From: Luteitalea sp. TBR-22
GTDB taxonomy: Bacteria; Acidobacteriota; Vicinamibacteria; Vicinamibacterales; Vicinamibacteraceae
Assembly: GCF_016865485.1 (NCBI RefSeq)
Contig: NZ_AP024452.1
Coordinates: forward strand, 6,036,501-6,100,500
DNA length: 64,000 bases
Direction: 5' to 3'
Every line of letters begins with the position of its first letter. Positions within the stretch are counted from its first letter, which is position 1. The notes under the pieces were generated by a model, which was not told the origin of the DNA, ran no database searches, and was given only the letters and a program-made list of their open reading frames with translations. This document shows positions 1 to 64,000 of the stretch, piece after piece. The translations under genes and the position numbers were made by a program.

Positions 1-543
1 GGGGCCGATGGCGCAGGCGCCGTCGTAGACCTTCGCCTGCGGCAGGTACAGCGGGTTCTCGCCCTCGATGTCGCGCGCGCTGACGTCGTTGCCCACCGTG
101 TAGCCGACCACCGCACCAGCGGCGTTGATGACCAGCACCAACTCGGGCTCCGGCACCGACCAGGCCGAGTCGCGGCGCACGCGCACGGTGCCACCCGGAC
201 CGACCACGCGCGGCGCCGTCGCCTTGAAGAACATCTCCGGCCGCGGCGCCTCGTAGACGCGATCGTAGAACGTCGCGCCGCCGCTCTCGCGCGACTCGTC
301 CATGCGAGCGTCGCGGCTCCGGAAGTACGTCACGCCGGCCGCCCACACCTCCTGCGACCCGATCGGCGCCAGCAGCACCTGGGGTGTCGCGCCGTCGGTC
401 TCCGGAGCCTTCGCGGCATGGGCGCGCAGCCGCGCCACCGGCGATCGATCCTGCAGGAGCTCGTCGAAGGAGAGGTCGGTAAGGCGCAGCGCGCGCCCGT
501 CGGTGACGAGGACGAGACCGTGGTCGGTACGGTACAGCAGCAT
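1..543 (-). CDS. Fumarylacetoacetate hydrolase (FAH)-family protein, C-terminus cut by window edge
   Basis: The 181 visible codons start at ATG (541-543) and run off the left edge. After an N-terminal domain ([13 protein letters not shown]) the protein enters the FAH catalytic fold. [10 protein letters not shown] carries the paired acidic metal ligands and [14 protein letters not shown] the following Asp region. Enzymes of this fold hydrolyse or hydrate 2-keto-acids and aldonates with Mg2+; the substrate cannot be told from this part. The ATG directly follows the TGA of the upstream metallo-hydrolase gene (TGAATG), so the two are probably co-transcribed and translationally coupled. Confidence 0.85.
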
Positions 544-1344
544 TCAGGCGCTCCGGAGGTGCCAGTGGTCGCCCGCCTCGGTGACGCGGCCGTCCTCCAC
601 GAGCTTGTGAAGGTGGGCCAGCACGTTCTGCCGCGCCGCGGGCTTGAGGGCGTCGGCGGTGGCAGCATACAGGCGTTCCACGATGGCGTCAGCGGTGTCG
701 ATGCCGGCGGCCAGGCACTCGAGCACCTGCTGTTCCCGCGTGAGGCGGTGCGACAGGTAGCCCCGCAGCAGCGACGCCGGCTGCAGGATGGGCTCGCCGT
801 GCGCCGGCAGGATGACGCGCGGCTGCAGTTCCAGCACCGCCCGGAGCGTCTTCAGGTATGCGCGGAGGCTGCCGCCGTACTCGGCCAGGATCGTCACCGT
901 GCTGCCGTTGATCGCCAGGTCTCCGCCCACGAGCACGCCGTCGTGGATGTCGAACACGCAGGAGTGGTCGGGCGCATGTCCCGGCGTGTGCAGGACCCAC
1001 AGGGGGCCGTCGCCGGCCGGGATCATCGGCTCCTTCTCGATGACCTGCCACTCGATGCCATCGCCCTCCGGCAGCGGCGCGCGCTTGCGGAACACCGCCT
1101 CCGGCCAGCGGGCGTGGACCGCCACGGCGCCGTCGATGTGATCGGGATGGGCGTGCGTGACGATCACCTGCGCCAGCGGCCCGTCGCCGGCCGCCTCGAG
1201 CGCCTCTGCGAGCTGATCGAGGAACGCGGGATCGCCGGTCGGCGCGTCCACCAGCGTCGGCACGGCGCCGTGCAGCAGGTAGGCATGCACGGTGCCGCCC
1301 GAGTAGGGCGAGGAGTGCGAGGCGGTGAGGCGGGTGTAGCGCAT
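544..1344 (-). CDS. Metallo-beta-lactamase-fold hydrolase, LACTB2-like
   Basis: A 266-residue protein with the zinc signature THAHPDHIDG (His64, His66, Asp68, His69), a second-shell HTPGHAPDH (His123), GGDLAING (Asp142) and LPAHGEP. The last ~80 residues (SHRLTREQQVLECLAAG onward) look like the small helical winged-helix tail of the LACTB2/glyoxalase-II-like group. Members are hydrolases of thioesters, esters or RNA, so the exact substrate is open. Its stop abuts the start of the FAH-family gene. Five exact GGGCTCA heptamers lie just upstream of its start. Confidence 0.85.
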   Translation of the reverse strand: MRYTRLTASHSSPYSGGTVHAYLLHGAVPTLVDAPTGDPAFLDQLAEALEAAGDGPLAQVIVTHAHPDHIDGAVAVHARWPEAVFRKRAPLPEGDGIEWQVIEKEPMIPAGDGPLWVLHTPGHAPDHSCVFDIHDGVLVGGDLAINGSTVTILAEYGGSLRAYLKTLRAVLELQPRVILPAHGEPILQPASLLRGYLSHRLTREQQVLECLAAGIDTADAIVERLYAATADALKPAARQNVLAHLHKLVEDGRVTEAGDHWHLRSA

Positions 1345-1353
1345 GAGGGCTGG

Positions 1354-1388
1354 GGGCTCAGGGCTCAGGGCTCAGGGCTCAGGGCTCA
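1354..1388. repeat. Tandem heptamer repeat, (GGGCTCA)x5
   Basis: Five perfect tandem copies of GGGCTCA between the metallo-hydrolase start and the end of the outer-membrane protein gene. It belongs to the class of 7-bp-period spacer repeats seen throughout the window. Confidence 0.95.
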
Positions 1389-1456
1389 GAAAGCATACCG
1401 ATCGATCTGCGTGCACTCTAAGCCTGGAGTCTCGAGCCTGCTGCCGTTCGGCAATC

Positions 1457-2794
1457 CTAGAAGTAGTACTTCACTCTCAGCGACAGGAAGTCGCGTTCGG
1501 TATAGCGACCGAGGAAGTCGTCGCCCTCGCCGCCGAACCAGGCCGCCGACCCCTCGATCCACAGGTTGTCCCTGACGTTCCAGGCCCCGAGGCCGCGGAC
1601 GAACGCCGTGCCTTCACTGGGGTCCACGACGGCGAAGCCCCGCACCAGCCGGGTGTCGCGCGCGAACTTGCGCTCCGCGCCGCCCACCAGTTGCAGCCCG
1701 CCCGTCGAGGGCACCAGCGACGCGGTCGGTCCCACCGCCCACGTCCGACGCACGATGGCGTTGCCGAACGTCCGCCACGGGCCGACCGTCCAGTCGAGTC
1801 CGGCGCCGACCTGCAGGCTCCTGCCGGCGACGACCGGACTGCCCGGCTCGGCCTGCACGGCCGTGTCCACGAGGAACGCGCCCTCGGCGCGCCACGTCAC
1901 CGCGCCGCGAGCGGCCTCGACGTCGCCGCCCACCATCGTCAGCCGCGACCACGACTCGCGCAGCGCCACGGTGGTGAGCGCCGGCGCGGCTCCGGCGCCA
2001 GCGGCGGGCATCACGGGCGGCACCACCGTGAGGGAGACCAGCGGGAATGTCTGCCAGCCGCGATACACGCTCGCGCCGACGTCGACACCGCCGAACGGTC
2101 GGGTGACGCGAGCGCCGCCGCTGCCGTGCTCGATCGTCCGCGCAGGCCGCTCGGACACGAGCGGCACCGCCAGGCCCGTCGTCGGCCCACCCGGCACGTT
2201 GGCGATACACACCTCGTCCTGGCACTGGTCGGCCAGCAGGTTGAACGGCGAGGACGGCTCGTCGAGCAGGTCGTACCGGCCGCGCCGGAAGAAGGGCGCG
2301 TACACGGCGTCCACCGTCGTGTCGCCGGGCAGGAACACGCGACCGCGAAGTGCCAGCACGGGCAACCGGGCCTCGCTGCGTCCCTCCATCAGGAAGCGGC
2401 TGACGTCGATCGGGTTGACGAGATCGGTCGGCTGGATCTCGTCGAGCGTGCCCCACACGATGCGCTGGAAGCCGGCGGTCAGGTCGAAGCGCTCGCGCCG
2501 GTGGCGCACGTAGATCTCGCCCGGCTGGTAGACGAGATCCGCCTCGCCCTCGCTGCGGCGACTGGCGCCGAGCACGTCGATCCAGCTGCCGGCCTTCACC
2601 ACCCAGCGCTCGTCGAACTCGACATCCACCTCCTGGTCGAGCCGCACGCGCAGCTCCGTGGCGTCGGCGGCGGGCACCGCGTCGACCATCGACGCGATGC
2701 TGCCCCGCGACGTGATGGTCGGCTGGGCGATGGCCGCGCCGGCCGCGACCAGGGTCGCCGCCAGCCCACCGAGCATCGAGCGCAGGCCCTTCAT
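1457..2794 (-). CDS. Secreted outer-membrane beta-barrel-like protein (DUF1302-like)
   Basis: A 445-residue protein with a clear signal peptide (MKGLRSMLGGLAATLVAAGAAIAQP). The mature part is rich in alternating hydrophobic strands and aromatic residues and ends in LSLRVKYYF, with the terminal Phe typical of outer-membrane barrels. Segments such as GFQRIVWGTLDEIQPTDLVNP resemble DUF1302-type barrels that accompany MMPL transporters. It is the third gene of a LolA-like / RND / barrel operon and starts 2 bp after the RND stop codon. The start is the ATG preceding the signal peptide. It probably forms the outer-membrane part of lipid export; this is inferred from context. Confidence 0.75.
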   Translation of the reverse strand: MKGLRSMLGGLAATLVAAGAAIAQPTITSRGSIASMVDAVPAADATELRVRLDQEVDVEFDERWVVKAGSWIDVLGASRRSEGEADLVYQPGEIYVRHRRERFDLTAGFQRIVWGTLDEIQPTDLVNPIDVSRFLMEGRSEARLPVLALRGRVFLPGDTTVDAVYAPFFRRGRYDLLDEPSSPFNLLADQCQDEVCIANVPGGPTTGLAVPLVSERPARTIEHGSGGARVTRPFGGVDVGASVYRGWQTFPLVSLTVVPPVMPAAGAGAAPALTTVALRESWSRLTMVGGDVEAARGAVTWRAEGAFLVDTAVQAEPGSPVVAGRSLQVGAGLDWTVGPWRTFGNAIVRRTWAVGPTASLVPSTGGLQLVGGAERKFARDTRLVRGFAVVDPSEGTAFVRGLGAWNVRDNLWIEGSAAWFGGEGDDFLGRYTERDFLSLRVKYYF

Positions 2795-2796
2795 GG

Positions 2797-5139
2797 TCAC
2801 GCTGCCGGTAACGCCGGTGGTCGCAGGCGGTCGGCAGAGAACAGGCTCGGGACGAGCTTGATGATCGCGGGCAGCAGGAACACCTCTGCCAGGAACGCCA
2901 CCGCCATCGTCAGTGCAAGCAGTCCCCCGAACCAGCCCGACGGCCGGTAGTCCGAGAGCAGCAACACGGAGTACGCCAGGGTGTTGATGATCGCGGTGGT
3001 GAGCGAGGCGCGCCCTTCCTCCTCGGTGGCAATGGCGAGCGCCTCGTCCGTGCCTCTCCCGTCGTGCACCTCGCGCCGGTACCGGCTGATGAAGTGGATC
3101 GTGTCGTCGTCGACGACGCCGAGGGCGATGCTGGCGACCATCACCGTGGCGACGTTCATCGAGATGTCGAGCCAGCCCATCGCGCCGAGCACGACGATCA
3201 CCGGGATCACGTTTGGGATGATCGCGAGCACCCCGAACTTGAACGACCGGAACACGAGGAAGATGACGCCGAACACCGAGATGAACGCGGTGGCGAAGCT
3301 CGAGACCTGCGAGGTCACGAGATAGTGATCGAGCGTGGCGAAGAGCCGCCCGGCGCCGGTCACCGTCGGGGTGATCCCGGTGCCGGCGAACAGCTCGCGG
3401 GCGATGGCCTCGGCCTTCTCGACCTCCTCGAAGGCCTCGTCGGAGCTCATCGAGGCGAGCTTCACCATCACCTGCGTGCGCGAGTAGTCGGTGGAGACGA
3501 GGCTCTCGAGCTCGCGGCGGCCTTCCTCGGACATGCCGAACACGAACAGCTCCTGCGACACCAGGTCGGCGTCGACCGGCAGGCGCTGTCCCATGGCGGC
3601 GAGGTCCGGCGCGAGCTGCTCGTGGACGCGCGCCACGTAGTCGGCCAGCGAGACCACCTTCTTCACGTGCCCGAGGCCCTCGAGCCGCTGCCGTAGTGTG
3701 TCGATCCGGCGCAGCATGTCGGGCGCCCGCAGCGACTCCGCCGGCCCTTCGAGCAGCACCTGGAAGCTGTAGATGCCCGACAGCTCGCGGTCCATGAGGT
3801 CGGCCGAATCGTGGATGGGATGCCCGGGCTTGAAGAACGCCACGTGGTTGGTGTCCACCCGCAGCCGTGCCAGGCCGGCCCCCATCACGATCACGATTGC
3901 CAACGCTGCGATCACGACCCGCCGTGGATGCGTGCCGGCGAGGCGGCCGATGGCCCGCATCGGGCCCATCAGCCAGCGCGATTGCGGCGGCTCGGGATCG
4001 ACGGGCGCCCACCCGAGCAGCGTCGGCATCAGCACGACCGAGATCGCGAAGTCGACCATCACGCCGAGCGCGGCGCCGATGCCGAACGTCCTCACGGCAT
4101 CGACGTGGCTCGTGGCCAGCGACAGCAGGCCCAGCGCCGTCGTCGCGCTCGCGGCGAACAGCGGCGTGACCAGGTGGCGGACCGTGTGCTTCCAGGCCAC
4201 CTCGTGCGTCGCCCCCTCGCGCCGGCACTGCGTGTAGTGCTGGATGATGTGCACGTCGTCGGCGATGGCCAGCACCAGCACGAGCGCCGGCAGCATGCTC
4301 GTGAGGATGTTGAAGCCGAAGCCGGCCCACATGTAGAGGCCGAGCGTCCAGAGCGTGCTGACGAGCACCGCGCCGAGCGTCAGGAACGTGAGCCGCCAGG
4401 AGCGGAACATCACGAAGATGGCGGCGATCGTGATCAGCAGGATCGGCGGCGTGAAGACGGCCTGGTTGCGCAGCGTGACGCGGTTGTAGGTCTCGCTGAT
4501 CTCGAGGCTGCCGTTGTAGTGGGCCGTCGCCCCCGCCGGCAGGTGCGCAGCGACCCGGGCGCGGATCTCGTCGAGCACCTGGGTGCGCACCGCGTCGATG
4601 CGCGCCTCGTCGAAGCTGACGACGATCGACAGCACGCGACCGCTGGTGGACACCAGGTCGCCGGCGACCAGGCGGTCGCGCAGCGCCTCGCGGCGCACCG
4701 CCTGCGGATCGATCGGGCCGGCCCTGGGGAGCATCGGCTCGACCTCGAGGTCGCCTTCCCCCGACGCGTCGGTCCGCACCACGTTCGCGGTGGCCAGGCT
4801 CTGCACCCGCCGCACCGCCTGCACGCGCTCGATGTCGGCGGTGATGGCGCGCAGCGCTTCCAGCATGGCCGGGGTGAACGCGTCGCCGCCCGAGTCGAGC
4901 GCGACGATGAGCGTGCGCGATCCGGGGAACTCCTGCTTGAGCCGCTCGTAGTCGGCGTAGACCGGGTCGTCCTTGCGGAACCAGGCGCTGACGTCGTTGT
5001 CGAGGGTCCGGATGTCGGCCAGCGGCGCCAGCAGCAGCGCGCCGAGGAGCGCCAGGCCGGAGAGCCAGCGCCGCCACTGCCACAGGCCCGCCGTGACGCG
5101 ATCGGCCAGGCCCGACCACCGATCACGCGGCGGGTTCAT
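2797..5139 (-). CDS. MMPL/RND-superfamily lipid exporter
   Basis: A 780-residue inner-membrane protein with the duplicated RND layout: TM1 near residues 20-40, a large periplasmic loop, a five-helix bundle, then the same again. Acidic residues for proton relay are in the fourth helix of each half (LAIADDVHIIQHY and ALGVVDDDTIHFISRY). This is the MMPL/HpnN-like branch, which moves lipids or hydrophobic molecules using the proton gradient. The ATG overlaps the stop of the LolA-like gene (ATGA) and the barrel gene follows 2 bp later. Hopanoid or other lipid cargo is possible, but only the family supports it. Confidence 0.88.
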   Translation of the reverse strand: MNPPRDRWSGLADRVTAGLWQWRRWLSGLALLGALLLAPLADIRTLDNDVSAWFRKDDPVYADYERLKQEFPGSRTLIVALDSGGDAFTPAMLEALRAITADIERVQAVRRVQSLATANVVRTDASGEGDLEVEPMLPRAGPIDPQAVRREALRDRLVAGDLVSTSGRVLSIVVSFDEARIDAVRTQVLDEIRARVAAHLPAGATAHYNGSLEISETYNRVTLRNQAVFTPPILLITIAAIFVMFRSWRLTFLTLGAVLVSTLWTLGLYMWAGFGFNILTSMLPALVLVLAIADDVHIIQHYTQCRREGATHEVAWKHTVRHLVTPLFAASATTALGLLSLATSHVDAVRTFGIGAALGVMVDFAISVVLMPTLLGWAPVDPEPPQSRWLMGPMRAIGRLAGTHPRRVVIAALAIVIVMGAGLARLRVDTNHVAFFKPGHPIHDSADLMDRELSGIYSFQVLLEGPAESLRAPDMLRRIDTLRQRLEGLGHVKKVVSLADYVARVHEQLAPDLAAMGQRLPVDADLVSQELFVFGMSEEGRRELESLVSTDYSRTQVMVKLASMSSDEAFEEVEKAEAIARELFAGTGITPTVTGAGRLFATLDHYLVTSQVSSFATAFISVFGVIFLVFRSFKFGVLAIIPNVIPVIVVLGAMGWLDISMNVATVMVASIALGVVDDDTIHFISRYRREVHDGRGTDEALAIATEEEGRASLTTAIINTLAYSVLLLSDYRPSGWFGGLLALTMAVAFLAEVFLLPAIIKLVPSLFSADRLRPPALPAA

Positions 5140-6086
5140 CTCGCGGGCTGCTCGAGCGCGCGTCGGGAGAACGCGTCTGCCGACAGGCCGGAGTTGTACC
5201 GGACCTCGGTCACGGTCAGCTCGGTGCGCGTGCGGTCGATCTCGTGCGTCATCACCGAGTCCATCACGGTCCAGATGCCCGACTGCTGCTCGAGGCGCCT
5301 GACCACGTACTGCTTGGCGCGCGTGCCGCGACGGTCGAAGACGTCGGCCTGGACGACGACGAAGTTGTCGGCGCGGACGAGTGATGTCGCGACCGGATAG
5401 GCGAGGCTGGAGTCCTTCGCGGTGGACTTCAGCCGGTATGCCGGCCAGGCCTTGCCGTCGGGGGCGGTCCACGTCGCCCTGGCGTCGACGAGCTCGTACG
5501 TGTAGTCCTCGAGGGCGCGGCCGCCAATCTCCTCGTAGCTCAGGTCGCTGCCGGCGAAGCTCTCCTGGCGCTCGGAACCGGCGATGCGGCGAACGCGCCC
5601 GAGTGCCGGCAGGTACAGGTAGCGGTCGTCGTCCTTGCCGGGCCGCTCGTGGACGAGGAGGCCGGTGCCCTTGATGTCGTTCGGGTAAGAGAAGCGCAGC
5701 AGGACGCGGTCGCCGATGCCGTCGGCGGCGCCGGGCGTGCCGCGCAGGGCGCGCATCTCCAGGATGCGCTCGCGCTGGCGTCCCTGGCGGTCGAACAGGC
5801 GCATCCGCATCTGGATGACGGCGTCGCGTCCGGTGTCGCGCGCGTCGACCTGGCGTGCGACCCAGTCGCCCGTCGGGGGTTCTGCCTTGCCTGTCTGGAA
5901 ACTCTCGGCGCTGAGGGGAAGGAAGCTGAGGGCGCCGGGTACTAAGAGGAGGATTAGTACGAGGAAGAACGTGACCAGGCGGGCCTGATACTGCGAAGGC
6001 TCACCGACCCTGTTGAAAGAGGTCGCTTCCAACGGGGCTTGAAGGTAGTGGAACGGATACCCGTCGACCCTCAGCTTGAGACGCAT
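5136..6086 (-). CDS. Outer-membrane lipoprotein-sorting (LolA-like) protein
   Basis: Up to 316 residues, with a hydrophobic export segment (LVTFFLVLILLLVPGALSFLP) followed by a LolA-like beta fold; GSDLSYEEIGGR and DRYLYLPALGRVRRI are typical of proteins paired with MMPL transporters. It probably carries lipid between the RND pump and the outer membrane. The start is uncertain: the ATG at 6084-6086 lies inside the -10 of a good promoter, so transcripts from it cannot include that codon. An in-frame TTG at 6030-6032 would give a 298-residue protein that keeps the export segment. The segment uses rare codons (CTA, TTA, GTA) for this genome. Confidence 0.75.
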   Translation of the reverse strand: MRLKLRVDGYPFHYLQAPLEATSFNRVGEPSQYQARLVTFFLVLILLLVPGALSFLPLSAESFQTGKAEPPTGDWVARQVDARDTGRDAVIQMRMRLFDRQGRQRERILEMRALRGTPGAADGIGDRVLLRFSYPNDIKGTGLLVHERPGKDDDRYLYLPALGRVRRIAGSERQESFAGSDLSYEEIGGRALEDYTYELVDARATWTAPDGKAWPAYRLKSTAKDSSLAYPVATSLVRADNFVVVQADVFDRRGTRAKQYVVRRLEQQSGIWTVMDSVMTHEIDRTRTELTVTEVRYNSGLSADAFSRRALEQPAR

Positions 6087-6114
6087 TATGTGAAATCTTT
6101 CACAAAGCCGTCAA
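6085..6114 (-). promoter_or_regulatory. Sigma-70-type promoter of the lipid-export operon
   Basis: Read on the minus strand, TTGACG (6109-6114) and CATAAT (6085-6090) are separated by 18 bp. Initiation would fall near 6078, inside the longest reading frame of the LolA-like gene. Confidence 0.6.
6089..6104. promoter_or_regulatory. Palindromic operator TGTGAAA-TC-TTTCACA
   Basis: A perfect inverted repeat with 7-bp arms and a 2-bp centre that overlaps the -10 and the promoter spacer. Size and position fit a TetR-type repressor dimer. No TetR-family regulator gene is visible in the window. Confidence 0.6.
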
Positions 6115-6148
6115 GCGAAAAATTCGTCATGACACGTAATGCCAAAAG

Positions 6149-6214
6149 GTAGGGCGCGGTCTCCGACCGCGCCGTCAGCCAGCCAACGGCGGGGTGAGAC
6201 ACCCCGCCCTACCT
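6149..6214. repeat. Dispersed spacer repeat GTAGGGCG...CGCCCTAC, copy 1
   Basis: Starts GTAGGGCGCGG, contains CTCCGACCGCGCCGT and AGCCA, and ends CGGGGTGAGACACCCCGCCCTAC. The ends are inverted (GTAGGGCG/CGCCCTAC) and there are two internal hairpins. A second copy lies at 31113-31211. Confidence 0.85.
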
Positions 6215-6221
6215 GAGCGCT

Positions 6222-6599
6222 TCACGCGGGCTGGAACAGCGCGAACACGGCGCCGGCCGGATCCTTCACGACCGCGAACGTCCCCGCGCCCATGTCGGTG
6301 GGCGGCCGCAGCACTTGGCCGCCGTTGGCGACGGCCTCGTCCACCGAGAACTGCACGTCCATGACCGTGATGTACACGAGCCACTGCGCGGGCATGCCCT
6401 CGTTGGCGCCCCGGGCGTGGCAGATGCCGGTCACGGCCTTGCCCTCGAGGTCGGTCATCGCGAAGTCGGCGTACCCCTCCATGTCGACCTCCTGGTACTC
6501 CCAGCCGACGACGGCGCGGTAGAAGTCGCGCACCTTCTCGGCGTCGGGCACGGTGAGGTCGATCCAGCCAATCTGTCCGGGTTGTTTGGCGTCAGACAT
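6222..6599 (-). CDS. VOC-superfamily (glyoxalase/dioxygenase-fold) protein
   Basis: A 125-residue, two-module beta-alpha-beta-beta-beta protein. GWIDLTVPDAEKVRDFYRAVVGW opens the first module and VKDPAGAVFALFQPA ends the second. Similar small VOC proteins are annotated as glyoxalase or bleomycin-resistance relatives; substrate and metal ligands cannot be fixed from sequence alone. Both its 3' and 5' sides carry dispersed repeats. Confidence 0.8.
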   Translation of the reverse strand: MSDAKQPGQIGWIDLTVPDAEKVRDFYRAVVGWEYQEVDMEGYADFAMTDLEGKAVTGICHARGANEGMPAQWLVYITVMDVQFSVDEAVANGGQVLRPPTDMGAGTFAVVKDPAGAVFALFQPA

Positions 6600-6604
6600 T
6601 GGAA

Positions 6605-6702
6605 GTCTCAGGGCTTACGGCTCAGGGCTCAGACAGATGCTCAGGGCGTACGGCGTTCGGCTCACGGCTCAGGACCCAGGGCCCAGGGCCCAAGGCCCAA
6701 GA
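6605..6702. repeat. Degenerate heptamer tract
   Basis: Imperfect 7-bp-period units (AGGGCTC, ACGGCTC, AGGGCCC, AAGGCCC) fill the gap between the VOC gene and the thioesterase gene. Confidence 0.8.
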
Positions 6703-6708
6703 GGCCCG

Positions 6709-7128
6709 TCATGTCGCCGTAGAAGAAATCCCCTCGTACGACGCGACGCGCTCGCGGAAGGCTTCCGGAATCGGCGCGGGGCGCTGGGTCGCGTAGTCGA
6801 AGAAGACCTGGGCGGACGTCCCCGTCGCGACCACCTGCTCGCCCCTCAGCACTTCGTACGCCGCCCAGAAGCTGGTCTTGCGCAGTTCGGTGACCGCGGC
6901 GCGAATCGTCAGGATGTCGCCGGGATAGGCCTGGCCCTTGAAGTCGACGCTGGAATGGACGATCGCCATGCCCGTGAAGGGCACGTCGGGCACCACCGCC
7001 TTCCAGTAGTCGATGCGCGCCTCCTCGAAGAACGTGAGGTAGCTCGCGTTGTTGACGTGGCCGAAGGCGTCGCAATCGCCCCAGCGGACGCGCAACGTGG
7101 TGGCGAACCGGAACGTCGGCCCGCTCAC
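6709..7128 (-). CDS. Acyl-CoA thioesterase, 4-hydroxybenzoyl-CoA thioesterase (YbgC/FadM) type
   Basis: A 139-residue single hotdog-fold protein. The signature WGDCDAFGHVNN supplies the catalytic Asp (Asp20) and the helix start, followed by FEEARIDYW, as in YbgC/FadM-like thioesterases that hydrolyse short or aromatic acyl-CoAs. The start is the GTG at 7126-7128, which overlaps the thyX stop (GTGA), so translation is coupled. A longer reading frame runs upstream but lies inside thyX. Confidence 0.88.
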   Translation of the reverse strand: MSGPTFRFATTLRVRWGDCDAFGHVNNASYLTFFEEARIDYWKAVVPDVPFTGMAIVHSSVDFKGQAYPGDILTIRAAVTELRKTSFWAAYEVLRGEQVVATGTSAQVFFDYATQRPAPIPEAFRERVASYEGISSTAT

Positions 7129-7952
7129 GCCGGTGCCACCTCGCTCATCACCAGCGTGCGCGCCTGTTCCATCTGGTGACGATACGCCTGCCAGCCGGAG
7201 AAGTTGTTGAAGCGCGTGGCATCCGGCGCGGCCATGGCGACGTGCTCGAACGGCGACCAGTGGCCGGCGTCGAGCAGTCGCTGGTGCAGCTGCTTGTCGG
7301 CATCGATGTCGCGCGTGCCGACGTGAGTGAGGTAGCTCACCCGCGCGCACCGCGCCACCGACACCTGCTTCTGCTCCTCGATCGACAGGTCGCGGTCGTC
7401 GAGGCCGACGAACGGCAGGTGCCACTCGCCGGGCCGGCGGGACACGGGCGACGAGGCGGTGAAGGCCTCGCGCATCAGGTCGGCGAGCCGCTTGATCTCC
7501 GGCTGCGCGTCTGGATGGCAGCGCAGCGTGAAGAAGTTGTCGTACGTGGTCGACGACACGATCACGCTGGCCCACATCCACGGCTCGAGCAGGCGGTTGA
7601 CGATCTGCTTGTGCACGCCGGTGGCACGCAGCTGCTCGGCGTGGGCGAGCGCGGCGTCGCGGGCCCGCAGCCATTCGGCCTCGGCGGCCGCGGCGCCGGA
7701 TGCATCGAGCACCTCGCGCGCCTGCATGCCCGACTGGTTGCGGCCCCACTCCACCGGGATCACCGGGTCGTCCACCAGTTGCTGCATCAGCCTGGCGGTG
7801 GGGATGGCGCGCGAGCTCGAGGCGTTGCGCGAGAACATCCGGTGCGTGTTGAACTCGGGCAGCACGAACCGCGGGAAGCGCAGCACGAAGGTCGTGAGGC
7901 GCTGCCCGGCCGGGTTGATGCTGTCGAGCAGCACCTCGGCGTGATAGGCCAC
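7125..7952 (-). CDS. thyX: Flavin-dependent thymidylate synthase (divergent ThyX)
   Basis: A 275-residue protein aligning with ThyX, which methylates dUMP with FAD/NADPH and methylene-tetrahydrofolate. The family motif appears as FNTHRMFSRNASSSRAIP, where the usual RHR is THR. The C-terminal half keeps WSPFEHVA and FNNFSGWQAYRHQMEQ. This matches the large, divergent ThyX branch also seen in phages. The GTG start lies 2 bp after the def stop codon, and the thioesterase overlaps its end. It supplies dTMP; no ThyA is seen in the window. Confidence 0.9.
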   Translation of the reverse strand: MAYHAEVLLDSINPAGQRLTTFVLRFPRFVLPEFNTHRMFSRNASSSRAIPTARLMQQLVDDPVIPVEWGRNQSGMQAREVLDASGAAAAEAEWLRARDAALAHAEQLRATGVHKQIVNRLLEPWMWASVIVSSTTYDNFFTLRCHPDAQPEIKRLADLMREAFTASSPVSRRPGEWHLPFVGLDDRDLSIEEQKQVSVARCARVSYLTHVGTRDIDADKQLHQRLLDAGHWSPFEHVAMAAPDATRFNNFSGWQAYRHQMEQARTLVMSEVAPA

Positions 7953-7954
7953 GG

Positions 7955-8491
7955 CTACGCGTCCTCCTCGTCGTGGTCGCCGCGGTGGTAGCGCGAGAAC
8001 TCCTCGAGGTAGGTCAGCGTGTCGAACTTCGCCATGCGGTCGAAGAACAGCACGCCGTCGAGGTGATCGGCCTCGTGCTGGACGACGCGGGCCTGGAAGT
8101 TGCGCAGTTCCATCTGGAACGGCTTGCCCTTCCGGTCGAGCGCGTCGATGCGCACGTGCGTGTAGCGGGGCACCTTGCCGCGGATGTCGGGGATGCTGAG
8201 GCAGCCCTCCCAGTCCTCCGCCCTGGCCTCCGACAACGGCGTGATCACCGGGTTCACGAACGGCAGCACCCGCATCTTGCCCGCCCCATCGTCGATGCCG
8301 GCGACGAACAGGCGGATGCCCTCGTGCACCTGCGGCGCCGCCAGGCCGATGCCCTCGTACTCGAGCATCGTGTCCATCATGTCGTCGATGAACTTCTGCA
8401 TGACCGCGGCCCGCACCTCGGCCGGATCGAGCGCGCGTGCGCGGCTGCGCAGCACCGGATGGCCCATGCGGGCGACTTTGAGGATGGACAT
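7955..8491 (-). CDS. def: Peptide deformylase
   Basis: A 178-residue enzyme that removes the N-formyl group from new proteins. All three motifs are present: GIGLAAPQ (48-54), EGCLSIP with metal ligand Cys97, and QHEADHLDG with ligands His139 and His143 and catalytic Glu140. The start is the ATG giving MSILKVARMGHPVL, the usual N-terminus; an upstream extension of the frame encodes repeat sequence. It is first of a tight def-thyX-thioesterase run. Confidence 0.96.
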   Translation of the reverse strand: MSILKVARMGHPVLRSRARALDPAEVRAAVMQKFIDDMMDTMLEYEGIGLAAPQVHEGIRLFVAGIDDGAGKMRVLPFVNPVITPLSEARAEDWEGCLSIPDIRGKVPRYTHVRIDALDRKGKPFQMELRNFQARVVQHEADHLDGVLFFDRMAKFDTLTYLEEFSRYHRGDHDEEDA

Positions 8492-8581
8492 GAAGAACGG
8501 CTGCAGGCTACGGGCTACAGGCTGCCTGATGGCCGGCCGCCGACCCGAAGGCCGACGGCCCAATGACGAGGCCGATGTGCG

Positions 8582-9655
<1,074 letters not shown>

Positions 9656-9680
9656 GAATGGTCCTGGGACGGAAGATCGG

Positions 9681-9705
9681 GCTCGCCCTGAGCGGTGTCG
9701 AGGGC
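9681..9705. repeat. Dispersed GCTCGCCCTGAGCGG-type repeat, intergenic copy
   Basis: A 25-bp copy of a repeat that also occurs, inverted and with three differences, inside the E2 gene (37694-37721). It lies in the probable leader of the aldolase gene. Confidence 0.75.
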
Positions 9706-9741
9706 AGACGGAGCCCCGGGGAATTGTATCGCGCGGGGCGC

Positions 9742-11082
9742 TCAGGCGACCGCCGCGGCCGCCTTATGACCGGAAAGCACCGCGCCTTCGATCGTCGCCG
9801 GCAGGCCGGTGTCGGTCCAGTCGCCCGCCAGCAACAGGCCCTGGACGGGGGTGCCAGGCCCGGATCGGGGCGGCTGCCCAGCCGCGAGCGAGAACGTGGC
9901 GTTGGGCTCCCGCACCGGCAGGATGCGCTGCACCCGGGCCTGTCGAAGGCTGGGAATGGCGTCGGTGGCCTCTCGCAGCGCCAGCGCCCCGAGCTCCTCG
10001 TTGGATTGCCGCAGCACCTCGTCGGCGCCGCTGGCCACCAGCGTGATGTGCGAGGCAGCCTCGCCGAACGCCCAGCGCTTGTCGAACATCCAGTGGAACG
10101 TCCGCTCCGGCAGTCCCACGAACGGCGCCGGCAGCGCCCCGCGCTCCAGCCACAGGTTCACCGACACGATCGACGAGGACTCGCGGAGGGCCTCGCGCGC
10201 CAGCAGCTCGGCCATCGGGCCCTGCTCGCTGCCTCGCAGCACCCCCGACAAGCCGAACCACGGCACCGCGAGGATCACGGTGCGCGCGCGGATCGAGGTG
10301 CCCCGGGTGTCCACGTACGCGACCCGGTCGCCGGCGAGGACGACGCGCGACAGCGAGTCGAGGCGGACCTGCCCGCCCCGCGCCTCGAGGTAGGCCCTGG
10401 CCGGCTCGCCGAAGACCTCGTGAAGGGGCCGGGCCGGCACGCCGAGCGCCGCGTCGAAGGGGTCGTCGCTGAAGATCTGGCCGAGGATCCGCACGAAGGG
10501 CGCCGCCTCGGCCTGCTGGATCGACTGGTTCAGGGCGGCAATCGCCAGCGGCTCCCAGAGCAGGGCCACCAGCCGGGGCGTCTGCCGGTAGCGGGCCAGC
10601 CACGCCGCGACCGTCTCGCCGGGCAGGACCGGTGGAGCCGCGCCATGGGTGATGGCCCGCCTGGCCGCCTGCAGGCCGCCCATGATGCGGGTGGCCGCCA
10701 GCCGGTCGCCCCAGCCGAGTGCCTTCCAGCGCAACAGCCCGCCCGCGAGGTGGTACGGCGGCCGCCAGTCCGGGCAGGCCAGCGTGGACACCCGGCCGTC
10801 CCGGTCGACGCAGGTGAAGGCCAGTTGCGGCTGGAACTGCACCGCGTCGGACGCGCCGACGCGCGCCAGGTACTTCCGCGTCTCGTGGTAGCAGCCCATC
10901 AGGACGTGCTGGCCGTTGTCGACCCACTCGCCGGACTCGCGGTCCTGGAACGCGGTGGCGCGGCCGCCGAGTCGTCCACGCGCCTCGAGCACCAGCACCC
11001 GCGCGCCGCGATCGGCCAGGGCGCAGGCTGCGGCCAGGCCGGCACAGCCCGCCCCGATCACGATCACGTCGGGAGAGGTCAT
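9742..11082 (-). CDS. hpnE: Hydroxysqualene dehydroxylase HpnE
   Basis: A 446-residue FAD protein. The dinucleotide fold [36 protein letters not shown] opens it, and the C-terminal [27 protein letters not shown] is the family ending. HpnE reduces hydroxysqualene to squalene after HpnD, for hopanoid or carotenoid synthesis. The ATG at 11080-11082 overlaps the hpnD stop (ATGA). The order hpnC-hpnD-hpnE is the standard operon and makes the assignment firm. Confidence 0.93.
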
Positions 11083-11930
11083 TTCGCGATGCGCAGGGTT
11101 CCCGGCGAGGTCGAGGCGACCATCGTCCTCATCCAGGTGGCGACGGCGAGCCGGGCCTTGTGGAGCCTGGGGACGCGGACGCGCTCGGTGAACACGTCGA
11201 AGTCGCGCGCCGCGATGCGCTCGAGGAGGTCGCGGTAGATGGCGCCCATGATGCGGGCCGCCACCAGTCGCCGGGCGTCCTCGGGCGGCAGCGCGGCGTC
11301 GGCGCGGGCGAACTGCTCGCGCGCCCGGAGTGCCTGCCGCTCCAGCAGCGCGGCGACGGCGGGCGTGAGCGTCCCGGCGCGCAGGTCGTCCTCGGTCACC
11401 CCGTGCGCGCGCAGTTCGTCCAGCGGGATGTACAACCGTCCTCGGGCCAGGTCGCCCGGGACGTCCCGCAGGATGTTGGTCAGCTGGAGGGCCAGGCCGA
11501 GTTCCTCGGCGTACTGGCGCGTGCCGGGGTTCTCGTACCCGAAGATCTCGATGCAGACGAGCCCGACCGTGGACGCGACGCGGTAGCAGTAGGCGCGCAG
11601 GTCGCAGAAGGTCGCAAAACGGGTCGGTTCGAGGTCCATCGCGCAGCCCTCGATGAGCTGCTCGAACGCCAGGCGAGGAACCGGGAAGCGTGCGATCACG
11701 GGCAGCAGGGCGCGGCCCTGCGGGGTCTGGGGCGCGCCGCCCTCGAAGCAGGCGGCCACCTCGTCGCGCCACCGCATGAGTCCTGCCCGACGCTCCTCCA
11801 GTGGGCGCTCCTCGTGCTCGTCCACCTCATCGTCGACGGCGCGACAGAAGTCCCACACGGCCGTGATGGCCGCGCGGCGGTCCTTCGAGAGGGCCAGGAA
11901 CGAGTAGGCGAAGTTGGTGTCGCGACCCAC
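11079..11930 (-). CDS. hpnD: Presqualene diphosphate synthase HpnD
   Basis: A 283-residue all-helical squalene/phytoene-synthase-fold enzyme that couples two farnesyl diphosphates to presqualene diphosphate. The two Mg-binding acid motifs are AVDDEVDE and LTNILRDVPGD. I choose the GTG at 11928-11930, giving VGRDTNFAYSF, the usual N-terminus. A longer frame to ATG 11972 would add 14 residues made from heptamer repeat sequence and from a TAGAAT box (11944-11949) that looks like its own -10. The end overlaps hpnE. Confidence 0.92.
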   Translation of the reverse strand: MGRDTNFAYSFLALSKDRRAAITAVWDFCRAVDDEVDEHEERPLEERRAGLMRWRDEVAACFEGGAPQTPQGRALLPVIARFPVPRLAFEQLIEGCAMDLEPTRFATFCDLRAYCYRVASTVGLVCIEIFGYENPGTRQYAEELGLALQLTNILRDVPGDLARGRLYIPLDELRAHGVTEDDLRAGTLTPAVAALLERQALRAREQFARADAALPPEDARRLVAARIMGAIYRDLLERIAARDFDVFTERVRVPRLHKARLAVATWMRTMVASTSPGTLRIAK

Positions 11931-11952
11931 GGTGGCGGCACCAATTCTAGTC

Positions 11953-12056
11953 GGCCTTGGGCCGTGGGCCATGGGCCGTCGATCAAGGGACGAGCAACGA
12001 GGGACGCGTCACACGGGTGGCGAGGGACGCGGGACGCGGTTGGGGACAAGGGACGA
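11953..12056. repeat. Heptamer tract (GGGCCGT / GGGACGN units)
   Basis: Between hpnC and hpnD, units such as GGGCCAT and then GGGACGA/GGGACGC recur with 7-bp periodicity. The tract shifts from one unit type to the other midway. Confidence 0.75.
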
Positions 12057-12067
12057 GGATCGCGACG

Positions 12068-12949
12068 TCACCAGAGGACGGCGCCCGCCAGAATCCGGAT
12101 CATGTCGACCTTCGTGAGCACCGGGCGGGCGTGGAGCGAGCTTCGGCGGGCCTCCAGGGTGCGACGCAAGACCGTGGTGCCGCCCAGCCACGTGACGCGC
12201 AGCTCGTACCGGAGACGGCCGCGCACGGCGTCGCACACCGGCCGGCCCTCGTCGAACAACGCCTGCGTGCGCGCGCCCAATTCGGTAATCACCTGCTGCC
12301 ATGGCGGGTCGGCGCGATCGGCGTCGAGCGCGCCGGTCGTCGCGCCGTGCGTCGCCATCAGGTCGAGCGGCACGTACAGCCGGTTGCGCTCCCGCCAGTC
12401 CTGCCCGAGGTCCTGCCAGAAGTTCGCCAACTGGAGCGCCGTGCACACGGCGTCGGATCGCAGGGCCGTCGCCTCGTCGTGCACGCCGGCGATGCCGAGC
12501 ACGAGTCGTCCCACCGGGTTGGCCGACCGCCGGCAGTAGTCGAGCACCTCGGGCCAGTTGGCATAACGCGCCCTGGTCACGTCCTGCGCGAAGGCCGACA
12601 GCAGGTCGTCCAGCAACTGTGGGTCCAACCGGCAGCGTTCGATGGTGTCCTGCGTGGCGAGGAACGTCGCGCGCACGTCGTCTGCCGCGACGTGGCCGAC
12701 CGCCGGGGCCATCGCGGCTCCGGCCGGGCCGGCCCGACGCAGCGACAGCCACGTGTCGATCCAGGCGAGCCGCTGCTCCGGGGTGGCGCTCCCCTCGTCG
12801 GCGAAGTCGTCGGCGGCCCGCGCAAAGGCGTAGACCGCCGCCACGTGCGGCCGCATCGCCGCCGGCAGGAGCCGCGACGCCACCGGGAAGTTCTCGTAGT
12901 GCCCCGCCGCCACCGCCTGGCAGCGCGCGTAGGCGTCGGGGATGGTCAC
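12068..12949 (-). CDS. hpnC: Hydroxysqualene synthase HpnC
   Basis: A 293-residue protein of the same fold as HpnD. It has the first acid motif AADDFADEG and, at the second, ANFWQDLGQDW, as in HpnC, which hydrolyses presqualene diphosphate to hydroxysqualene. CRRSANPVGRLVLGI is also typical. First gene of the hpnCDE operon. The start is GTG (12947-12949). A TAGTAT box ends 6 bp before it, suggesting a leaderless transcript. Confidence 0.93.
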   Translation of the reverse strand: MTIPDAYARCQAVAAGHYENFPVASRLLPAAMRPHVAAVYAFARAADDFADEGSATPEQRLAWIDTWLSLRRAGPAGAAMAPAVGHVAADDVRATFLATQDTIERCRLDPQLLDDLLSAFAQDVTRARYANWPEVLDYCRRSANPVGRLVLGIAGVHDEATALRSDAVCTALQLANFWQDLGQDWRERNRLYVPLDLMATHGATTGALDADRADPPWQQVITELGARTQALFDEGRPVCDAVRGRLRYELRVTWLGGTTVLRRTLEARRSSLHARPVLTKVDMIRILAGAVLW

Positions 12950-12955
12950 GGACAG

Positions 12956-12961
12956 ATACTA
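12956..12961 (-). promoter_or_regulatory. -10 box TAGTAT of hpnC
   Basis: Minus-strand TAGTAT with only 6 bp to the GTG start, so initiation would fall at or next to the start codon. Confidence 0.5.
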
Positions 12962-13026
12962 GCGGCCTTCGTCATCGGGCCTTCGTACGAGCCGTCGGCC
13001 ATCGGCAGAATGCTCTCTGAGCCTCG

Positions 13027-13137
13027 AGGCCTTGGGCCAAGGCCTTGGGCCTTGGGCCTTGGGTCTTGGGCCCTGAGCCCTGAGCCCTGAGCCTTGAGCC
13101 TTGAGCCTTGAGCCCCTGCCCTGAGCCCTGAGCCTTG
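13027..13137. repeat. Heptamer tract, GGGCCTT changing to GAGCCCT/GAGCCTT
   Basis: About 110 bp of 7-bp-period units directly before mutY. The unit drifts from TTGGGCC to CTGAGCC and TTGAGCC without losing the period. Confidence 0.9.
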
Positions 13138-13138
13138 T

Positions 13139-13144
13139 TACACT
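13139..13144 (+). promoter_or_regulatory. -10 box TACACT of mutY
   Basis: TACACT lies 8 bp before the GTG start. It abuts the end of the heptamer tract, so any -35 would lie within the repeat. Confidence 0.5.
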
Positions 13145-13152
13145 GCCGATCC

Positions 13153-13842
13153 GTGCCACGCAAGACCGGGCCGCTGCTCCCGCTGCCCGATTCCAACGCC
13201 CGCCGACGGTTCCGCACGACGCTGCTCTCCTGGTATCGCGCCCAGGGGCGCGACCTGCCATGGCGACGCACGCGCGACCCGTACCACATCCTCGTTTCCG
13301 AGATCATGCTGCAGCAGACGCAGGTCGACCGCGTGCTGCCCAAGTACGAGGAGTGGCTGACCAAGTACCCGACCTTCGAGGCGCTCGCCGCGGCGGCGGA
13401 AGAGGACGTGGTGCAGACGTGGCGTCCCCTCGGCTACAACATCCGGCCGCGCCGCCTGCAGTCCATCGCCCGCGAGGCCGTGACCAGCTACGGCGGCCAG
13501 TTGCCGTCGGACGAGGCGACGCTCCTGTCGTTCAAGGGGATCGGCGCGTACACGGCCGGCGCCGTCATGAGCTTCGCGTTCGGCAAGCGTGCCGCCATCC
13601 TCGACACCAACGTCGCGCGCGTGCTGTTCCGCGTGTTCGTCGGCGAGGGTGAGCCGAAGTCGCACGCAATGCAGAAGCACCTGTGGGAACTGTCGCGAGC
13701 CGTGCTCCCCCACAAGCACGTCTTCGACTTCAACCAGGCCCTGATGGATTTCGGCGCCACCGTGTGCACGGCACGCAAGCCGCAGTGCCTGTACTGCCCG
13801 ATGAAGCGTTCCTGCGCCTTCCGCACCGGCGGGTCGACGTAA
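13153..13842 (+). CDS. mutY: A/G-specific adenine glycosylase, short MutY form
   Basis: A 229-residue DNA repair glycosylase that removes adenine opposite 8-oxoguanine. It has PWRRTRDPYHILVSEIMLQQTQV (catalytic Glu50), the helix-hairpin-helix LLSFKGIGAYTAGAVMSFAFG, the active Asp in ILDTNVAR, and the 4Fe-4S loop C-x6-C-x2-C-x5-C near the end. It stops soon after the cluster and lacks the Nudix-like C-terminal domain (~120 residues) that reads 8-oxoguanine in full-length MutY. A separate Nudix gene lies 0.9 kb downstream on the other strand. GTG 13153 is chosen over TTG 13135 because the TACACT -10 lies between them. Confidence 0.88.
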   Translation: MPRKTGPLLPLPDSNARRRFRTTLLSWYRAQGRDLPWRRTRDPYHILVSEIMLQQTQVDRVLPKYEEWLTKYPTFEALAAAAEEDVVQTWRPLGYNIRPRRLQSIAREAVTSYGGQLPSDEATLLSFKGIGAYTAGAVMSFAFGKRAAILDTNVARVLFRVFVGEGEPKSHAMQKHLWELSRAVLPHKHVFDFNQALMDFGATVCTARKPQCLYCPMKRSCAFRTGGST

Positions 13843-13883
13843 ACGTCGGCGCCCACGAATCGGAGGGCGTTCTCCCCAGGTTC

Positions 13884-13930
13884 GTAGCCGCCGACCTTCA
13901 GGTCGGCGGTCAGTGATCCTCGCGGCACGA
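13884..13930 (+). repeat. Hairpin repeat GTAGCC-CCGACC-TTCA-GGTCGG-TCAGTGAT, copy 1
   Basis: Perfect 9-bp arms CCGCCGACC/GGTCGGCGG around TTCA, preceded by GTAGC and followed by TCAGTGATCCTCGCGG. A related copy in the same orientation lies beyond the channel gene at 14684-14727. Confidence 0.85.
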
Positions 13931-13976
13931 ACGGGGCAGCTCCCCTCGGAGGGGCATCGCTCCCAAGGCGCGACGG

Positions 13977-14657
13977 CTACGCCCCTGCTCCCATCACGCG
14001 CGGGCCAATCCACTTGTAGTAGGCGTAGAACGCCGGTCCGATGAGCGCGTAGGCCACTCCCGCTGCGCCGGACGCCCACGGCAGCGGGCCGAGGCCGGCG
14101 ATGGTCATGGAAAGCAGGCCGATCGCGACGTGGACGAAGCAGGCACCCAGGTGCAGGCGCAGGCCAGTCATGTCGACATCCGGCGACGGGTCGCGCCGGA
14201 AGCACGCGAGGGCGCGCCAGTGCAGGGCCGCCATCAGCAGGAACACCGATACGAACCCCGCGCCGTACATCACCATCAGGCGCGGCACCTCGTGTCCCGC
14301 GACTCCCGCCGGCCGGCCGCCGAACAGCGCCCCGCCCGGCCCGATGAGCATCGTCATCAGGAACTTCAGCGGGTACACGTAGAAGAGCACGACGAAGAGC
14401 AGCAGCCCGTTGATCCAGATGGTCGCGCCGTCGTGGACGCCGTAGCGCCGGAAGAAGTTGTGGTGCTCCTGCCAGATCATCAGCAGGATGGCGAACGATG
14501 CCGCAAAGGCCGGCAGCGCCCGGACGCTCGCCATCATGTCGGCGTACGTGCGCGGCACCTCGAGCGACACGACGAGCAGCGTCAGCGCGAAACCGAAGAC
14601 CGCGTCGCTGAACGCCTCGATGCGGGCGACGTCACGGGAAACGGGCATGGACAGCAC
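13977..14657 (-). CDS. TMEM175-family (DUF1211) potassium channel-like protein
   Basis: A 226-residue membrane protein with about six hydrophobic segments. It has the family signature RIEAFSDAVFGFALTLLVV near the N-terminus (R-x3-FSD), followed by MIWQEHHNFFRRYGVHD. TMEM175-type proteins are K+-selective leak channels. The second ATG (MPVSRDVARIEAF) is an equally good start. The gene is framed by two hairpin repeats in the same orientation about 800 bp apart, so it may have arrived or been bounded by them. Confidence 0.85.
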   Translation of the reverse strand: MLSMPVSRDVARIEAFSDAVFGFALTLLVVSLEVPRTYADMMASVRALPAFAASFAILLMIWQEHHNFFRRYGVHDGATIWINGLLLFVVLFYVYPLKFLMTMLIGPGGALFGGRPAGVAGHEVPRLMVMYGAGFVSVFLLMAALHWRALACFRRDPSPDVDMTGLRLHLGACFVHVAIGLLSMTIAGLGPLPWASGAAGVAYALIGPAFYAYYKWIGPRVMGAGA

Positions 14658-14683
14658 ACCTTTCGGGCACCGGAGGGCAGCGT

Positions 14684-14727
14684 GTAGCCGTCGGCCCTGG
14701 CCGACGGTCAGTGATGCCTCGCGCGAC
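14684..14727 (+). repeat. Hairpin repeat, copy 2
   Basis: GTAGCCGTCGGCC-CT-GGCCGACGGTCAGTGATGCCTCGCG. The flanks match copy 1 at 13884-13930, while the stem bases are changed on both sides so that pairing is kept. Confidence 0.85.
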
Positions 14728-14729
14728 GG

Positions 14730-15122
14730 TTACGATCTCGTCTCGCCCGTCAACAGTGCCACGAGGTCGGCGTCGGCCTCAGGCAGCGGCAGCGCGGCAA
14801 GCTGCTGTCGGGGCACCCAGCGCATGTCCTGACCGAGCTGCGGCACGGGCTCCTCCAGCAGCGTGGCCGTGAAGAAATGCAGCTCGACGATCACTTCCGG
14901 GTACGCGTGGCGCGTGACGAGCAGCACGGGGCCCACCGCCACCTCGCAGCCGAGTTCCTCGCGAATCTCGCGCACGAGCGACTGCTCCAGCGACTCGCCT
15001 GGTTCCTGCTTGCCTCCGGGGAACTCCCACGTACCCGCGAGGTGGCTGCCCGAGGCACGACGGGTGAGCAGGAAGGCTCCCTCGCGCTCGATCACGGCCG
15101 CGCTCACGACGATGTGTCGCAT
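14730..15122 (-). CDS. Nudix hydrolase, 8-oxo-dGTP diphosphatase-like
   Basis: A 130-residue MutT-type Nudix protein. The box GGKQEPGESLEQSLVREIREELG fits G-x5-E-x7-RE-U-x-EE-x-G-U. The N-terminus MRHIVVSAAVIEREGAFLLTRR and the C-terminal WVPRQQLAALPLPEADADLVALL match the MutT/CTP pyrophosphohydrolase group, which cleanses oxidised nucleotides. The ATG overlaps the ygfZ stop by one base (TGATG). Its closeness to a MutY without a Nudix domain is notable. Confidence 0.9.
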   Translation of the reverse strand: MRHIVVSAAVIEREGAFLLTRRASGSHLAGTWEFPGGKQEPGESLEQSLVREIREELGCEVAVGPVLLVTRHAYPEVIVELHFFTATLLEEPVPQLGQDMRWVPRQQLAALPLPEADADLVALLTGETRS

Positions 15123-16111
15123 CAGGGCAGGGCCCGCACGACGGCCTCGTGCGCCCCGATCCGCACCGTGGTGCCCGGCTCGAAGGCGTCGCGGTGCACC
15201 ATGGCGATGCCGAGCAGGCCGCCGCGCGCCGGCGACCAGCACACGCTGCTCACGTTGCCCACTGCCTTCTGGCCGAGGTAGACCGCCTCGCCAGGATGCC
15301 AGCCCGACGAGTCCTGCGCGTGCGGCGCGTGCTCGACCCAGACCAGTCGGCGCGCGACGCGGCCCTGGCCGCGGTGCAGGATGCGGATCACCACCTCCTG
15401 CCCGACGTAGCAGCCCTTGTCGAAGCTGATGGCGCGCGACTCGATGCCTGCCTCGAGCGGGATCGTGTCGCCGTCCATGTCGACACCGAAGCGCGGGCGC
15501 CCGGCCTCGATGCGCGCCGTCTCCAGGGTGCGCTCGCCGGCCTGCGGGACGCGCGCCTGCAGCAGCGTCCGCCAGATCGCCAGGTCCTGGCGCGGGGCGT
15601 AGAGGTCGAAGGCCGGCACGCCGAACTCGCGCGAGGCCGCCACGAACGCGCCTGGCACGGCCAGCGGCAGCGACGCATGCTCGGGCAGGCCATTGAGCGT
15701 CGAGAGCGCGATGCCGGTGCACGCCGAGGCCGACGCCGCCGACGTCGGGCCGACCACCGTGAGGCAGCCGAGCGCCTCCGTGAGGTCGACTACCGTCACG
15801 TCCTCCATGATGACGAACTGATCGAGTCGACTGAGCAGCGATGCACGCACCGTCGACGCGCACTCGAGGACGAATGCCTCGCCGCGGTGGAAGACCCGGA
15901 GGTCGGCGATCATGCGGCCCTGCGGCGTGAGGTATGCCGCGTAGGCGCCCTGCCCTGCCTGCAGCGAGGCGACGTCCTGCGTGAGCAGTCCCTGCAGCCA
16001 GGTGGCGGCATCGGGCCCGCGCACCTCGAGGCGCGCGTCGCGCGTGCTGCGGTCGGTCCAGATCGCGTCCCCGTGCAGGGCGCGGTACTCGTCGTCGAAG
16101 GTCGAGGCCAT
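15122..16111 (-). CDS. ygfZ: Folate-binding protein YgfZ (GcvT-like, Fe-S maintenance)
   Basis: A 329-residue protein with the GcvT/aminomethyltransferase fold. It has the diagnostic YgfZ motif DKGCYVGQEVVIRI, whose Cys and tetrahydrofolate site support repair and assembly of some Fe-S enzymes. The N-terminal RLEVRGPDAATWLQGLLTQDV is typical. It is coupled to the downstream Nudix gene. Only 23 bp separate its ATG from the divergent hydrolase ATG (16135), so both promoters must reach into the other gene. Confidence 0.9.
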   Translation of the reverse strand: MASTFDDEYRALHGDAIWTDRSTRDARLEVRGPDAATWLQGLLTQDVASLQAGQGAYAAYLTPQGRMIADLRVFHRGEAFVLECASTVRASLLSRLDQFVIMEDVTVVDLTEALGCLTVVGPTSAASASACTGIALSTLNGLPEHASLPLAVPGAFVAASREFGVPAFDLYAPRQDLAIWRTLLQARVPQAGERTLETARIEAGRPRFGVDMDGDTIPLEAGIESRAISFDKGCYVGQEVVIRILHRGQGRVARRLVWVEHAPHAQDSSGWHPGEAVYLGQKAVGNVSSVCWSPARGGLLGIAMVHRDAFEPGTTVRIGAHEAVVRALP

Positions 16112-16122
16112 GGGCGGACTGT

Positions 16123-16128
16123 TATCCT
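16123..16128 (+). promoter_or_regulatory. -10 box TATCCT of the secreted hydrolase
   Basis: TATCCT ends 6 bp before the ATG at 16135. The same site read in reverse (GATAAC) may serve ygfZ. The whole divergent spacer is 23 bp. Confidence 0.4.
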
Positions 16129-16134
16129 GAGCGA

Positions 16135-17820
16135 ATGGGCGCAGTGCTTCGCCATTGTACGTGCCTCCTCTTCGCGATCCTGGTCGGCTGGCAGGCGTCG
16201 CCGGCGGTCGCGCAGCAGGCCACCGAGGACTGGACCGCGTCGTACCGCATCGTGGTGCAGGGGCGCAACGTCGGCTCCGAGCAGGTCACCGTCGTCCGCG
16301 ACGCCGAGGGCCTGGCCATCAGGTCGTCCGGCGGCATCGCCGGTGGCGGCTACGTGTTGCGCCGGGCCGAGATGGTCTATGGCCCCACCGGCGCGCCGAT
16401 ACGGCTGCGGACCGAAGCGCGGCTGAAGGACCAGCCGCTGATCGTCGACACCACCGTCGCCGACGGCAAGGCGACCAACCGGGTCACCCAGGGCGAGACC
16501 GCCAGCGAGGTGACGCATCCGATTGCCGCCGACGCGATCTTCCTGCCCAACAACGTCTTCGCCGCGGCGCAGGGCCTGGCCTACCGGGTCAACGCGCTGC
16601 AGGCCGGCGCGAAGGTCGCCCTGTACGTGGCGCCGCAGGCCCAGGTCATGGGCACGCTGTCGGGGGTGACCGACGAGCGCATGCAGACGGCCTCCGGCAT
16701 GCACGAGCTGCGACGGCACGTCATCGACATCGACAACGCAGGGACGCCCATGGTCCTGCTGCTGTGGGCCGAGAAGGCCACCGGCAGGATGGTCCGGTAC
16801 TCGATCACGGCCGCCGGCGTCGACGTCGTGCGCGAGGACCTCACCAGCGTGTTCACGCGCGAGGTCAAGGAGTTCCGCGAGAACGACCAGGCGCTGCTGA
16901 TCCCGGCGCTCGGCTTCAACATCGGCGCGACGATCTCGCGGCCGGCCGGCAGGGTGGCGCCCGGCAAGAAGGACAAGAACGTCGAGAAGCTTCCCGTCGT
17001 GGTGCTGGTCGGCGGCTCGGGCAACGTCGATCGCGACACCATCGCCTACGGCATCCCGGTGATGGGCCAGCTCGCGGGCCAGCTCGCCGACGCGGGGTTC
17101 CTCGTCGTCCGCTACGACAAGCGCGGCGTCGGCCAGAGCGGCGGCCGCGCCGAGTCGGCGACGCTCTCCGACTACGCCGACGACGTGATCAGCGTGGTGA
17201 AGTGGCTGCGCGAGCAGAAGGACGTCGACGACCGGCGCATCGCCGTCGTCGGCCACAGCGAGGGCGGCGCGGTCGCGCTGCTCGCCGCGTCGCGCGCCGA
17301 CGACATCAAGGCCATCGTGACGATCGCCGCACCCGGGGTGAAGGGCAACGAGCTGGTGCTCGAGCAGCAGCGCACGGCCCTCGAGGGCCTCAAGCTCGCC
17401 GACGACGAGAAGCAGCGCCGCGTCGACCTGCAGAAGCAGGTGATGAACGCCGTGATCACCGGCCAGGGGTGGGACGGCGTGCCCGAGGCCGTGCGCAAGC
17501 AGGCCGACACGCCGTGGTTCAGGAGCTTCCTGTTGTGGGACCCGGCGCCGGTGATGAGGAAGGTGGACGAACCGCTGCTCATCCTGCACGGCGCCCTCGA
17601 CAGGCAGGTGCCGCTGCAGAACGCCGAGGTACTCAACGGCCTGGCGCTGCATCGCAAGAAGGGCACCACCACGATGGTGATGGTGCCCGGCATCAACCAC
17701 CTGCTCGTGCCCGCGAAGACGGGCGAGGTGGCCGAGTACGGCAGCCTGCAGGGCGCGAAGGTGAGTCCCGAGGTCGCCAGGCAGATCGTCGAGTGGCTGA
17801 AGCAGGTGCCGGCTCGCTGA
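16135..17820 (+). CDS. Secreted alpha/beta hydrolase (serine peptidase/esterase-like)
   Basis: A 561-residue protein with a signal peptide (cleavage after AVAQ near residue 27). Residues ~30-280 form a DUF-like beta domain of unknown role. From ~285 an alpha/beta-hydrolase domain follows: VVVLVGGSGNVDRD (oxyanion region), RYDKRGVGQS, the nucleophile elbow GHSEGG (Ser375), an acid in LILHGALDRQVPL and a His in PGINHLLVP. It probably acts on esters or peptides in the periplasm; the substrate is unknown. It is divergent from ygfZ and convergent with the permease gene 12 bp downstream. Confidence 0.85.
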   Translation: MGAVLRHCTCLLFAILVGWQASPAVAQQATEDWTASYRIVVQGRNVGSEQVTVVRDAEGLAIRSSGGIAGGGYVLRRAEMVYGPTGAPIRLRTEARLKDQPLIVDTTVADGKATNRVTQGETASEVTHPIAADAIFLPNNVFAAAQGLAYRVNALQAGAKVALYVAPQAQVMGTLSGVTDERMQTASGMHELRRHVIDIDNAGTPMVLLLWAEKATGRMVRYSITAAGVDVVREDLTSVFTREVKEFRENDQALLIPALGFNIGATISRPAGRVAPGKKDKNVEKLPVVVLVGGSGNVDRDTIAYGIPVMGQLAGQLADAGFLVVRYDKRGVGQSGGRAESATLSDYADDVISVVKWLREQKDVDDRRIAVVGHSEGGAVALLAASRADDIKAIVTIAAPGVKGNELVLEQQRTALEGLKLADDEKQRRVDLQKQVMNAVITGQGWDGVPEAVRKQADTPWFRSFLLWDPAPVMRKVDEPLLILHGALDRQVPLQNAEVLNGLALHRKKGTTTMVMVPGINHLLVPAKTGEVAEYGSLQGAKVSPEVARQIVEWLKQVPAR

Positions 17821-17832
17821 CGCCGGCTCCCG

Positions 17833-19179
17833 CTATTCGTACCTGAGCGCCTCGATCGGGTCGAGCCGCGACGCGCGCAGCGCCGGCAGCAGGCCGGCGA
17901 TGATGCCGACCACCATCAGGATCGCCGTGCAGATGCCCAGCAGCTCCAGCGAGAGCACCAGGTGGATGTCGGTGCGGCGCGAGAGGTCGTCGAGCAGCTC
18001 GGCGAGGAACGGCCGCGGGCTGAAGATCCAGACCATCAGCCACGAGGCGGCCACGCCTGCGGCCCCGCCGAGGAACGTGATGATGAACGCCTCGACGAGG
18101 AACTGCAGGAGGATCTCCCGGCGGCGGGCGCCGAGCGCCTTGCGGATGCCGATCTCGCGCGTGCGCTCGGTGACCGACACGAACATGATGTTCATGATGC
18201 CGACGCCGCCGATGGCCAGCGTCAGCACCCCGATGAACGTCAGCACGACCTTCAGCCCGTCGGTCATGCCGCTGATCATCCCGATGTTCTCGACCGAGTC
18301 CTGGATGCTCACGGCGCGCTCGTCGGCCGGCTCGAACCGGTACTTCTTCCCGAGCACCTCGCGCACCTGACGCAGCGCCCGCTCCTGCTGCAGCGGGTTG
18401 GTCGTCTGCACGACGATGGTCGACACGTAGGTCGTGTCCTGCAGCTCGCCCATCGTGGTCCAGGGGATGAAGGCGCAGTACTTGTCCGGCTGGAAGTAGG
18501 AGGACATCTGCACCTTGTCCTCCATCACGCCGACCACCTCGAACGGACGGCTGCCGATCCGCACGGTCTGCCCGACGGCAGGCTGGGCGCCGAACAGCTT
18601 GCGCGCGACCTCGTAGCCGAGGAACACGACCCGCCGCCGCTCGGCCACGTCGTCGTCGGTGAGGAACCGGCCCTGGCCGCGCGCCGGGCGCTCGCTGCGC
18701 ATCGTGCCGTAGGAGGTCGCCACGCCGCGGACGCCGAAGGTCGACGACGTGTCGCCGTAGGTGATCGTGAGGCGGTTGAAATACTCCGGGCTCGCGAACT
18801 TGATCGTCGGCAGTTCGGCGAGCGCGGTGACGTCCTCCGGCTTGAGTCGGATGCGGCGGCCGGCGCGCTGCCCGCCGGCCTGCATGCTCGTCTGCCCGCC
18901 GAAGATCACGGCCACGCCGTCGCCGAAGGCGTTGCGGAACCCCACCATCAGGGCGCCGTGGAAGCCATTGCCGTAGGCGAGCAGCATCACCACCGACACG
19001 ATGCCCCACGAGATGCCGAGCATCGACAGGCCGGCCCGCAACCGGTTGCGCGACACGCCGTAGACGGCCTCGCGGACGACCTCGCGCAGCATGTGCAGGG
19101 TGCGCGGCGCGCCACGCCGGCGACGCGCGACCGGCATCGGCAGCGAGGTCTCGAGCGCGGCAGCTTCTGGTGGAGTCAT
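17833..19179 (-). CDS. MacB-type ABC transporter permease (FtsX fold)
   Basis: A 448-residue protein with one N-terminal helix (RAGLSMLGISWGIVSVVMLLAYGNG), a large periplasmic MacB-PCD domain and three C-terminal helices around EIGIRKALGARRREILLQFLVEAFIIT. It ends in LDPIEALRYE, as MacB/FtsX permeases do. Such permeases work as mechanotransmitters with an ATPase and a periplasmic adaptor. It has no ATPase domain and none is encoded nearby. It is third in the adaptor-permease-permease run; heptamer DNA separates it from the second gene. Confidence 0.9.
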   Translation of the reverse strand: MTPPEAAALETSLPMPVARRRRGAPRTLHMLREVVREAVYGVSRNRLRAGLSMLGISWGIVSVVMLLAYGNGFHGALMVGFRNAFGDGVAVIFGGQTSMQAGGQRAGRRIRLKPEDVTALAELPTIKFASPEYFNRLTITYGDTSSTFGVRGVATSYGTMRSERPARGQGRFLTDDDVAERRRVVFLGYEVARKLFGAQPAVGQTVRIGSRPFEVVGVMEDKVQMSSYFQPDKYCAFIPWTTMGELQDTTYVSTIVVQTTNPLQQERALRQVREVLGKKYRFEPADERAVSIQDSVENIGMISGMTDGLKVVLTFIGVLTLAIGGVGIMNIMFVSVTERTREIGIRKALGARRREILLQFLVEAFIITFLGGAAGVAASWLMVWIFSPRPFLAELLDDLSRRTDIHLVLSLELLGICTAILMVVGIIAGLLPALRASRLDPIEALRYE

Positions 19180-19193
19180 GGAAGATTCTCGAC

Positions 19194-19322
19194 GGGAGTC
19201 GGGAGTGGGGAGTCGGGAGTCGGGAGTCGGGAGTGGGGAGTCGGGAGTCGGGAGTCGGAAACGCGTGTGGCAGGTCGTGGCGATGTCGTTCGGCGATTCC
19301 CGACTCCCGATTCCCGTTTCCC
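19194..19322. repeat. Heptamer tract (GGGAGTC)n with an inverted copy
   Basis: Nine units of GGGAGTC or GGGAGTG occupy 19194-19258. Inverted units (CGACTCC, CGATTCC) follow at 19300-19322, so the transcript could fold into a long hairpin between the two permease genes. Confidence 0.9.
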
Positions 19323-19332
19323 GGTGCTGTTT

Positions 19333-20628
19333 CTACATCTCGTACCTGAGCGCCTCGGTCGGCGGCAGTTGCGCGGCGCGGCGGGCCGGCAACGTGGACG
19401 ACACCACGGCGATCAGCAGCAATGCGCCGAAGGCCATCAGTGCGTTGGGCCAGGTGATGATCATCCCGGCGAAGCGGATCGGCAGGGTGGCCAGCGCGTT
19501 GACCGCGAGGCACAGCCCGACGCCCACGATCATGCCGAGGCCGCCGCTGATCAGCGTCAGGAAGAAGCCCTCGAGGAAGAACTGCCGCTGGATGGTCGCC
19601 GTCGTCGCGCCCAGCGCCTTGCGCACGCCGATCTCGCGCGTCCGGTCCTTCACCGCGATGAGCATGATGTTCATCACGCCGATGCCGCCGAGGGCGAGGG
19701 TGACCAGGCCGACGACGCGGAAGAACGACGACATCGCCGAGATCATCCGGCCGAAGAACATCGTCTGCAGCGAGGTGTCCCACACGTTGATCGCGTCGCG
19801 GTCGTCGGGATTGAAGGCCTTACGGCGCGCCAGGATGCCGCGAATCTCCCGCTCGAGCGGCCAGTCGATGTCCTCGACCCGCCCGGTGCGCGCGTCGAGC
19901 ACCTCGGTCAGTCCGTCGATCACGTGCTGGCGCGGCATCACCAGCATCTGGCTCAGGCTGCCCGCCGGCGCGTCGGGGCGCGGCAGGAACTTCTGCATCA
20001 CCGCGAACGGGACGAAGATCTTGTTGTTGTCGGGGCCGCTGTAGCTGCTGTCCTGGTCCTTGCGGCGGATGCGCCCGACGATGGTGAAGGGCGTGCCGTT
20101 GATCAGCACCTGCTCGCCGACGGGATCGCGCTCGCCGAACAGCTGCTTGCACATCTCCCAGCCGATCACCGCCACCTGGCTCGAGTTCTCCTCGTCGCTC
20201 CAGTTCAGCTGCCGACCGCGATCCACCTCGATGGTCCGCATGAACATGTAGGGCGGCTCGACGCCGTGCACGGTCACCGCCGCCTCGTTGTACGCGCTCT
20301 TGACCTTGGTGCCCCGCTGGATCTCCGGGCTGACCATGTTCACGAGCCGACCCTGTGCCTTGATGGCCCGCGCGTCGTCGACCGTCAGCGTGACGAGCCG
20401 GCCGGCGCGCTCGCCACCGGCCTGCATCGTGGTGCGCGAGCCCCACACGATGCTCATGTTGCGGCCGAACTCGCGCAGCACCGCGTCGTTGCCGCGCCGG
20501 AAGCCCTCACCGAGCGCCGACAGCACGACGATCGAGACGATCCCCCACATGATGCCGAACATCGTGAGGAAGCTCCGGAGCTTGTTGGCCCGGAGGTTGT
20601 CGATGGCCTGGATGAACGACTCGCGCAT
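19333..20628 (-). CDS. MacB-type ABC transporter permease (FtsX fold)
   Basis: A 431-residue relative of the next gene in the run: N-terminal helix at KLRSFLTMFGIMWGIVSIVVLSALGEG, a periplasmic domain, then ALGGIGVMNIMLIAVKDRTREIGVRKALGAT and the ending PTEALRYEM. The two permeases probably heterodimerise around the adaptor encoded just upstream. The substrate (antibiotic, lipoprotein or siderophore in known systems) is not indicated. No ATPase domain is present. Confidence 0.9.
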   Translation of the reverse strand: MRESFIQAIDNLRANKLRSFLTMFGIMWGIVSIVVLSALGEGFRRGNDAVLREFGRNMSIVWGSRTTMQAGGERAGRLVTLTVDDARAIKAQGRLVNMVSPEIQRGTKVKSAYNEAAVTVHGVEPPYMFMRTIEVDRGRQLNWSDEENSSQVAVIGWEMCKQLFGERDPVGEQVLINGTPFTIVGRIRRKDQDSSYSGPDNNKIFVPFAVMQKFLPRPDAPAGSLSQMLVMPRQHVIDGLTEVLDARTGRVEDIDWPLEREIRGILARRKAFNPDDRDAINVWDTSLQTMFFGRMISAMSSFFRVVGLVTLALGGIGVMNIMLIAVKDRTREIGVRKALGATTATIQRQFFLEGFFLTLISGGLGMIVGVGLCLAVNALATLPIRFAGMIITWPNALMAFGALLLIAVVSSTLPARRAAQLPPTEALRYEM

Positions 20629-20685
20629 GCCCGTGCGTCCCTGATGCCTGCTCGTCCCGATCCGCGTTCCGCGACCGCGATCCGC

Positions 20686-21885
20686 CTACGACGGCAGGAT
20701 GACCTTGTCGCCCTTCTTCACGCCCTCGAGGATCTGGGCGCGCGTGCCGTTGCTGATGCCCACCTTCACGGGCACGGTGCGACGGCCGGTCGGCTGGTTG
20801 GGATCGAACAGGTCCACCGACGCCTTGCGCTCCGCGTCGTAGGCGATCGCCGCCTCCGGCACGATCAGGGCGTTCGGGCGCTGCTCGAGGATGATCTCGG
20901 CGTTGGCCGTCATGTTGGCCTTGAGCTCGTTGCCCGGGTTGTCGATCGAGACCTTCACCTCGAAGGTGGTGACGTTGTCCTTCTCGGCGCCCATCGGCGA
21001 GATCAGCGTCACCTTGCCGTCGAACTTGCGGTCCTTGAAGGTCTCGACGCTGATGCGCGCGGCCTGCTCGTAGCGCACCTGGCCGATGTCGGCCTCGTCC
21101 ACCTTGCCGCGGACGAACACTTCCTTGATGTCGCCGAGGGTCATCACCAGCGTCGCGGCGGCGCCCATGTTGAGGATCGAGGACACCGGGCTGCCCACCT
21201 CGAGGTCGCGCGTCAGGACCATGCCGGCGATCGGCGCGCGGATGGTCGCGTTGCGGAGCTCCTCCTCGGCGCGCTCGAGGTTGGCACGGGCCTGCGCCAC
21301 CTGCGCGGCCGCCTCCGACACCTTGGCCGACGACACGACGAGCTGGCCCCTGGCGATCTTCTGCCGGTTCACCGCCTGCTCGTAGGCGCTCTGGGCCGAA
21401 TCGAGCTCCGACTGGGGCACGAGCTTCTGCGCGGAGAGATCCTCGGCACGGCGCGCCGCGCGACGCGCGAACTCGACGTCGGGCCCCTCGGCCTCGACCT
21501 TGTTCTTCTCGAGCTGGGCGCGGGCCGCCTGCAGCGCCGCCTCGGCCGCCTGGACGTTCGCACTGGCCTCGCGCACGCGGGCCAGCAGGTTCTCCTTGTC
21601 GAGCTCGGCCAGCACGTCGCCCGCCTTCACGACGTCCCCGACGTCGACGTGGAGGCGCTCGATGATCCCGTTGGCCTTCGACTTGATCTCGACCTTGGCG
21701 ATCGGCTCGACCTTCCCGGTCGCGACCACCGACCGCACCATCGTGTCCTGCTCGACGGTGGCCAGGCGCGACGGCTCGAAGGTGGCCTGCGCCGGGGTCA
21801 TGGAGGACCACGCGTACAGCCCGCCGCCGACCAGGAGCCCCGCTCCGGCGAGCAGGCCCAGGCGCTTGTTCATCTTCGTCATCAT
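20686..21885 (-). CDS. Periplasmic adaptor subunit (MacA/HlyD type)
   Basis: A 399-residue membrane-fusion protein. A membrane anchor (LGLLAGAGLLVGGGLYAW) is followed by a lipoyl-like half (GIIERLHVDVGDVVKAGDVLAELD), a long coiled coil (residues ~95-190, rich in A/E/R), the second lipoyl half (ATIRAPIAGMVLTRDLEVG) and beta-barrel domains. It bridges inner-membrane permeases to an outer-membrane channel. The start is ATG 21883-21885 with GGAGAG 7 bp upstream; the next codon is also ATG. It heads the operon with two MacB-type permeases. Confidence 0.9.
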   Translation of the reverse strand: MMTKMNKRLGLLAGAGLLVGGGLYAWSSMTPAQATFEPSRLATVEQDTMVRSVVATGKVEPIAKVEIKSKANGIIERLHVDVGDVVKAGDVLAELDKENLLARVREASANVQAAEAALQAARAQLEKNKVEAEGPDVEFARRAARRAEDLSAQKLVPQSELDSAQSAYEQAVNRQKIARGQLVVSSAKVSEAAAQVAQARANLERAEEELRNATIRAPIAGMVLTRDLEVGSPVSSILNMGAAATLVMTLGDIKEVFVRGKVDEADIGQVRYEQAARISVETFKDRKFDGKVTLISPMGAEKDNVTTFEVKVSIDNPGNELKANMTANAEIILEQRPNALIVPEAAIAYDAERKASVDLFDPNQPTGRRTVPVKVGISNGTRAQILEGVKKGDKVILPS

Positions 21886-22243
21886 CAGGACTCTCCGGAT
21901 GGGCCACCCGGCCCGGTATGCGTGAACGGAGACTTGGACGGAGCCGGGAGGGGCAGAGTTCATCCACCTCCCCGCTCTCGCGACGGGCGCCGACTCCGGC
22001 AAACGGCGCCGAACACACCTTCCCCACACCCATCACAACGGGAGCGCACCGCGGTCGTTAACAGGGCGAGGGCCAGCGCTCGCGCCGGCCCGGACGGCAC
22101 GCGCGTGTCAGCGTCGGCCTACACGAGAAGAACGAGACGGGGCGGCCCGAAGGGTGCACGCGCCGCCAGGCGACGGAGTACAGGGGCCGGCACCCCGCCA
22201 GCGCGCTGCTCCGGCGCCGTCCGGAGGAGTACAATCCCGGGCC
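21886..22243. other. Divergent spacer between adaptor and pntAA
   Basis: A 358-bp region with no convincing gene. It holds the Shine-Dalgarno of the adaptor gene at one end and GGAGGAG plus a TACAAT box close to pntAA at the other. No repeat or RNA was recognised. Confidence 0.6.
22230..22235 (+). promoter_or_regulatory. -10 box TACAAT of pntAA
   Basis: TACAAT ends 8 bp before the ATG and follows GGAGGAG. If used, the mRNA would start at or near the start codon and exclude that purine-rich element. Confidence 0.45.
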
Positions 22244-23437
22244 ATGGTCATCGGGATTCCGCGCGAACTGGTACCCGGCGAAGACCGGGTTGCCCTCGTC
22301 CCTGGCAGCGTGCCCGCCCTCGTCAAGTCGGGTGCGCAGGTGATCGTCGAGCAAGGGGCCGGCGTGCGCGCCGGATGCCCCGACGAGGCCTACGTCGCCG
22401 CCGGCGCGACGCTCGGCTCCCGCGACGAGGTGTTTGCGAAGGCCGACGTGGTGCTGCAGGTGCGCACCGGCGCCGCCGCCGGGTCGCACGGCAGTAGCGA
22501 CGTGGCCCGGCTCGGCGCGAAGCACACCGTGATCGCGTTCGCCGATCCGCTCGGCGCGCCCGATGCGGCCAAGGCACTCGCCGGCACCGGCGCGACGGTG
22601 ATCTCGATGGAGCTCATCCCGCGCATCACGCGCGCCCAGAGCATGGACGCGCTGTCGTCGATGGCCAACATCGCCGGCTACAAGGCCGTGTTGCTCGCCG
22701 CCAACACGCTGCCCCGCATGTTCCCGATGATGATGACCGCCGCCGGCACCGTGAACCCGGCCAGGTGCTTCGTCATCGGCGCCGGCGTCGCCGGCCTGCA
22801 GGCCATCGCCACCGCCAAGCGCCTCGGCGCCAAGATCGAGGCCTACGACGTCCGCGCCGCCGTCAAGGAGCAGATCGAGAGCCTCGGCGCCAAGTTCGTG
22901 GAACTGCCGCTCGACACCGCGGCCGCCGAGGGACAGGGCGGCTACGCAGCGGCCCAGGACGAGTCGTTCTACCGTCGCCAGCGCGAGACGATGGCCAAGG
23001 TGGTCGCGCACAGCGACGTCGTGATCACCACCGCGGCCATCCCCGGCAAGAAGTCACCCGTGCTGATCACGGCCGACATGGTCGCGACCATGACGCCGGG
23101 CTCGGTCATCGTCGACCTGGCCGCCGAGCGCGGCGGCAACTGCGAGCTGACCAGGGCCGACGAGACGGTGGTGACCGCCAACGGCGTCATCATCCACGGC
23201 CCCACCAACCTGCCGGCGACCGTGCCCTTCCACGCCAGCCAGCTGTACGCCAAGAACCTCACGACGCTGCTGGCGCACCTGCGCAACAAGCAGGGCGACC
23301 TGGTCATCGACCCGCTCGACGAGATCACGCGGGAAGTGCTGGTCACCCACAAGGGCGAGGTCGTGGCACCGCGCCTGCGCGAGGCGCTGGGACTGGCGCC
23401 GCTGCCAGCGGCGGAGCCCGCGGCCAGCCCGGCGTAG
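22244..23437 (+). CDS. pntAA: NAD(P) transhydrogenase subunit alpha part 1 (PntAA)
   Basis: A 397-residue soluble NAD(H)-binding domain I of proton-translocating transhydrogenase. It has the Rossmann stretch CFVIGAGVAGLQAIATAKRLGAK and RRQRETMAKVVAHSDVVITTAAIPGKK, the conserved domain-I loop. It lacks membrane helices, as in the three-gene pntAA-pntAB-pntB form. Neither pntAB nor pntB follows: the next gene is an FHA protein. The partners must be elsewhere, or this copy is an orphan. Alanine dehydrogenase is a relative but lacks the RQRE loop. Confidence 0.88.
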   Translation: MVIGIPRELVPGEDRVALVPGSVPALVKSGAQVIVEQGAGVRAGCPDEAYVAAGATLGSRDEVFAKADVVLQVRTGAAAGSHGSSDVARLGAKHTVIAFADPLGAPDAAKALAGTGATVISMELIPRITRAQSMDALSSMANIAGYKAVLLAANTLPRMFPMMMTAAGTVNPARCFVIGAGVAGLQAIATAKRLGAKIEAYDVRAAVKEQIESLGAKFVELPLDTAAAEGQGGYAAAQDESFYRRQRETMAKVVAHSDVVITTAAIPGKKSPVLITADMVATMTPGSVIVDLAAERGGNCELTRADETVVTANGVIIHGPTNLPATVPFHASQLYAKNLTTLLAHLRNKQGDLVIDPLDEITREVLVTHKGEVVAPRLREALGLAPLPAAEPAASPA

Positions 23438-23453
23438 AATTTCCCCCGACACG

Positions 23454-23786
23454 ATGTGGATTCTGCGAACGGTCCAGGGGCATGAGCCCGCCCTCACCTT
23501 CCGGCTCATGCCCGGGACCATCAAGACCCTTGGCCGGGCCGTCCGCGCCGACTTCATCGTCGACGCGGCCATGGTGTCCCGCCTGCACTGCCGCCTGACC
23601 GCCCAGCCCACGGGCCAGCTCGAGGTGGAGGACCTGCAGAGCACCAACGGCACGTTCGTGAACGGCCGGCGCGTCCACAAGGCGACGCTGCTGCCCGGCG
23701 ACACCCTGCGCGTCGGGCGCGTCGACCTGGTGCTGGTGCATGCCCCGCTCAACCAGGTGGAGACCACGCTCGAAGTCGGCTCGTAA
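23454..23786 (+). CDS. Single-domain FHA protein
   Basis: A 110-residue protein that is almost entirely one forkhead-associated domain, a phosphothreonine-binding module. The conserved residues are present: LGRA near residue 27, the SRLHC motif (Ser-Arg-x-His) and STNGTFVNG. No other domain fits. It starts 16 bp after pntAA and is probably co-transcribed; TAGAAT at 23435-23440 could also give a separate start. It presumably reads phosphorylation by a Ser/Thr kinase not seen here. Confidence 0.9.
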   Translation: MWILRTVQGHEPALTFRLMPGTIKTLGRAVRADFIVDAAMVSRLHCRLTAQPTGQLEVEDLQSTNGTFVNGRRVHKATLLPGDTLRVGRVDLVLVHAPLNQVETTLEVGS

Positions 23787-23801
23787 TTTCAGATTTCAAA
23801 T
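23787..23801. repeat. AT-rich heptamer fragment (ATTTCAA units)
   Basis: A short AT-rich repeat, starting at the FHA stop codon, of the same type as 27323-27351 and the arms of the element at 35175-35300. Confidence 0.6.
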
Positions 23802-23809
23802 TGCCTGCG

Positions 23810-24781
23810 TCAGGAACTCCTGCGCCAGCCATGCCGGATGGCGTCCAGGACGACCGACGCGATGATCACGCCCCCGGTGACGATGCGCTTGGCGGGCTCC
23901 GACGCCCCGACCTGGGCCAGGCCGGCCTGCAGCACGACGATGACGAGGACGCCGAGGAAGCTGGCGACCACCGACCCTCGGCCGCCGCGCAGGCTGGTGC
24001 CGCCGATGACCACGGCGGCGATCGCTGACAGTTCGAGCCCGACGCCGGCGTTCGGGTCGGCCGACTCGAGGTAGGCCACATGGAACGCGCCGCCGAGGCC
24101 GGCCAGGGCGCCCGACAGCGTGAAGACCGCCACCTCCACCGGCGCCGCCGCGATCCCCGACAGGCGCACCGCTTCACGGTTGGTGCCGATCGCCACCAGA
24201 TAACGGCCGAACACCGTGCGCGTGAGCACCAACTGGCCGGCGATGACCAGCCCCACGGCGACCAGGAACGCGGGCGACAACCCGAGCCAGGGCAGCGGGG
24301 CACCGATGGCGTCCAGGCCAGCGCCGACGAAGACCGACCGGGAGTCGGTGACCAGGTAGGCGCCGCCCCGCGCGATCTCCAGCATCCCCAGCGTGACGAT
24401 GAACGACGGCAGTGCCCAGCGGACGGTCACGAGCCCGTTCACGAGGCCAGCCAGCGCACCGATGCCGCCACAGGCGAGCAGGGCCAGCGGCAGGGGCCAG
24501 TGCCAACCGGCCAGCGCCACACCGAGGATCGCCGCCGTCAGTGCCATGACCGCGCCCACGGAGAGATCGATGCCGCCGGCCACCAGCACCAGGGTCATGC
24601 CGACGGTGGTCACCGTGAGCGCCGGCACCTGGTTGGCGAGCGTGGTGAAGGTCAGGCGGGTGAAGAAGTGCTCGCTCGCCGCGCTGAACAACGCGACGAG
24701 CAGCAGCACGACCAGGACGAGCGCGGCATACTCGCCGGCCAGGCCACGGGCGAGACGACCGCCCAGGGACGCGTCGGTCAT
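23810..24781 (-). CDS. Sugar ABC transporter permease (RbsC type)
   Basis: A 323-residue polytopic permease of the BPD-transp-2 family with 8-10 hydrophobic segments. It has the motif GGIDLSVGAVMALTA and the cytoplasmic EAA-like loop AIGTNREAVRLSGI. It transports a monosaccharide or similar solute with the adjacent ATPase and binding protein. The start codon overlaps the ATPase stop. The sugar is not identifiable from sequence. Confidence 0.92.
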   Translation of the reverse strand: MTDASLGGRLARGLAGEYAALVLVVLLLVALFSAASEHFFTRLTFTTLANQVPALTVTTVGMTLVLVAGGIDLSVGAVMALTAAILGVALAGWHWPLPLALLACGGIGALAGLVNGLVTVRWALPSFIVTLGMLEIARGGAYLVTDSRSVFVGAGLDAIGAPLPWLGLSPAFLVAVGLVIAGQLVLTRTVFGRYLVAIGTNREAVRLSGIAAAPVEVAVFTLSGALAGLGGAFHVAYLESADPNAGVGLELSAIAAVVIGGTSLRGGRGSVVASFLGVLVIVVLQAGLAQVGASEPAKRIVTGGVIIASVVLDAIRHGWRRSS

Positions 24782-26292
24782 GACTGGCGCTCCGGCGCGA
24801 ATGCAGCCTGCATCAGGACGTCCTCGCTCCAGTCGGCACGCGCGAACCTCCCGGTGACACGACCGGCAGACAGCACGACGATGCGATCACAGAGGGCCAT
24901 CAGCTCCTCGAGTTCGCTCGACACGACCACCAGCGCGGTGCCGCGCGCGGCGAGCTCGCGGAGTTGCCGGTGAATGGCGTGCTTGGCGCCGACGTCGATG
25001 CCGCGGGTAGGCTCGTCGACCAGCAGCACGGCGCAGTCGCGCAACAGCCAGCGGGCCAGCACCGTCTTCTGCTGGTTGCCGCCGCTCAGGGTGCCGGCCA
25101 CCTGCTCGAGGCCGGATCGGCGCACGTCCAGCCGCGTCGCCAGCGCCGAGGCCGCCTGCGTCTCTCGGCTGGCGTCGATCCACGTGCGACCGCGCGAGAC
25201 CCGCGCCATGGACGCCAGCGTGATGTTGGCTCGTACCGGTTGCGTGAGCAGGAGGGCTTGCGTGCGGCGATCCTCCGGCAGCAGGCCGATCCCGGCCCTG
25301 ACCGCGTCGGCCGGGCTCCGCAGGTGCAGCGGCGGCCCGTCCCCGAGACAGACGTGCCCGGCATCGGGCAGGTCGGCGCCGAAGATCAGCCGCAGCGTCT
25401 CGGTGCGGCCGGCACCGACGAGGCCTGACAAGCCGACGATCTCGCCGATCCCGACCTCGAAACTGACGTCGCGCACGACGTGACCGCGCGACAGGCCGTG
25501 CACGCGCAGCGCGATGCCACGGCTGGCGTCGCAGGTGGACGGCGCGCCGGTCGGCAACGCCTCCGTCAGGCTCCTGGCGGTCGCGGGGCCGACGGTGAGA
25601 CCGAGCAGCACGTCGTGGTCGAACGAGGCTGCCGCGCGCGTGTCGACGACACGGCCGTCACGCAGGACGGTCACGCGATCGGCGATGCGACGGATCTCAT
25701 CGGTTCGATGCGTGATGTAGAGGATGCCGAGGCCCTGTTCGCGAAGGCGTCGGATGTGCCCGAACAGCCGCTCGACCTCCGCCGCACTGAGGGCCGCCGT
25801 CGGCTCGTCGAGCACGAGCACACGGCACTCGCGCGTCAGCGCCGCGGCGATCTCCACGAGCTGCTGCTGCCCGATGCCCAGGCGGTGGACCGGCGTGAGG
25901 GGATCGAGGTCGCCGAGCCCGACGGCGTTCAGGGCGCGGACGGCGTGTGTGCGCAACGCGGCGCGATCGATGATGCCGAAGCGATGCGGGAGCCGCGCCA
26001 GGAACAGGTTCTCGGCCACGCTCAACGACGCGACGAGATTCAGTTCCTGCAGCACGACCTGCACGCCCGCGGTGTCCGCGGCGCGGCGAGACGACGGCGC
26101 GTACGGCACACCCGCGAGGGTCATGGTGCCCGCGTCGGCGGGCGTCAGGCCGCACACGATGCGCACGAGCGTCGACTTGCCGGCGCCGTTGGCGCCCATG
26201 AGCGCATGCACCTCACCAGCCCGCACCTCGAGATCGGCGTCGACGAGCACCGGGGCGGCATAGGCCTTCGAGAGGCCGCGGATGGTGAGCAC
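24778..26292 (-). CDS. Sugar ABC transporter ATP-binding protein (RbsA type)
   Basis: A 504-residue protein with two ABC domains in tandem. The first has Walker A GANGAGKST, a signature-like LGIGQQQLVEIAAAL and Walker B VLVLDEPTAAL. The second has a degenerate Walker A (GLVGAGRTE), signature LSGGNQQKTVLARWL and Walker B LLVDEPTRGID. This asymmetry is normal for RbsA/MglA/XylG. It lies between the binding protein (12 bp upstream) and the permease (overlapping). Confidence 0.95.
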   Translation of the reverse strand: MLTIRGLSKAYAAPVLVDADLEVRAGEVHALMGANGAGKSTLVRIVCGLTPADAGTMTLAGVPYAPSSRRAADTAGVQVVLQELNLVASLSVAENLFLARLPHRFGIIDRAALRTHAVRALNAVGLGDLDPLTPVHRLGIGQQQLVEIAAALTRECRVLVLDEPTAALSAAEVERLFGHIRRLREQGLGILYITHRTDEIRRIADRVTVLRDGRVVDTRAAASFDHDVLLGLTVGPATARSLTEALPTGAPSTCDASRGIALRVHGLSRGHVVRDVSFEVGIGEIVGLSGLVGAGRTETLRLIFGADLPDAGHVCLGDGPPLHLRSPADAVRAGIGLLPEDRRTQALLLTQPVRANITLASMARVSRGRTWIDASRETQAASALATRLDVRRSGLEQVAGTLSGGNQQKTVLARWLLRDCAVLLVDEPTRGIDVGAKHAIHRQLRELAARGTALVVVSSELEELMALCDRIVVLSAGRVTGRFARADWSEDVLMQAAFAPERQS

Positions 26293-26303
26293 GAAGTGGT
26301 CGA

Positions 26304-27311
26304 CTACCGTGGCGCGGATGACTGGGCCGGCTGTCCGGGTCCGGGCTGACGCGTGACGACATCGACCGGCGTCTGGTGGTCGTCGGGCGGGGCCTGCTTC
26401 CGCAGGATCTGCAACGCCGTCTCGATCCCGAACACGGCGAGCTGATCGCCGTGCTGATCCGCCGTGGCGAGCACCCGGCCGTCGTCCAGCAGTTGGCGGA
26501 CTGCCGCGATGTTGTCGAACCCCACGACCTGCACCTCGCCGGTGCGCCCCGCCTGACGGACGGCGGCGGCCGCGCCGAGCGCCATGCTGTCGTTGCTCGC
26601 GAGCAGGGCCTTCAGGTCGGGGTACTCGCGCAGCAGCGCCGCCGACAGCGCGTTGGCCTTGTCCTGTTCCCAGGCGGCGCTCTGCACCGAGACGACGCGC
26701 ATGCCTGCCGTCGCCATCGCGTCCTCGAAGCCGAGCCGGCGCTGCTGGGCGTTGAACGCCGTCGGGATGCCCTCGAGGATGGCCACGGCGGCACCCCTGG
26801 GCAGTGCCGCCGCGAGCACCGCGCCCACCGCGCGCGCTCCGGCACGATTGTCGGGGCCGACGAACGGCACGCGCAGCCCGGCCGCCTTCAGTGTCTCCGC
26901 GTCCAGCTTGTTGTCGATGTTGACGACGATGACGCCCTGCTGCTGGGCTCTCCGGAGCACCGGTACGAGCGCCCGCGAGTCGGCCGGGGCGATGACGATG
27001 GCGCTGACGCGCTGGGCGAGCATCTGCTCGACCAGGGCGACCTGCTGCGAGATGTCGCTCTCGTTGCCGATCCCGTTGACGACCAGGTCGTAGTCCGATG
27101 CGTGCGCCTCGTGATGCTTGCGGGCACCGTCGGCCATCGTGACGAAGAACTCGTTGGCCAGCGACTTCATCACGAGCGCGATGCGCGGGCGTCCGGGTGT
27201 CGGCGCCGGCGTCGCCGACGGCCCGTCACCGCCTGAGGGTGCGCCACATCCCGCGACAGCCAGGCACGCCAGGGCGGCGAGCCACCGGAACCTGCGGATC
27301 ATGGCGGCCAT
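26304..27311 (-). CDS. Sugar ABC transporter substrate-binding lipoprotein (RbsB/LacI fold)
   Basis: A 335-residue periplasmic binding protein with a lipoprotein signal (LACLAVAGCGAPSG, lipid Cys22). It has the type I periplasmic-binding fold: RIALVMKSLANEFFVTMADGARKH, AIVIAPADSRALVPVLRRAQQQGVIVVNID and VQVVGFDNIAAVRQLLDDG. First gene of the importer operon; the second ATG (MIRRF) is a possible alternative start. Pentose, hexose or inositol are the usual ligands of the family. Confidence 0.9.
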   Translation of the reverse strand: MAAMIRRFRWLAALACLAVAGCGAPSGGDGPSATPAPTPGRPRIALVMKSLANEFFVTMADGARKHHEAHASDYDLVVNGIGNESDISQQVALVEQMLAQRVSAIVIAPADSRALVPVLRRAQQQGVIVVNIDNKLDAETLKAAGLRVPFVGPDNRAGARAVGAVLAAALPRGAAVAILEGIPTAFNAQQRRLGFEDAMATAGMRVVSVQSAAWEQDKANALSAALLREYPDLKALLASNDSMALGAAAAVRQAGRTGEVQVVGFDNIAAVRQLLDDGRVLATADQHGDQLAVFGIETALQILRKQAPPDDHQTPVDVVTRQPGPGQPAQSSAPR

Positions 27312-27322
27312 GATGCCGTGGG

Positions 27323-27351
27323 CAATTTGAAATTGGAAATTTGAAATTCAT
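27323..27351. repeat. AT-rich heptamer repeat (AATTTGA/AATTGGA)
   Basis: Three to four 7-bp units just upstream of the binding-protein gene, very AT-rich compared with the surrounding DNA. Confidence 0.8.
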
Positions 27352-27378
27352 CGGCGGCCGGCCTGTCGGGCGCCCCCC

Positions 27379-27442
27379 GTGCCGACCTGAAGGTCGGCAC
27401 CTACGTCCTTCACGTCGTAGGCGTCGACCTTCAGGTCGACGC
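27379..27442. repeat. Paired hairpin repeats CGACCTTCAGGTCG
   Basis: Two perfect 22-bp palindromes, GTGCCGACCT-GA-AGGTCGGCAC (27379-27400) and GCGTCGACCT-TC-AGGTCGACGC (27421-27442), face each other with CTAC and GTAG inside. The core matches the hairpins near 13.9 kb. Confidence 0.85.
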
Positions 27443-27468
27443 GGTGCGCCCTTCGAGAATCCCGAATC

Positions 27469-28116
27469 TCAGATGGCCTGCGTCAGGAACGGGTTGGTCC
27501 GACGCTCCTGCCCGATCGTCGTCGTCGGCCCATGGCCGGGGTAGACGATCGCCTCGTCGCCCAGCGGGAACAGCACCTCGCGAATCGACCGCAGCAGCGT
27601 CTCGAGGTCGCCGCCCGGCAGGTCGGTGCGACCGATCGAGCCGGCAAACAGCGTGTCGCCCACGAAGAGCCGGTCGGCAGGGCCGTCGCCCACCCCGACC
27701 TGCAGGCACACCTGGCCCGGGCTGTGGCCCGGCGTGTGGAGGGCGCGGAGCCGGCAGTGCCCGAACGTCCACTCGGGCTGCTGGTCGAACCACGCGTCGA
27801 TCGGCGGCTGCGGCCGCATCCTGAACCCGAAGGCCACGCCCTGCTGCACGGCACGCTCGTACAGGAACAGGTCGTCGTGGTGCAGCACGAGGGGCACATC
27901 CCACTCCGCCTTGGCCTCGTTGCACCCGGCGATGTGGTCGAGGTGCGAGTGCGTCAGCATGATGTAGCGCACCGACACGCCTGTTCGACGGACAATGGCG
28001 ATCAACTCGTCGACCTCCGCGCCGGGGTCGATCACGATGGCCTCGCCGGTCATCGGGCAGGCCACGACGTAGCCGTTCTTCTCGAACGGCGGCACGGCAC
28101 ACGATTCGATCAGCAT
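27469..28116 (-). CDS. Metallo-beta-lactamase-fold hydrolase, glyoxalase II-like
   Basis: A 215-residue protein beginning MLIESCAVPPFEKNGYVV. The zinc motif THSHLDHIAG (His56, His58, Asp60, His61), HTPGHSPGQVCL, FVGDTLFAGSIGRTDLPGGD and VYPGHGPTTTIGQER place it in the short glyoxalase II-like group (hydroxyacylglutathione hydrolase/YcbL relatives). It may hydrolyse a thioester. Its ATG overlaps the ATG of the divergent gene on the other strand within a single CATG. Confidence 0.88.
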   Translation of the reverse strand: MLIESCAVPPFEKNGYVVACPMTGEAIVIDPGAEVDELIAIVRRTGVSVRYIMLTHSHLDHIAGCNEAKAEWDVPLVLHHDDLFLYERAVQQGVAFGFRMRPQPPIDAWFDQQPEWTFGHCRLRALHTPGHSPGQVCLQVGVGDGPADRLFVGDTLFAGSIGRTDLPGGDLETLLRSIREVLFPLGDEAIVYPGHGPTTTIGQERRTNPFLTQAI

Positions 28117-29071
28117 GTCGGTCTCATTCGAACACGTCCAGGCGGCGGCCCGCCGCATCGCCCCCTTCGTCCGCCGGACGCCGCTGCTGCGCGCCGAGGG
28201 CCTCTCGGCGGTAACCGGGCGCGAGGTGTGGCTCAAGCTCGAGACGCTGCAGCGCACGCGGGCGTTCAAGCGCCGCGGCGCCGTCAACGCGCTGCTGGCT
28301 CTCGAGGAGCGTGAGGGCGCGGTGCCGCCGCTGGTCACGGCCTCGGCCGGCAACCACGGCGTCGCCCTGTCGAGCATCGCACGGGAACGCGGCGCCCGGT
28401 TGACGATCTACGTCCCGAAGGACGCCCCTCGCGCCAAGCTCGATCGCCTGCGCGGCGAGGGCATCACGATTGTCGCCGACTGCGCCGACTACGACGAGGC
28501 AGAGGCGCGCGCCCTGGCGGCCAGCCACGCCGGCCACGGGCGGTTCATCTCGGCCTACGCGCATCCCGACGTGATCGCGGGCGCGGGCACCATCGCCCTC
28601 GAAGTACTCGAGGATCTGCCGTCCACCGGCGCGATCGTCGTGCCCACCGGTGGCGGCGGTCTGCTCTCCGGAGTGGCCATCGGCGCCGACTTCAGGGTGC
28701 CGGCGATTGGCGTGGAGCCGGAAGTCAATCCGGCGTTCACCAGCGCCCTCGCCGCGGGTCACACGACCACGATCACCCCCGGGACCTCATTGGCGGACGG
28801 TCTGCTCGGCAACCTGGAGCCCGGTGCCCTGACCTTCGACCTCGTCAAGGACCTCGATGTGCCGGTCAGGCTGGTGCCCGAGACGTTCCTCGTGGACGGC
28901 GTGCGGGCGCTGTTCGTCCACGAGCGACTGGTCGCCGAGGGCGCCGGTGGCATCGCCGTCGGCGCCCTCCTGGCCGGTGCGCTCGACGCGTGGCCGGACC
29001 CGCTCGTGCTGCTGGTGACCGGCGCCAACATCGACGCGCCGACCTTCGCGCGGGTCGTGGGCCAAGGGTGA
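28115..29071 (+). CDS. PLP-dependent threonine/serine dehydratase-like enzyme
   Basis: A 318-residue fold-type II PLP enzyme. The N-terminus FEHVQAAARRIAPFVRRTPLL is that of threonine dehydratase and serine racemase. The PLP lysine is Lys52 in TRAFKRRGA (a Ser is more usual before F-K), TASAGNHGVALS binds substrate and PTGGGGLLSG holds the phosphate. There is no ACT regulatory domain, so it resembles the catabolic or racemase form. The ATG shares two bases with the start of the divergent metallo-hydrolase. Confidence 0.88.
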   Translation: MSVSFEHVQAAARRIAPFVRRTPLLRAEGLSAVTGREVWLKLETLQRTRAFKRRGAVNALLALEEREGAVPPLVTASAGNHGVALSSIARERGARLTIYVPKDAPRAKLDRLRGEGITIVADCADYDEAEARALAASHAGHGRFISAYAHPDVIAGAGTIALEVLEDLPSTGAIVVPTGGGGLLSGVAIGADFRVPAIGVEPEVNPAFTSALAAGHTTTITPGTSLADGLLGNLEPGALTFDLVKDLDVPVRLVPETFLVDGVRALFVHERLVAEGAGGIAVGALLAGALDAWPDPLVLLVTGANIDAPTFARVVGQG

Positions 29072-29185
29072 TGCCGGGGCGGCGAGGTGGACCAACGGGC
29101 TGTTCGTTGGGGTGGACGGTGACGTTGAAGGGATCAGCTCCCAGTCAGAGCGTCTGCACCCAACTTCTTCACCGGAGGAGTCTCC

Positions 29186-29866
29186 ATGTACAGCTCCCGT
29201 CGTGGTGTGTTGTCCCTTGCCCTGGCCGCCCTGGGCATACTCTCGATGCCGACCACGTCAGCCGCGCAGGCCGTGCATCGCCCGATCGCCGACTTCATCG
29301 GCCCCAACCTGGCCGCGCCGAGCGTCATCTGGACCGAGCCGGGCAACCCGAACTACGCGGTCATCGACTACTTCGGGCGACTGGCCACCAACCAGGGGCT
29401 GAACTTCGGCTCCACCTACGACGGACAGGTCGTCGAACGCGCCCTCCCGGACGGGACGGCGCTGGTCAGCGTCAGCCTGCGTGCCCGCAAAGTGCTGATG
29501 TACGCCGTCGACACGTCGCAGGCCAACGCGGTCGTGTTCGGGCACTCGGCGCCGCAGGTGAAGGCCGGCGCCAGGGCGACCCTCGGCGATGCCATGCTGA
29601 CGCTGGAGTTCGTCAACACCGCACCGGGTGCGCCGCTGCCGTCCCTGTTCACCATCATCTTCGGCCCCAGCGTGCAAAAGGTGCTGCTCGTCGCCAACGC
29701 CAAGGGGACCTTCAATGCGGCGTACGGGGTACCGGACGGCACGCCCGGGATGCTGCACGTGACCCAGCGCGGCATCTACGACGCACCCGGGTTCGATGGC
29801 AACCCGTCACAGGACAACGTGTTCCCGGCCGAGAGCATCAACCTGACCGTTCTCGGCAAGAAGTAG
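29186..29866 (+). CDS. Secreted protein of unknown function
   Basis: A 226-residue protein with a strong Shine-Dalgarno (GGAGGAG, 6 bp before ATG) and a signal peptide ending TTSAAQA. The mature part is beta-rich without cysteines; repeated short strands (TALVSVSLRARKVLMYAVD, NAVVFGHSAPQVKAG) suggest a beta-sandwich or jelly roll. I do not recognise the family. It stands alone between a PLP enzyme and an MFS gene on the same strand. Confidence 0.75.
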   Translation: MYSSRRGVLSLALAALGILSMPTTSAAQAVHRPIADFIGPNLAAPSVIWTEPGNPNYAVIDYFGRLATNQGLNFGSTYDGQVVERALPDGTALVSVSLRARKVLMYAVDTSQANAVVFGHSAPQVKAGARATLGDAMLTLEFVNTAPGAPLPSLFTIIFGPSVQKVLLVANAKGTFNAAYGVPDGTPGMLHVTQRGIYDAPGFDGNPSQDNVFPAESINLTVLGKK

Positions 29867-29906
29867 CCCCGGGGGCCCCCCGCCCCCGCACGAGGAGCAG
29901 CGCGGC

Positions 29907-31142
29907 ATGACCTTCACCGCGCTGCTGCTCGACAACCCGCAGTTCCGCCGCGTGTGGATCGCGCAGGTGGTGAGCCAGCTCGGCGACTGGTTCAACGCCG
30001 TGGCCGTCTACGCGCTGCTGCTCGACCTGACCGGGTCGGCCACGCTGGTGGCGGCGATGATGGTCGTGCAGTTGCTGCCACTGGCCCTGGTCAGCCCGAT
30101 GGCCGGCGTGGTGGTCGACCGGATGTCGCGCCGCACGCTCATGATCGGCGCCGACCTGGCGCGAGCGGTGCTGTTTGCCGGCCTGGTGTTCGTGCGATCG
30201 GCCGACCAGATCTGGCTGGCATTCGTGCTGGTCACGCTCGGCGTCATCGCGACGGCCTTCTTCGAGCCGGCGCGCACGGCCATGCTCCCCGACGTGGTGC
30301 CGCGCGAGCACCTCATGACCGCCAACGCGCTGTCGGCCGCGACCTGGGCGGTGATGCTCACCATCGGCGCGTCGGTCGGCGGGGCGGTCACGGTGCTGGT
30401 CGGCCGCGACGCCGCCTTCGTCTGCAACGGACTGTCCTTCCTGGCCTCGGCCGCCGCGCTGCGCGGGCTGCACGTCGTCGAGACCCACCACACGCAGCCG
30501 CGCGACGCCGCGAGCACCGGCGTGCGCGACGGCCTTGCATACCTGCGCCGGCACCCGGCGACGATTGCGCTGCTCAGCATCAAGGCGGTGTGGGCGGTGG
30601 CCGGCGGAATGATGCTGCTGCTCACGGTGTTCGGCCAGCGCGTCTTCGCGACGACGCCGGGCGAGACGGCGGCACGCGGCATCGGCGTGCTCTTCGCGGC
30701 GCGCGGCGTCGGCGCCATCGGCGGCGCCCTCCTCGCCCGCGCGGTGCAGGGGCGCGATGCGGCCCGCCTGAAGGCGCTCGTGCCCTGGTGCTACGGCATC
30801 GCGGCGCTCGGCTACCTCACGCTGGCCAATGCGCCCACGCTCTGGGCCGGCGCCCTGGCCGTGGTGTGGGCGCACGTGTTCGGCACGCTGCTCTGGGTGC
30901 TGAGCTCGGTGCTGCTGCAGTTGGTCGTCGAGGCACGGGTACGCGGGCGCATCTTCGCCGTCGAGCTCGCGCTGCACACCTTCGTGTCGGCAGCCGCCAT
31001 CCTGCTCACCGGCTACGGCCTCGACAACCTCCACATCGCGCCCCGTACTCTGGCCACCTGGCTGGGCGCATTCTTCCTGGCACCAGCGGCGGCCTGGGCC
31101 ATGGCCCCCAGGGTAGGGCGCGGCCTCCGACTGCGCCGTTAG
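29907..31142 (+). CDS. MFS transporter, EntS/MFS_3 type
   Basis: A 411-residue exporter with about 12 hydrophobic segments. FRRVWIAQVVSQLGDWFNAVAVYALL starts TM1 and VVDRMSRRTLMIGADLARA is the loop 2-3 motif of the EntS-like branch, which exports siderophores, drugs or other small molecules. GAGGAG precedes the ATG. The last nine codons (VGRGLRLRR) and the TAG stop come from the dispersed repeat at 31113-31211, so the original C-terminus was apparently replaced. Confidence 0.88.
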   Translation: MTFTALLLDNPQFRRVWIAQVVSQLGDWFNAVAVYALLLDLTGSATLVAAMMVVQLLPLALVSPMAGVVVDRMSRRTLMIGADLARAVLFAGLVFVRSADQIWLAFVLVTLGVIATAFFEPARTAMLPDVVPREHLMTANALSAATWAVMLTIGASVGGAVTVLVGRDAAFVCNGLSFLASAAALRGLHVVETHHTQPRDAASTGVRDGLAYLRRHPATIALLSIKAVWAVAGGMMLLLTVFGQRVFATTPGETAARGIGVLFAARGVGAIGGALLARAVQGRDAARLKALVPWCYGIAALGYLTLANAPTLWAGALAVVWAHVFGTLLWVLSSVLLQLVVEARVRGRIFAVELALHTFVSAAAILLTGYGLDNLHIAPRTLATWLGAFFLAPAAAWAMAPRVGRGLRLRR

Positions 31143-31211
31143 CCAATCATTCCAACGGCGGGGTGGGACACCCCGCCCTACTTGGATGCAGCGGGACACC
31201 CCGCCCTACCT
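31113..31211. repeat. Dispersed spacer repeat GTAGGGCG...CGCCCTAC, copy 2
   Basis: Same layout as 6149-6214: GTAGGGCGCGGCCTCCGACTGCGCCGTTAGCCA, then CGGGGTGGGACACCCCGCCCTAC. A final partial duplicate (GCGGGACACCCCGCCCTAC) is added. It overlaps the 3' end of the MFS gene. Confidence 0.85.
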
Positions 31212-31224
31212 CGACGCGGTGGCA

Positions 31225-31941
31225 TCACTTCGGCCGACTCGGCCTGATCTCCACGCGACTCGGCAGGCTGCGCGGACTGCTGGCCAGCAGGTCGAACACC
31301 ACCTGCGCCACGTCGTCTGGCGACAGCTTCCAGTCGGTGCCGGCCGCGTCGCCGCCGGGTGAGAACGCCGTCTGCACCGAGCCGGGCATGACCGTGGACA
31401 CCCGGATGTTGTCCTGCCGCACCTCGAGCATGAGCGACTCGGCGAACGCGTTCAGCCCTGCCTTCGACGCGCAGTAGGCCGCGCCGCCGGCAAACGAGTT
31501 CCGGCCGGCCAGGCTGCTGATGTTGATGATCCAGCCACCGCCCCGCTGCTTCAGCGCCGGAATGGCCGCTTTCGTGCAGAGGAAGACGCCCGTGAGGTTG
31601 GTGGCGATGAGCCGGTGCCAGTCGTCGATGGCCATGTCGGCCACGGGCGTGAACGTGCCGACGCCCGCGTTGTTGATCAGCGAGTCGACGCCCCCGAACC
31701 GTTCGGAGGCCGTCCGCACGAGGGCCTCGGCCACGGCCGGGTCGGCGACGTCGCCCTGCACCGTCGCCACGGCAGAGGCCCCGAGTTCGGCGACGACCGC
31801 CTCGAGATCCGGCTTCGAGCGGCCCGAGAGGACGACCCGGGCGCCGCGGGCGACGAACCCGCAGGTCAGGGCGAGGCCGATCCCGCGGGATCCGCCTGTG
31901 ACGATGGCGACGTGGCCGGCGAGTTGAGGCTGGGAAGTCAT
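31225..31941 (-). CDS. Short-chain dehydrogenase/reductase (SDR)
   Basis: A 238-residue classical SDR. The cofactor site VTGGSRGIGLAL with a following SGR fits NADP(H); NNAG is present, and the catalytic Ser-Tyr-Lys are in ISSLAGRNSFAGGAAYCASKAGL. These reduce ketones or oxidise alcohols; the substrate cannot be inferred. The stop lies 13 bp from a dispersed repeat. A TAGTGT box (31948-31953) ends 6 bp before the start. It is divergent from the MDH-like gene with a 46-bp spacer. Confidence 0.92.
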   Translation of the reverse strand: MTSQPQLAGHVAIVTGGSRGIGLALTCGFVARGARVVLSGRSKPDLEAVVAELGASAVATVQGDVADPAVAEALVRTASERFGGVDSLINNAGVGTFTPVADMAIDDWHRLIATNLTGVFLCTKAAIPALKQRGGGWIINISSLAGRNSFAGGAAYCASKAGLNAFAESLMLEVRQDNIRVSTVMPGSVQTAFSPGGDAAGTDWKLSPDDVAQVVFDLLASSPRSLPSRVEIRPSRPK

Positions 31942-31947
31942 GCCCTT

Positions 31948-31953
31948 ACACTA
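31948..31953 (-). promoter_or_regulatory. -10 box TAGTGT of the SDR gene
   Basis: Minus-strand TAGTGT, 6 bp from the ATG. The same bases read forward include TACACT (31947-31952), a possible -10 for the divergent MDH-like gene. Confidence 0.45.
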
Positions 31954-31987
31954 CCGGGGTCGCGCGGCTCGCGCCACGCCCACGTCC

Positions 31988-32794
31988 ATGCCCTTCGTCG
32001 CCATCCTCGGAGCCGGCCCTCTCGGCGGTGCCCTCGCTTACGCGCTGGCCTCGCGGGCGCGCTTCGACGAGGTCCGGCTGATCGACCCCGAAAAGACCCT
32101 GGCCGCCGGCAAGGCGCTCGACATCCTGCAGTCGGGCCCGGTGGACGGCTACAGCACGCGCGTGACCGGCAGCGCGTCGCTGGAAGCCGCGACGGGCGCC
32201 TGGGTGTCGATCCTGGCCGACCCCATCTCGCCCGACCCGCTCAGCCACCTCGAGCAGTTGCACAAGCGCTCGCCCGGCGCCCTGATCGTGTGCGCCGATG
32301 CCGCGCACCAGCTCGTCGTCGCTCGCGGGGTGGCCACCGGCGCCGTGCCACCCGACCGCATCGTGGGGGCCGCGCCGACCGCCGCCGCCGCGGCCGCCCG
32401 GGCCCTGCTGGCCCTCGACGCCGATGTCAGCCCCGCGGTGGTTCACGTCGGGATCGCGAGCGGCGCCCCAGGGCCGTGCGTCATCGACTGGGCGCGCACG
32501 TCGGTGGACGGAGTGCCTGCCGAGGTCGCCTGTCGTCGCGACCAGCGGGAACGCGTCGACGCCAGGCTGGCGGGCCTGTGGCCCCCTGGACCGTACACCC
32601 TGGGCGCAGCCGCCGCGCGCGTGGCCGAGGCGGCGTGGTTCGGATCCCGCCAGGTGTACCCGTGCTGGTGGGTGACCGACGGCGGAGCCACGCCGGCAGG
32701 TGTGTCGTCGTTGCGCTTCTCGCCCGGGGGGCGGGCGCGCATGGTGTCGTCCGGACCGACTGCCGGGCTCGTCGGGTCCGGCGCGAGCCGCTGA
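31988..32794 (+). CDS. Malate/lactate dehydrogenase-like protein without catalytic residues
   Basis: A 268-residue protein with the LDH/MDH Rossmann start MPFVAILGAGPLGGALAYALA and the NAD-ribose acid in LIDPEKTLAAGKALDI. Where active enzymes have the LDSARFR helix it reads PTAAAAAARALL, and the GEHGD loop with the catalytic His is replaced by GIASGAPG. The Asp-His proton relay and the substrate Arg are therefore missing, so dehydrogenase activity is unlikely. It may bind a dinucleotide as a regulator. The stop is 1 bp from the start of the CNNM gene. Confidence 0.7.
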   Translation: MPFVAILGAGPLGGALAYALASRARFDEVRLIDPEKTLAAGKALDILQSGPVDGYSTRVTGSASLEAATGAWVSILADPISPDPLSHLEQLHKRSPGALIVCADAAHQLVVARGVATGAVPPDRIVGAAPTAAAAAARALLALDADVSPAVVHVGIASGAPGPCVIDWARTSVDGVPAEVACRRDQRERVDARLAGLWPPGPYTLGAAAARVAEAAWFGSRQVYPCWWVTDGGATPAGVSSLRFSPGGRARMVSSGPTAGLVGSGASR

Positions 32795-32795
32795 C

Positions 32796-33884
32796 GTGCT
32801 GACGTCCCTGCTCATCGTGGCCTCGATGGTCGCGGTGACGGCGCTCTACGTCGCGGCGGAGTTCGCCGCCGTGTCTGTCCGCAAGAGCCGCATCCGCCAG
32901 ATGGCCGAGGACGGCCATGCGACGGCCCGACGCCTGCTGCCGGTCCTCGACGATGCCGCTGCCCTCGACCGCTACATCGCCGCGTGCCAGGTCGGCATCA
33001 CCCTCTCCAGCCTGATCCTGGGCGCCTATGGTCAGATTGCATACGGTCCGGCCATCGCCGCCCAGTTGCAGGCGCGGCTCGGACTCGACCCACTCGCCGC
33101 CTCGTCAGCCGCCGCGGTCGTCATCCTGCTCGTGCTCACCGTCGGCGCGATGGTCGCTGGCGAGCTCGCGCCCAAGTCGCTCGCGCTGCAGTACCCGACC
33201 GAGATCGCGCTCTACTCCTACTGGCCGATGCGCTGGTCGCTCTGGCTGCTCGGCCCGTTCATCTGGTTCCTCAACGGCTCCGGCACCCTGCTGCTCCGCC
33301 TGCTCGGCAGCGCCCACGGCGCGCATCGCCACGTGCATTCCCCCGAGGAGATCGAGTTGCTGCTGGCCGAGAGCCACGACGGCGGGCTGCTCGAGCCCGA
33401 CGAGCTGCGCCGGCTGCAGCGCGCGCTCCGCTTCAGCCTGCGTACGGCGCGGCAGCTGATGACGACCCGCGACCGCATGCAGTGCGTCGACGTCATGACG
33501 CCGGTCGAGCAGGTGCTGTCGATGGCGCTCGACTCCTCGCAGGCCTACGTGCCGATCTACCGTGACGCGCCCGACAACGTCATCGGCTTCCTCAACACCA
33601 AGCGCCTGCTGGTGCGGCACGTCGAGGGCCGCCCGGTCCGATCGGTGCGCGAGCTGCTGCAGCCGGCTCCCCGGGTCGAGGAGACGATGACCGGCGACCG
33701 CCTGATCGCGGAGCTCCGCCGCCACCGCACGCACCAGGCGATCGTCGTCGACGCCGGCCAGGCCGTGGTCGGCATGGTGACGCTCGACGACATCCTGTCG
33801 TCGCTGCTCGGTCCCACGCCCGACGAGTTCACGCAGTCCTCGCTGCGCATGCCGGCGCCGCGCGCCACGAGGTCTCGCGCATGA
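32796..33884 (+). CDS. CNNM/CorC (HlyC) family membrane protein, short form
   Basis: A 362-residue protein with a DUF21/CNNM transmembrane domain (residues 1-190: LYVAAEFAAVSVRKSRIRQMAEDG, then GELAPKSLALQYP) followed by two CBS domains. It lacks the C-terminal CorC_HlyC domain carried by the next gene. CNNM/CorC proteins move Mg2+ or Na+ across the membrane with ATP-bound CBS domains. The GTG start lies 1 bp after the MDH-like stop, and the end overlaps the next gene (ATGA). Confidence 0.9.
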   Translation: MLTSLLIVASMVAVTALYVAAEFAAVSVRKSRIRQMAEDGHATARRLLPVLDDAAALDRYIAACQVGITLSSLILGAYGQIAYGPAIAAQLQARLGLDPLAASSAAAVVILLVLTVGAMVAGELAPKSLALQYPTEIALYSYWPMRWSLWLLGPFIWFLNGSGTLLLRLLGSAHGAHRHVHSPEEIELLLAESHDGGLLEPDELRRLQRALRFSLRTARQLMTTRDRMQCVDVMTPVEQVLSMALDSSQAYVPIYRDAPDNVIGFLNTKRLLVRHVEGRPVRSVRELLQPAPRVEETMTGDRLIAELRRHRTHQAIVVDAGQAVVGMVTLDDILSSLLGPTPDEFTQSSLRMPAPRATRSRA

Positions 33885-35182
33885 CGATGCTCATCGTCAT
33901 CGTCGCGGTGCTGGTGCTGCTCAACGGCCTGTTCGTCGCCGCGGAGTTCGCCATCGTCGGCACGCCGCGTGTCGCGATCGAAAAGCGGGCGGCGGCCGGC
34001 GAGCGGATCGCGCAACGCGTCCACCAGGTGCTCACCGATTCGCGGCGGCAGGATCGCTACATCGCCACGGCGCAGCTCGGCATCACGCTGGCGAGCCTCG
34101 GTCTGGGCATGTACAGCGAGCACGAGGTGGCCGAGCGGCTCGTGCACCTGTTCGAGGGACTCGGCGTGGCGCGCTACGTCGCCGCGCACACGCTGGCGAG
34201 CGTCGCGGCGGTGGCGCTGCTCACGTACGTGCACATCGTCTTCGGCGAGATGGTGCCCAAGTCCATCGCGCTGCAGCGGGCCGAGCGCACGGTGCTCTGG
34301 ATCACGCCGGTCATGCTGGTGTTGCAGACCATCTGCTATCCGCTGGTGCTGGTGCTCAACGCGCTTGGCAACCTGCTGTTGCGCCTCATCGGCGTGACGC
34401 GGCAGGAGCGATCGCATGAGCACCTCTACTCACCGGAGGAGCTCGCCTACATCGTCACCGAGAGCCAGGCCGGGGGGATGCTCCGGGAGGAGTCGGGGCG
34501 GATCCTCCGCGAGCTGTTCGAGTTCGGCGACCTGACCGCGCGCGAGGTGATGACCCCGCGCGTCCGCCTCGCGGCGCTGCCGCTCGGCGCCGATGCCGCG
34601 ACCGTGACCGAGACGGTGCGCAAGGCACCCTACACGCGGTATCCCGTGTACGAGGGCGACATCGACGAGCTGACCGGCATGGTGAACGTGAAGGACCTGC
34701 TGCTGCTCAAGTCCAGTGGCGCGGTGCTGACGCCGGCGATGGTGCGCGCCATCCCCACCGTCCCGGAGACGGCGACGCTCGACGTCGTGCTCGAGACGCT
34801 GCGCGAGGCGCGGGCGCAGATGGCCGTGGTGATCGACGAGCACGGCGGCACCGCCGGGGTCGTGACGCACGAGGATCTGTTCGACGAGGTCATCGGCGAG
34901 GTGGCCGAGGGCGCCAGCGAGAAGACCAGCATCTATCGCGACGCGCGAGGCGTGCTGCACGTGAGCGGGACGTCACGCGTCGAAGAGGCCGGGGAAGCGC
35001 TGGGCGTGACGCTGGAGCACGAGGCCGTCGACAGCGTCAGCGGCCTGATCCTCACCGTGCTGGGCCGCCCCCCGCATGTGGGCGACGTGGTGACCTACGA
35101 CCACGTACGGTTCGAGGTCACCGAAGTGGAAGGCCTCGGCGTGAAGTCGTGCATCGCCGAGGTGGAGACGCCGGCAATTTGA
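33881..35182 (+). CDS. CNNM/CorC (HlyC) family membrane protein, full form
   Basis: A 433-residue paralogue of the preceding gene: DUF21 domain (LFVAAEFAIVGTPRVAIEKRAAAGE ... FGEMVPKSIALQRAERTV), CBS pair (REVMTPRVRLAALPL and VIDEHGGTAGVVTHEDLFDEVIGEV), and a CorC_HlyC domain ending in FEVTEVEGLGVKSCIAEVE. The pair may form a heterodimeric transporter. The stop codon TGA (35180-35182) lies inside the first arm of the inverted-repeat element, so the element defines the end of the protein. Confidence 0.92.
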   Translation: MTMLIVIVAVLVLLNGLFVAAEFAIVGTPRVAIEKRAAAGERIAQRVHQVLTDSRRQDRYIATAQLGITLASLGLGMYSEHEVAERLVHLFEGLGVARYVAAHTLASVAAVALLTYVHIVFGEMVPKSIALQRAERTVLWITPVMLVLQTICYPLVLVLNALGNLLLRLIGVTRQERSHEHLYSPEELAYIVTESQAGGMLREESGRILRELFEFGDLTAREVMTPRVRLAALPLGADAATVTETVRKAPYTRYPVYEGDIDELTGMVNVKDLLLLKSSGAVLTPAMVRAIPTVPETATLDVVLETLREARAQMAVVIDEHGGTAGVVTHEDLFDEVIGEVAEGASEKTSIYRDARGVLHVSGTSRVEEAGEALGVTLEHEAVDSVSGLILTVLGRPPHVGDVVTYDHVRFEVTEVEGLGVKSCIAEVETPAI

Positions 35183-35300
35183 AATTCGACATTTGAAATT
35201 GGCGGGCCCGCGGCTTTGCCGCCGGGCCTCGCGATATCTCGTGCGAGCGAAGGCCGGGAGGCCGAGCCGCCGAGAATTTCAAATGTCAAATTTCAAATTG
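35175..35300. mobile_element. MITE-like element with 26-bp terminal inverted repeats
   Basis: Arms at 35175-35200 and 35275-35300 are inverted copies with 25 of 26 positions paired. Each arm is AT-rich (AATTTGA-type heptamers) and the 74-bp centre is GC-rich. It lies between convergent genes and would form a strong hairpin from either strand, so it may also act as a bidirectional terminator. Confidence 0.75.
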
Positions 35301-35310
35301 CAGTACGGCG

Positions 35311-35934
35311 TCAGGACGCGACCGAGTGCAGCGAGAGGCCGCTGCTGAAGTCGGCGAGGCGCTCGCGGAGGATGAGCCGCCCGCGGTGCAGGCGCGACTT
35401 CAGCGTCTGGCTCTTCACCTTGAGGACCTGGCTCGCTTCCTCGGTGGACAGGCCGTGGATGTCGCGCAGCACGATGGGCGTGCGGTAGATCTCGGGCAGC
35501 CCCTTCATCGCCTCGGCCAGCCGGTCACGCAACTGACCACGCAGGACCGCCTCGTCGGCCAGGCTCGACCAGTCGGCGGCCTCGCGCAGGCGCCGCACGC
35601 CGTCTTCCTGATCCTGCCCCTGCATCTCGTGCTCGGAGACTTCGGCGGGGCGCGTGAACTTGCCGTTGCGCAGCCGCGACATCGCCGTGTTGAACGTGAT
35701 GCGGTAGATCCAGCTCGACAGCGCCGCGTCGCCGCGGAACGCCTCGACCTTGTTGACCACCTTCATGAGGACGTCCTGAGTCACTTCCTCGGCGTCCTCG
35801 CGGTTCTTCATGTATCGGAAAGCCAGCTGGTAGACCTTGCTGCCGTAGGCGCTGGCCAGCGTCTCCACGGCGCCGGGCACGCCGGCCTGCAACTGCTCGA
35901 TAAGGGCTCGCTCGCTCTGGCTGTCTCGCTTCAT
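35311..35934 (-). CDS. ECF-type RNA polymerase sigma factor
   Basis: A 207-residue sigma-70 family group 4 factor. Region 2 is YQLAFRYMKNREDAEEVTQDVLMKVVNKVEAF followed by WIYRITFNTAMSRLR; region 4 is PEIYRTPIVLRDIHGLSTEEASQVLKVKSQTLKSRLHRGR. No region 1.1 or 3 is present. I choose ATG 35932-35934 (MKRDSQSERALIEQL) because GGAGGCGAG directly precedes it; a longer frame upstream lacks a ribosome site. No anti-sigma gene is adjacent, so its control is not visible here. Confidence 0.92.
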   Translation of the reverse strand: MKRDSQSERALIEQLQAGVPGAVETLASAYGSKVYQLAFRYMKNREDAEEVTQDVLMKVVNKVEAFRGDAALSSWIYRITFNTAMSRLRNGKFTRPAEVSEHEMQGQDQEDGVRRLREAADWSSLADEAVLRGQLRDRLAEAMKGLPEIYRTPIVLRDIHGLSTEEASQVLKVKSQTLKSRLHRGRLILRERLADFSSGLSLHSVAS

Positions 35935-36107
35935 CTCGCCTCCGGGGACAAGAACACCGGAGACGAGGAAGTTATTCCCGTCGTCGATACGCATCACCTG
36001 TGGCTCCGACCCAGAGAGTACCGCCTAACCATGGACACCCTGTGACGAAGGGCCTAGACCTTGGTATAGGCCGACGGCGGCCCGGCGGGGGTCCCCGAGA
36101 GGGACGC

Positions 36108-36758
36108 TCAAGCGACGTCGAGGCCGAAGACCGCGCACAGATGACCGACCACGGCCGCCTCGACGTCGGCCATTGCCGGCGCGGTTCCGAGGATGCGCTC
36201 GAGGGATGTGACGCCGCGGTCGGCGATTCCGCAAGGAACTATCAGGCCGAAATGCCCGAGATTGGTGGTCACGTTGAGCGCGAACCCGTGGCTGGTCACC
36301 CAGCGGGAGAGGCGCACGCCGATGGCCGCGACCTTTTCCTCGCCGACCCAGACGCCGGTCAGGCCCGGCTTGCGCCCCGCCTCGATCCCGTAGCCGGCGC
36401 ACACCCGGATCAGCACTTCCTCGAGGTCGCGCACGTACTTGTGGGCGTCCATGCGGTCCGGCTTGAGGTCGAGGATGGGGTAGCCCACCAACTGGCCGGG
36501 ACCGTGGTAGGTCACGTCGCCGCCGCGGCCCGCCTCGAACAGCGCGACCCCCAGGGCGCCGAGCTGCTCGTCGGAGGCGAGGACGTGCTCGCGCGACTGC
36601 CGCACCTTGACCCCGAGCGTGATGACCGGCGGGTGCTCGAGCAACACCAACGTGTCGGGGATCGTCCCGGCCTTGCGAGCAGCAACCAGCTCGGCCTGCA
36701 GCGCCAGCCCGGCGTCGTAGGGCACCAGGCCGGCGCGCCTGACGACCAGCGGCTTCAT
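36108..36758 (-). CDS. lipB: Octanoyltransferase LipB
   Basis: A 216-residue enzyme that transfers octanoate from acyl-carrier protein to lipoyl domains. The motifs [41 protein letters not shown] (active-site Lys) and [13 protein letters not shown] (nucleophile Cys) are complete. The ATG overlaps the E2 stop by one base (TGATG), coupling lipoyl attachment to synthesis of the lipoylated E2. LipA is not in the window. Confidence 0.96.
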
Positions 36759-38131
36759 CAGCTCCAGGACTCGAGGGTCGCCTTGACGCGGCTCATGAAC
36801 TCGTCGGCGACGGCGCCATCGACCAGGCGATGGTCGTACCCGAGCGTCAGGTAGCCGCGCTGGCGGATCGCGATCATGTCGTCGACCACGACGACGCGCT
36901 TCTCGATGGTGCCGACGGCGAGGATGGCGACCTGCGGCTGGTTGATGATCGGCATGCCGAACAGCGTGCCGAACGATCCGGGATTGGTGATCGTGAAGGT
37001 GCCGCCGGCGACGTCTTCCGGCTTGAGTTGCTTGGCGCGCGCTCGCGATGCCAGGTCGGCGATGCCGCGGGCGATGCCGAGCAGGCTCTTCTCGTCGGCC
37101 TTGTGGAGCACCGGCACGATGAGGCCCCAGTCGAGGGCCACGGCGTACCCGAGGTTGACGTGCTTCTTGTAGGCGACGCGATCGCCGTCGATGGCGGCGT
37201 TGAGCACCGGCATGGCGCGCAAGGCCTGCGCGATCGCGTGCGAGATGAACGACAGGTACGTCAGGTTGACGCCGGCCTGCGCGAACTCGGCCTTGAGCGC
37301 CTGGCGCGCCGCGGCCACCTTCGTGAAGTCGATCTCGAAGACCGAGTGCACGTGCGCCGACGTGCGCCGGCTGTAGATCATGTGCTCGGCGATCTTGCGG
37401 CGCATCACCGACATGGGCTGCACGTCCACGGGCTCGCCGGGCTGGAAGGCCGGGATGTGGAGGCCACTGGCGGCGTGTCCGGCGCCTGGTGCGGCCGCCG
37501 GGGCATGGGCGCGGTCGTCGAGGTACTGCAGGATGTCGTGCTTGGTCACGCGTCCGCTGATGCCGGACCCGTGCAGGTGCTGCAGGTCGACGTGGTGCTC
37601 CTCGGCGATGCGGCGCACGAGCGGCGACGACTTCTGCCGGCGACGCGCGATCGTCGGGTCCTCGTCGTCTCCGGGCGCGGCCAGGGCGCGGTCTCCCCCT
37701 CGACTCCGCTCGGGGCGAGCGACGGCGCCGTCCACCGCTGCAGGGGCGGCGGGCTGCCCACCGACGTCGTGTCCAGCCGTCGGCGGCGCCGCCGCGGCGA
37801 CGGCGGGACTTGCGGCCGTGCCGTCGGGCTGTGGCGTCGAGGCGGGGGTCGCCGCGGGAGCCGGCGCAGCCTGGGCAGCCGCAGGCTGCTCGCCTGCCTC
37901 GCCGAGCACGGCCACCACGGTGTCGACGGGCACCGTCTCGTTCTCGTGGACGCGAATCTCGAGCAGCACGCCGGCCGCCGGCGAGGGGATCTCGGCATCG
38001 ACCTTGTCGGTCGAGATCTCGAACAGCGGCTCGTCGCGGTCGACCGTGTCGCCGGTCTTCTTGATCCACCGGACGACGGTCCCCTCGGTGACCGATTCCC
38101 CCATCTGGGGCATGACGACGTTGGTTGGCAT
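36758..38131 (-). CDS. 2-oxo acid dehydrogenase E2 component (dihydrolipoyl acyltransferase)
   Basis: A 457-residue protein: one lipoyl domain (residues 1-80, lipoyl Lys in [11 protein letters not shown]), a long Ala/Pro linker, the E3/E1-binding domain ([32 protein letters not shown]) and the catalytic domain ending with [15 protein letters not shown] (His and Asp-Gly). The [13 protein letters not shown] start suggests a 2-oxoglutarate or branched-chain type over a pyruvate E2. The linker contains [10 protein letters not shown], encoded by an inserted dispersed repeat (37694-37721). It lies between lpdA and lipB; E1 is not in the window. Confidence 0.92.
37694..37721. repeat. Dispersed repeat inserted in frame in the E2 linker
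   Basis: TCCCCCTCGACTCCGCTCGG and the next eight bases are an inverted copy of the repeat at 9681-9705. In E2 it reads RPERSRG, between an Ala/Pro-rich linker and the subunit-binding domain, and causes no frameshift. Confidence 0.75.
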
Positions 38132-38135
38132 ACAG

Positions 38136-38361
38136 CAGGCTCAGGGCTCGGAAAGCAGGCTCAGGGCTCAGGGCTCAAGGCGCGGAGACAGGCTCAAGGC
38201 TCAGGGCTCGAGGCTCAGAAAGAATGCTGCAGGCTCGAGGCTCGAGGCTCGGGACTCAGGACTCAGAAGCGCCCTGGTGGCTCGGGCTGAAGGCATCGGT
38301 GCCGCCGACCGAACCATCGGGAAGCTCTCTGAGCCTTGAGTCTGTAGCCCTGAGCCTTCAT
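38136..38361. repeat. Heptamer tract (CAGGCTC, AGGGCTC, GAGGCTC units)
   Basis: Most of the 231-bp gap between lpdA and the E2 gene is built from 7-bp units, with inverted units (GAGCCTT) at 38331-38361 facing direct units at 38136-38268. No gene is present. Confidence 0.85.
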
Positions 38362-38362
38362 T

Positions 38363-39793
38363 TCACATGTGGATCGCCGCGCCGTGCGTCGCGTGCGCCG
38401 CCTCGCCCACGGCTTCCGACATGGTCGGGTGCGCCTGGATGGTGCGGATCAGCTCCTCGACGGTGCATTCGAGGCGTAGCGCGAGAGTGGCCTGCGACAC
38501 CAGTTCGGTGGCGCGCGGGCCGATCATGTGCACGCCGAGGATCTCGTCGTACTTCGTCTCGGCGACGATCTTCACGAACCCCTCGGTCTCGTTGGCGATC
38601 TTGGCGCGGCCGAGGACGCCGAACGGGAAGGTGCCGACGCGCACGTCGTACCCGCGCTCCCTGGCCTGGGCCTCGGTGAGGCCGACGCTGCCGATCTCGG
38701 GGTCGCAATACGTGCACCCGGGCACGTGGTCGTAGTTGATCGGCCGCACGTGGTGACCGGCGATGCGCTCGGCGGCCAGGATGCCCTCGGCCGACGAGAG
38801 GTGCGCGAGTTGCTTGTGGGCGCCCGTGCCCAGCGTGATCACGTCGCCGACCGCCGAGATGCCCGGCACCGACGTGCGCATCAGCGGGTCGACCTTGATG
38901 TAGCCGCGCTCCATCTCGAGCCCGAGCGCCTCCACGCCGAGGCCCTCGGTGACCGGGCCGCGGCCGGTGGCCACCAGCAGGTACTCCGCCGAGAGGGTCT
39001 CGACCTTGCCGTCGGGCAGTTGCGCGGTCACCTCGACGAGATCGCCCTTGTTGACGGCGCCGGTGACCTTGGTGCCGGTGAGGACGCGAATCTTCTTCTT
39101 GCGGAAGCTCTTCTCGAGCGTCTCCGATACCTGCGCGTCCTCGTTGGGGACGATGCGGGGCAGCAGCTCGATGACGGTGACCTCGGCGGTGCCGAAGCTG
39201 TTGAAGATCGAGGCGAACTCGACGCCGACCGCGCCCGAGCCCATCACGATGATGGACTTCGGCACCTCGCGCATGCTCATCGCCTCGTTGCTGGTGACGA
39301 TGCGCTTGTAGTCGAAGGCGATGCCCGGCACGCTGCGGGGCGAGGAGCCCGTCGCCACGACGATCTCCTTGTTCGCGGTGACCTGGCTGACCGAGCCGTC
39401 GGCCGCGGTGACCTCGACGGCCCCCTTGCCGAGCAGCCGGGCCGTGCCCTTGATCCACTCGATCTTGTTCTTCTTGAAGAGCAGGCCGATGCCGCCGGTC
39501 AGGCCCTTGACGATCTTGTCCTTGCGGTCCTGCACGACGCCCATGTCGATGCCGACCTGCGCGGCCTCGCCCAGGGTGATGCCCCAGTCCTTGGCGGCCT
39601 TGGCCACCTTGTAGGCGTGCGCGTGCTCGAGGAGCGCCTTGGTCGGGATGCACCCCCAGTTGAGGCACGTGCCGCCGAGTACCTGCTCCCGCTCCACGAC
39701 CGCCGTCGACAGCCCCAGCTGGGCCGCCCGAATGGCCGCCACGTAGCCGCCCGTCCCCGCGCCGATCACCACGACATCGAATGCGCTCGCCAA
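38363..39793 (-). CDS. lpdA: Dihydrolipoyl dehydrogenase (E3)
   Basis: A 476-residue flavoprotein that reoxidises the lipoyl group of E2 with NAD+. It has the FAD site VVIGAGTGGYVAAIRAAQLG, the redox disulfide GGTCLNWGCIPTK, an NAD site VMGSGAVGVEFASIF and the C-terminal catalytic HPTMSEAVGEA. The likely start is TTG 39791-39793 with GAGGAG 6 bp upstream. It heads an lpdA-E2-lipB cluster, although a repeat-filled gap separates it from E2. Confidence 0.95.
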   Translation of the reverse strand: MASAFDVVVIGAGTGGYVAAIRAAQLGLSTAVVEREQVLGGTCLNWGCIPTKALLEHAHAYKVAKAAKDWGITLGEAAQVGIDMGVVQDRKDKIVKGLTGGIGLLFKKNKIEWIKGTARLLGKGAVEVTAADGSVSQVTANKEIVVATGSSPRSVPGIAFDYKRIVTSNEAMSMREVPKSIIVMGSGAVGVEFASIFNSFGTAEVTVIELLPRIVPNEDAQVSETLEKSFRKKKIRVLTGTKVTGAVNKGDLVEVTAQLPDGKVETLSAEYLLVATGRGPVTEGLGVEALGLEMERGYIKVDPLMRTSVPGISAVGDVITLGTGAHKQLAHLSSAEGILAAERIAGHHVRPINYDHVPGCTYCDPEIGSVGLTEAQARERGYDVRVGTFPFGVLGRAKIANETEGFVKIVAETKYDEILGVHMIGPRATELVSQATLALRLECTVEELIRTIQAHPTMSEAVGEAAHATHGAAIHM

Positions 39794-39866
39794 CCCCGAC
39801 TCCTCTGGGAAGCCGACCCGGATAACCCGCGGGCCGGACGAAGGAAACCATCAATTATGGATCACC

Positions 39867-39946
39867 GGGCACCGGGCACCGGGCACCGGGCACCGGGCAC
39901 CGGGCACCGGGCACCGGGCACCGGGCACCGGGCACCGGCCACCGGG
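39867..39946. repeat. Tandem heptamer array (GGGCACC)x11
   Basis: Ten to eleven near-perfect tandem GGGCACC units, the longest uniform array in the window. It lies in the 314-bp spacer between lpdA and the response-regulator gene. Confidence 0.97.
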
Positions 39947-39973
39947 GTTGGGGGCTGGGGCCCTTCGCCCTCC

Positions 39974-40090
39974 CCCTGCCCCCTTCCGCCTTCCCGCCTT
40001 CTGCCTTCCCGCCTTCCGCCTTCTCCCTTCCTCCTTCCCCTGAGCCGTGAGCCCTGAGCCCTGAGCCGTTCGCCGTTCGCCGTTCGGCGT
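39974..40090. repeat. Pyrimidine-rich heptamer tract changing to GAGCCNT and CGTTCGC units
   Basis: CTTCCGC, CTTCCCG and CTTCTGC units run into GAGCCGT/GAGCCCT units and end in CGTTCGC units, each with a 7-bp step. The tract ends 18 bp before the regulator gene. Confidence 0.8.
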
Positions 40091-40107
40091 TGAATAATGA
40101 CCCCGCC

Positions 40108-41496
<1,389 letters not shown>

Positions 41497-41655
41497 GCCG
41501 GCCAATTGCTACCTTTTGGTGTCGGCGCCCCGTCAGGATTGCTGTAACTGCGAACACTCGGGGCACGCTGGTTGGCAGAAATCGCGCTCCATGGCCGGGC
41601 CGTCCCGGCGTGATCCGCCCCGGATGTCCAGAAACTCGTGCCACTTGCCGAAATA

Positions 41656-41669
41656 CCAACCATGGTTGG
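41656..41669. promoter_or_regulatory. Perfect 14-bp palindrome CCAACCATGGTTGG
   Basis: It lies 7 bp upstream of the candidate sigma-54 promoter. It may be a regulator site, although NtrC-type activators normally bind farther upstream. Confidence 0.45.
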
Positions 41670-41674
41670 CTCGG

Positions 41675-41691
41675 CTGGCATTCATCTGGCA
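41675..41691 (+). promoter_or_regulatory. Candidate sigma-54 promoter CTGGCA-N8-TGGCA
   Basis: GG (41677-41678) and GC (41689-41690) have the required 10-bp separation, with CTGGCA at -24 and TGGCA at -12. Initiation would fall at about 41702, just before the chosen ATG of the radical SAM gene. Confidence 0.5.
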
Positions 41692-41706
41692 ACTCCGGCG
41701 GCCGCG

Positions 41707-43134
41707 ATGCGCGCGTCCCGCTTCACCCTGTCCACGCCGCTCCCGGGGTCCGACGAGGTCTTCCTCTTCAACACCCTGACCGAGAGCCAGATCGTCGTCT
41801 CCCCCGACGTGGTCGACCTGATCGCCCGGGTCGACCGGGGCGAGCCGGTCGCCGGCACACGCACCACCCGCGAAGCCATCCGTCAACTGGCCGAGCTCGG
41901 GTTCCTGGTGGAGAGCGCCGAGGCCGAGCAGCGGGCCCTCGAGGCCTTCTTTCGCGACATCCGTGAGGACGCCACCCACCTGCGGGTCACGGTGCTGACG
42001 ACCCTGCAGTGCAATTTCGCGTGTGACTACTGCATCCAGGGCGACCACCAGGACCACGACGCCCCCGAAGGCCGGATGTCGCTGGACACGGCGGCGCGCG
42101 TCGGCGACTGGATCGAGGCGCGGCTCGACGCCCTGGGCTCGCCCCGCTTCACCCTGACGTTCTTCGGTGGTGAGCCGCTGCTGAACCTGCCGGTGGTGTA
42201 CGCCCTGGCCGAGCGGGCCTGGACGGCCTGTCAGGCCCGCGGGGTCGTCATGACCATCAGCATCATCACCAACGGCCTGCTCCTCACCGAGGCCGTCGTC
42301 GACCGCCTGCTGCCGTTCGGGCTGGCCGGCGTCAAGGTGACCCTCGACGGCGACCGCGCCACGCACGACAGGCTGCGGCCGTTGCGCGGCGGCCAGGGCA
42401 CCTTCGACCGCATCATCGCGAACCTGCGCGCCGTGGCCCCGAAGGTGCGCGTCAGCCTCGGCGGCAACTTCGACGTCGAGAGCGTCGCCTCGTACCCGGC
42501 ACTGCTCGAGTTCCTGCGCGCCGAGCCGTTCGCCGACCGGATCGCGAAGCTGACCTTCAAGCCGATCATCCGTGGACCGAAGACGGGCCGGGCGCTGGCC
42601 TCGTCGGCCGTCGACGGCCGACGCGTGATTCCACTGGTCGAGGCCGACCGGCAACCCGCTCTCGGCGGCACGTGCATGACCGCTGCCGGCGCCGGGTCGG
42701 GCTCGACGCCCTGCGACACCTGCGGCCTGGCAGACGACGCCATGGGCCGGCTGCGCGAGCAGACGCTCGCGGCCGGGTTCCACACGCCCGATGGCGTCCA
42801 CATGGGCCCCTGCGAACTGCATCGTCGCCACGCCAGCACCATCGGCCCCGACGGCTCGCTCTATCCGTGCCCGGGCTTCACCGGCGAGCCCGGCCTTCGC
42901 GTCGGTCACGTGCGCGCGGAGCGCCACGACGCGCACCGTGCGACGCGCGAGCGTTTCGACAGGCACGCGCCCTGGCGCGCCTGCGGCGACTGTGCGCTGG
43001 TGCCGGTGTGCGGCGGCGGGTGCTCGGTGGCCGCGCACAACGAGCAGGGCGACCTCGACCTCCCCAACTGCCACAAGCCGGCGATGCTCGCCGCGCTTCC
43101 GGCACTGGCCGCGGCAGCGGCCGTTCCCGCCTGA
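41707..43134 (+). CDS. Radical SAM/SPASM peptide-modifying enzyme
   Basis: A 475-residue enzyme. Residues ~1-85 (RFTLSTPLPGSDEVFLFNTLTESQIVV) are the N-terminal domain common in peptide maturases. The radical SAM cluster is C-x3-C-x2-C at 102, 106 and 109 (CNFACDYC), with FFGGEPLLN next. The C-terminus has a full SPASM domain (C-x13-G-x4-C, then CGDCALVPVCGGGC and a last Cys), binding two extra Fe-S clusters. An unusual extra C-x12-C-x2-C (CMTAAGAGSGSTPCDTC) precedes it. Such enzymes crosslink or epimerise short peptides; one is encoded 41 bp downstream. The frame can extend to 41638, but that overlaps the promoter. Confidence 0.92.
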   Translation: MRASRFTLSTPLPGSDEVFLFNTLTESQIVVSPDVVDLIARVDRGEPVAGTRTTREAIRQLAELGFLVESAEAEQRALEAFFRDIREDATHLRVTVLTTLQCNFACDYCIQGDHQDHDAPEGRMSLDTAARVGDWIEARLDALGSPRFTLTFFGGEPLLNLPVVYALAERAWTACQARGVVMTISIITNGLLLTEAVVDRLLPFGLAGVKVTLDGDRATHDRLRPLRGGQGTFDRIIANLRAVAPKVRVSLGGNFDVESVASYPALLEFLRAEPFADRIAKLTFKPIIRGPKTGRALASSAVDGRRVIPLVEADRQPALGGTCMTAAGAGSGSTPCDTCGLADDAMGRLREQTLAAGFHTPDGVHMGPCELHRRHASTIGPDGSLYPCPGFTGEPGLRVGHVRAERHDAHRATRERFDRHAPWRACGDCALVPVCGGGCSVAAHNEQGDLDLPNCHKPAMLAALPALAAAAAVPA

Positions 43135-43175
43135 CCGGCAGCCGCCGGCCAGCGTTCCCTCAAAGGAGTGCATCC

Positions 43176-43271
43176 GTGACCATTCGAGTCGTGCAGCGTG
43201 GGTCCCTGAAGGACAAGCCGTATTGCCCGTTCCTGATCGACGTCCCGATCGAGGAGGTGCCCGAGAAGTAG
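43176..43271 (+). CDS. 31-residue peptide, putative precursor for the radical SAM enzyme
   Basis: GTG start with AAAGGAG at 43162-43168, 7 bp upstream, and a TAG stop. The peptide begins MTIRVVQRGSLKDK, then PYCPFLIDVP, and ends IEEVPEK. It has one Cys (17) next to the only Tyr (16), flanked by prolines, then a hydrophobic stretch and an acidic tail. Size, good ribosome site and position right after a SPASM maturase are those of a ribosomally made, modified peptide. The Cys, Tyr or Phe side chains are likely modification points; this is inference. I do not recognise the precursor family. Confidence 0.75.
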   Translation: MTIRVVQRGSLKDKPYCPFLIDVPIEEVPEK

Positions 43272-43299
43272 GCCGGACGCCCTGCGCGGACCCGCGGGA

Positions 43300-43318
43300 C
43301 CGCCCGTCGCCCGGGCGG
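43300..43318 (+). terminator. GC-rich hairpin after the peptide gene
   Basis: CCGCCCG-TCGCC-CGGGCGG, 28 bp past the peptide stop and without a T-run. It may stabilise the peptide mRNA end or partially terminate, raising peptide output over the downstream binding protein and kinase. Confidence 0.4.
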
Positions 43319-43389
43319 CCGGGGGACCGCCCCTCCGTTCTGCGGCATGGCGATCACCGCGGGCGCAGGTTCGTGATACAAGCAGCCAC

Positions 43390-43422
43390 GGCGAACCGGT
43401 CCTTCGACAGAGGAGGTTCGCC
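43390..43422 (+). promoter_or_regulatory. Inverted repeat GGCGAACC...GGTTCGCC before the binding-protein gene
   Basis: Perfect 8-bp arms with a 17-nt loop, ending 9 bp before the GTG start. The loop and right arm include GAGGAGG, so a stem could hide a ribosome site, or the DNA could be an operator. Confidence 0.4.
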
Positions 43423-43431
43423 GATCGCTGC

Positions 43432-44955
43432 GTGATCGCGCCTTTCGATTGCTCACCCGGCGCTCGCGCCGACACGCGACCAGCCGCGCTCCTCGCGGTG
43501 GCGTGCGCGTCGGTGTGCCTCATCACCGTCGCGACGGGCGCGTGCCGCCGCGACGATCCCGTGCGCCCGCGGCCGGCGGCGTCGCAGCACGTCACCATCG
43601 CCATTCCGAGCCTCGTGGCTCCCGACACTCCGCTGCTGTTCGTCCTGACGCAGACACGCCTGATCAGGCTCGACGCCACGGGCGTCGAGCAGCCGGCCTT
43701 CATCGAGCGATGGTCGTCATCGCCCGACGGCCTCACCTGGACGCTCGTGGTGCGACCCGACGAGCGGCTGCACGACGGCACGCAGGCCACCGCGGCAGAC
43801 GTCGCGGCACGCATCCGCGAGGCCGCGGCCTCACCCGACGCCGGCCCCGGCCTGTGGCCCGTGGTCGGGGTGGACGCGCTCGACGACCATCGGGTGCGCA
43901 TCCGCCTGAAGGAGCCGACGAGCCTGCTGCTCGAGACCCTGGCGCTCGCCGAGGCGCTTCCGGCCGGCGCGTACCGCAACGTCGCCCCGCCTGATGCGCC
44001 GCCCTCCCTGCGAGCCGTGGTTCGCGCCGGCGAGCCCGCGCCGGCCATCGGCTCGGTCGACATCAAGCGATACGACACGCCGCGCGCCGCCGTCGTGGCG
44101 CTGCTGCGCGGCGAGGTGGACGTCCTGTACGAGGTGCCGGGCGAGGCCCGCGCTCTGCTGGACGCCGACGGCGGCGTCCGCATCTACCCACACGTGAAGC
44201 CGTACGTGCTGACGCTCGGCCTCAACCACCGCCATCCCCTGCTCGCCCGGCGCGAGGTGCGGCTGGCGTTGAACGCTGCCATCGACAGGCGCGCCCTCGT
44301 GACCTCCGTGCCGGGTGGCGTGGGCGTGCCCGCCGCCGACCTGCTGTGGCACCAGCACTGGTCGCGACCGCACGCCGACGACGGCCGCCTGCTCCGCCAC
44401 GACCCGGCCGCCGCGCGGGCCTGGCTCGACTCGGTGGGACTGACGCGACGCGTCGACCCCGGCGGCGTGGTGAAGCCCCGCCTGACACTGCGCTGCCTCG
44501 TGCTCGACGAGCCGCTCTCGGTCCAGGTCGCGGCGCGCCTGCAGCAGGCCTATGACGACGTGGGCATCGCGCTCGACCTGGAGGCGGTGTCGCTCGAGCA
44601 GTTGCTGACCCGCCTGGAGACCGGCAAGTTCGAGACGTTCGTGTCCCCGATGGTCAGTGGCTACGGGATGGGCATGGCGTACCTGCAATACGGGCCGCAC
44701 GACCGCCCGCGCATCGTCGACGATGGATACGTCGCCGGGGCGCGTGCCTCGGAGGCCATCCGTCGCGCCTCGTCGCGCGAGGCACTCGCCGCCGCGATCG
44801 CCGACCTGCATCGCGTGCTCATCGACGACCCGCCCGCGGTGCACCTCTTCTGGCAAGAGACCAGCCGTGCGGTGGGCCGGCGCATCACGGTCCCTGCCGA
44901 GGCCGGCGACGTGCTCGCCTCCCTGCCGCGCTGGGGCGTGGTGACGCCCCCATGA
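43432..44955 (+). CDS. Peptide-type (family 5) extracellular solute-binding lipoprotein
   Basis: A 507-residue protein with an export signal and probable lipid Cys (VATGACRRDD; the lipobox is weak). It follows the SBP_bac_5 plan of oligopeptide-binding proteins: FIERWSSSPDGLTWTLVVRPDERLHDGT at the start, VDVLYEVPGE, and RREVRLALNAAIDRRALV in the middle. No permease or ATPase accompanies it. It overlaps the histidine kinase by 4 bp (ATGA), so it probably presents a ligand to that kinase, perhaps the modified peptide. GTG 43432 is the only start that keeps the whole signal. Confidence 0.85.
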   Translation: MIAPFDCSPGARADTRPAALLAVACASVCLITVATGACRRDDPVRPRPAASQHVTIAIPSLVAPDTPLLFVLTQTRLIRLDATGVEQPAFIERWSSSPDGLTWTLVVRPDERLHDGTQATAADVAARIREAAASPDAGPGLWPVVGVDALDDHRVRIRLKEPTSLLLETLALAEALPAGAYRNVAPPDAPPSLRAVVRAGEPAPAIGSVDIKRYDTPRAAVVALLRGEVDVLYEVPGEARALLDADGGVRIYPHVKPYVLTLGLNHRHPLLARREVRLALNAAIDRRALVTSVPGGVGVPAADLLWHQHWSRPHADDGRLLRHDPAAARAWLDSVGLTRRVDPGGVVKPRLTLRCLVLDEPLSVQVAARLQQAYDDVGIALDLEAVSLEQLLTRLETGKFETFVSPMVSGYGMGMAYLQYGPHDRPRIVDDGYVAGARASEAIRRASSREALAAAIADLHRVLIDDPPAVHLFWQETSRAVGRRITVPAEAGDVLASLPRWGVVTPP

Positions 44956-46661
44956 TCCCGATCACCCGCCGGATGGCACTGCTGGTCACCACCGCTGCGC
45001 TCCTCCCGCTCCTCATCTTCGGCATCGTCGCCGGGGTGACGCTGCGCGCGACGACGCGGAGCTCGGTGCTCGAGTCGCACGCCGCCATCGCCGAGCGCGC
45101 TGCCGAGGCGATCGGCCTGTACCTGCAGTCCACCGAGCAGATCGTGCGATCGGCCGCGTCATACATCGTCGGCACGGGCCTCACCCGCGCGCAGCAGGAT
45201 CGCGTGCTGTGGAATCACGTGATGATGGAGCGGCAGATCCGGTCGCTCACGCTGTACGACGCGGAGGGGCAGCCGGTGGCCAGCAGCCTCCTGACGGGCA
45301 CGCCGCCGCCGCTGCCGGCGCGGATCACCTCGGACTTCGCGCTGCTGCCGGTCGACCTCGACGCCGACGAGTTGCCGCGCACGCGGATGACGCTGCGCCT
45401 CAGCGAACCGCTCGCGCCGTATCTCGTCGCCGAGCTGAAGCTCGAGGAATTGTGGCGGGTGGTGGATGGGGTCACCGTCGGCGCCAGGGGCCGCGCGCTC
45501 CTGGTGGACGAGTCGGGACGCATCATCGCCGACGGCCGGCGCGGCGGCAAGGCGCGCATCGCGCGGGGCGAGCGCCTCGGCGATCATCCGCTGGCGGCGA
45601 GCGGCACCCCCGGCTCGGCGCGCTACGTCCGCGGCGACGGCGTGGAGGTGCTGGCGGTGTCGAGCGCGCCCATGGCGCTCGGGTGGCGCGTGATCGTCGA
45701 GCAGCCGGCTGAGGACGCCTTCCGTCCGGCGCGGGACCTCGAGCGCCAGTTGCTGCTCTTCGTGACGCTGGCGCTGCTGGCCAACATCGCCATCGGCATC
45801 GCGGCGGGTCGATCGCTGCTGCGGCCGATCTCGGACCTGCTCGCGGGCATCCGCGCCATCGGCGAAGGTCGCCTCGACGAGCGCGTGCACATCACGCGCG
45901 ACGACGAGTTCCGGCTGCTCGGCGAGGCGTTCAACGCGACGGCCGACAAGCTCGGCGAGCTGCAGCAGTCGGCGATCCGGCAGGAGCGTCAGGCGATGTT
46001 CGGCCGCATCGCCGCCGGCCTGGTGCACGACCTCTCGCATCCCATCCAGAACATCAACAACAACTGCAAGCTCGTGCTGCAGATGCACGACGACCCGGAG
46101 TACCGCGCGACGTTCGCGCGGCTGGTCAAGCGCGAGTTCTCGACCATCCAGCGCACGTTCGAGGACCTGCGCAACCTGGCGCGGCCGATCCCGCTCGAGC
46201 GCTTCGCGGTCGACACGGGCAAGCTGGTGCTCGACGTGGTCGAGCGGATGCAGGCGCAGGCGTCGGTGGCCGGCGTCACGGTCGCCGCCGGCGTCCTGCC
46301 GTCGCAGCCGGTCTACGTCGAGGGCGATCTCTTCGCGCTCGGCCGCGTGCTGCGCAACCTGGTGCTGAACGCGCTGCAGGCCACGCCGCCGGGCGGGCGC
46401 GTGTGGATCGAGGTGTCGGGCGACGAGCGACGCGCGACGATCAGCGTGAACGACACGGGCTGCGGCATCCCGGCCGATCGCGTGCAGGCCATCTTCGAGG
46501 ACTTCGTCACGACCAAGCGCCGCGGCCTCGGGCTCGGCCTGGCGATCTCGCGGAAGGTGGTGGAGCAACTCGGCGGATCGATTTCCGTCGAGAGCGTGGT
46601 CGGCGAGGGCAGCTCCTTCACGCTCTCGTTCCCCCGCCTGACGCGCATCACCACGGGATGA
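44952..46661 (+). CDS. Membrane sensor histidine kinase with periplasmic Cache-like domain
   Basis: A 569-residue kinase: TM1 (~10-30), a periplasmic double-Cache-like region (~31-265), TM2 (~266-286), HAMP (~287-340), a dimerisation helix with phospho-acceptor His359 (LVHDLSHPIQNINNN, where HELxxP is more common) and a HATPase domain (NLVLNALQATPPGG as N-box, DTGCGIP, GLGLGLAISRKVVEQLGG). Translation is coupled to the binding protein. The likely phosphotransfer partner is the NtrC-type regulator at 40108-41496, which encloses the radical SAM and peptide genes between the two signalling genes. Confidence 0.92.
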   Translation: MIPITRRMALLVTTAALLPLLIFGIVAGVTLRATTRSSVLESHAAIAERAAEAIGLYLQSTEQIVRSAASYIVGTGLTRAQQDRVLWNHVMMERQIRSLTLYDAEGQPVASSLLTGTPPPLPARITSDFALLPVDLDADELPRTRMTLRLSEPLAPYLVAELKLEELWRVVDGVTVGARGRALLVDESGRIIADGRRGGKARIARGERLGDHPLAASGTPGSARYVRGDGVEVLAVSSAPMALGWRVIVEQPAEDAFRPARDLERQLLLFVTLALLANIAIGIAAGRSLLRPISDLLAGIRAIGEGRLDERVHITRDDEFRLLGEAFNATADKLGELQQSAIRQERQAMFGRIAAGLVHDLSHPIQNINNNCKLVLQMHDDPEYRATFARLVKREFSTIQRTFEDLRNLARPIPLERFAVDTGKLVLDVVERMQAQASVAGVTVAAGVLPSQPVYVEGDLFALGRVLRNLVLNALQATPPGGRVWIEVSGDERRATISVNDTGCGIPADRVQAIFEDFVTTKRRGLGLGLAISRKVVEQLGGSISVESVVGEGSSFTLSFPRLTRITTG

Positions 46662-46710
46662 GCACCACGCGGCAGGCGATCGTTGCCGATCGCCGTCGCC
46701 GCGTCCGGGC

Positions 46711-46748
46711 AAAACCAAAAGCCCCGCGGGACGCGCGTCCGGCGGGGC
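46711..46748 (-). terminator. Rho-independent terminator of the HU gene
   Basis: On the minus strand a stem of GCCCCGC/GCGGGGC type with inner GGACGCGCGTCC pairing is followed by TTTTGGTTTT. It lies between the convergent kinase and HU genes. Confidence 0.8.
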
Positions 46749-46796
46749 CTGGTCCGTTCGGTCGGCGTCGCGCGGGGCGCGCCGGGCTCGCGGGTG

Positions 46797-47096
46797 CTAC
46801 TTGCGCGGCATCACGGCGTCCTTCATGGCCTTCACCACGGTCGCCTTGACGCGCGTCTTGGCCGGGATCTTGATCGGCTCGCCGGTGGCAGGGTTGCGGC
46901 CCATGCGCGCCTTGCTCTTGCGCACCGACAACTTCACCACACCGGGGAGCGTGAACTCGCCCGAGCGCTTGAGTTCCTTCTCGGCAAGCGCCGCGAGCTC
47001 GTCGAACCAGTCACGCACCTCGGTGCGCTTCACCTCGAACTTGTCAGCGAAGAACGCAAAGAGTGCCGACTTGGTCATCTTCTGGGCCTGGGCCAT
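46797..47096 (-). CDS. HU-family DNA-binding protein
   Basis: A 99-residue nucleoid protein. The DNA-arm signature GRNPATGEPIKIPAKTRVK and the preceding KRSGEFTLPGVVKLSVRKSKAR are diagnostic of HU/IHF; the arm contains the intercalating Pro. The N-terminus (MTKSALFAFFADKFEVKRTEVRDWFDELA) is somewhat divergent from standard HU. The start is ATG 47094-47096 with GGGGGAG 8 bp upstream; an upstream ATG (47121-47123) lacks such a site. Confidence 0.93.
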   Translation of the reverse strand: MAQAQKMTKSALFAFFADKFEVKRTEVRDWFDELAALAEKELKRSGEFTLPGVVKLSVRKSKARMGRNPATGEPIKIPAKTRVKATVVKAMKDAVMPRK

Positions 47097-47253
47097 CCGC
47101 TTGTCTCCCCCCATTGCACGCACGCGATTTCTGAAGCGTGCCGCGAAGTCGTGGCGCGCGTGTCACGATTTCCGGCCAAAAACGCAATGGCGCCAATGCT
47201 AGCGACACGCGGAGCACGTGTCAATTGGGCGGGAATGGCCAAACTGCGCGATG

Positions 47254-47259
47254 TACACT
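47254..47259 (+). promoter_or_regulatory. -10 box TACACT of queF
   Basis: TACACT ends 6 bp before ATG 47266 and overlaps the alternative upstream ATG (47251), which supports 47266 as the start of a leaderless transcript. Confidence 0.5.
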
Positions 47260-47265
47260 CCATTC

Positions 47266-47613
47266 ATGGCCAGTGGCGGCATCGAGACCTTTCCGAACCC
47301 GCGTCCAGGACGTCCGTACGAGATCGACACCCGTTGTCCCGAGTTCACGTCGATGTGCCCAAAGACGGGCTTGCCCGACTTCGGCGAGATCCGCATCACG
47401 TACGTTCCCGACGCGACCTGCATCGAGCTGAAGTCGCTCAAGTACTACCTCCTCGAGTTCCGCAACAAGGGCGTCTTCTACGAGGCGCTCACCAACCAGA
47501 TCCTCGATGATCTCGTGGCGGCCTGCGCGCCCGTGCGCATGACCGTGGTGGGCGACTTCACGCCGCGCGGCGGCATCCGCACGACGGTGACGGCGACGTA
47601 CACGAGGGACTGA
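47266..47613 (+). CDS. queF: NADPH-dependent 7-cyano-7-deazaguanine reductase (type I QueF)
   Basis: A 115-residue tunnel-fold enzyme that reduces preQ0 to preQ1 for queuosine tRNA modification. It has [17 protein letters not shown] (nucleophile Cys31, acid Asp38) and [16 protein letters not shown], the NADPH/QueF motif. The usual GQPDF reads GLPDF. Length is right for the unimodular form. No other queuosine genes or preQ1 riboswitch are seen nearby. Confidence 0.94.
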
Positions 47614-47635
47614 CGCGCGCCGGCCCTGGTGATCA

Positions 47636-47669
47636 GGGCTTGGGCCCTGGGCCTTGGGCCTTGGGCGTG
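47636..47669. repeat. Heptamer tract (GGGCCTT/GGGCCCT)
   Basis: Four to five TTGGGCC-type units between queF and the Smr gene. Confidence 0.85.
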
Positions 47670-47707
47670 CGACCTTCCGGCATTCCCGGCATTCCGGCAT
47701 CGCGGCA

Positions 47708-47971
47708 GTGTCAGACCCGCATCCCGTTCCGATCGGTCCGGAGTTCGATCTCCACTCGTTCGCGCCGCGCGACATCCCGGACGTGGTCGACGCCTACCTG
47801 CAGGAAGCGCATGCCCTCGGCCTGCGTGAGGTGCGCCTCGTCCACGGGCGCGGCATCGGCGTGCAGCGGGCGCGCGTGCAGCAGGTGCTGCACGCGCATC
47901 CGCTCGTTTCGTCGTATCGCGACGACCCGCGCGCCCACCTCGGCGCGACGCTGGCAACGTTGAGGGACTGA
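47708..47971 (+). CDS. Stand-alone Smr-domain protein
   Basis: An 87-residue protein consisting of one Smr domain, related to the MutS2 C-terminus. It has DLHSF (14-18), VVDAYLQEAHALGLREVRLVHGRGIG and the conserved HGRG (46-49). Smr domains bind or cleave nucleic acids, with known roles on collided ribosomes and in recombination control. The start is the GTG giving VSDPHPVPIGPEFDLH. It is convergent with the PEP-CTERM gene 21 bp downstream. Confidence 0.88.
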   Translation: MSDPHPVPIGPEFDLHSFAPRDIPDVVDAYLQEAHALGLREVRLVHGRGIGVQRARVQQVLHAHPLVSSYRDDPRAHLGATLATLRD

Positions 47972-47992
47972 ACGGGGTCGGAGCGCCCTCGC

Positions 47993-48919
47993 TCAGTTCC
48001 CTGTCGTGGAGCGACTCCGGCTCGAACGCGCGCGCGCGCCGAGCACGCACAGCGCGGCGCCCAGGAGTGCCAGGGCATGGGGCTCCGGCACCGGGGTCGG
48101 GCCGGTCGGCAGTTCGCTGGCCAGGACCACGCCGTCGGCATTGGCAAAGCGCGTCGGGATCAGCGATCCGAGGCGACCGTACAGTTCGATGTGGCCGGCG
48201 TACGGCCCACCGGGTGGGTTGTAGCTCTCCAGGGCCCCGACGTACCCCAGATCGGGGCGCTCCGCGAAGTAGAAGTAGTCGGCGTCTTCGGCAGGCGTCG
48301 GATTCGGCCAGTCGGGCCCGGTGACGTTCAGGCGCAGCGTGCCCGCGAAGGTGTGTGGCGTGGCGCTGTCGGAGAGCAGCCCGGTCACGCGGAACGAGAA
48401 GGCGCTTTCCGGATAGATGTAGGTCTGCGGGTTGCCGTTCGAGTCCGTGTACGGGAGGACCCCGAACCACCCGCCGTTGACGAACGTGAACGTGCCGAGC
48501 AGGAACTCCTGGCCGGGCCCGGTGACGACCTGCGTTGCCGCCGGCGTGAAGTTGACGCGGTTGACCGCATCCTTCGAACCGCCGAAGCTCTGCCAGAACT
48601 CGACGGTCGCCGCCGCCGCGCCGCTGGACGTGAGGTCGAGGGCGCCCATGCCGATGCCGGCCGAGGTGAACAGATCTCCGGGGTTGCCGGGCAAGGGCAC
48701 CCAGGCCTCGAGCGACCTCGGGGTGGTGTCCCCCTCGCGCTGGAACCGGGTGCTCACCTCGAAGGGGGGATTCCCTGGATACGTGTGAGACCACGTGGGT
48801 CCGGTGTAGCCGAGGAACCCGCCGCTGAAGCTGATGGTCGTGCCGCGGGCCGTTCCTGCGGTGACTCCCATCGCTCCCATGGCGACCACCAGCGCAAGCC
48901 CTGCGTGACGTCTCCGCAT
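47993..48919 (-). CDS. PEP-CTERM sorted secreted protein
   Basis: A 308-residue protein with a signal peptide (MRRRHAGLALVVAMGAMGVTAG) and a PEP-CTERM tail: PVPEPHALALLGAALCVLGARARSSRSR, i.e. the PEP motif, a hydrophobic helix and basic residues. Exosortase cleaves such tails during export. The mature domain is beta-rich and Gly/Asn-rich and of unknown function. The ATG at 48917-48919 has GGAGGG 6 bp upstream. No exosortase gene is in the window. Confidence 0.88.
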   Translation of the reverse strand: MRRRHAGLALVVAMGAMGVTAGTARGTTISFSGGFLGYTGPTWSHTYPGNPPFEVSTRFQREGDTTPRSLEAWVPLPGNPGDLFTSAGIGMGALDLTSSGAAAATVEFWQSFGGSKDAVNRVNFTPAATQVVTGPGQEFLLGTFTFVNGGWFGVLPYTDSNGNPQTYIYPESAFSFRVTGLLSDSATPHTFAGTLRLNVTGPDWPNPTPAEDADYFYFAERPDLGYVGALESYNPPGGPYAGHIELYGRLGSLIPTRFANADGVVLASELPTGPTPVPEPHALALLGAALCVLGARARSSRSRSTTGN

Positions 48920-48962
48920 CGACACCCTCCCGGGTTGACGGCCGACCGGAAAGCCGGCCGAC

Positions 48963-49130
48963 CCGACGTGGAGTGGTCGTGGCAGCCGATTTCGTGACAG
49001 CCCGCCGTCGGGCAACTTCAACAGCTTCAGCCCGAGCCCCGACGGCACGAAGATCGCCGCGAGCACGCCCACCATGGCGAAGACCGAGGTGTGGGGCCTC
49101 GACGTGATGGCGCTCCTCGCGCAGCGGTAG
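48963..49130 (+). pseudogene. C-terminal remnant of a PD40/TolB-propeller protein
   Basis: An open frame ending at TAG 49130 encodes NFNSFSPSPDGTKIAAST followed by MAKTEVWGLD and ALLAQR. SPDGTKIA is a PD40 repeat, and KTEVW-L-D is a frequent ending of propeller proteins, often fused to Ser/Thr kinases. There is no start codon or upstream part. It lies 90 bp from the insertion sequence, suggesting that recombination removed the rest. Confidence 0.55.
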
Positions 49131-49305
49131 GGCGGCGTGCTTGGCTCGCCGAAGCCGCTAGGCGAAGGCGGGTCCCACGCCGCCGCTATCCACCAACGGC
49201 GCGGTCGGACACAGATTGGATGAAGTGGCTGGCCCCCGCGAGCTGACGGGAGGCCCGTCGCTCACACTGACACGTGCTCGAGGCACACAGTGAGAGGAGC
49301 CAGCC

Positions 49306-50325
49306 ATGGACCATGTTGCAATCGATCTCGGCGGAAGGGAATCCCAGATTTGCGTGCGGCGGCCCGACGGGACCGTCGTCGAGGAGCGGCGGCTGCGGAC
49401 GCACGAGGTGCCGCGGTACCTGGGCGAGCGGCCCGGCAGCCGAGTGATTGTCGAGACGTGCAGTGAGGCCTTCTGGGTGGCCGACGCGGCACGGGCGGCC
49501 GGGCATGAGGTGCGGGTGGTGCCGGCGACCCTGGCGCCGACCCTGGGCGTGGGGGCGCGCCGGATGAAGACGGACCGGCGTGATGCGCAGGTGCTCAGCG
49601 AGGTGTCCTGCCGCATCGACCTGCCGTCGGTGCATATCCCGAGCGCCGAGGCGCGGGCGGCCAAGACGCTCTGCGGCATGCGCGACGGGCTGGTGCGCAG
49701 TCGCACGCTCCTGCTCAATACCGTGCGCGGCTGGCTGCGGACGCAGGGCCGCCGGCTGGCGAGTGGCAGCGTGCACACCTTCGGGGCGCGCGTCCGCGCC
49801 GCGGTAGGCGAGCCCCTCCCGAGCTACGTGGCCCGGCAGCTGCAGCTGCTGGAGCACCTGCATGCCGCCATCGCGGACGCCGACCGCGAGGTGACGGCCT
49901 GGGCCACGGGCGACCCGGTCGCGCGCCGCTTGCTGACGGTCCCCGGAGTCGGCACGGTGACCGCCGTGCGGTTTGTGGCGGCGCTCGACGACCACACGCG
50001 CTTCGACGGCGCGCACGCGGTGGAGGCGTATGTCGGGCTGGTGCCCGGCCAGGACTCGCGTGGCGCGCGGGCGCGTGACCTGGGGATTACCCAAGCGGGG
50101 GCCCGCAGCCTGCACTGGTGCCTCGTCCAGGCCGCGCACTGCGCGAAACGGACGCTGAAGCCGGGGCCGCTCCGCGACTGGGTCGACGCCGTGCAGCACC
50201 GGCGCGGGCGCCAGGTCGCCGTCGTGGCCTTGGCGCGCAAGTTGACCGGCATCCTGTATGCGATCTGGCGGGATGGCACCCGCTTCGACCCGCACCGGAC
50301 CAACGCCGCGCCGCTGGCCGGGTAA
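49306..50325 (+). CDS. IS110-family DEDD transposase
   Basis: A 339-residue recombinase. The RuvC-like domain gives the four acidic residues Asp7 (AIDLGG), Glu50 (VIVETCSE), Asp90 and Asp93 (MKTDRRDA). The Transposase_20 domain has LLTVPGVGTVTAVRFVAAL and YVGLVPGQDSRGARARDLGITQAGARSLHW with the conserved Ser. GAGAGGAG precedes the ATG. All catalytic residues are intact, so the element may be active. Enzymes of this family use a structured RNA from the element to choose targets. Confidence 0.94.
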   Translation: MDHVAIDLGGRESQICVRRPDGTVVEERRLRTHEVPRYLGERPGSRVIVETCSEAFWVADAARAAGHEVRVVPATLAPTLGVGARRMKTDRRDAQVLSEVSCRIDLPSVHIPSAEARAAKTLCGMRDGLVRSRTLLLNTVRGWLRTQGRRLASGSVHTFGARVRAAVGEPLPSYVARQLQLLEHLHAAIADADREVTAWATGDPVARRLLTVPGVGTVTAVRFVAALDDHTRFDGAHAVEAYVGLVPGQDSRGARARDLGITQAGARSLHWCLVQAAHCAKRTLKPGPLRDWVDAVQHRRGRQVAVVALARKLTGILYAIWRDGTRFDPHRTNAAPLAG

Positions 50326-50568
50326 CCGCGCCACGGCGGCACCGCCCTGCTGGGGTCGGCTGCCACGCGCGGGTGATCGCGAGTAGGGCGGTTCTGGCGC
50401 CTTCGGGCGACCACGAGGAACCGATGTGCGACCCCGCCCCGCAGCAACCTAGTGCGCCCCTGAGCGCGAATACTCGACTGGAGCAGCCCGATCCCCCGAG
50501 GCAGGACCGATGTATCCCCCCGCGCGGGGGCCTGCGCCCCCGCGACGGGACTGATCTGCCCTTGACCC
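50326..50568 (+). ncRNA. Candidate bridge/seek RNA region of the insertion sequence
   Basis: 243 bp of non-coding DNA between the transposase stop and the right subterminal repeat. It has several potential stems, for example CCCCCGCG/CGCGGGGG around 50517-50530. In the IS1111 branch the guide RNA is encoded in the 3' end. The exact RNA ends cannot be drawn from sequence alone. Confidence 0.4.
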
Positions 50569-50597
50569 GGCCAGCCACTTCATACTCGCGCCCTACC

Positions 50598-52202
50598 CTA
50601 GGGCAACGCGAAGGCGAAAACCGCCTGCCCGCACGCGACGGCCACGTGCTGGCGCCCTTCCACTTCGTAGGCAATCGGATTGGCCGTGCATTGGCCGCCG
50701 GTCTGGAAGTTCCAGAGCGCGCGGCCCGTGGCGGCGTCGAGCGCGTACACGTTGCCTTCGTTGGTGCTCCCGAACACGAGCCCGCCACCGGTGGCCATCA
50801 CGCCGGCCCAGAGCGGCGTCAGCAGGCGATGCTCCCAGCGACGCTCGCCGGTGAGCACGTCGAGCGCGCGCACGGCGCCGTAGGCCTCGCCCGGGTGGGC
50901 CACCACCTCGCCGCCGCCCATGAACGGCTTGCCGGGCTCGTACTTCGCCTCGGCCTTGAAGTAGTACGAACCCATCTCGCGCACCGGCACGAACACCAGG
51001 CGGCGCGTCGCATCGTAGGCCGGGCTGAACCAGTTGGTGGCGCCCTGCAGGCTCGGCCACACCAGCGTGCCCGTCGCCGACGGCTCCGTGCCCGCGATCA
51101 CCTGAGGCCGGCCCTTCGCGTCGAGGCCCGTGGCCCAGGTCTGCTTCGCGTACGGCATGCCCTTGATGAACTCGCCCGTCGTGCGATCGAGCACGTAGTA
51201 GAAGCCGTTGCGGTTGGCCGTCACCACGAGCTTACGCGCGCGGCCGGCCACGTCGGCATCGACGAGCATCGGGATCTGGTTGGCGTCCCAGTCGTGCGTG
51301 TCGTGCGGCGTGAACTGGAAGTGCCAGCGCAGCGCTCCCGTCGAGGCGTCGAGCGCGACCATCGACCCGGTGTAGAGGTTGTCGCCAGGGCGGACGTCGC
51401 CGTTCCAGTCGGGGCCGGGGTTGCCGATGCCCCAGTACAGCAGATTCAGGCCTGGGTCGTAGCTGCCGGTGAGCCACGTGGTGCCGCCGCCGGTCTTCCA
51501 CATGTCGCCGGTCCACGTGTCGTGCCCGGGTTCGCCCGGTCCCGGAATGGTGTGGAAGCGCCACAGGCGCGCGCCGGTCTTCGCGTCGTAGGCGTCGAGG
51601 AACCCGCGGACGCCCGCCTCGCCCCCGCTCACGCCGATGATGACCTTCCCGTCGATCGCGAGCGGCGCCGCGGTGATCGCGTAGCCCAGCGCGTTGTCGG
51701 CCACCTGCACGCTCCAGCGCACGGCGCCCGAGGCCGCGTCGAGGGCCACGAGGCGCGCGTCGAGCGTGCCGACGTACACGCGGTCGTCGAGCAGGGCGAC
51801 GCCGCGGTTGGTCGGCCCGAAGCCGATGATCTTCACGGTCTTCGGGATGGGCGGCTCGTATCGCCAGAGCGTGCGTCCGGTGCGCACGTCGAGCGCCGCC
51901 ACTCGGCTGCGAGTCTCACTGACGTACATGACGCCATCGGCGACCAGCGGCGTGGCCTGCAGCCCCGCTTCCTGGGCCTGGTACACCCAGACGGGGCGCA
52001 GGCGCGCGACGTTGTCGGGCGTGATTCCGGCAAGGGGCGAGAACCGGTGGCCGTCGTACGTGCCCGAGTAGGTGAGCCACGACGCCGGTTCGCGCGCGGC
52101 CGCGGCGATGCGCGAGGCCGGCACCTGTCCGCTCGCGGTGCTGCCCGCGACACATGCCCAGGCCAGCGCCAGGAACGCGACGTGCCGACGCTGGCCCCTC
52201 AC
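50598..52202 (-). CDS. PQQ-dependent dehydrogenase (eight-bladed propeller)
   Basis: A 534-residue periplasmic quinoprotein with a signal peptide. Propeller W-motifs recur (ALDVRTGRTLWRYEP, ALDAASGAVRWSVQV, ALDAATGRALWNFQT). The cofactor region is GGGTTWLTGSYDPGLNLLYWGIGNPGPDWN, with catalytic Asp in THDWDANQ. The residue two after this Asp is Asn, not Asp, so the lanthanide ligand of XoxF enzymes is absent. The vicinal Cys-Cys of methanol/ethanol dehydrogenases is also missing. GTG start, overlapping the cytochrome gene stop (GTGA). It probably oxidises an alcohol or sugar and passes electrons to that cytochrome. Confidence 0.9.
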   Translation of the reverse strand: MRGQRRHVAFLALAWACVAGSTASGQVPASRIAAAAREPASWLTYSGTYDGHRFSPLAGITPDNVARLRPVWVYQAQEAGLQATPLVADGVMYVSETRSRVAALDVRTGRTLWRYEPPIPKTVKIIGFGPTNRGVALLDDRVYVGTLDARLVALDAASGAVRWSVQVADNALGYAITAAPLAIDGKVIIGVSGGEAGVRGFLDAYDAKTGARLWRFHTIPGPGEPGHDTWTGDMWKTGGGTTWLTGSYDPGLNLLYWGIGNPGPDWNGDVRPGDNLYTGSMVALDASTGALRWHFQFTPHDTHDWDANQIPMLVDADVAGRARKLVVTANRNGFYYVLDRTTGEFIKGMPYAKQTWATGLDAKGRPQVIAGTEPSATGTLVWPSLQGATNWFSPAYDATRRLVFVPVREMGSYYFKAEAKYEPGKPFMGGGEVVAHPGEAYGAVRALDVLTGERRWEHRLLTPLWAGVMATGGGLVFGSTNEGNVYALDAATGRALWNFQTGGQCTANPIAYEVEGRQHVAVACGQAVFAFALP

Positions 52203-53041
52203 TGCCGCCCCCGACGCGTCATCAGGTACGACACCAGGTCGTTCAGCTGCGCCTCGTCCAGTTGTCCGCGATAGCTCGGCATGATGCTCGTGCCCGTCTC
52301 GACGACCACTGACCCGAGGTCCGCCTTGAGGAACGAGTGCAGGCGCCCCGTCGCTTCACGCACCTGGACGGTGAAGGAATCCTCGTTGGCCCGCAGGCCG
52401 GTCACCTCGACGCCGGCGCGGGTCCGGATGCGCACCGGCACGTACGCCGCCGCCTCGTACGGTTCGTAGGGTACGGCCCTGACCGGGTGCGCCCGGCCCG
52501 GGTCGAGGAGTGATTCGCGAAGGAAGGCCGCGCCGCGGACGAGGCCGACGTCGGAGAGGTCCGGGCCGATGGTCGCGCCCTCCCCGTCAATCAGGTGACA
52601 CGTGGCACAGCCGGCGCGCCCGTACACCGCACGCCCCCGTTCGGGATCCCCGGGCATCGCCTCGGCTGGTCGTCGACCGAGCGCGCGCACGTGCGCGGCC
52701 ACCTGCTGCAGCTCGAGTTCGGACAGGCTCCAGAACGCCTGCATCGCCGTGCCGGGCACGCCGTCGGTCAGGATGGCGATCACGCCCGCCTCGTCGGCGG
52801 CGCGCCGCAGCCTGGCGCGCGCCAGGGGCGGACCCGATCCGCCCGATCCGTCGAGGCCGTGGCACCGCGCGCAGTAGACCTCGTACACCTTCGCACCGCT
52901 GGCGAGGTCGGCCGACGAGGGCGCCGCCAGGGGCGCCGGTCCCTGCGCGCGCAGGACGACGAGCGAGGCTGGCGCAGCAAGCAGCATGGCGCCGGCAATC
53001 GCGCGCACGCGGCGGCACCTGACCGCTGAGATGGCTGGCAC
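52199..53041 (-). CDS. Two-haem c-type cytochrome
   Basis: A 280-residue secreted protein with two CxxCH haem sites: CARCHGLDGSGGSGPPL and CATCHLIDGEGATIGPDL. The second domain resembles haem-binding domains with SLLDPGRAHP and ends in MPSYRGQLDEAQLNDLVSYL, providing the Met ligand. It is encoded just upstream of, and coupled to, the PQQ dehydrogenase and is probably its electron acceptor. The start is GTG; a TAGACT box ends 6 bp before it. Confidence 0.9.
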   Translation of the reverse strand: MPAISAVRCRRVRAIAGAMLLAAPASLVVLRAQGPAPLAAPSSADLASGAKVYEVYCARCHGLDGSGGSGPPLARARLRRAADEAGVIAILTDGVPGTAMQAFWSLSELELQQVAAHVRALGRRPAEAMPGDPERGRAVYGRAGCATCHLIDGEGATIGPDLSDVGLVRGAAFLRESLLDPGRAHPVRAVPYEPYEAAAYVPVRIRTRAGVEVTGLRANEDSFTVQVREATGRLHSFLKADLGSVVVETGTSIMPSYRGQLDEAQLNDLVSYLMTRRGRQ

Positions 53042-53047
53042 GCGCCG

Positions 53048-53053
53048 AGTCTA
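53048..53053 (-). promoter_or_regulatory. -10 box TAGACT of the cytochrome gene
   Basis: Minus-strand TAGACT with a 6-bp gap to the GTG start, the same geometry as at hpnC, queF and the SDR gene. Confidence 0.45.
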
Positions 53054-53291
53054 CTCCCAACGCCGAGGTCCTCGACACCCAGGGCCATGGGCCGTGACCG
53101 TCGAGCCTCCGGCATCGCAGCACTCCGGGTCGCGGCAACGCGCACGCGCCCATCGGTGCTGCCGCTTGTCGCTTTACGCAGGCGCCTTGCGATCACTCCA
53201 GTACGGGCCGCTCGCACGGCCCGCCCCGTCGTCGGCGGGTGTCATCCGTTCGTTCATCCGTGCGGTTCGCCGCCACGCAAGGAGTGATCCC

Positions 53292-54611
53292 GTGTCACGA
53301 GTCCAGTCCTTCATCCAGTTGTGCCTGCTCGCCACCAGTCTCGTGGCGTCCGCTCCGCCAGTCCGTGCCGAGTCGGTCACTGGCCCCAATCCCGTCATCG
53401 AGTGGGCCACGCTCATCCAGCCCGCGATCCATGCCGCGACCTCGCCACGGTCGGCGGGCACCTCGCAGATCCTCCACACGATGGCGATGCTGGCGGTGTA
53501 CGACGCCGTGGTGGCCATCGAGGGCGGTACCGAACCGTTCGCTGCCCGCATCGACGCAGCGCCGTACGCCGATGTCCGCGCCGCCGTCGCCACCGCCGCG
53601 TACGTGACCACGCGTCCCCGCATCGCCCCGGCGCGCCTGGCGTATCTCGACGACACGTACGCGACGTACATGGCGGCGATCGCCGAGGGCCCGTCGAAGG
53701 CCGAGGGCACGCGCGTCGGCCGGGCGGCCGGCGAAGCGATGCTCGCGCGGCGCGCCAACGACAACTACTCGGCGATCGTGCCGTATGCCTGCAGCGCCTC
53801 GCCGCTGCCGGTCGGCGAGTTCGAGCCCGACAGCGGGTGCCCTGCGTCGCCGTCGAGCCCGCAACCCGTCGATGCGAAGGTCGGGCAGATCCGGCCCTTC
53901 ACGTTCCGCGACATCAGGGTGCTGCGCCCGACCGGGCCGGCGCCGTTCGGGTCGGCCGTGTACGTGCGCGACTACGAGGAGACGCGCGCGGTCGGTCGCA
54001 TCGACAGCGTTGTGCGGACGCCCGAGCAGACCGACATCGCGTACTTCTGGGCGGAGAACCCGTACGTGCACTGGAACCGCAACCTGGTGGCGCTGGCCGT
54101 CGCCGCCGGGCTCGACGCGCGCGACGCCGCGAGGTTCTTCGCGCTGGTGCACGTGTCGGCGTCCGACGCCGTGATCGCCGGGTTCGAAGCCAAGTACCAC
54201 TACCGCGCCTGGCGGCCGCGCACGGCCATTCCCGCTGGTGACCGTGACCCCTCCGATCGCACCGACGCGGACCCGACGTGGCGCCCGCTCCTGATGGTCA
54301 ACCACCCCGAGTACCCGTCCGGTCACGGCTTCTGGTCCACCGCGGTCGTCGATGCAGTGGCCGCCTTCTTCGGGACGTCGGAAGTGCGGTGGACGCTCAG
54401 CACGTCGCGAACGGCCGTACCCCAACTCGTGCTGGCCGAGCGCACGTACGAGAACCTCGACGACCTGATCACGCAGATCGGCAACGCCCGCATCTGGGGC
54501 GGCCTGCACTGGCGGAACTCGGTGCAGCGGGGTGAGGCGATCGGTGCGCGCGTGGCGCGCCACGTGGCCACGCACCACTTCAGACCGCGGCGAGCGTCCT
54601 CACCGGACTGA
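53292..54611 (+). CDS. Secreted vanadium-dependent haloperoxidase/PAP2-like protein
   Basis: A 439-residue protein with a signal peptide (ending PPVRAES). The vanadate/phosphate site is split as in the family: KYHYRAWRPRTAI (Lys, Arg), HPEYPSGHGFWS (Ser-Gly-His) and GGLHWRNSVQRGEAIG (His, Arg). Relatives are bromo- or chloroperoxidases or acid phosphatases; which activity applies is unclear. GTG start with AAGGAG 6 bp upstream. The longer open frame upstream lacks a signal. Confidence 0.88.
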   Translation: MSRVQSFIQLCLLATSLVASAPPVRAESVTGPNPVIEWATLIQPAIHAATSPRSAGTSQILHTMAMLAVYDAVVAIEGGTEPFAARIDAAPYADVRAAVATAAYVTTRPRIAPARLAYLDDTYATYMAAIAEGPSKAEGTRVGRAAGEAMLARRANDNYSAIVPYACSASPLPVGEFEPDSGCPASPSSPQPVDAKVGQIRPFTFRDIRVLRPTGPAPFGSAVYVRDYEETRAVGRIDSVVRTPEQTDIAYFWAENPYVHWNRNLVALAVAAGLDARDAARFFALVHVSASDAVIAGFEAKYHYRAWRPRTAIPAGDRDPSDRTDADPTWRPLLMVNHPEYPSGHGFWSTAVVDAVAAFFGTSEVRWTLSTSRTAVPQLVLAERTYENLDDLITQIGNARIWGGLHWRNSVQRGEAIGARVARHVATHHFRPRRASSPD

Positions 54612-54650
54612 AAGCGGCATCGGCCTTGCTCCCTCTCCAGGCACCACCGG

Positions 54651-54690
54651 CCCGCACGTGCTGATTCCTTCCGGAAATCGCGCGTGCGGG
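54651..54690. other. Inverted repeat CCCGCACG...CGTGCGGG upstream of the helicase gene
   Basis: 8-bp outer arms and an imperfect inner stem (GATTCC/GGAAATC). It could end the haloperoxidase transcript or bind a regulator of the helicase-methylase pair. Confidence 0.35.
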
Positions 54691-54739
54691 CGCTGGTGAG
54701 TGCAATCAGTGCCACGCCGGCACTCGCAGGAGATGGCAG

Positions 54740-56890
54740 ATGCTGCACACACGCGTGTGGTGCCGCGCAAGGGAGTGGGACGTCGTCGACCGACGCCAGG
54801 AGGGCGACGTCACGTTCTGGCGGCTCCGCCACGATCAGGATCCGCCGCGGCTGCTCGCCTCGCCACCCGACGTCGTGCGGCCACTGCAGGACTCGGCGGC
54901 GCGCGTCTCGATGCGCGCGTGGGTACGGGCGCTGCTCGCGTGCCTGCGCGCATGGATGCCGCCATGGTGGCCGTCGGCGCTGCTGCGCCTGTCGATCGAT
55001 CACCTGGCGTGGCAGGCCGTGCCGGCGATGCTGGTGCTCTCGGGCGGTCACCGTCGCCTGCTCCTGGCCGATCCCGTCGGCATGGGCAAGACCGTACAGG
55101 CCGCGCTGCTGCTTCGCGAGGTGCACGATCGCGACCCCAATGCGTGCTCGCTGATCGTCGCGCCCGCGGCGTTGGTCGGCCAGTGGCTGACCGAACTCCG
55201 CCAACGTGCCGGCCTCGAGGCCACGGTCCTCGATGCCGTGCGCCTCCGCGCCGAGGCGATCCTGCCCCAACGCCTGGTCGACGAGGCTCGCCGCGGGACG
55301 TGCTGGATTGCCTCCATCGACCTCCTGCGCCAGCCCGACGTCTCGCCTCTGTTCGCAAGCACCGCGTGGACCATCCTGGTGGTCGACGAGGCCCATGCGG
55401 CGGCGCCGGCAACCGCCCGGCTCGACGCCATCCGCCGCGTCGCCTCGTCGAGCGCGCGCATCCTGCTGCTCACGGCCACACCGGCGGCATCAGGGCCGGC
55501 TGGGCTCGAAGCGCTGCGCGCCATCGGTGCGCGCGCCGGTGAGCCGCCGATGACCGTGGTGCGACGCGAAGCGGCACGCTCCGGCCCGGCGCGCCGCACG
55601 TGCGTGTGCCACGTGCGCCTCGAGCGTCCCCACGCGGTGCTGTGCGCCCGCCTCGACGCCTTCGCGGCCCGGGCACGCGTGGAACGCGGCACCGCGGGCC
55701 TCCTCCCCGCACTGGTCCTCAGGCGACGGGCCGCCTCGTGCCCCGGGGCGCTCGCGCGATCGCTCGAACGGCGGCTCATGGTGCTCGGCACCGACGCCAC
55801 GCCCGTCGCTCGACCGCTCCTCTTCGACGATCAGGACGAACTCGACGATGAGGCGATGCGCGTGCCGGCCTGGCGGGACCACGGCACCGAACGGGAGGAA
55901 CTGCGAGGACTGCTCGCCCAGGCGCGCGCCCTCCGCCCTTCTGGTCGCAAGCTCGACGTCGTCTGCCGACTGCTCCGGAGAGCGTGCGAGCCGGTGGTCG
56001 TCTTCACCGCCTACGTGGACACGGCGCGCGTGCTCCGCGACCTGCTGCACGGCAGCCGGCTCGTCCTCGTGCACGGTCGACTGCCCGACGCGATACGCGC
56101 GCAGGCCATCGAGGCGTTCACGTCGGGCGACGCCGACGTGCTGATCACCACCGACGCGAGCGCCGAAGGCCTGAACCTTCACGCCCGCTGCCGGTGGGTG
56201 GTGCACGCCGACCTGCCCGTCTCGCCGCGCCTGCTCGCGCAGCGCACCGGACGGGTCGATCGCATGGGACAGCAACGGCGGGTCCACGAGGTGCTCCTGT
56301 CGAGCCACACATCCGAGGACGTCGAGGTACTGGCGCGCCTGAGGGCCGGCGCGATCCGCGACTCGGACTGGATGGATCACCGCGTGTGCGTGGAGTCGCG
56401 GCGCACGCGACTCGCGGCCGCATGCCTCGACCGCGCGCGTCGCGCCGAGGCGACGGCCGGCGATGGTCGGGTCCGCCCCATGGCGTGCGTCGTGCCGCCG
56501 GCCCGGTGGCACCGCCTGCGTTCACGGTGGGCCCTGCCACCGGACACCCTGGCCGTGCAGGTGTCGCGTGTCACGGTGTCCGGGGCGACGCCGCTCGCCA
56601 CCACGCACGTACCCGTGGCGTGGTCGACGAGGCGCGCAGGCACCGCGTCGACAATCACCCGGCAGTCGGGCGGCGTCTGGCGCGCGCAGGCCCGGTCGCG
56701 TCGCCTCGACGCGTGGCAGCGCGACGCAGAGGCGAACGCGCTCGAGGTTCGGGCTCGTGCGACGCGGCAGGACCTGTTCGGCCAGGAAGGTCCAGGTTCG
56801 AACGTGCCGTGCCCCGAGGGTCAGGCCGCAATCACGGCGCGCGTCCTGGGCTGGATCGCCGTGCGTCGACACCAGGGCAGGCCGGGATGA
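54740..56890 (+). CDS. SNF2-family helicase, DISARM DrmD-like
   Basis: A 716-residue superfamily 2 ATPase. It has Walker A LADPVGMGKTVQAALLLRE, the DEAH box LVVDEAHAAAP, motif III LLLTATPA, and in the C-terminal RecA domain VVVFTAYVDTARVLRDLL and AQRTGRVDRMGQ (arginine fingers). The last ~150 residues are unassigned. The start has AGGAG 7 bp upstream. It overlaps a methyltransferase gene by 4 bp. Such helicase-methylase pairs occur in DISARM-type phage defence; drmA, drmB and drmC are not in the window. Confidence 0.85.
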   Translation: MLHTRVWCRAREWDVVDRRQEGDVTFWRLRHDQDPPRLLASPPDVVRPLQDSAARVSMRAWVRALLACLRAWMPPWWPSALLRLSIDHLAWQAVPAMLVLSGGHRRLLLADPVGMGKTVQAALLLREVHDRDPNACSLIVAPAALVGQWLTELRQRAGLEATVLDAVRLRAEAILPQRLVDEARRGTCWIASIDLLRQPDVSPLFASTAWTILVVDEAHAAAPATARLDAIRRVASSSARILLLTATPAASGPAGLEALRAIGARAGEPPMTVVRREAARSGPARRTCVCHVRLERPHAVLCARLDAFAARARVERGTAGLLPALVLRRRAASCPGALARSLERRLMVLGTDATPVARPLLFDDQDELDDEAMRVPAWRDHGTEREELRGLLAQARALRPSGRKLDVVCRLLRRACEPVVVFTAYVDTARVLRDLLHGSRLVLVHGRLPDAIRAQAIEAFTSGDADVLITTDASAEGLNLHARCRWVVHADLPVSPRLLAQRTGRVDRMGQQRRVHEVLLSSHTSEDVEVLARLRAGAIRDSDWMDHRVCVESRRTRLAAACLDRARRAEATAGDGRVRPMACVVPPARWHRLRSRWALPPDTLAVQVSRVTVSGATPLATTHVPVAWSTRRAGTASTITRQSGGVWRAQARSRRLDAWQRDAEANALEVRARATRQDLFGQEGPGSNVPCPEGQAAITARVLGWIAVRRHQGRPG

Positions 56891-59800
56891 GCGCGCCCTG
56901 GTTGGCGGGCGGCAGGGTGGCCGCGCACGTGCTCGAGCAACGCCTGGCGAGCCTGGCGCTGCACGAGTCGCGCGAGGCCGCTGCCACGCGTGCCATGCGT
57001 CGCTGCGAGCGCGTGTGGCGCGCGGCCGCCGACACGCTCGGTCCGGCCAGTGGCGCCTCGGCGGTGTGGGAGTGGCTGCTGCGTCCCCTGGCCGAGGAAC
57101 TCGGCTGGATGCCGGAGTCCGGCGCGGCGATCACGGTGTCGGGCGTACGGGTGCGCGTGGCGCAGGCACGACTTGGCGATGCCGGTCAGTTGCTCGTCGC
57201 GACGCCCTGGGGCGCCTCCCTCGACGGACTGCAGCGCGCCGCGACCCGGCTGGCCGCGCGGCAGGGACACGCGTGGGTGGCGGTGTGCAATGGCGTGCAC
57301 TGGCGATGGCACGACGTCGCTCGCCCTTACGCGCGCGACCACGTCTCGCTCACCCTCGCGCACGGGGCCGTCGACGGCCGCGTATGGCAGACACTCTGGC
57401 AGTGCGGGCAGGTTGCGCCGGCGCGCCAGGGGCCGGCGTCGGCGCAGGCGTGGCTCGACAGGCTGGCCACCGAGAGTGCCGCCGCCAACGCCCGTGCCGC
57501 TGGTGCCCTGCGCCGGGAGGTGTCAGGGGTGATGGACACGCTGGCCCTTCACGCCCGGGGTGGCCACGACGCGCACCTCGCCCAGGTCTTCCAGTGGCTG
57601 TTCCTGCTGTTTGCCGATGCACGGATGCTGGTGCCGTCCTGGCACCCCGCTTACGCCCGCAGCTACAGCCTGCCGCGACTGCTGCCATCGTCCGGCGCCC
57701 GGGCACCGGCCGGCATCCACGACGGCGTGACCGCGATCACGGCGCTCGGGAGCCGAGGCGGCCGACTCGGGTCACTGCAGGTTCCGGCGCTCAACGGCGC
57801 CCTCTTCCAACAGCGCCTGGAAGCCCGGCACGGACGTCGCCTGCCGGATCGCGTGGTGGGCCGCATGATTGCGCGCCTCGCCGGCGCGGGCAGCCACTCG
57901 GGCACGCCCGTCGACCTGTCGTCGCTCGACGTCGAGCACCTCGGGGCGCTCTACGAACACCTGATGGCTCCCGGCAGCGATGCGCAGCCGGCGTTGCTGC
58001 GCAAGCGCACCGGCGCGTTCTACACGCCACGCGCGATGGCCGACCAGCTCGTGGCGCGCACCCTCGATCCCCTCGTCGCCGAGGCGAGCGCCGACGAGAT
58101 CCTCGCGCTGCGGATCGTCGATCCGGCGATGGGCAGTGGCGCCCTCCTCGCCAGCGCTCTGCGCTACCTCGTGCGCGCCGTCGAGGCGGCCTGGGTGCGC
58201 GAGGGACGCGGCGGTCCGCTCGACGTGCCGCGCGAGGATCGCGAGGCGCTGCCGCGGCGCATCGCCGAGCAGTGCCTGTACGGCGTCGACGTCAACGCGC
58301 GCGCCGTGCAGGTCGCGCGCCTGTCGCTGTGGCTGCTGTCGCTGGCGCCCGACCGGCCGCTCACCTGGCTCGACGCGCACATCCGCGCCGGCGACAGCCT
58401 GGTCGGCGTGTCGCCCGACAGGTTGCTGGCGCGTCCGCCGGTGCGGGCACAGACGGCGCGGCCATCGCGTGACGAGGGACAGTTGACGCTGTTCGACCTG
58501 CAGCACTGGCACCACGAGGCCGCGACGCTCGGCTCGCAGTTCCGGGCTCTGGCCGCCCGACCGTCTCTGACGGCCGACGACGTGCGCGAGAAGGCCCGCC
58601 GCTTCTCCGACCTGCGCGACGGCGACGCGGTCACCCGCTGGCGGTCGCGCGCCGACGCGTGGTGCGGCGCGGCCATGGACGACGCGCAGGTCACCGCAGC
58701 CATGTGGCGGGCCGTCGACGATGCGCTGCGGGAGAGTAGCCCGGAGTGTCGCGCCTCGGCGCGAGTGATGGATCTGCGCGACCGCTGGCTCGCCGCGGCC
58801 TCCTCCGGCGGCTGCCTGCACTGGGCCCTCGAGTTCCCGGAGGTGTTCGACGATGGCAGGGGCGGCTTCGACGCGGTGGTGGCCAACCCACCGTGGGAGA
58901 TGCTCCGCGGCGACCTCGGGTCGGGCGACGACCGCGCCGCCCACCGGGCCGACGTCGCGCGCCTGCAACGCTTCGTCCAGCGCAGTGGGCTCTACAAGGA
59001 GGTGACCGGGCACCTCAACACCTACCAGTTGTTCGTGGAGCGGATGCTGCAACTGGTGCGCCCGGGTGGACGGATCGGATGCCTGCTGCCGGGCAGCATG
59101 CTCGCCGACGCCGGCGCCGCCGGCCTGCGACGGCAGGTCTTCGACCACGCCGCCATCGACAGGCTCGCCATCGTCGACAACCGGGAGGGCCTGTTCCCGA
59201 TTCATCGCTCGATGCGAATCGTGGCCATGACCGGCAGCGCGGGTGGTCGCACCGACGCGCTGCTCGTGGAGGTCGACGCCCCGCCGCGGCGCCGGCCCGA
59301 CGACGCGACGGCCCGTGCATCTCAGGCACCGCCGGACCCGGTCGCGGGTGTCGGCGCCCACCTGGTGTCGCGCGACCTGCTGCGCGCGGCGAGCGGCGCG
59401 GCCGAGGCCATCCCCCACCTCCGCACGCCGGCCGATCTCTCGGTGCTCGCGCACCTGGTGCGATGGCCGCGCCTCGCCGATCCCCCATGGGGGCTCCGCT
59501 TCGGCCGTGAACTCAACGCCACCGACGACCGCCATCGCCTTGCGCCCGACGGACAGGGCGAGCTCATCGTCGTCGATGGCAAGCACCTGCGTGCGTTCGG
59601 CGTGTGTCCGCCGGCCGACGCGCCGCGCGCGACGGCCGCCTCACTGGCGCGGGTGCTGCCCGCCCGACCGTGGGAGCGCTGGCGCGTGGCGTACCGCGAT
59701 GTCTCGTCACCGACCAACACGCGCTCGCTGATCGCCGCGCTGCTGCCGCCGTGGCACGTCTCGACGCACACGCTTGCGTGCCTGCGCGAGCCGCTGCCGC

Positions 59801-60129
59801 TTGCACAGCAGCTGTATCTCTGCGGGATGCTGAACAGCCTCGTCGCCGACTGGTTCGTGCGGCGGTACCTCGGCGCGCACGTCACGTCGCGGCTCATCGG
59901 TCGGCTTCCGGTGCCGCGGCCGCCCGCGACCCACCCGGACCGTCGAATGGTGGTGCGGCTGGCCGGCCGCCTCGCCCGCAATCCTGCCGACCATGTCGCC
60001 GATGTGGAGTTGCAGGCGGTCGCGGTGCGGTTGTACGGACTGTCGCGGGAGGCCGTCGACGCCGTGATTGCCGACTTCCCGCGACTGGCGCCAACCACGG
60101 CGAGCCGCATGCGCGACGCGAGCGGATGA
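56887..60129 (+). CDS. Adenine-specific DNA methyltransferase, Eco57I/DrmMI-like
   Basis: A 1080-residue enzyme. Residues ~60-200 look like the nuclease-fold N-terminal domain of type IIG/I proteins (QGHAWVAVCNGVHWRWHD), but the usual E-x-K position reads VATPWG, so cleavage is doubtful. KRTGAFYTPRAMADQLV, motif I DPAMGSGALL and motif IV NPPW mark a gamma-class N6-adenine methylase. A target-recognition region follows (~800-1050, PWERWRVAYRDVSSPTNTRSLIAALLP). Coupled to the helicase (ATGA). It probably marks self DNA or acts with the helicase against foreign DNA. Confidence 0.88.
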   Translation: MSAPWLAGGRVAAHVLEQRLASLALHESREAAATRAMRRCERVWRAAADTLGPASGASAVWEWLLRPLAEELGWMPESGAAITVSGVRVRVAQARLGDAGQLLVATPWGASLDGLQRAATRLAARQGHAWVAVCNGVHWRWHDVARPYARDHVSLTLAHGAVDGRVWQTLWQCGQVAPARQGPASAQAWLDRLATESAAANARAAGALRREVSGVMDTLALHARGGHDAHLAQVFQWLFLLFADARMLVPSWHPAYARSYSLPRLLPSSGARAPAGIHDGVTAITALGSRGGRLGSLQVPALNGALFQQRLEARHGRRLPDRVVGRMIARLAGAGSHSGTPVDLSSLDVEHLGALYEHLMAPGSDAQPALLRKRTGAFYTPRAMADQLVARTLDPLVAEASADEILALRIVDPAMGSGALLASALRYLVRAVEAAWVREGRGGPLDVPREDREALPRRIAEQCLYGVDVNARAVQVARLSLWLLSLAPDRPLTWLDAHIRAGDSLVGVSPDRLLARPPVRAQTARPSRDEGQLTLFDLQHWHHEAATLGSQFRALAARPSLTADDVREKARRFSDLRDGDAVTRWRSRADAWCGAAMDDAQVTAAMWRAVDDALRESSPECRASARVMDLRDRWLAAASSGGCLHWALEFPEVFDDGRGGFDAVVANPPWEMLRGDLGSGDDRAAHRADVARLQRFVQRSGLYKEVTGHLNTYQLFVERMLQLVRPGGRIGCLLPGSMLADAGAAGLRRQVFDHAAIDRLAIVDNREGLFPIHRSMRIVAMTGSAGGRTDALLVEVDAPPRRRPDDATARASQAPPDPVAGVGAHLVSRDLLRAASGAAEAIPHLRTPADLSVLAHLVRWPRLADPPWGLRFGRELNATDDRHRLAPDGQGELIVVDGKHLRAFGVCPPADAPRATAASLARVLPARPWERWRVAYRDVSSPTNTRSLIAALLPPWHVSTHTLACLREPLPLAQQLYLCGMLNSLVADWFVRRYLGAHVTSRLIGRLPVPRPPATHPDRRMVVRLAGRLARNPADHVADVELQAVAVRLYGLSREAVDAVIADFPRLAPTTASRMRDASG

Positions 60130-60140
60130 GAAATGAATGG

Positions 60141-60331
60141 TGTCCCGGTGCCCGGTGTCCGGCGCCCGGTGCCCGCCACGATACCGGGAATGGCGGAATG
60201 CCGCGGTGGGACTCGCGGCGCGGACAAGTGTTCGGCACTGGGAGTCGTGCCTGGGAAATACGGCGGGCGCGCCGCCCGACTCCCGACTTCCGACCCCCGA
60301 CTCCCGACTCCCGACTCCCGATTCCCGCTTC
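60141..60331. repeat. Two heptamer tracts (GTGCCCG and GACTCCC units)
   Basis: 60141-60177 has five GTGCCCG-like units and 60275-60331 has seven to eight CGACTCC-like units, reaching into the stop codon of the DUF1634 gene. Nothing else was recognised in this 200-bp gap. Confidence 0.85.
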
Positions 60332-60611
60332 AGTGCCGCATCGCCTGCCAGATGGTGGCCGCGAGCACGGCGAGCACGGCGCCGGCGCTGACGGCGAAGA
60401 ACCAGTCGCGCTGGCGCACGTACTCGGCGCACGAGAGCAGCACGCGCGCCATCGGCGTCGCCATGAGCACGATCAGGCCGGCGTCGAGCACGAGCTCGGC
60501 ACGATGGCCAGGTGCCAGCAGGGTCCACGCGAGCCCGGCGGCCAGCAGGGTGGTGGCCAGCATCACGCCGAGGCCGAGCGTGCGACCGAGGACGCGTTCG
60601 AAGGTCGTCAT
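60330..60611 (-). CDS. DUF1634 membrane protein
   Basis: A 93-residue protein with three hydrophobic segments (LGLGVMLATTLLAAGLAWTLL, ELVLDAGLIVLMATPMARVLL, WFFAVSAGAVLAVLAATIWQA). It matches the small DUF1634 family, whose genes usually follow a TauE/SafE exporter, as here with an ATGA overlap. It may be an accessory subunit of that exporter. Confidence 0.85.
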   Translation of the reverse strand: MTTFERVLGRTLGLGVMLATTLLAAGLAWTLLAPGHRAELVLDAGLIVLMATPMARVLLSCAEYVRQRDWFFAVSAGAVLAVLAATIWQAMRH

Positions 60612-61426
60612 GCGCGCACCAGCATCACCAGCGCCACCAGCACCAGCACGAACACCAGCAGCAACTTGAGGCCGCGGGCCCGCGCGCGCTCGGCGATGAC
60701 CAGGCCGGCCCGGCTGCCGACCATCACGCCGAGGACCGAGGCCGCCGCGTACGGCGCCGGGATGTCGCCGGCCGCGTAGTACAGCGGCGCCGACGCCGCC
60801 GCCGTCACGCCGATCATCAGCGAGCTCGTGGTGGCGGCGACCCGCAACGGCACGCCGCACCACGCGGTGAGGGCCGGGACCTTGAGGATGCCGCCGCCGA
60901 TGCCGAGCAGGCCCGACACGTTGCCGGCGATGAACGACACGAACAGGGCGACCGGCAGGCGCTTCACGCGGTAGCTCACCAGCGCCTCGCGTTGCGGGTT
61001 GTAGAACTGCCCGCCGAGCCAGCCGGTGTCGGTGTCGCCCTCGGGCAGGGCGTTCCGCTTGTCCATCTGGCGGTACATCACGACGGCAATCACCAGCGCC
61101 ACGATGCCGAACAGGATGCGCAGCGTGCGCGTCGGCAGCGCCTGCGCCGTCAGCCCACCCGCCAGCCCGCCCAGCGTCGTCGCGATCTCGAGCACGATCC
61201 CCAGGCGGAAGTTGACCGTGCCGTCGCCGACCTTGTGCGAGGAGACGACGCTGGAGGTGGCAATCACCGTCATCAGGCCGATGCCGGCCGCCTGTCGAAA
61301 GGGCAGGCCGTAGACCAGCGTCAGGGCCGGCACGAGGAAGACACCGCCGCCGAGGCCGAGCAGCGAGCCGACGAGCCCGCCGATCGCACCGAGCACCGCG
61401 ACGCCGAGGATCCCGAGCACGGTCAC
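60608..61426 (-). CDS. TauE/SafE-family sulfite/organosulfonate exporter
   Basis: A 272-residue membrane protein with about eight helices in two repeats. Each half has the family glycine motif (GSLLGLGGGVFLVPAL and GLLGIGGGILKVPAL). Members export sulfite, sulfoacetate or similar anions, or import sulfur compounds. GTG start. The DUF1634 gene overlaps its end and the ketopantoate-reductase-like gene lies 7 bp upstream, so the three may be one operon. Confidence 0.9.
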   Translation of the reverse strand: MTVLGILGVAVLGAIGGLVGSLLGLGGGVFLVPALTLVYGLPFRQAAGIGLMTVIATSSVVSSHKVGDGTVNFRLGIVLEIATTLGGLAGGLTAQALPTRTLRILFGIVALVIAVVMYRQMDKRNALPEGDTDTGWLGGQFYNPQREALVSYRVKRLPVALFVSFIAGNVSGLLGIGGGILKVPALTAWCGVPLRVAATTSSLMIGVTAAASAPLYYAAGDIPAPYAAASVLGVMVGSRAGLVIAERARARGLKLLLVFVLVLVALVMLVRA

Positions 61427-61433
61427 GCGCGCC

Positions 61434-62372
61434 TCACCGGGTGCCGCCGGCGTACGGCGTGAGGGTGGCCGCCAGCGTCGCCATCACCGGCGTCGGCACT
61501 CCCACGCGTTCGCCCCTGCGGACGACGTCGGCGGCCAGGGCATCGAGCTCGATGCGCTTGCCAGCCTGCAGGTCGATGAGCAACGAGGAGCGCGTGCTCG
61601 GCGGCAGGGCGTCCATGTAGCCATGGATGCGGTCGCGGATGTCCGGCGCGACGGCGATGCCCTCGGCGCGGGCCACCGCCTCGGTCTCCGAGAAGGCCGA
61701 TTCGAGGGTGCGACGCAGCGCCGGCGTGGACCACACGACGCCGGCCGGCTGCCTGGCCGCGCCCGTCACGGCGGCGAACGGCGCGAGGTAGATGAACTTC
61801 TCCCAGAGCGGCACGCGCGCGTCGGCGACCGGCTCGGCCTGGATGTCGCCGAGTCTGAGGAGTTCGGCCAGCGCCAGGACGCGCGCCGAGGGCTCGGGGC
61901 CAGGCGCCTCCACTTCGCCGAACACGATGCGCCGGTGCGTGCCGGTCTGCTCGATCAGGCCGGGCACCCGCAGCGCCGTCGCGATGTAGGTCGGCCCGGC
62001 GAGCACGCGCCCCCGACCGACCACCGCCGCCACGCGCTCGGCGCTCGACACGCCGTTCTGCAGCGTCACCACCAGCGTGTGCTCGCCGATCAGCGGCGGC
62101 AGGAGCGGCAACGCCGTGTCGTCGTCGTACGTCTTCACCGCGTACAGCACGACGTCGACCGGCCCGAGGTCGCGCGGATCCGCGCTGGCGCGCGGCCTGA
62201 CCACGAGATCTCCGAGCGGGCTCCAGACCCACAGGCCACGCGCCCGAATGGCATCGAGGTGCGCCCCTCGCGCCACCAGCGACACGTCGAAACCCGCCTG
62301 CGCGAGCCGCGCCGCGTAGTACCCGCCGACCGCCCCGGCGCCAACCACCCCGAATCGCACGACCGCAGACAC
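61434..62372 (-). CDS. Ketopantoate reductase (PanE/ApbA)-like enzyme
   Basis: A 312-residue NADPH-dependent reductase with Rossmann start GVVGAGAVGGYYAARLAQAG, VVTLQNGV and the catalytic Lys in LWEKFIYLAPFAAVTGAAR. PanE has Asn at positions +4 and +8 from this Lys; here they are Leu and Ala, so the substrate may differ from ketopantoate. GTG start. A TACCAT box (62380-62385) ends 7 bp before it, next to the CGTTTGA array. Confidence 0.8.
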   Translation of the reverse strand: MSAVVRFGVVGAGAVGGYYAARLAQAGFDVSLVARGAHLDAIRARGLWVWSPLGDLVVRPRASADPRDLGPVDVVLYAVKTYDDDTALPLLPPLIGEHTLVVTLQNGVSSAERVAAVVGRGRVLAGPTYIATALRVPGLIEQTGTHRRIVFGEVEAPGPEPSARVLALAELLRLGDIQAEPVADARVPLWEKFIYLAPFAAVTGAARQPAGVVWSTPALRRTLESAFSETEAVARAEGIAVAPDIRDRIHGYMDALPPSTRSSLLIDLQAGKRIELDALAADVVRRGERVGVPTPVMATLAATLTPYAGGTR

Positions 62373-62379
62373 GCCACGG

Positions 62380-62385
62380 ATGGTA
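62380..62385 (-). promoter_or_regulatory. -10 box TACCAT of the PanE-like gene
   Basis: Minus-strand TACCAT, 7 bp from the GTG start and 8 bp from the heptamer array. Confidence 0.4.
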
Positions 62386-62393
62386 ACGCTTAA

Positions 62394-62435
62394 CGTTTGA
62401 CGTTTGACGTTTGACGTTTGACGTTTGACGTTTCA
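62394..62435. repeat. Tandem heptamer array (CGTTTGA)x6
   Basis: Five exact CGTTTGA units and one CGTTTCA, AT-richer than the other arrays. Each junction contains TTGACG, which resembles a -35 hexamer on the plus strand. Confidence 0.95.
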
Positions 62436-62561
62436 CGGCGCACGGCCGCCTGGCGGCCGACGTCTGCACGCCCGGCGCGCCGCCCTCCCGATCCCGCGAA
62501 CCGCGATCCGCTCGGCGCTCGTCCCCGTTCGCGCCGGCGCCGGCCGACGTTGTCACCTTCG

Positions 62562-64000
62562 ATGCGATCCCTGTACGCGCGGCTGCACGACCGCTTCTCA
62601 CCGGACCGACGCGACGGGCTCACCCGCCGCCAGATGCTCCTGACCTCGCTCTCGGCTGGCGCCGGCCTGCTCCTGAGCAGTCGCGGCTTCGCGCAGGGCG
62701 CCTCGCGCGGCCGCGTCATCGTCGTCGGCGCGGGCTTCTCCGGCCTCGCGGCGGCGTACGAACTCGCCAGCGCGGGCGTGGACGTGCAGGTCGTCGAGGC
62801 GCGCGGACGCATCGGCGGCCGAGTGCTGTCGTTCCGTGACTTCGTGCCCGGCAAGGTGGTGGAAGGCGGCGCCGAGCTGATTGGCACCAATCACGTGCTG
62901 TGGCAGGCCTACGCGCAGCAGTTCGGACTCGCGATGGCGCCCCTGCAGGAGGCCGACACCGCGCTGCCGGTCGTCATCGACGGCACGTCGCTCACCGCCG
63001 CGCAGGCCAAGGCGCTGTTCGACGAGATGGACGCCGCCTTCGCCACCATGAACGGCGACGCGCGGAAGGTGGACGCCGACCGCCCCTGGTTGGCCGACGA
63101 CGCGGTGGCGCTCGACCTGAAGACGGTGGCCGACTGGATCGAGGGCCTGTCCTGCTCCGACCTGTGTCGGCGGGCCATCGACGCCATGCTCACGGCCGAC
63201 AACGGCGTGCGCACGGAGTGGCAGAGCTATCTCGGGCACCTCGCGATGGTGAAGGGCGGCGGCGTCGAGGCGTTCTGGACCGACTCGGAGACCCATCGCT
63301 GCGCGCAGGGCAACCAGTCACTCGCCGACAAGCTCGCCGACCGCATCGGTCGCGCCCGCATCACGCTGAAGATGCCCGCCACCCACGTCACACGCACGTC
63401 GGCGGGCGTCACGGTGCGGCTCGCCGATGGCCGGGCCCTCGAGGGCGATCACGTGGTGGTGGCGGTGCCGCCCGGCACCTGGAACCGGATCGCCTTCGAC
63501 CCGGCGCTGCCCGCGCACATCCACCCGCAGGTCGGCGCGAACATCAAGTTCCTGATGCGGCTGAAGGGGCCGTTCTGGAAGCGGGCCGGGCTCTCCCCCA
63601 ACCTGCTGTCCACCGGTCCCGTGCAGATGACGTGGGAACAGACCGAGGGGCAGCCCGGCGCCGGCATCGGCATGAACGCGTTCTCGGGAGGTCCTGCCGC
63701 GGAGGAGTGCCGGTCGTGGCCGGCCGAGGAGCGCACGCGGCGCTACATGCAGGCGCTCTCGCCGATCTATCGGGGCCTGCCGGCCTCGATCGTGGCGACA
63801 CGCTTCATGGACTGGCCGGGCGACGCCTGGTCGAAGGGCGCGTACTCGTTCCCGGCCCCCGGGCAGGTGATGCGCGTCGGGGCGACGCTGTGGGATGGCC
63901 TCGACGGGCGGCTGCACTTCGCCGGCGAGCACTGCGCGTACGCGTTCACCGGCTACATGGAGGGCGCGCTGCACTCGGGCGTGCACGCCGCACGACGAAT
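62562..64000 (+). CDS. Flavin-dependent amine oxidase, Tat-exported, 3' end cut by window edge
   Basis: 479 codons with no stop before the window end. A twin-arginine signal (LTRRQMLLTSLSAGAGLLLSS) precedes the FAD site RVIVVGAGFSGLAAAYELASAGVDVQVVEARGRIGGR. GGAELIGTNHVLW and the C-terminal FAGEHCAYAFTGYMEGALHSG are typical of flavin monoamine oxidases. Folded export with bound FAD fits the Tat route. Only a short C-terminal part seems missing, because the AFTGYMEGALHSG helix is usually close to the end. The amine substrate is unknown. Confidence 0.88.
   Translation, partial: MRSLYARLHDRFSPDRRDGLTRRQMLLTSLSAGAGLLLSSRGFAQGASRGRVIVVGAGFSGLAAAYELASAGVDVQVVEARGRIGGRVLSFRDFVPGKVVEGGAELIGTNHVLWQAYAQQFGLAMAPLQEADTALPVVIDGTSLTAAQAKALFDEMDAAFATMNGDARKVDADRPWLADDAVALDLKTVADWIEGLSCSDLCRRAIDAMLTADNGVRTEWQSYLGHLAMVKGGGVEAFWTDSETHRCAQGNQSLADKLADRIGRARITLKMPATHVTRTSAGVTVRLADGRALEGDHVVVAVPPGTWNRIAFDPALPAHIHPQVGANIKFLMRLKGPFWKRAGLSPNLLSTGPVQMTWEQTEGQPGAGIGMNAFSGGPAAEECRSWPAEERTRRYMQALSPIYRGLPASIVATRFMDWPGDAWSKGAYSFPAPGQVMRVGATLWDGLDGRLHFAGEHCAYAFTGYMEGALHSGVHAARR

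Follow-up and report, generated by a model that had tools for sequence, protein, structure and literature searches.

The short frame at positions 43176 to 43271 (forward strand) of the window, i.e. of the whole stretch of 64,000 nucleotides of Luteitalea sp. TBR-22 that was analysed, is a real, conserved precursor peptide of 31 amino acids that belongs to a radical SAM enzyme. The peptide is inherited as a block with this enzyme, a substrate-binding lipoprotein and a histidine kinase, and therefore these Acidobacteriota may both make and sense a modified peptide signal. To the reading in which the frame is the precursor of a radical SAM RiPP with a single crosslink, within a make-and-sense module of this kind, we give just under an even chance.

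The precursor peptide and its conservation

The frame starts with GTG and translates as (M)TIRVVQRGSLKDKPYCPFLIDVPIEEVPEK, with a single Cys, the leader TIRVVQRG and the presumed core C17-PFLI-D22. The Shine-Dalgarno sequence AAAGGAG (43162 to 43168, forward strand) lies 7 nt before the GTG, and 41 nt separate the GTG from the stop of the enzyme gene, which ends at 43134; the ribosome-binding site, its spacing and the distance to the SPASM gene noted in an earlier, sequence-only reading of this DNA are thereby confirmed. Of 56 distinct loci, among them the window, 48 have short frames of the same peptide family, preceded by a Shine-Dalgarno sequence, behind the enzyme gene; the 56 are what remains, after reduction to distinct loci, of 52 loci with relatives of the enzyme, found when one genome was scanned for each species, of the loci from a search of the order, and of the window itself. 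In six of the eight loci that have no peptide (L021, L024, L044, L048, L051, L052) the contig ends inside the enzyme gene or about 100 nt past it; in the remaining two the peptide is interrupted (L029) or carries in-frame stops (L040). A profile for which one half of the 48 loci served as training set was run on six-frame translations; at E<1e-3 it recovered the peptide frame in 47 of the 48 held-out loci (2.6e-5 for the window), and only L004 was missed (E = 0.027). Seven of the 47 matches lay outside the position filter because the stop-to-stop frame begins upstream, and the peptide was confirmed inside all seven. Conservation of the frame behind the enzyme is far from chance: the proposal that it encodes a precursor-like peptide of the SPASM enzyme has held, and absence of the frame from relatives that keep the enzyme, named at that time as the observation that would speak against it, is not what was found. 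The dN/dS of the peptide (0.24 to 0.67 in six pairs within the genus) appears to reflect weak to moderate purifying selection, over few sites.

Two parts of the peptide are conserved. One is the leader, which is basic and strand-like (MKITVIKK); the other is a single Cys with Asp or Glu at +5. In a set of 53 Cys peptides, from which an identical copy in L004 was left out, the residue at +5 is Asp in 36, Glu in 15, and Ala or Thr in one each (L023 and L026); 51 of the 53 have a single Cys, as suits the single crosslink that had been anticipated. Since this set was partly collected with a motif filter, we repeated the count blind to the core, requiring only a leader-like start and a Shine-Dalgarno sequence: among 53 frames in 48 loci Cys is present in 52, and the +5 residue is acidic in 50 of these 52 (D 35, E 15, T 1, A 1). 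A count by start, Shine-Dalgarno sequence and length alone gives the same picture with no core filter. Asp and Glu at +5 alternate across the enzyme tree, and the residues between the Cys and this position differ (CPWIV, CISWV, CECFV, CDFYI). The residue before the Cys is Phe in 20, Tyr in 14 and another residue in 19 of the 53; within the genus it is Tyr in the window and Phe in the other three loci. An invariant Pro-Tyr-Cys beside a variable leader, named in the earlier reading as the pattern that would support a core there, was not recovered: Tyr precedes Cys in only these 14 peptides, the conserved core is the Cys with its acidic residue at +5, often in the form CPW-x-[VI]-[DE] (Pro at +1 in 39 of the 53), and the leader is conserved too.

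Eight loci also contain peptides that have no Cys, nine in total (for example GTLRPWLVDV), all with P[WF]LVD; two of them are in L004. In seven loci (L005, L009, L013, L014, L031, L035, L053) the extra PWLVDV peptide follows the enzyme and precedes the Cys peptides. L004 has five tandem precursor frames, about 12 to 890 nt past the enzyme stop, of which three near-identical ones have the Cys and two do not; the starts of the last four are spaced by about 160 nt. The Cys-less peptides suggest that P[WF]LVD may matter beyond the Cys.

In scans against the precursor families of NCBIfam and Pfam, which took 48 of the 53 Cys peptides, none scored over the cut-off, consistent with the earlier statement that the frame does not match the mycofactocin, SCIFF or PQQ precursors. 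Shuffled versions of 48 peptides gave one unrelated NCBIfam match, and other weak, unrelated matches of the peptides were to BssB_TutG, DUF6574 and BTRD1 in Pfam and to ArsI_CadI and PRK02113 in NCBIfam.

A block of genes behind a sigma-54 type site

The gene order is constant (regulator, enzyme, peptide, lipoprotein, kinase), with a sigma-54 site between the regulator and the enzyme. The link between precursor and enzyme drawn in the sequence-only reading stands, and that reading was incomplete in that the sigma-54 site, the lipoprotein, the kinase and the regulator were not mentioned. In the 55 loci compared with the window the regulator was found in 53, the lipoprotein in 45 and the kinase in 39, and the neighbouring HU, QueF, lpd and E2 genes in 35, 30, 40 and 37, respectively; in loci that have no regulator, lipoprotein, kinase or HU gene the contig or the fetched stretch ends before that gene. 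In five loci (L007, L009, L013, L016, L024) E2 adjoins the regulator and lpd was not found, so the left neighbour varies.

The regulator (40090 to 41496, forward strand) is an NtrC-type response regulator with a receiver, a sigma-54 AAA+ domain with GAFTGA, and a Fis-type HTH (Pfam Response_reg, 3.9e-28; Sigma54_activat, 8.5e-71; HTH_8, 4.6e-7); the GAFTGA loop is the part that contacts sigma-54. The regulator adjoins the enzyme in the relatives as well. Between lpd and the regulator (39855 to 40080) there are repeats that read PVPGARC in an antisense frame. The sigma-54 type -24/-12 site, TGGCATTCATCTGGCA (41676 to 41691, forward strand), is the longest stretch of identical alignment columns when the regions before the enzyme gene are compared among four members of the genus. 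Of 53 loci, 49 have a site scoring at least 12 of 16.5 in the 200 bp upstream of the enzyme, where Markov shuffles predict 9.6; at a threshold of at least 13.5 the number is 43 of 53, and the controls give 1 of 46 for the regulator, 1 of 43 for the lipoprotein, 0 of 39 for the kinase and 3 of 53 for the reverse strand. The genome also has rpoN. Just upstream of the site there is a perfect palindrome, CCAACCATGGTTGG (41656 to 41669); of the three genus mates, one retains it, and only in a loose form.

Beyond the peptide, the lipoprotein gene (43432 to 44955, forward strand) encodes a protein of the SBP_bac_5 family (PF00496, 2.7e-43) with the predicted fold of SBP family 5, in which Cys38 is invariant among 27 aligned proteins; a lipobox expression matched 25 of 43 lipoproteins, some at the wrong Cys, the start codons of lipoproteins and kinases having been chosen by rule. 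The kinase gene (44952 to 46661, forward strand) overlaps it by 4 nt. Among 38 loci the distance between the two genes is at most 30 nt in 36, and the same 4-nt overlap is seen in 19. The kinase is a dCache/HAMP histidine kinase: in the window protein HATPase_c, HAMP and dCache_1 are over the Pfam cut-off and HisKA is below it, and H359, N469, D501 and the G-box are kept in at least 95% of 39 sequences. With a gene for an SBP lipoprotein coupled to one for a membrane kinase with intact catalytic residues, the pair, together with the regulator, has the sequence features of a three-component sensing system. A strong hairpin potential precedes the lipoprotein gene (43260 to 43450, z -2.6), and in several relatives (e.g. 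L027, L033, L045) an inverted repeat and a T run are found where the signal peptide of the lipoprotein seems to begin, perhaps reflecting attenuation. Rfam has no match in 40000 to 48000. Farther along the window there are a protein with a PEP-CTERM-like end (47993 to 49075, reverse strand; 20.2 bits, just under the cut-off of 20.7) and an IS110/IS116-family transposase (49306 to 50325).

The inheritance of these genes as a unit is seen most clearly where they are missing. We compared 12 hand-picked genomes of the 96 enzyme-lacking ones in the order sample, and read the junction in five of them. In three (G019, G042, G044) lpd and the regulator are followed by HU and QueF, with the aligned ends of the regulator and HU about 125 to 200 nt apart, and the block that runs from the enzyme through peptide and lipoprotein to the kinase is absent as a whole. 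A kinase ortholog is present in 3 of 3 enzyme-bearing genomes vs 2 of the 12 enzyme-lacking ones, G022 and G020. In G022 the contig breaks off shortly before the start of the kinase gene. The locus of G020 is decaying: the enzyme is gone, the kinase is in two pieces in different frames, and a sigma-54-like site remains; most of the lipoprotein gene has been lost as well, given that the peptide remnant is about 200 nt away from the kinase. The remnant has Ser at the position of the Cys, as would be expected if the enzyme targets Cys, in a single case. A close ortholog of the regulator is kept in 6 of the 12 enzyme-lacking genomes, and the regulator is therefore not dedicated to the module, being either older than it or used beyond it. 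With a threshold of E<=1e-60, 66 of the 162 genomes sampled from the order encode the enzyme; in a sample of 396 genomes from across the phylum 18 do, and all 18 are within the order.

The content of the block bears on the suggestion, also made from the sequence, that the peptide might yield a cofactor in the style of PQQ or mycofactocin. Many loci do have a single short precursor per enzyme, which speaks for such a product; the tandem precursors of L004, the variable core, and the presence among the module genes of sensor genes instead of any dehydrogenase argue against it, so that this role, which found no support in the module, is very improbable.

The maturase and the putative crosslink

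The enzyme (41707 to 43134, forward strand; 475 aa) most likely starts at ATG 41707 and not at GTG 41638, because homology begins at the former. PF04055 and TIGR04085 are above their cut-offs (TIGR04085 with 48.2 bits of 27 needed) and Pfam SPASM is below (15.6 of 21.5). CxxxCxxC and the SPASM cysteine pattern are present (C102, C106, C109, C369, C388, C426, C429, C435, C439, C455), and these ten cysteines are invariant in 33 aligned sequences and kept in at least 97% of 50. This pattern and the conserved short precursor next to the gene together identify the enzyme, as judged from sequence, as a radical SAM/SPASM RiPP maturase with its precursor.

The best-scoring NCBIfam model, the geopeptide maturase TIGR04280, reaches 242 of 400 bits needed; none of 20 relatives and none of 199 genomes of the phylum has an enzyme that passes this cut-off, and membership in the geopeptide family was rejected. 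The next models, all below cut-off, are CefB, TIGR04463, FlmE/OhkG, PapB (123.4 of 340 bits) and the quinohemoprotein amine dehydrogenase maturase. TIGR04280-like enzymes of other Acidobacteriota families are 24 to 28% identical to the present one, and in the nine loci of 3 to 4 kb examined for them there is no relative of the lipoprotein, the kinase or the regulator. Four of the nine (L143, L144, L152, L153) contain Cys-rich small frames; three upstream frames in L153 begin M-x-W-[IV], and one in L144 begins MLNWIV.

The AlphaFold2 model of the enzyme (mean pLDDT 78.5, weak at residues 114-117 and 292-340) begins with three strands and three helices, a region that we read as a putative RRE. 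Its top Foldseek match is CteB (5why, E = 7.7e-16), the maturase of a SCIFF/ranthipeptide; upon structural alignment CteB (Z 25.2, 382 residues, rmsd 4.6) is tied with TigE (Z 25.0, 391 residues, rmsd 3.5), and ChlB, anSME and SuiB are also matched. CteB and TigE are aligned from the first residues on, with a warning of the aligner that residues before 80 are barely tested. Since TigE ties, the predicted CteB-like fold does not settle the reaction of the enzyme. With the SCIFF/ranthipeptide systems (CteA-CteB, and freyrasin, PapA-PapB) the present one shares a SPASM maturase with an N-terminal RRE-like region and a strand-like leader, and with CteA in particular a Cys whose acceptor is five residues on, CteB being among the nearest predicted folds. 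It differs from them in the one Cys instead of six, the acidic residue at +5, and the linked lipoprotein, kinase and sigma-54 site. Membership in the SCIFF family was rejected, with one Cys and not six in about 45 residues in 51 of the 53 peptides, and 92.5 of 425 bits for the enzyme against the SCIFF maturase TIGR03974.

As concerns the bond, a Cys with Asp or Glu at +5 would fit, by analogy, both the crosslink of CteA and Tte1186a and the chemistry of QhpD. According to passages of a review (PMC8326336), Cys32 is joined to Thr37 in the SCIFFs Tte1186a and CteA, the acceptor in CteA having later also been reported as Thr34, and QhpD makes Cys-Asp and Cys-Glu thioethers. A different bond, i.e. 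a sactionine to the residue at +4 or an aromatic C-C or C-O crosslink at the Trp or Phe at +2, would be compatible with either function of the product and is a serious alternative, though less likely than not. It draws on the Trp or Phe that is seen at +2 in 39 of 53 Cys peptides and the Val or Ile at +4 in 43; on the tie of TigE with CteB and the matches to ChlB and SuiB; and on the Cys-less peptides, which keep P[WF]LVD, are beyond explanation by a thioether, and stand against a Cys-thioether reading in general. Against it, the aromatic residue is missing or shifted in one clade (CITVV, CISWV, CVQMV) and any aromatic at +1 to +4 is found in 46 of 53 peptides, whereas the Cys and its acidic partner are nearly constant in the core-blind count.

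Signal or sensor-controlled product

In the make-and-sense reading the NtrC-type regulator would fire the sigma-54 promoter, such that maturase and peptide are made; the basic leader would dock as a strand on the N-terminal RRE-like domain of the maturase, and the maturase would join the lone Cys to the residue at +5, which is Asp in the window and Glu in others. The bond would most likely be a ranthipeptide-like thioether, made to a non-alpha carbon. Trimming and export of the product would probably fall to functions encoded elsewhere; no exporter or peptidase is found among the module genes, and in L026 a cut frame beyond QueF has a weak match to Peptidase_M14 (13.5 bits of 21.6). In the periplasm the lipoprotein would bind the product and, by way of the Cache kinase, pass the signal on to the neighbouring regulator, which would feed back on the operon. 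A more specific form, in which this is a Gram-negative quorum-type system with a Cys-Asp/Glu macrocycle as pheromone, a dedicated lipoprotein and Cache kinase, sigma-54 autoinduction and clade-specific ring residues, is plausible and is put forward only tentatively.

The lipoprotein is the fastest evolving component (mean identity 36%, against 48% for the sensor region of the kinase, 61% for the kinase domain and 62% for the enzyme). In partial Mantel comparisons over 36 loci, matched evolution of the peptide core is unsupported both with the lipoprotein (r = 0.15, p = 0.08) and with the sensor domain of the kinase (r = -0.26, p = 0.99). The absence of covariation with the sensor domain is in line with an alternative in which what lipoprotein and kinase detect comes from outside (a nutrient, a metal or a foreign peptide), the modified peptide being the output and not the ligand, and serving as an antagonist, a chelator or an intracellular factor. 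The same alternative gains from the lack of an exporter in the module and from the promiscuity of SBP family 5, which binds nickel chelates, opines and other ligands too; the nearest folds of the lipoprotein are mixed (NikZ, AgaA, AapF, DppA, others). It is opposed by the loss of lipoprotein and kinase along with enzyme and peptide, and by the absence of any immunity or export gene among the module genes, one of which a secreted antagonist would usually need. Given the unsupportive coevolution result and the mixed folds, we hold the make-and-sense reading at about evens, and regard a peptide that is output only as a serious possibility of lesser weight.

By sequence and by fold the lipoprotein has NikA and NikZ among its best matches, as would be the case if the peptide were a small metal-binding molecule whose metal complex is bound by a NikA-like lipoprotein. 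Weak methanobactin matches, seen for 8 of 48 peptides in Pfam (best E 0.03) and 3 of 48 in NCBIfam (best E 0.13) and for none of the 48 shuffled peptides in the NCBIfam scan, point in the same direction. All these matches are weak, however, and the unrelated Pfam family BssB_TutG scores better (2 of 48, best E 0.0017); the peptide has a single Cys and the module genes include no metal permease. A metallophore is thus improbable, and membership in the methanobactin family was rejected, the precursor matches being weak only and none significant.

The agr systems (AgrD/AgrC/AgrA) likewise combine a peptide, a kinase and a regulator in a single locus, and there is a superficial resemblance of the core; the present system differs in having no AgrB, a radical SAM enzyme instead, and no AgrD match over cut-off. 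That the frame is itself the precursor of an AgrD-type thiolactone pheromone, with an AgrD-like CxxxxD/E-P core and a ring closed by a protease, is scarcely credible. With 18.7 bits (E 0.0015) the L011 peptide falls just short of the 19 needed for TIGR04223, one L053 peptide reaches 13.7 bits (E 0.054), and two of 48 peptides weakly match Pfam AgrD (best E 0.074). In the NCBIfam scan, however, the match concerns 1 of 48 peptides and is below cut-off, the genome contains no AgrB, the partner enzyme is a radical SAM protein, and the leader of AgrD is unlike that of this family; membership in agr/AgrD was rejected.

The streptococcal RaS-RiPPs (streptide and others, with shp/rgg) share with the present system a radical SAM peptide tied to signalling, and differ from it in that regulation there is by Rgg, with the participation of SHP, whereas here we find a periplasmic lipoprotein, a kinase and a sigma-54 site. 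Streptide is described as being under Rgg regulation, and quorum sensing is listed for SCIFFs in a table of the same review (PMC8326336). The module is not described in the titles and abstract openings of the open-licence PMC papers that literature searches brought up, and is not among the acidobacterial clusters reported by type in passages of a further paper (PMC8692599).

Many RiPPs have no known function, as is said of RiPPs generally in a part of the review cited above (PMC8326336), and this is also the case for many radical SAM RiPPs. Here a sensor pair inherited in the same block and a sigma-54 site make both the chemistry, with one Cys and one acidic residue, and the function testable in few experiments. 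If the make-and-sense reading is true, the module would provide a candidate for peptide signalling in an order that has received little study.
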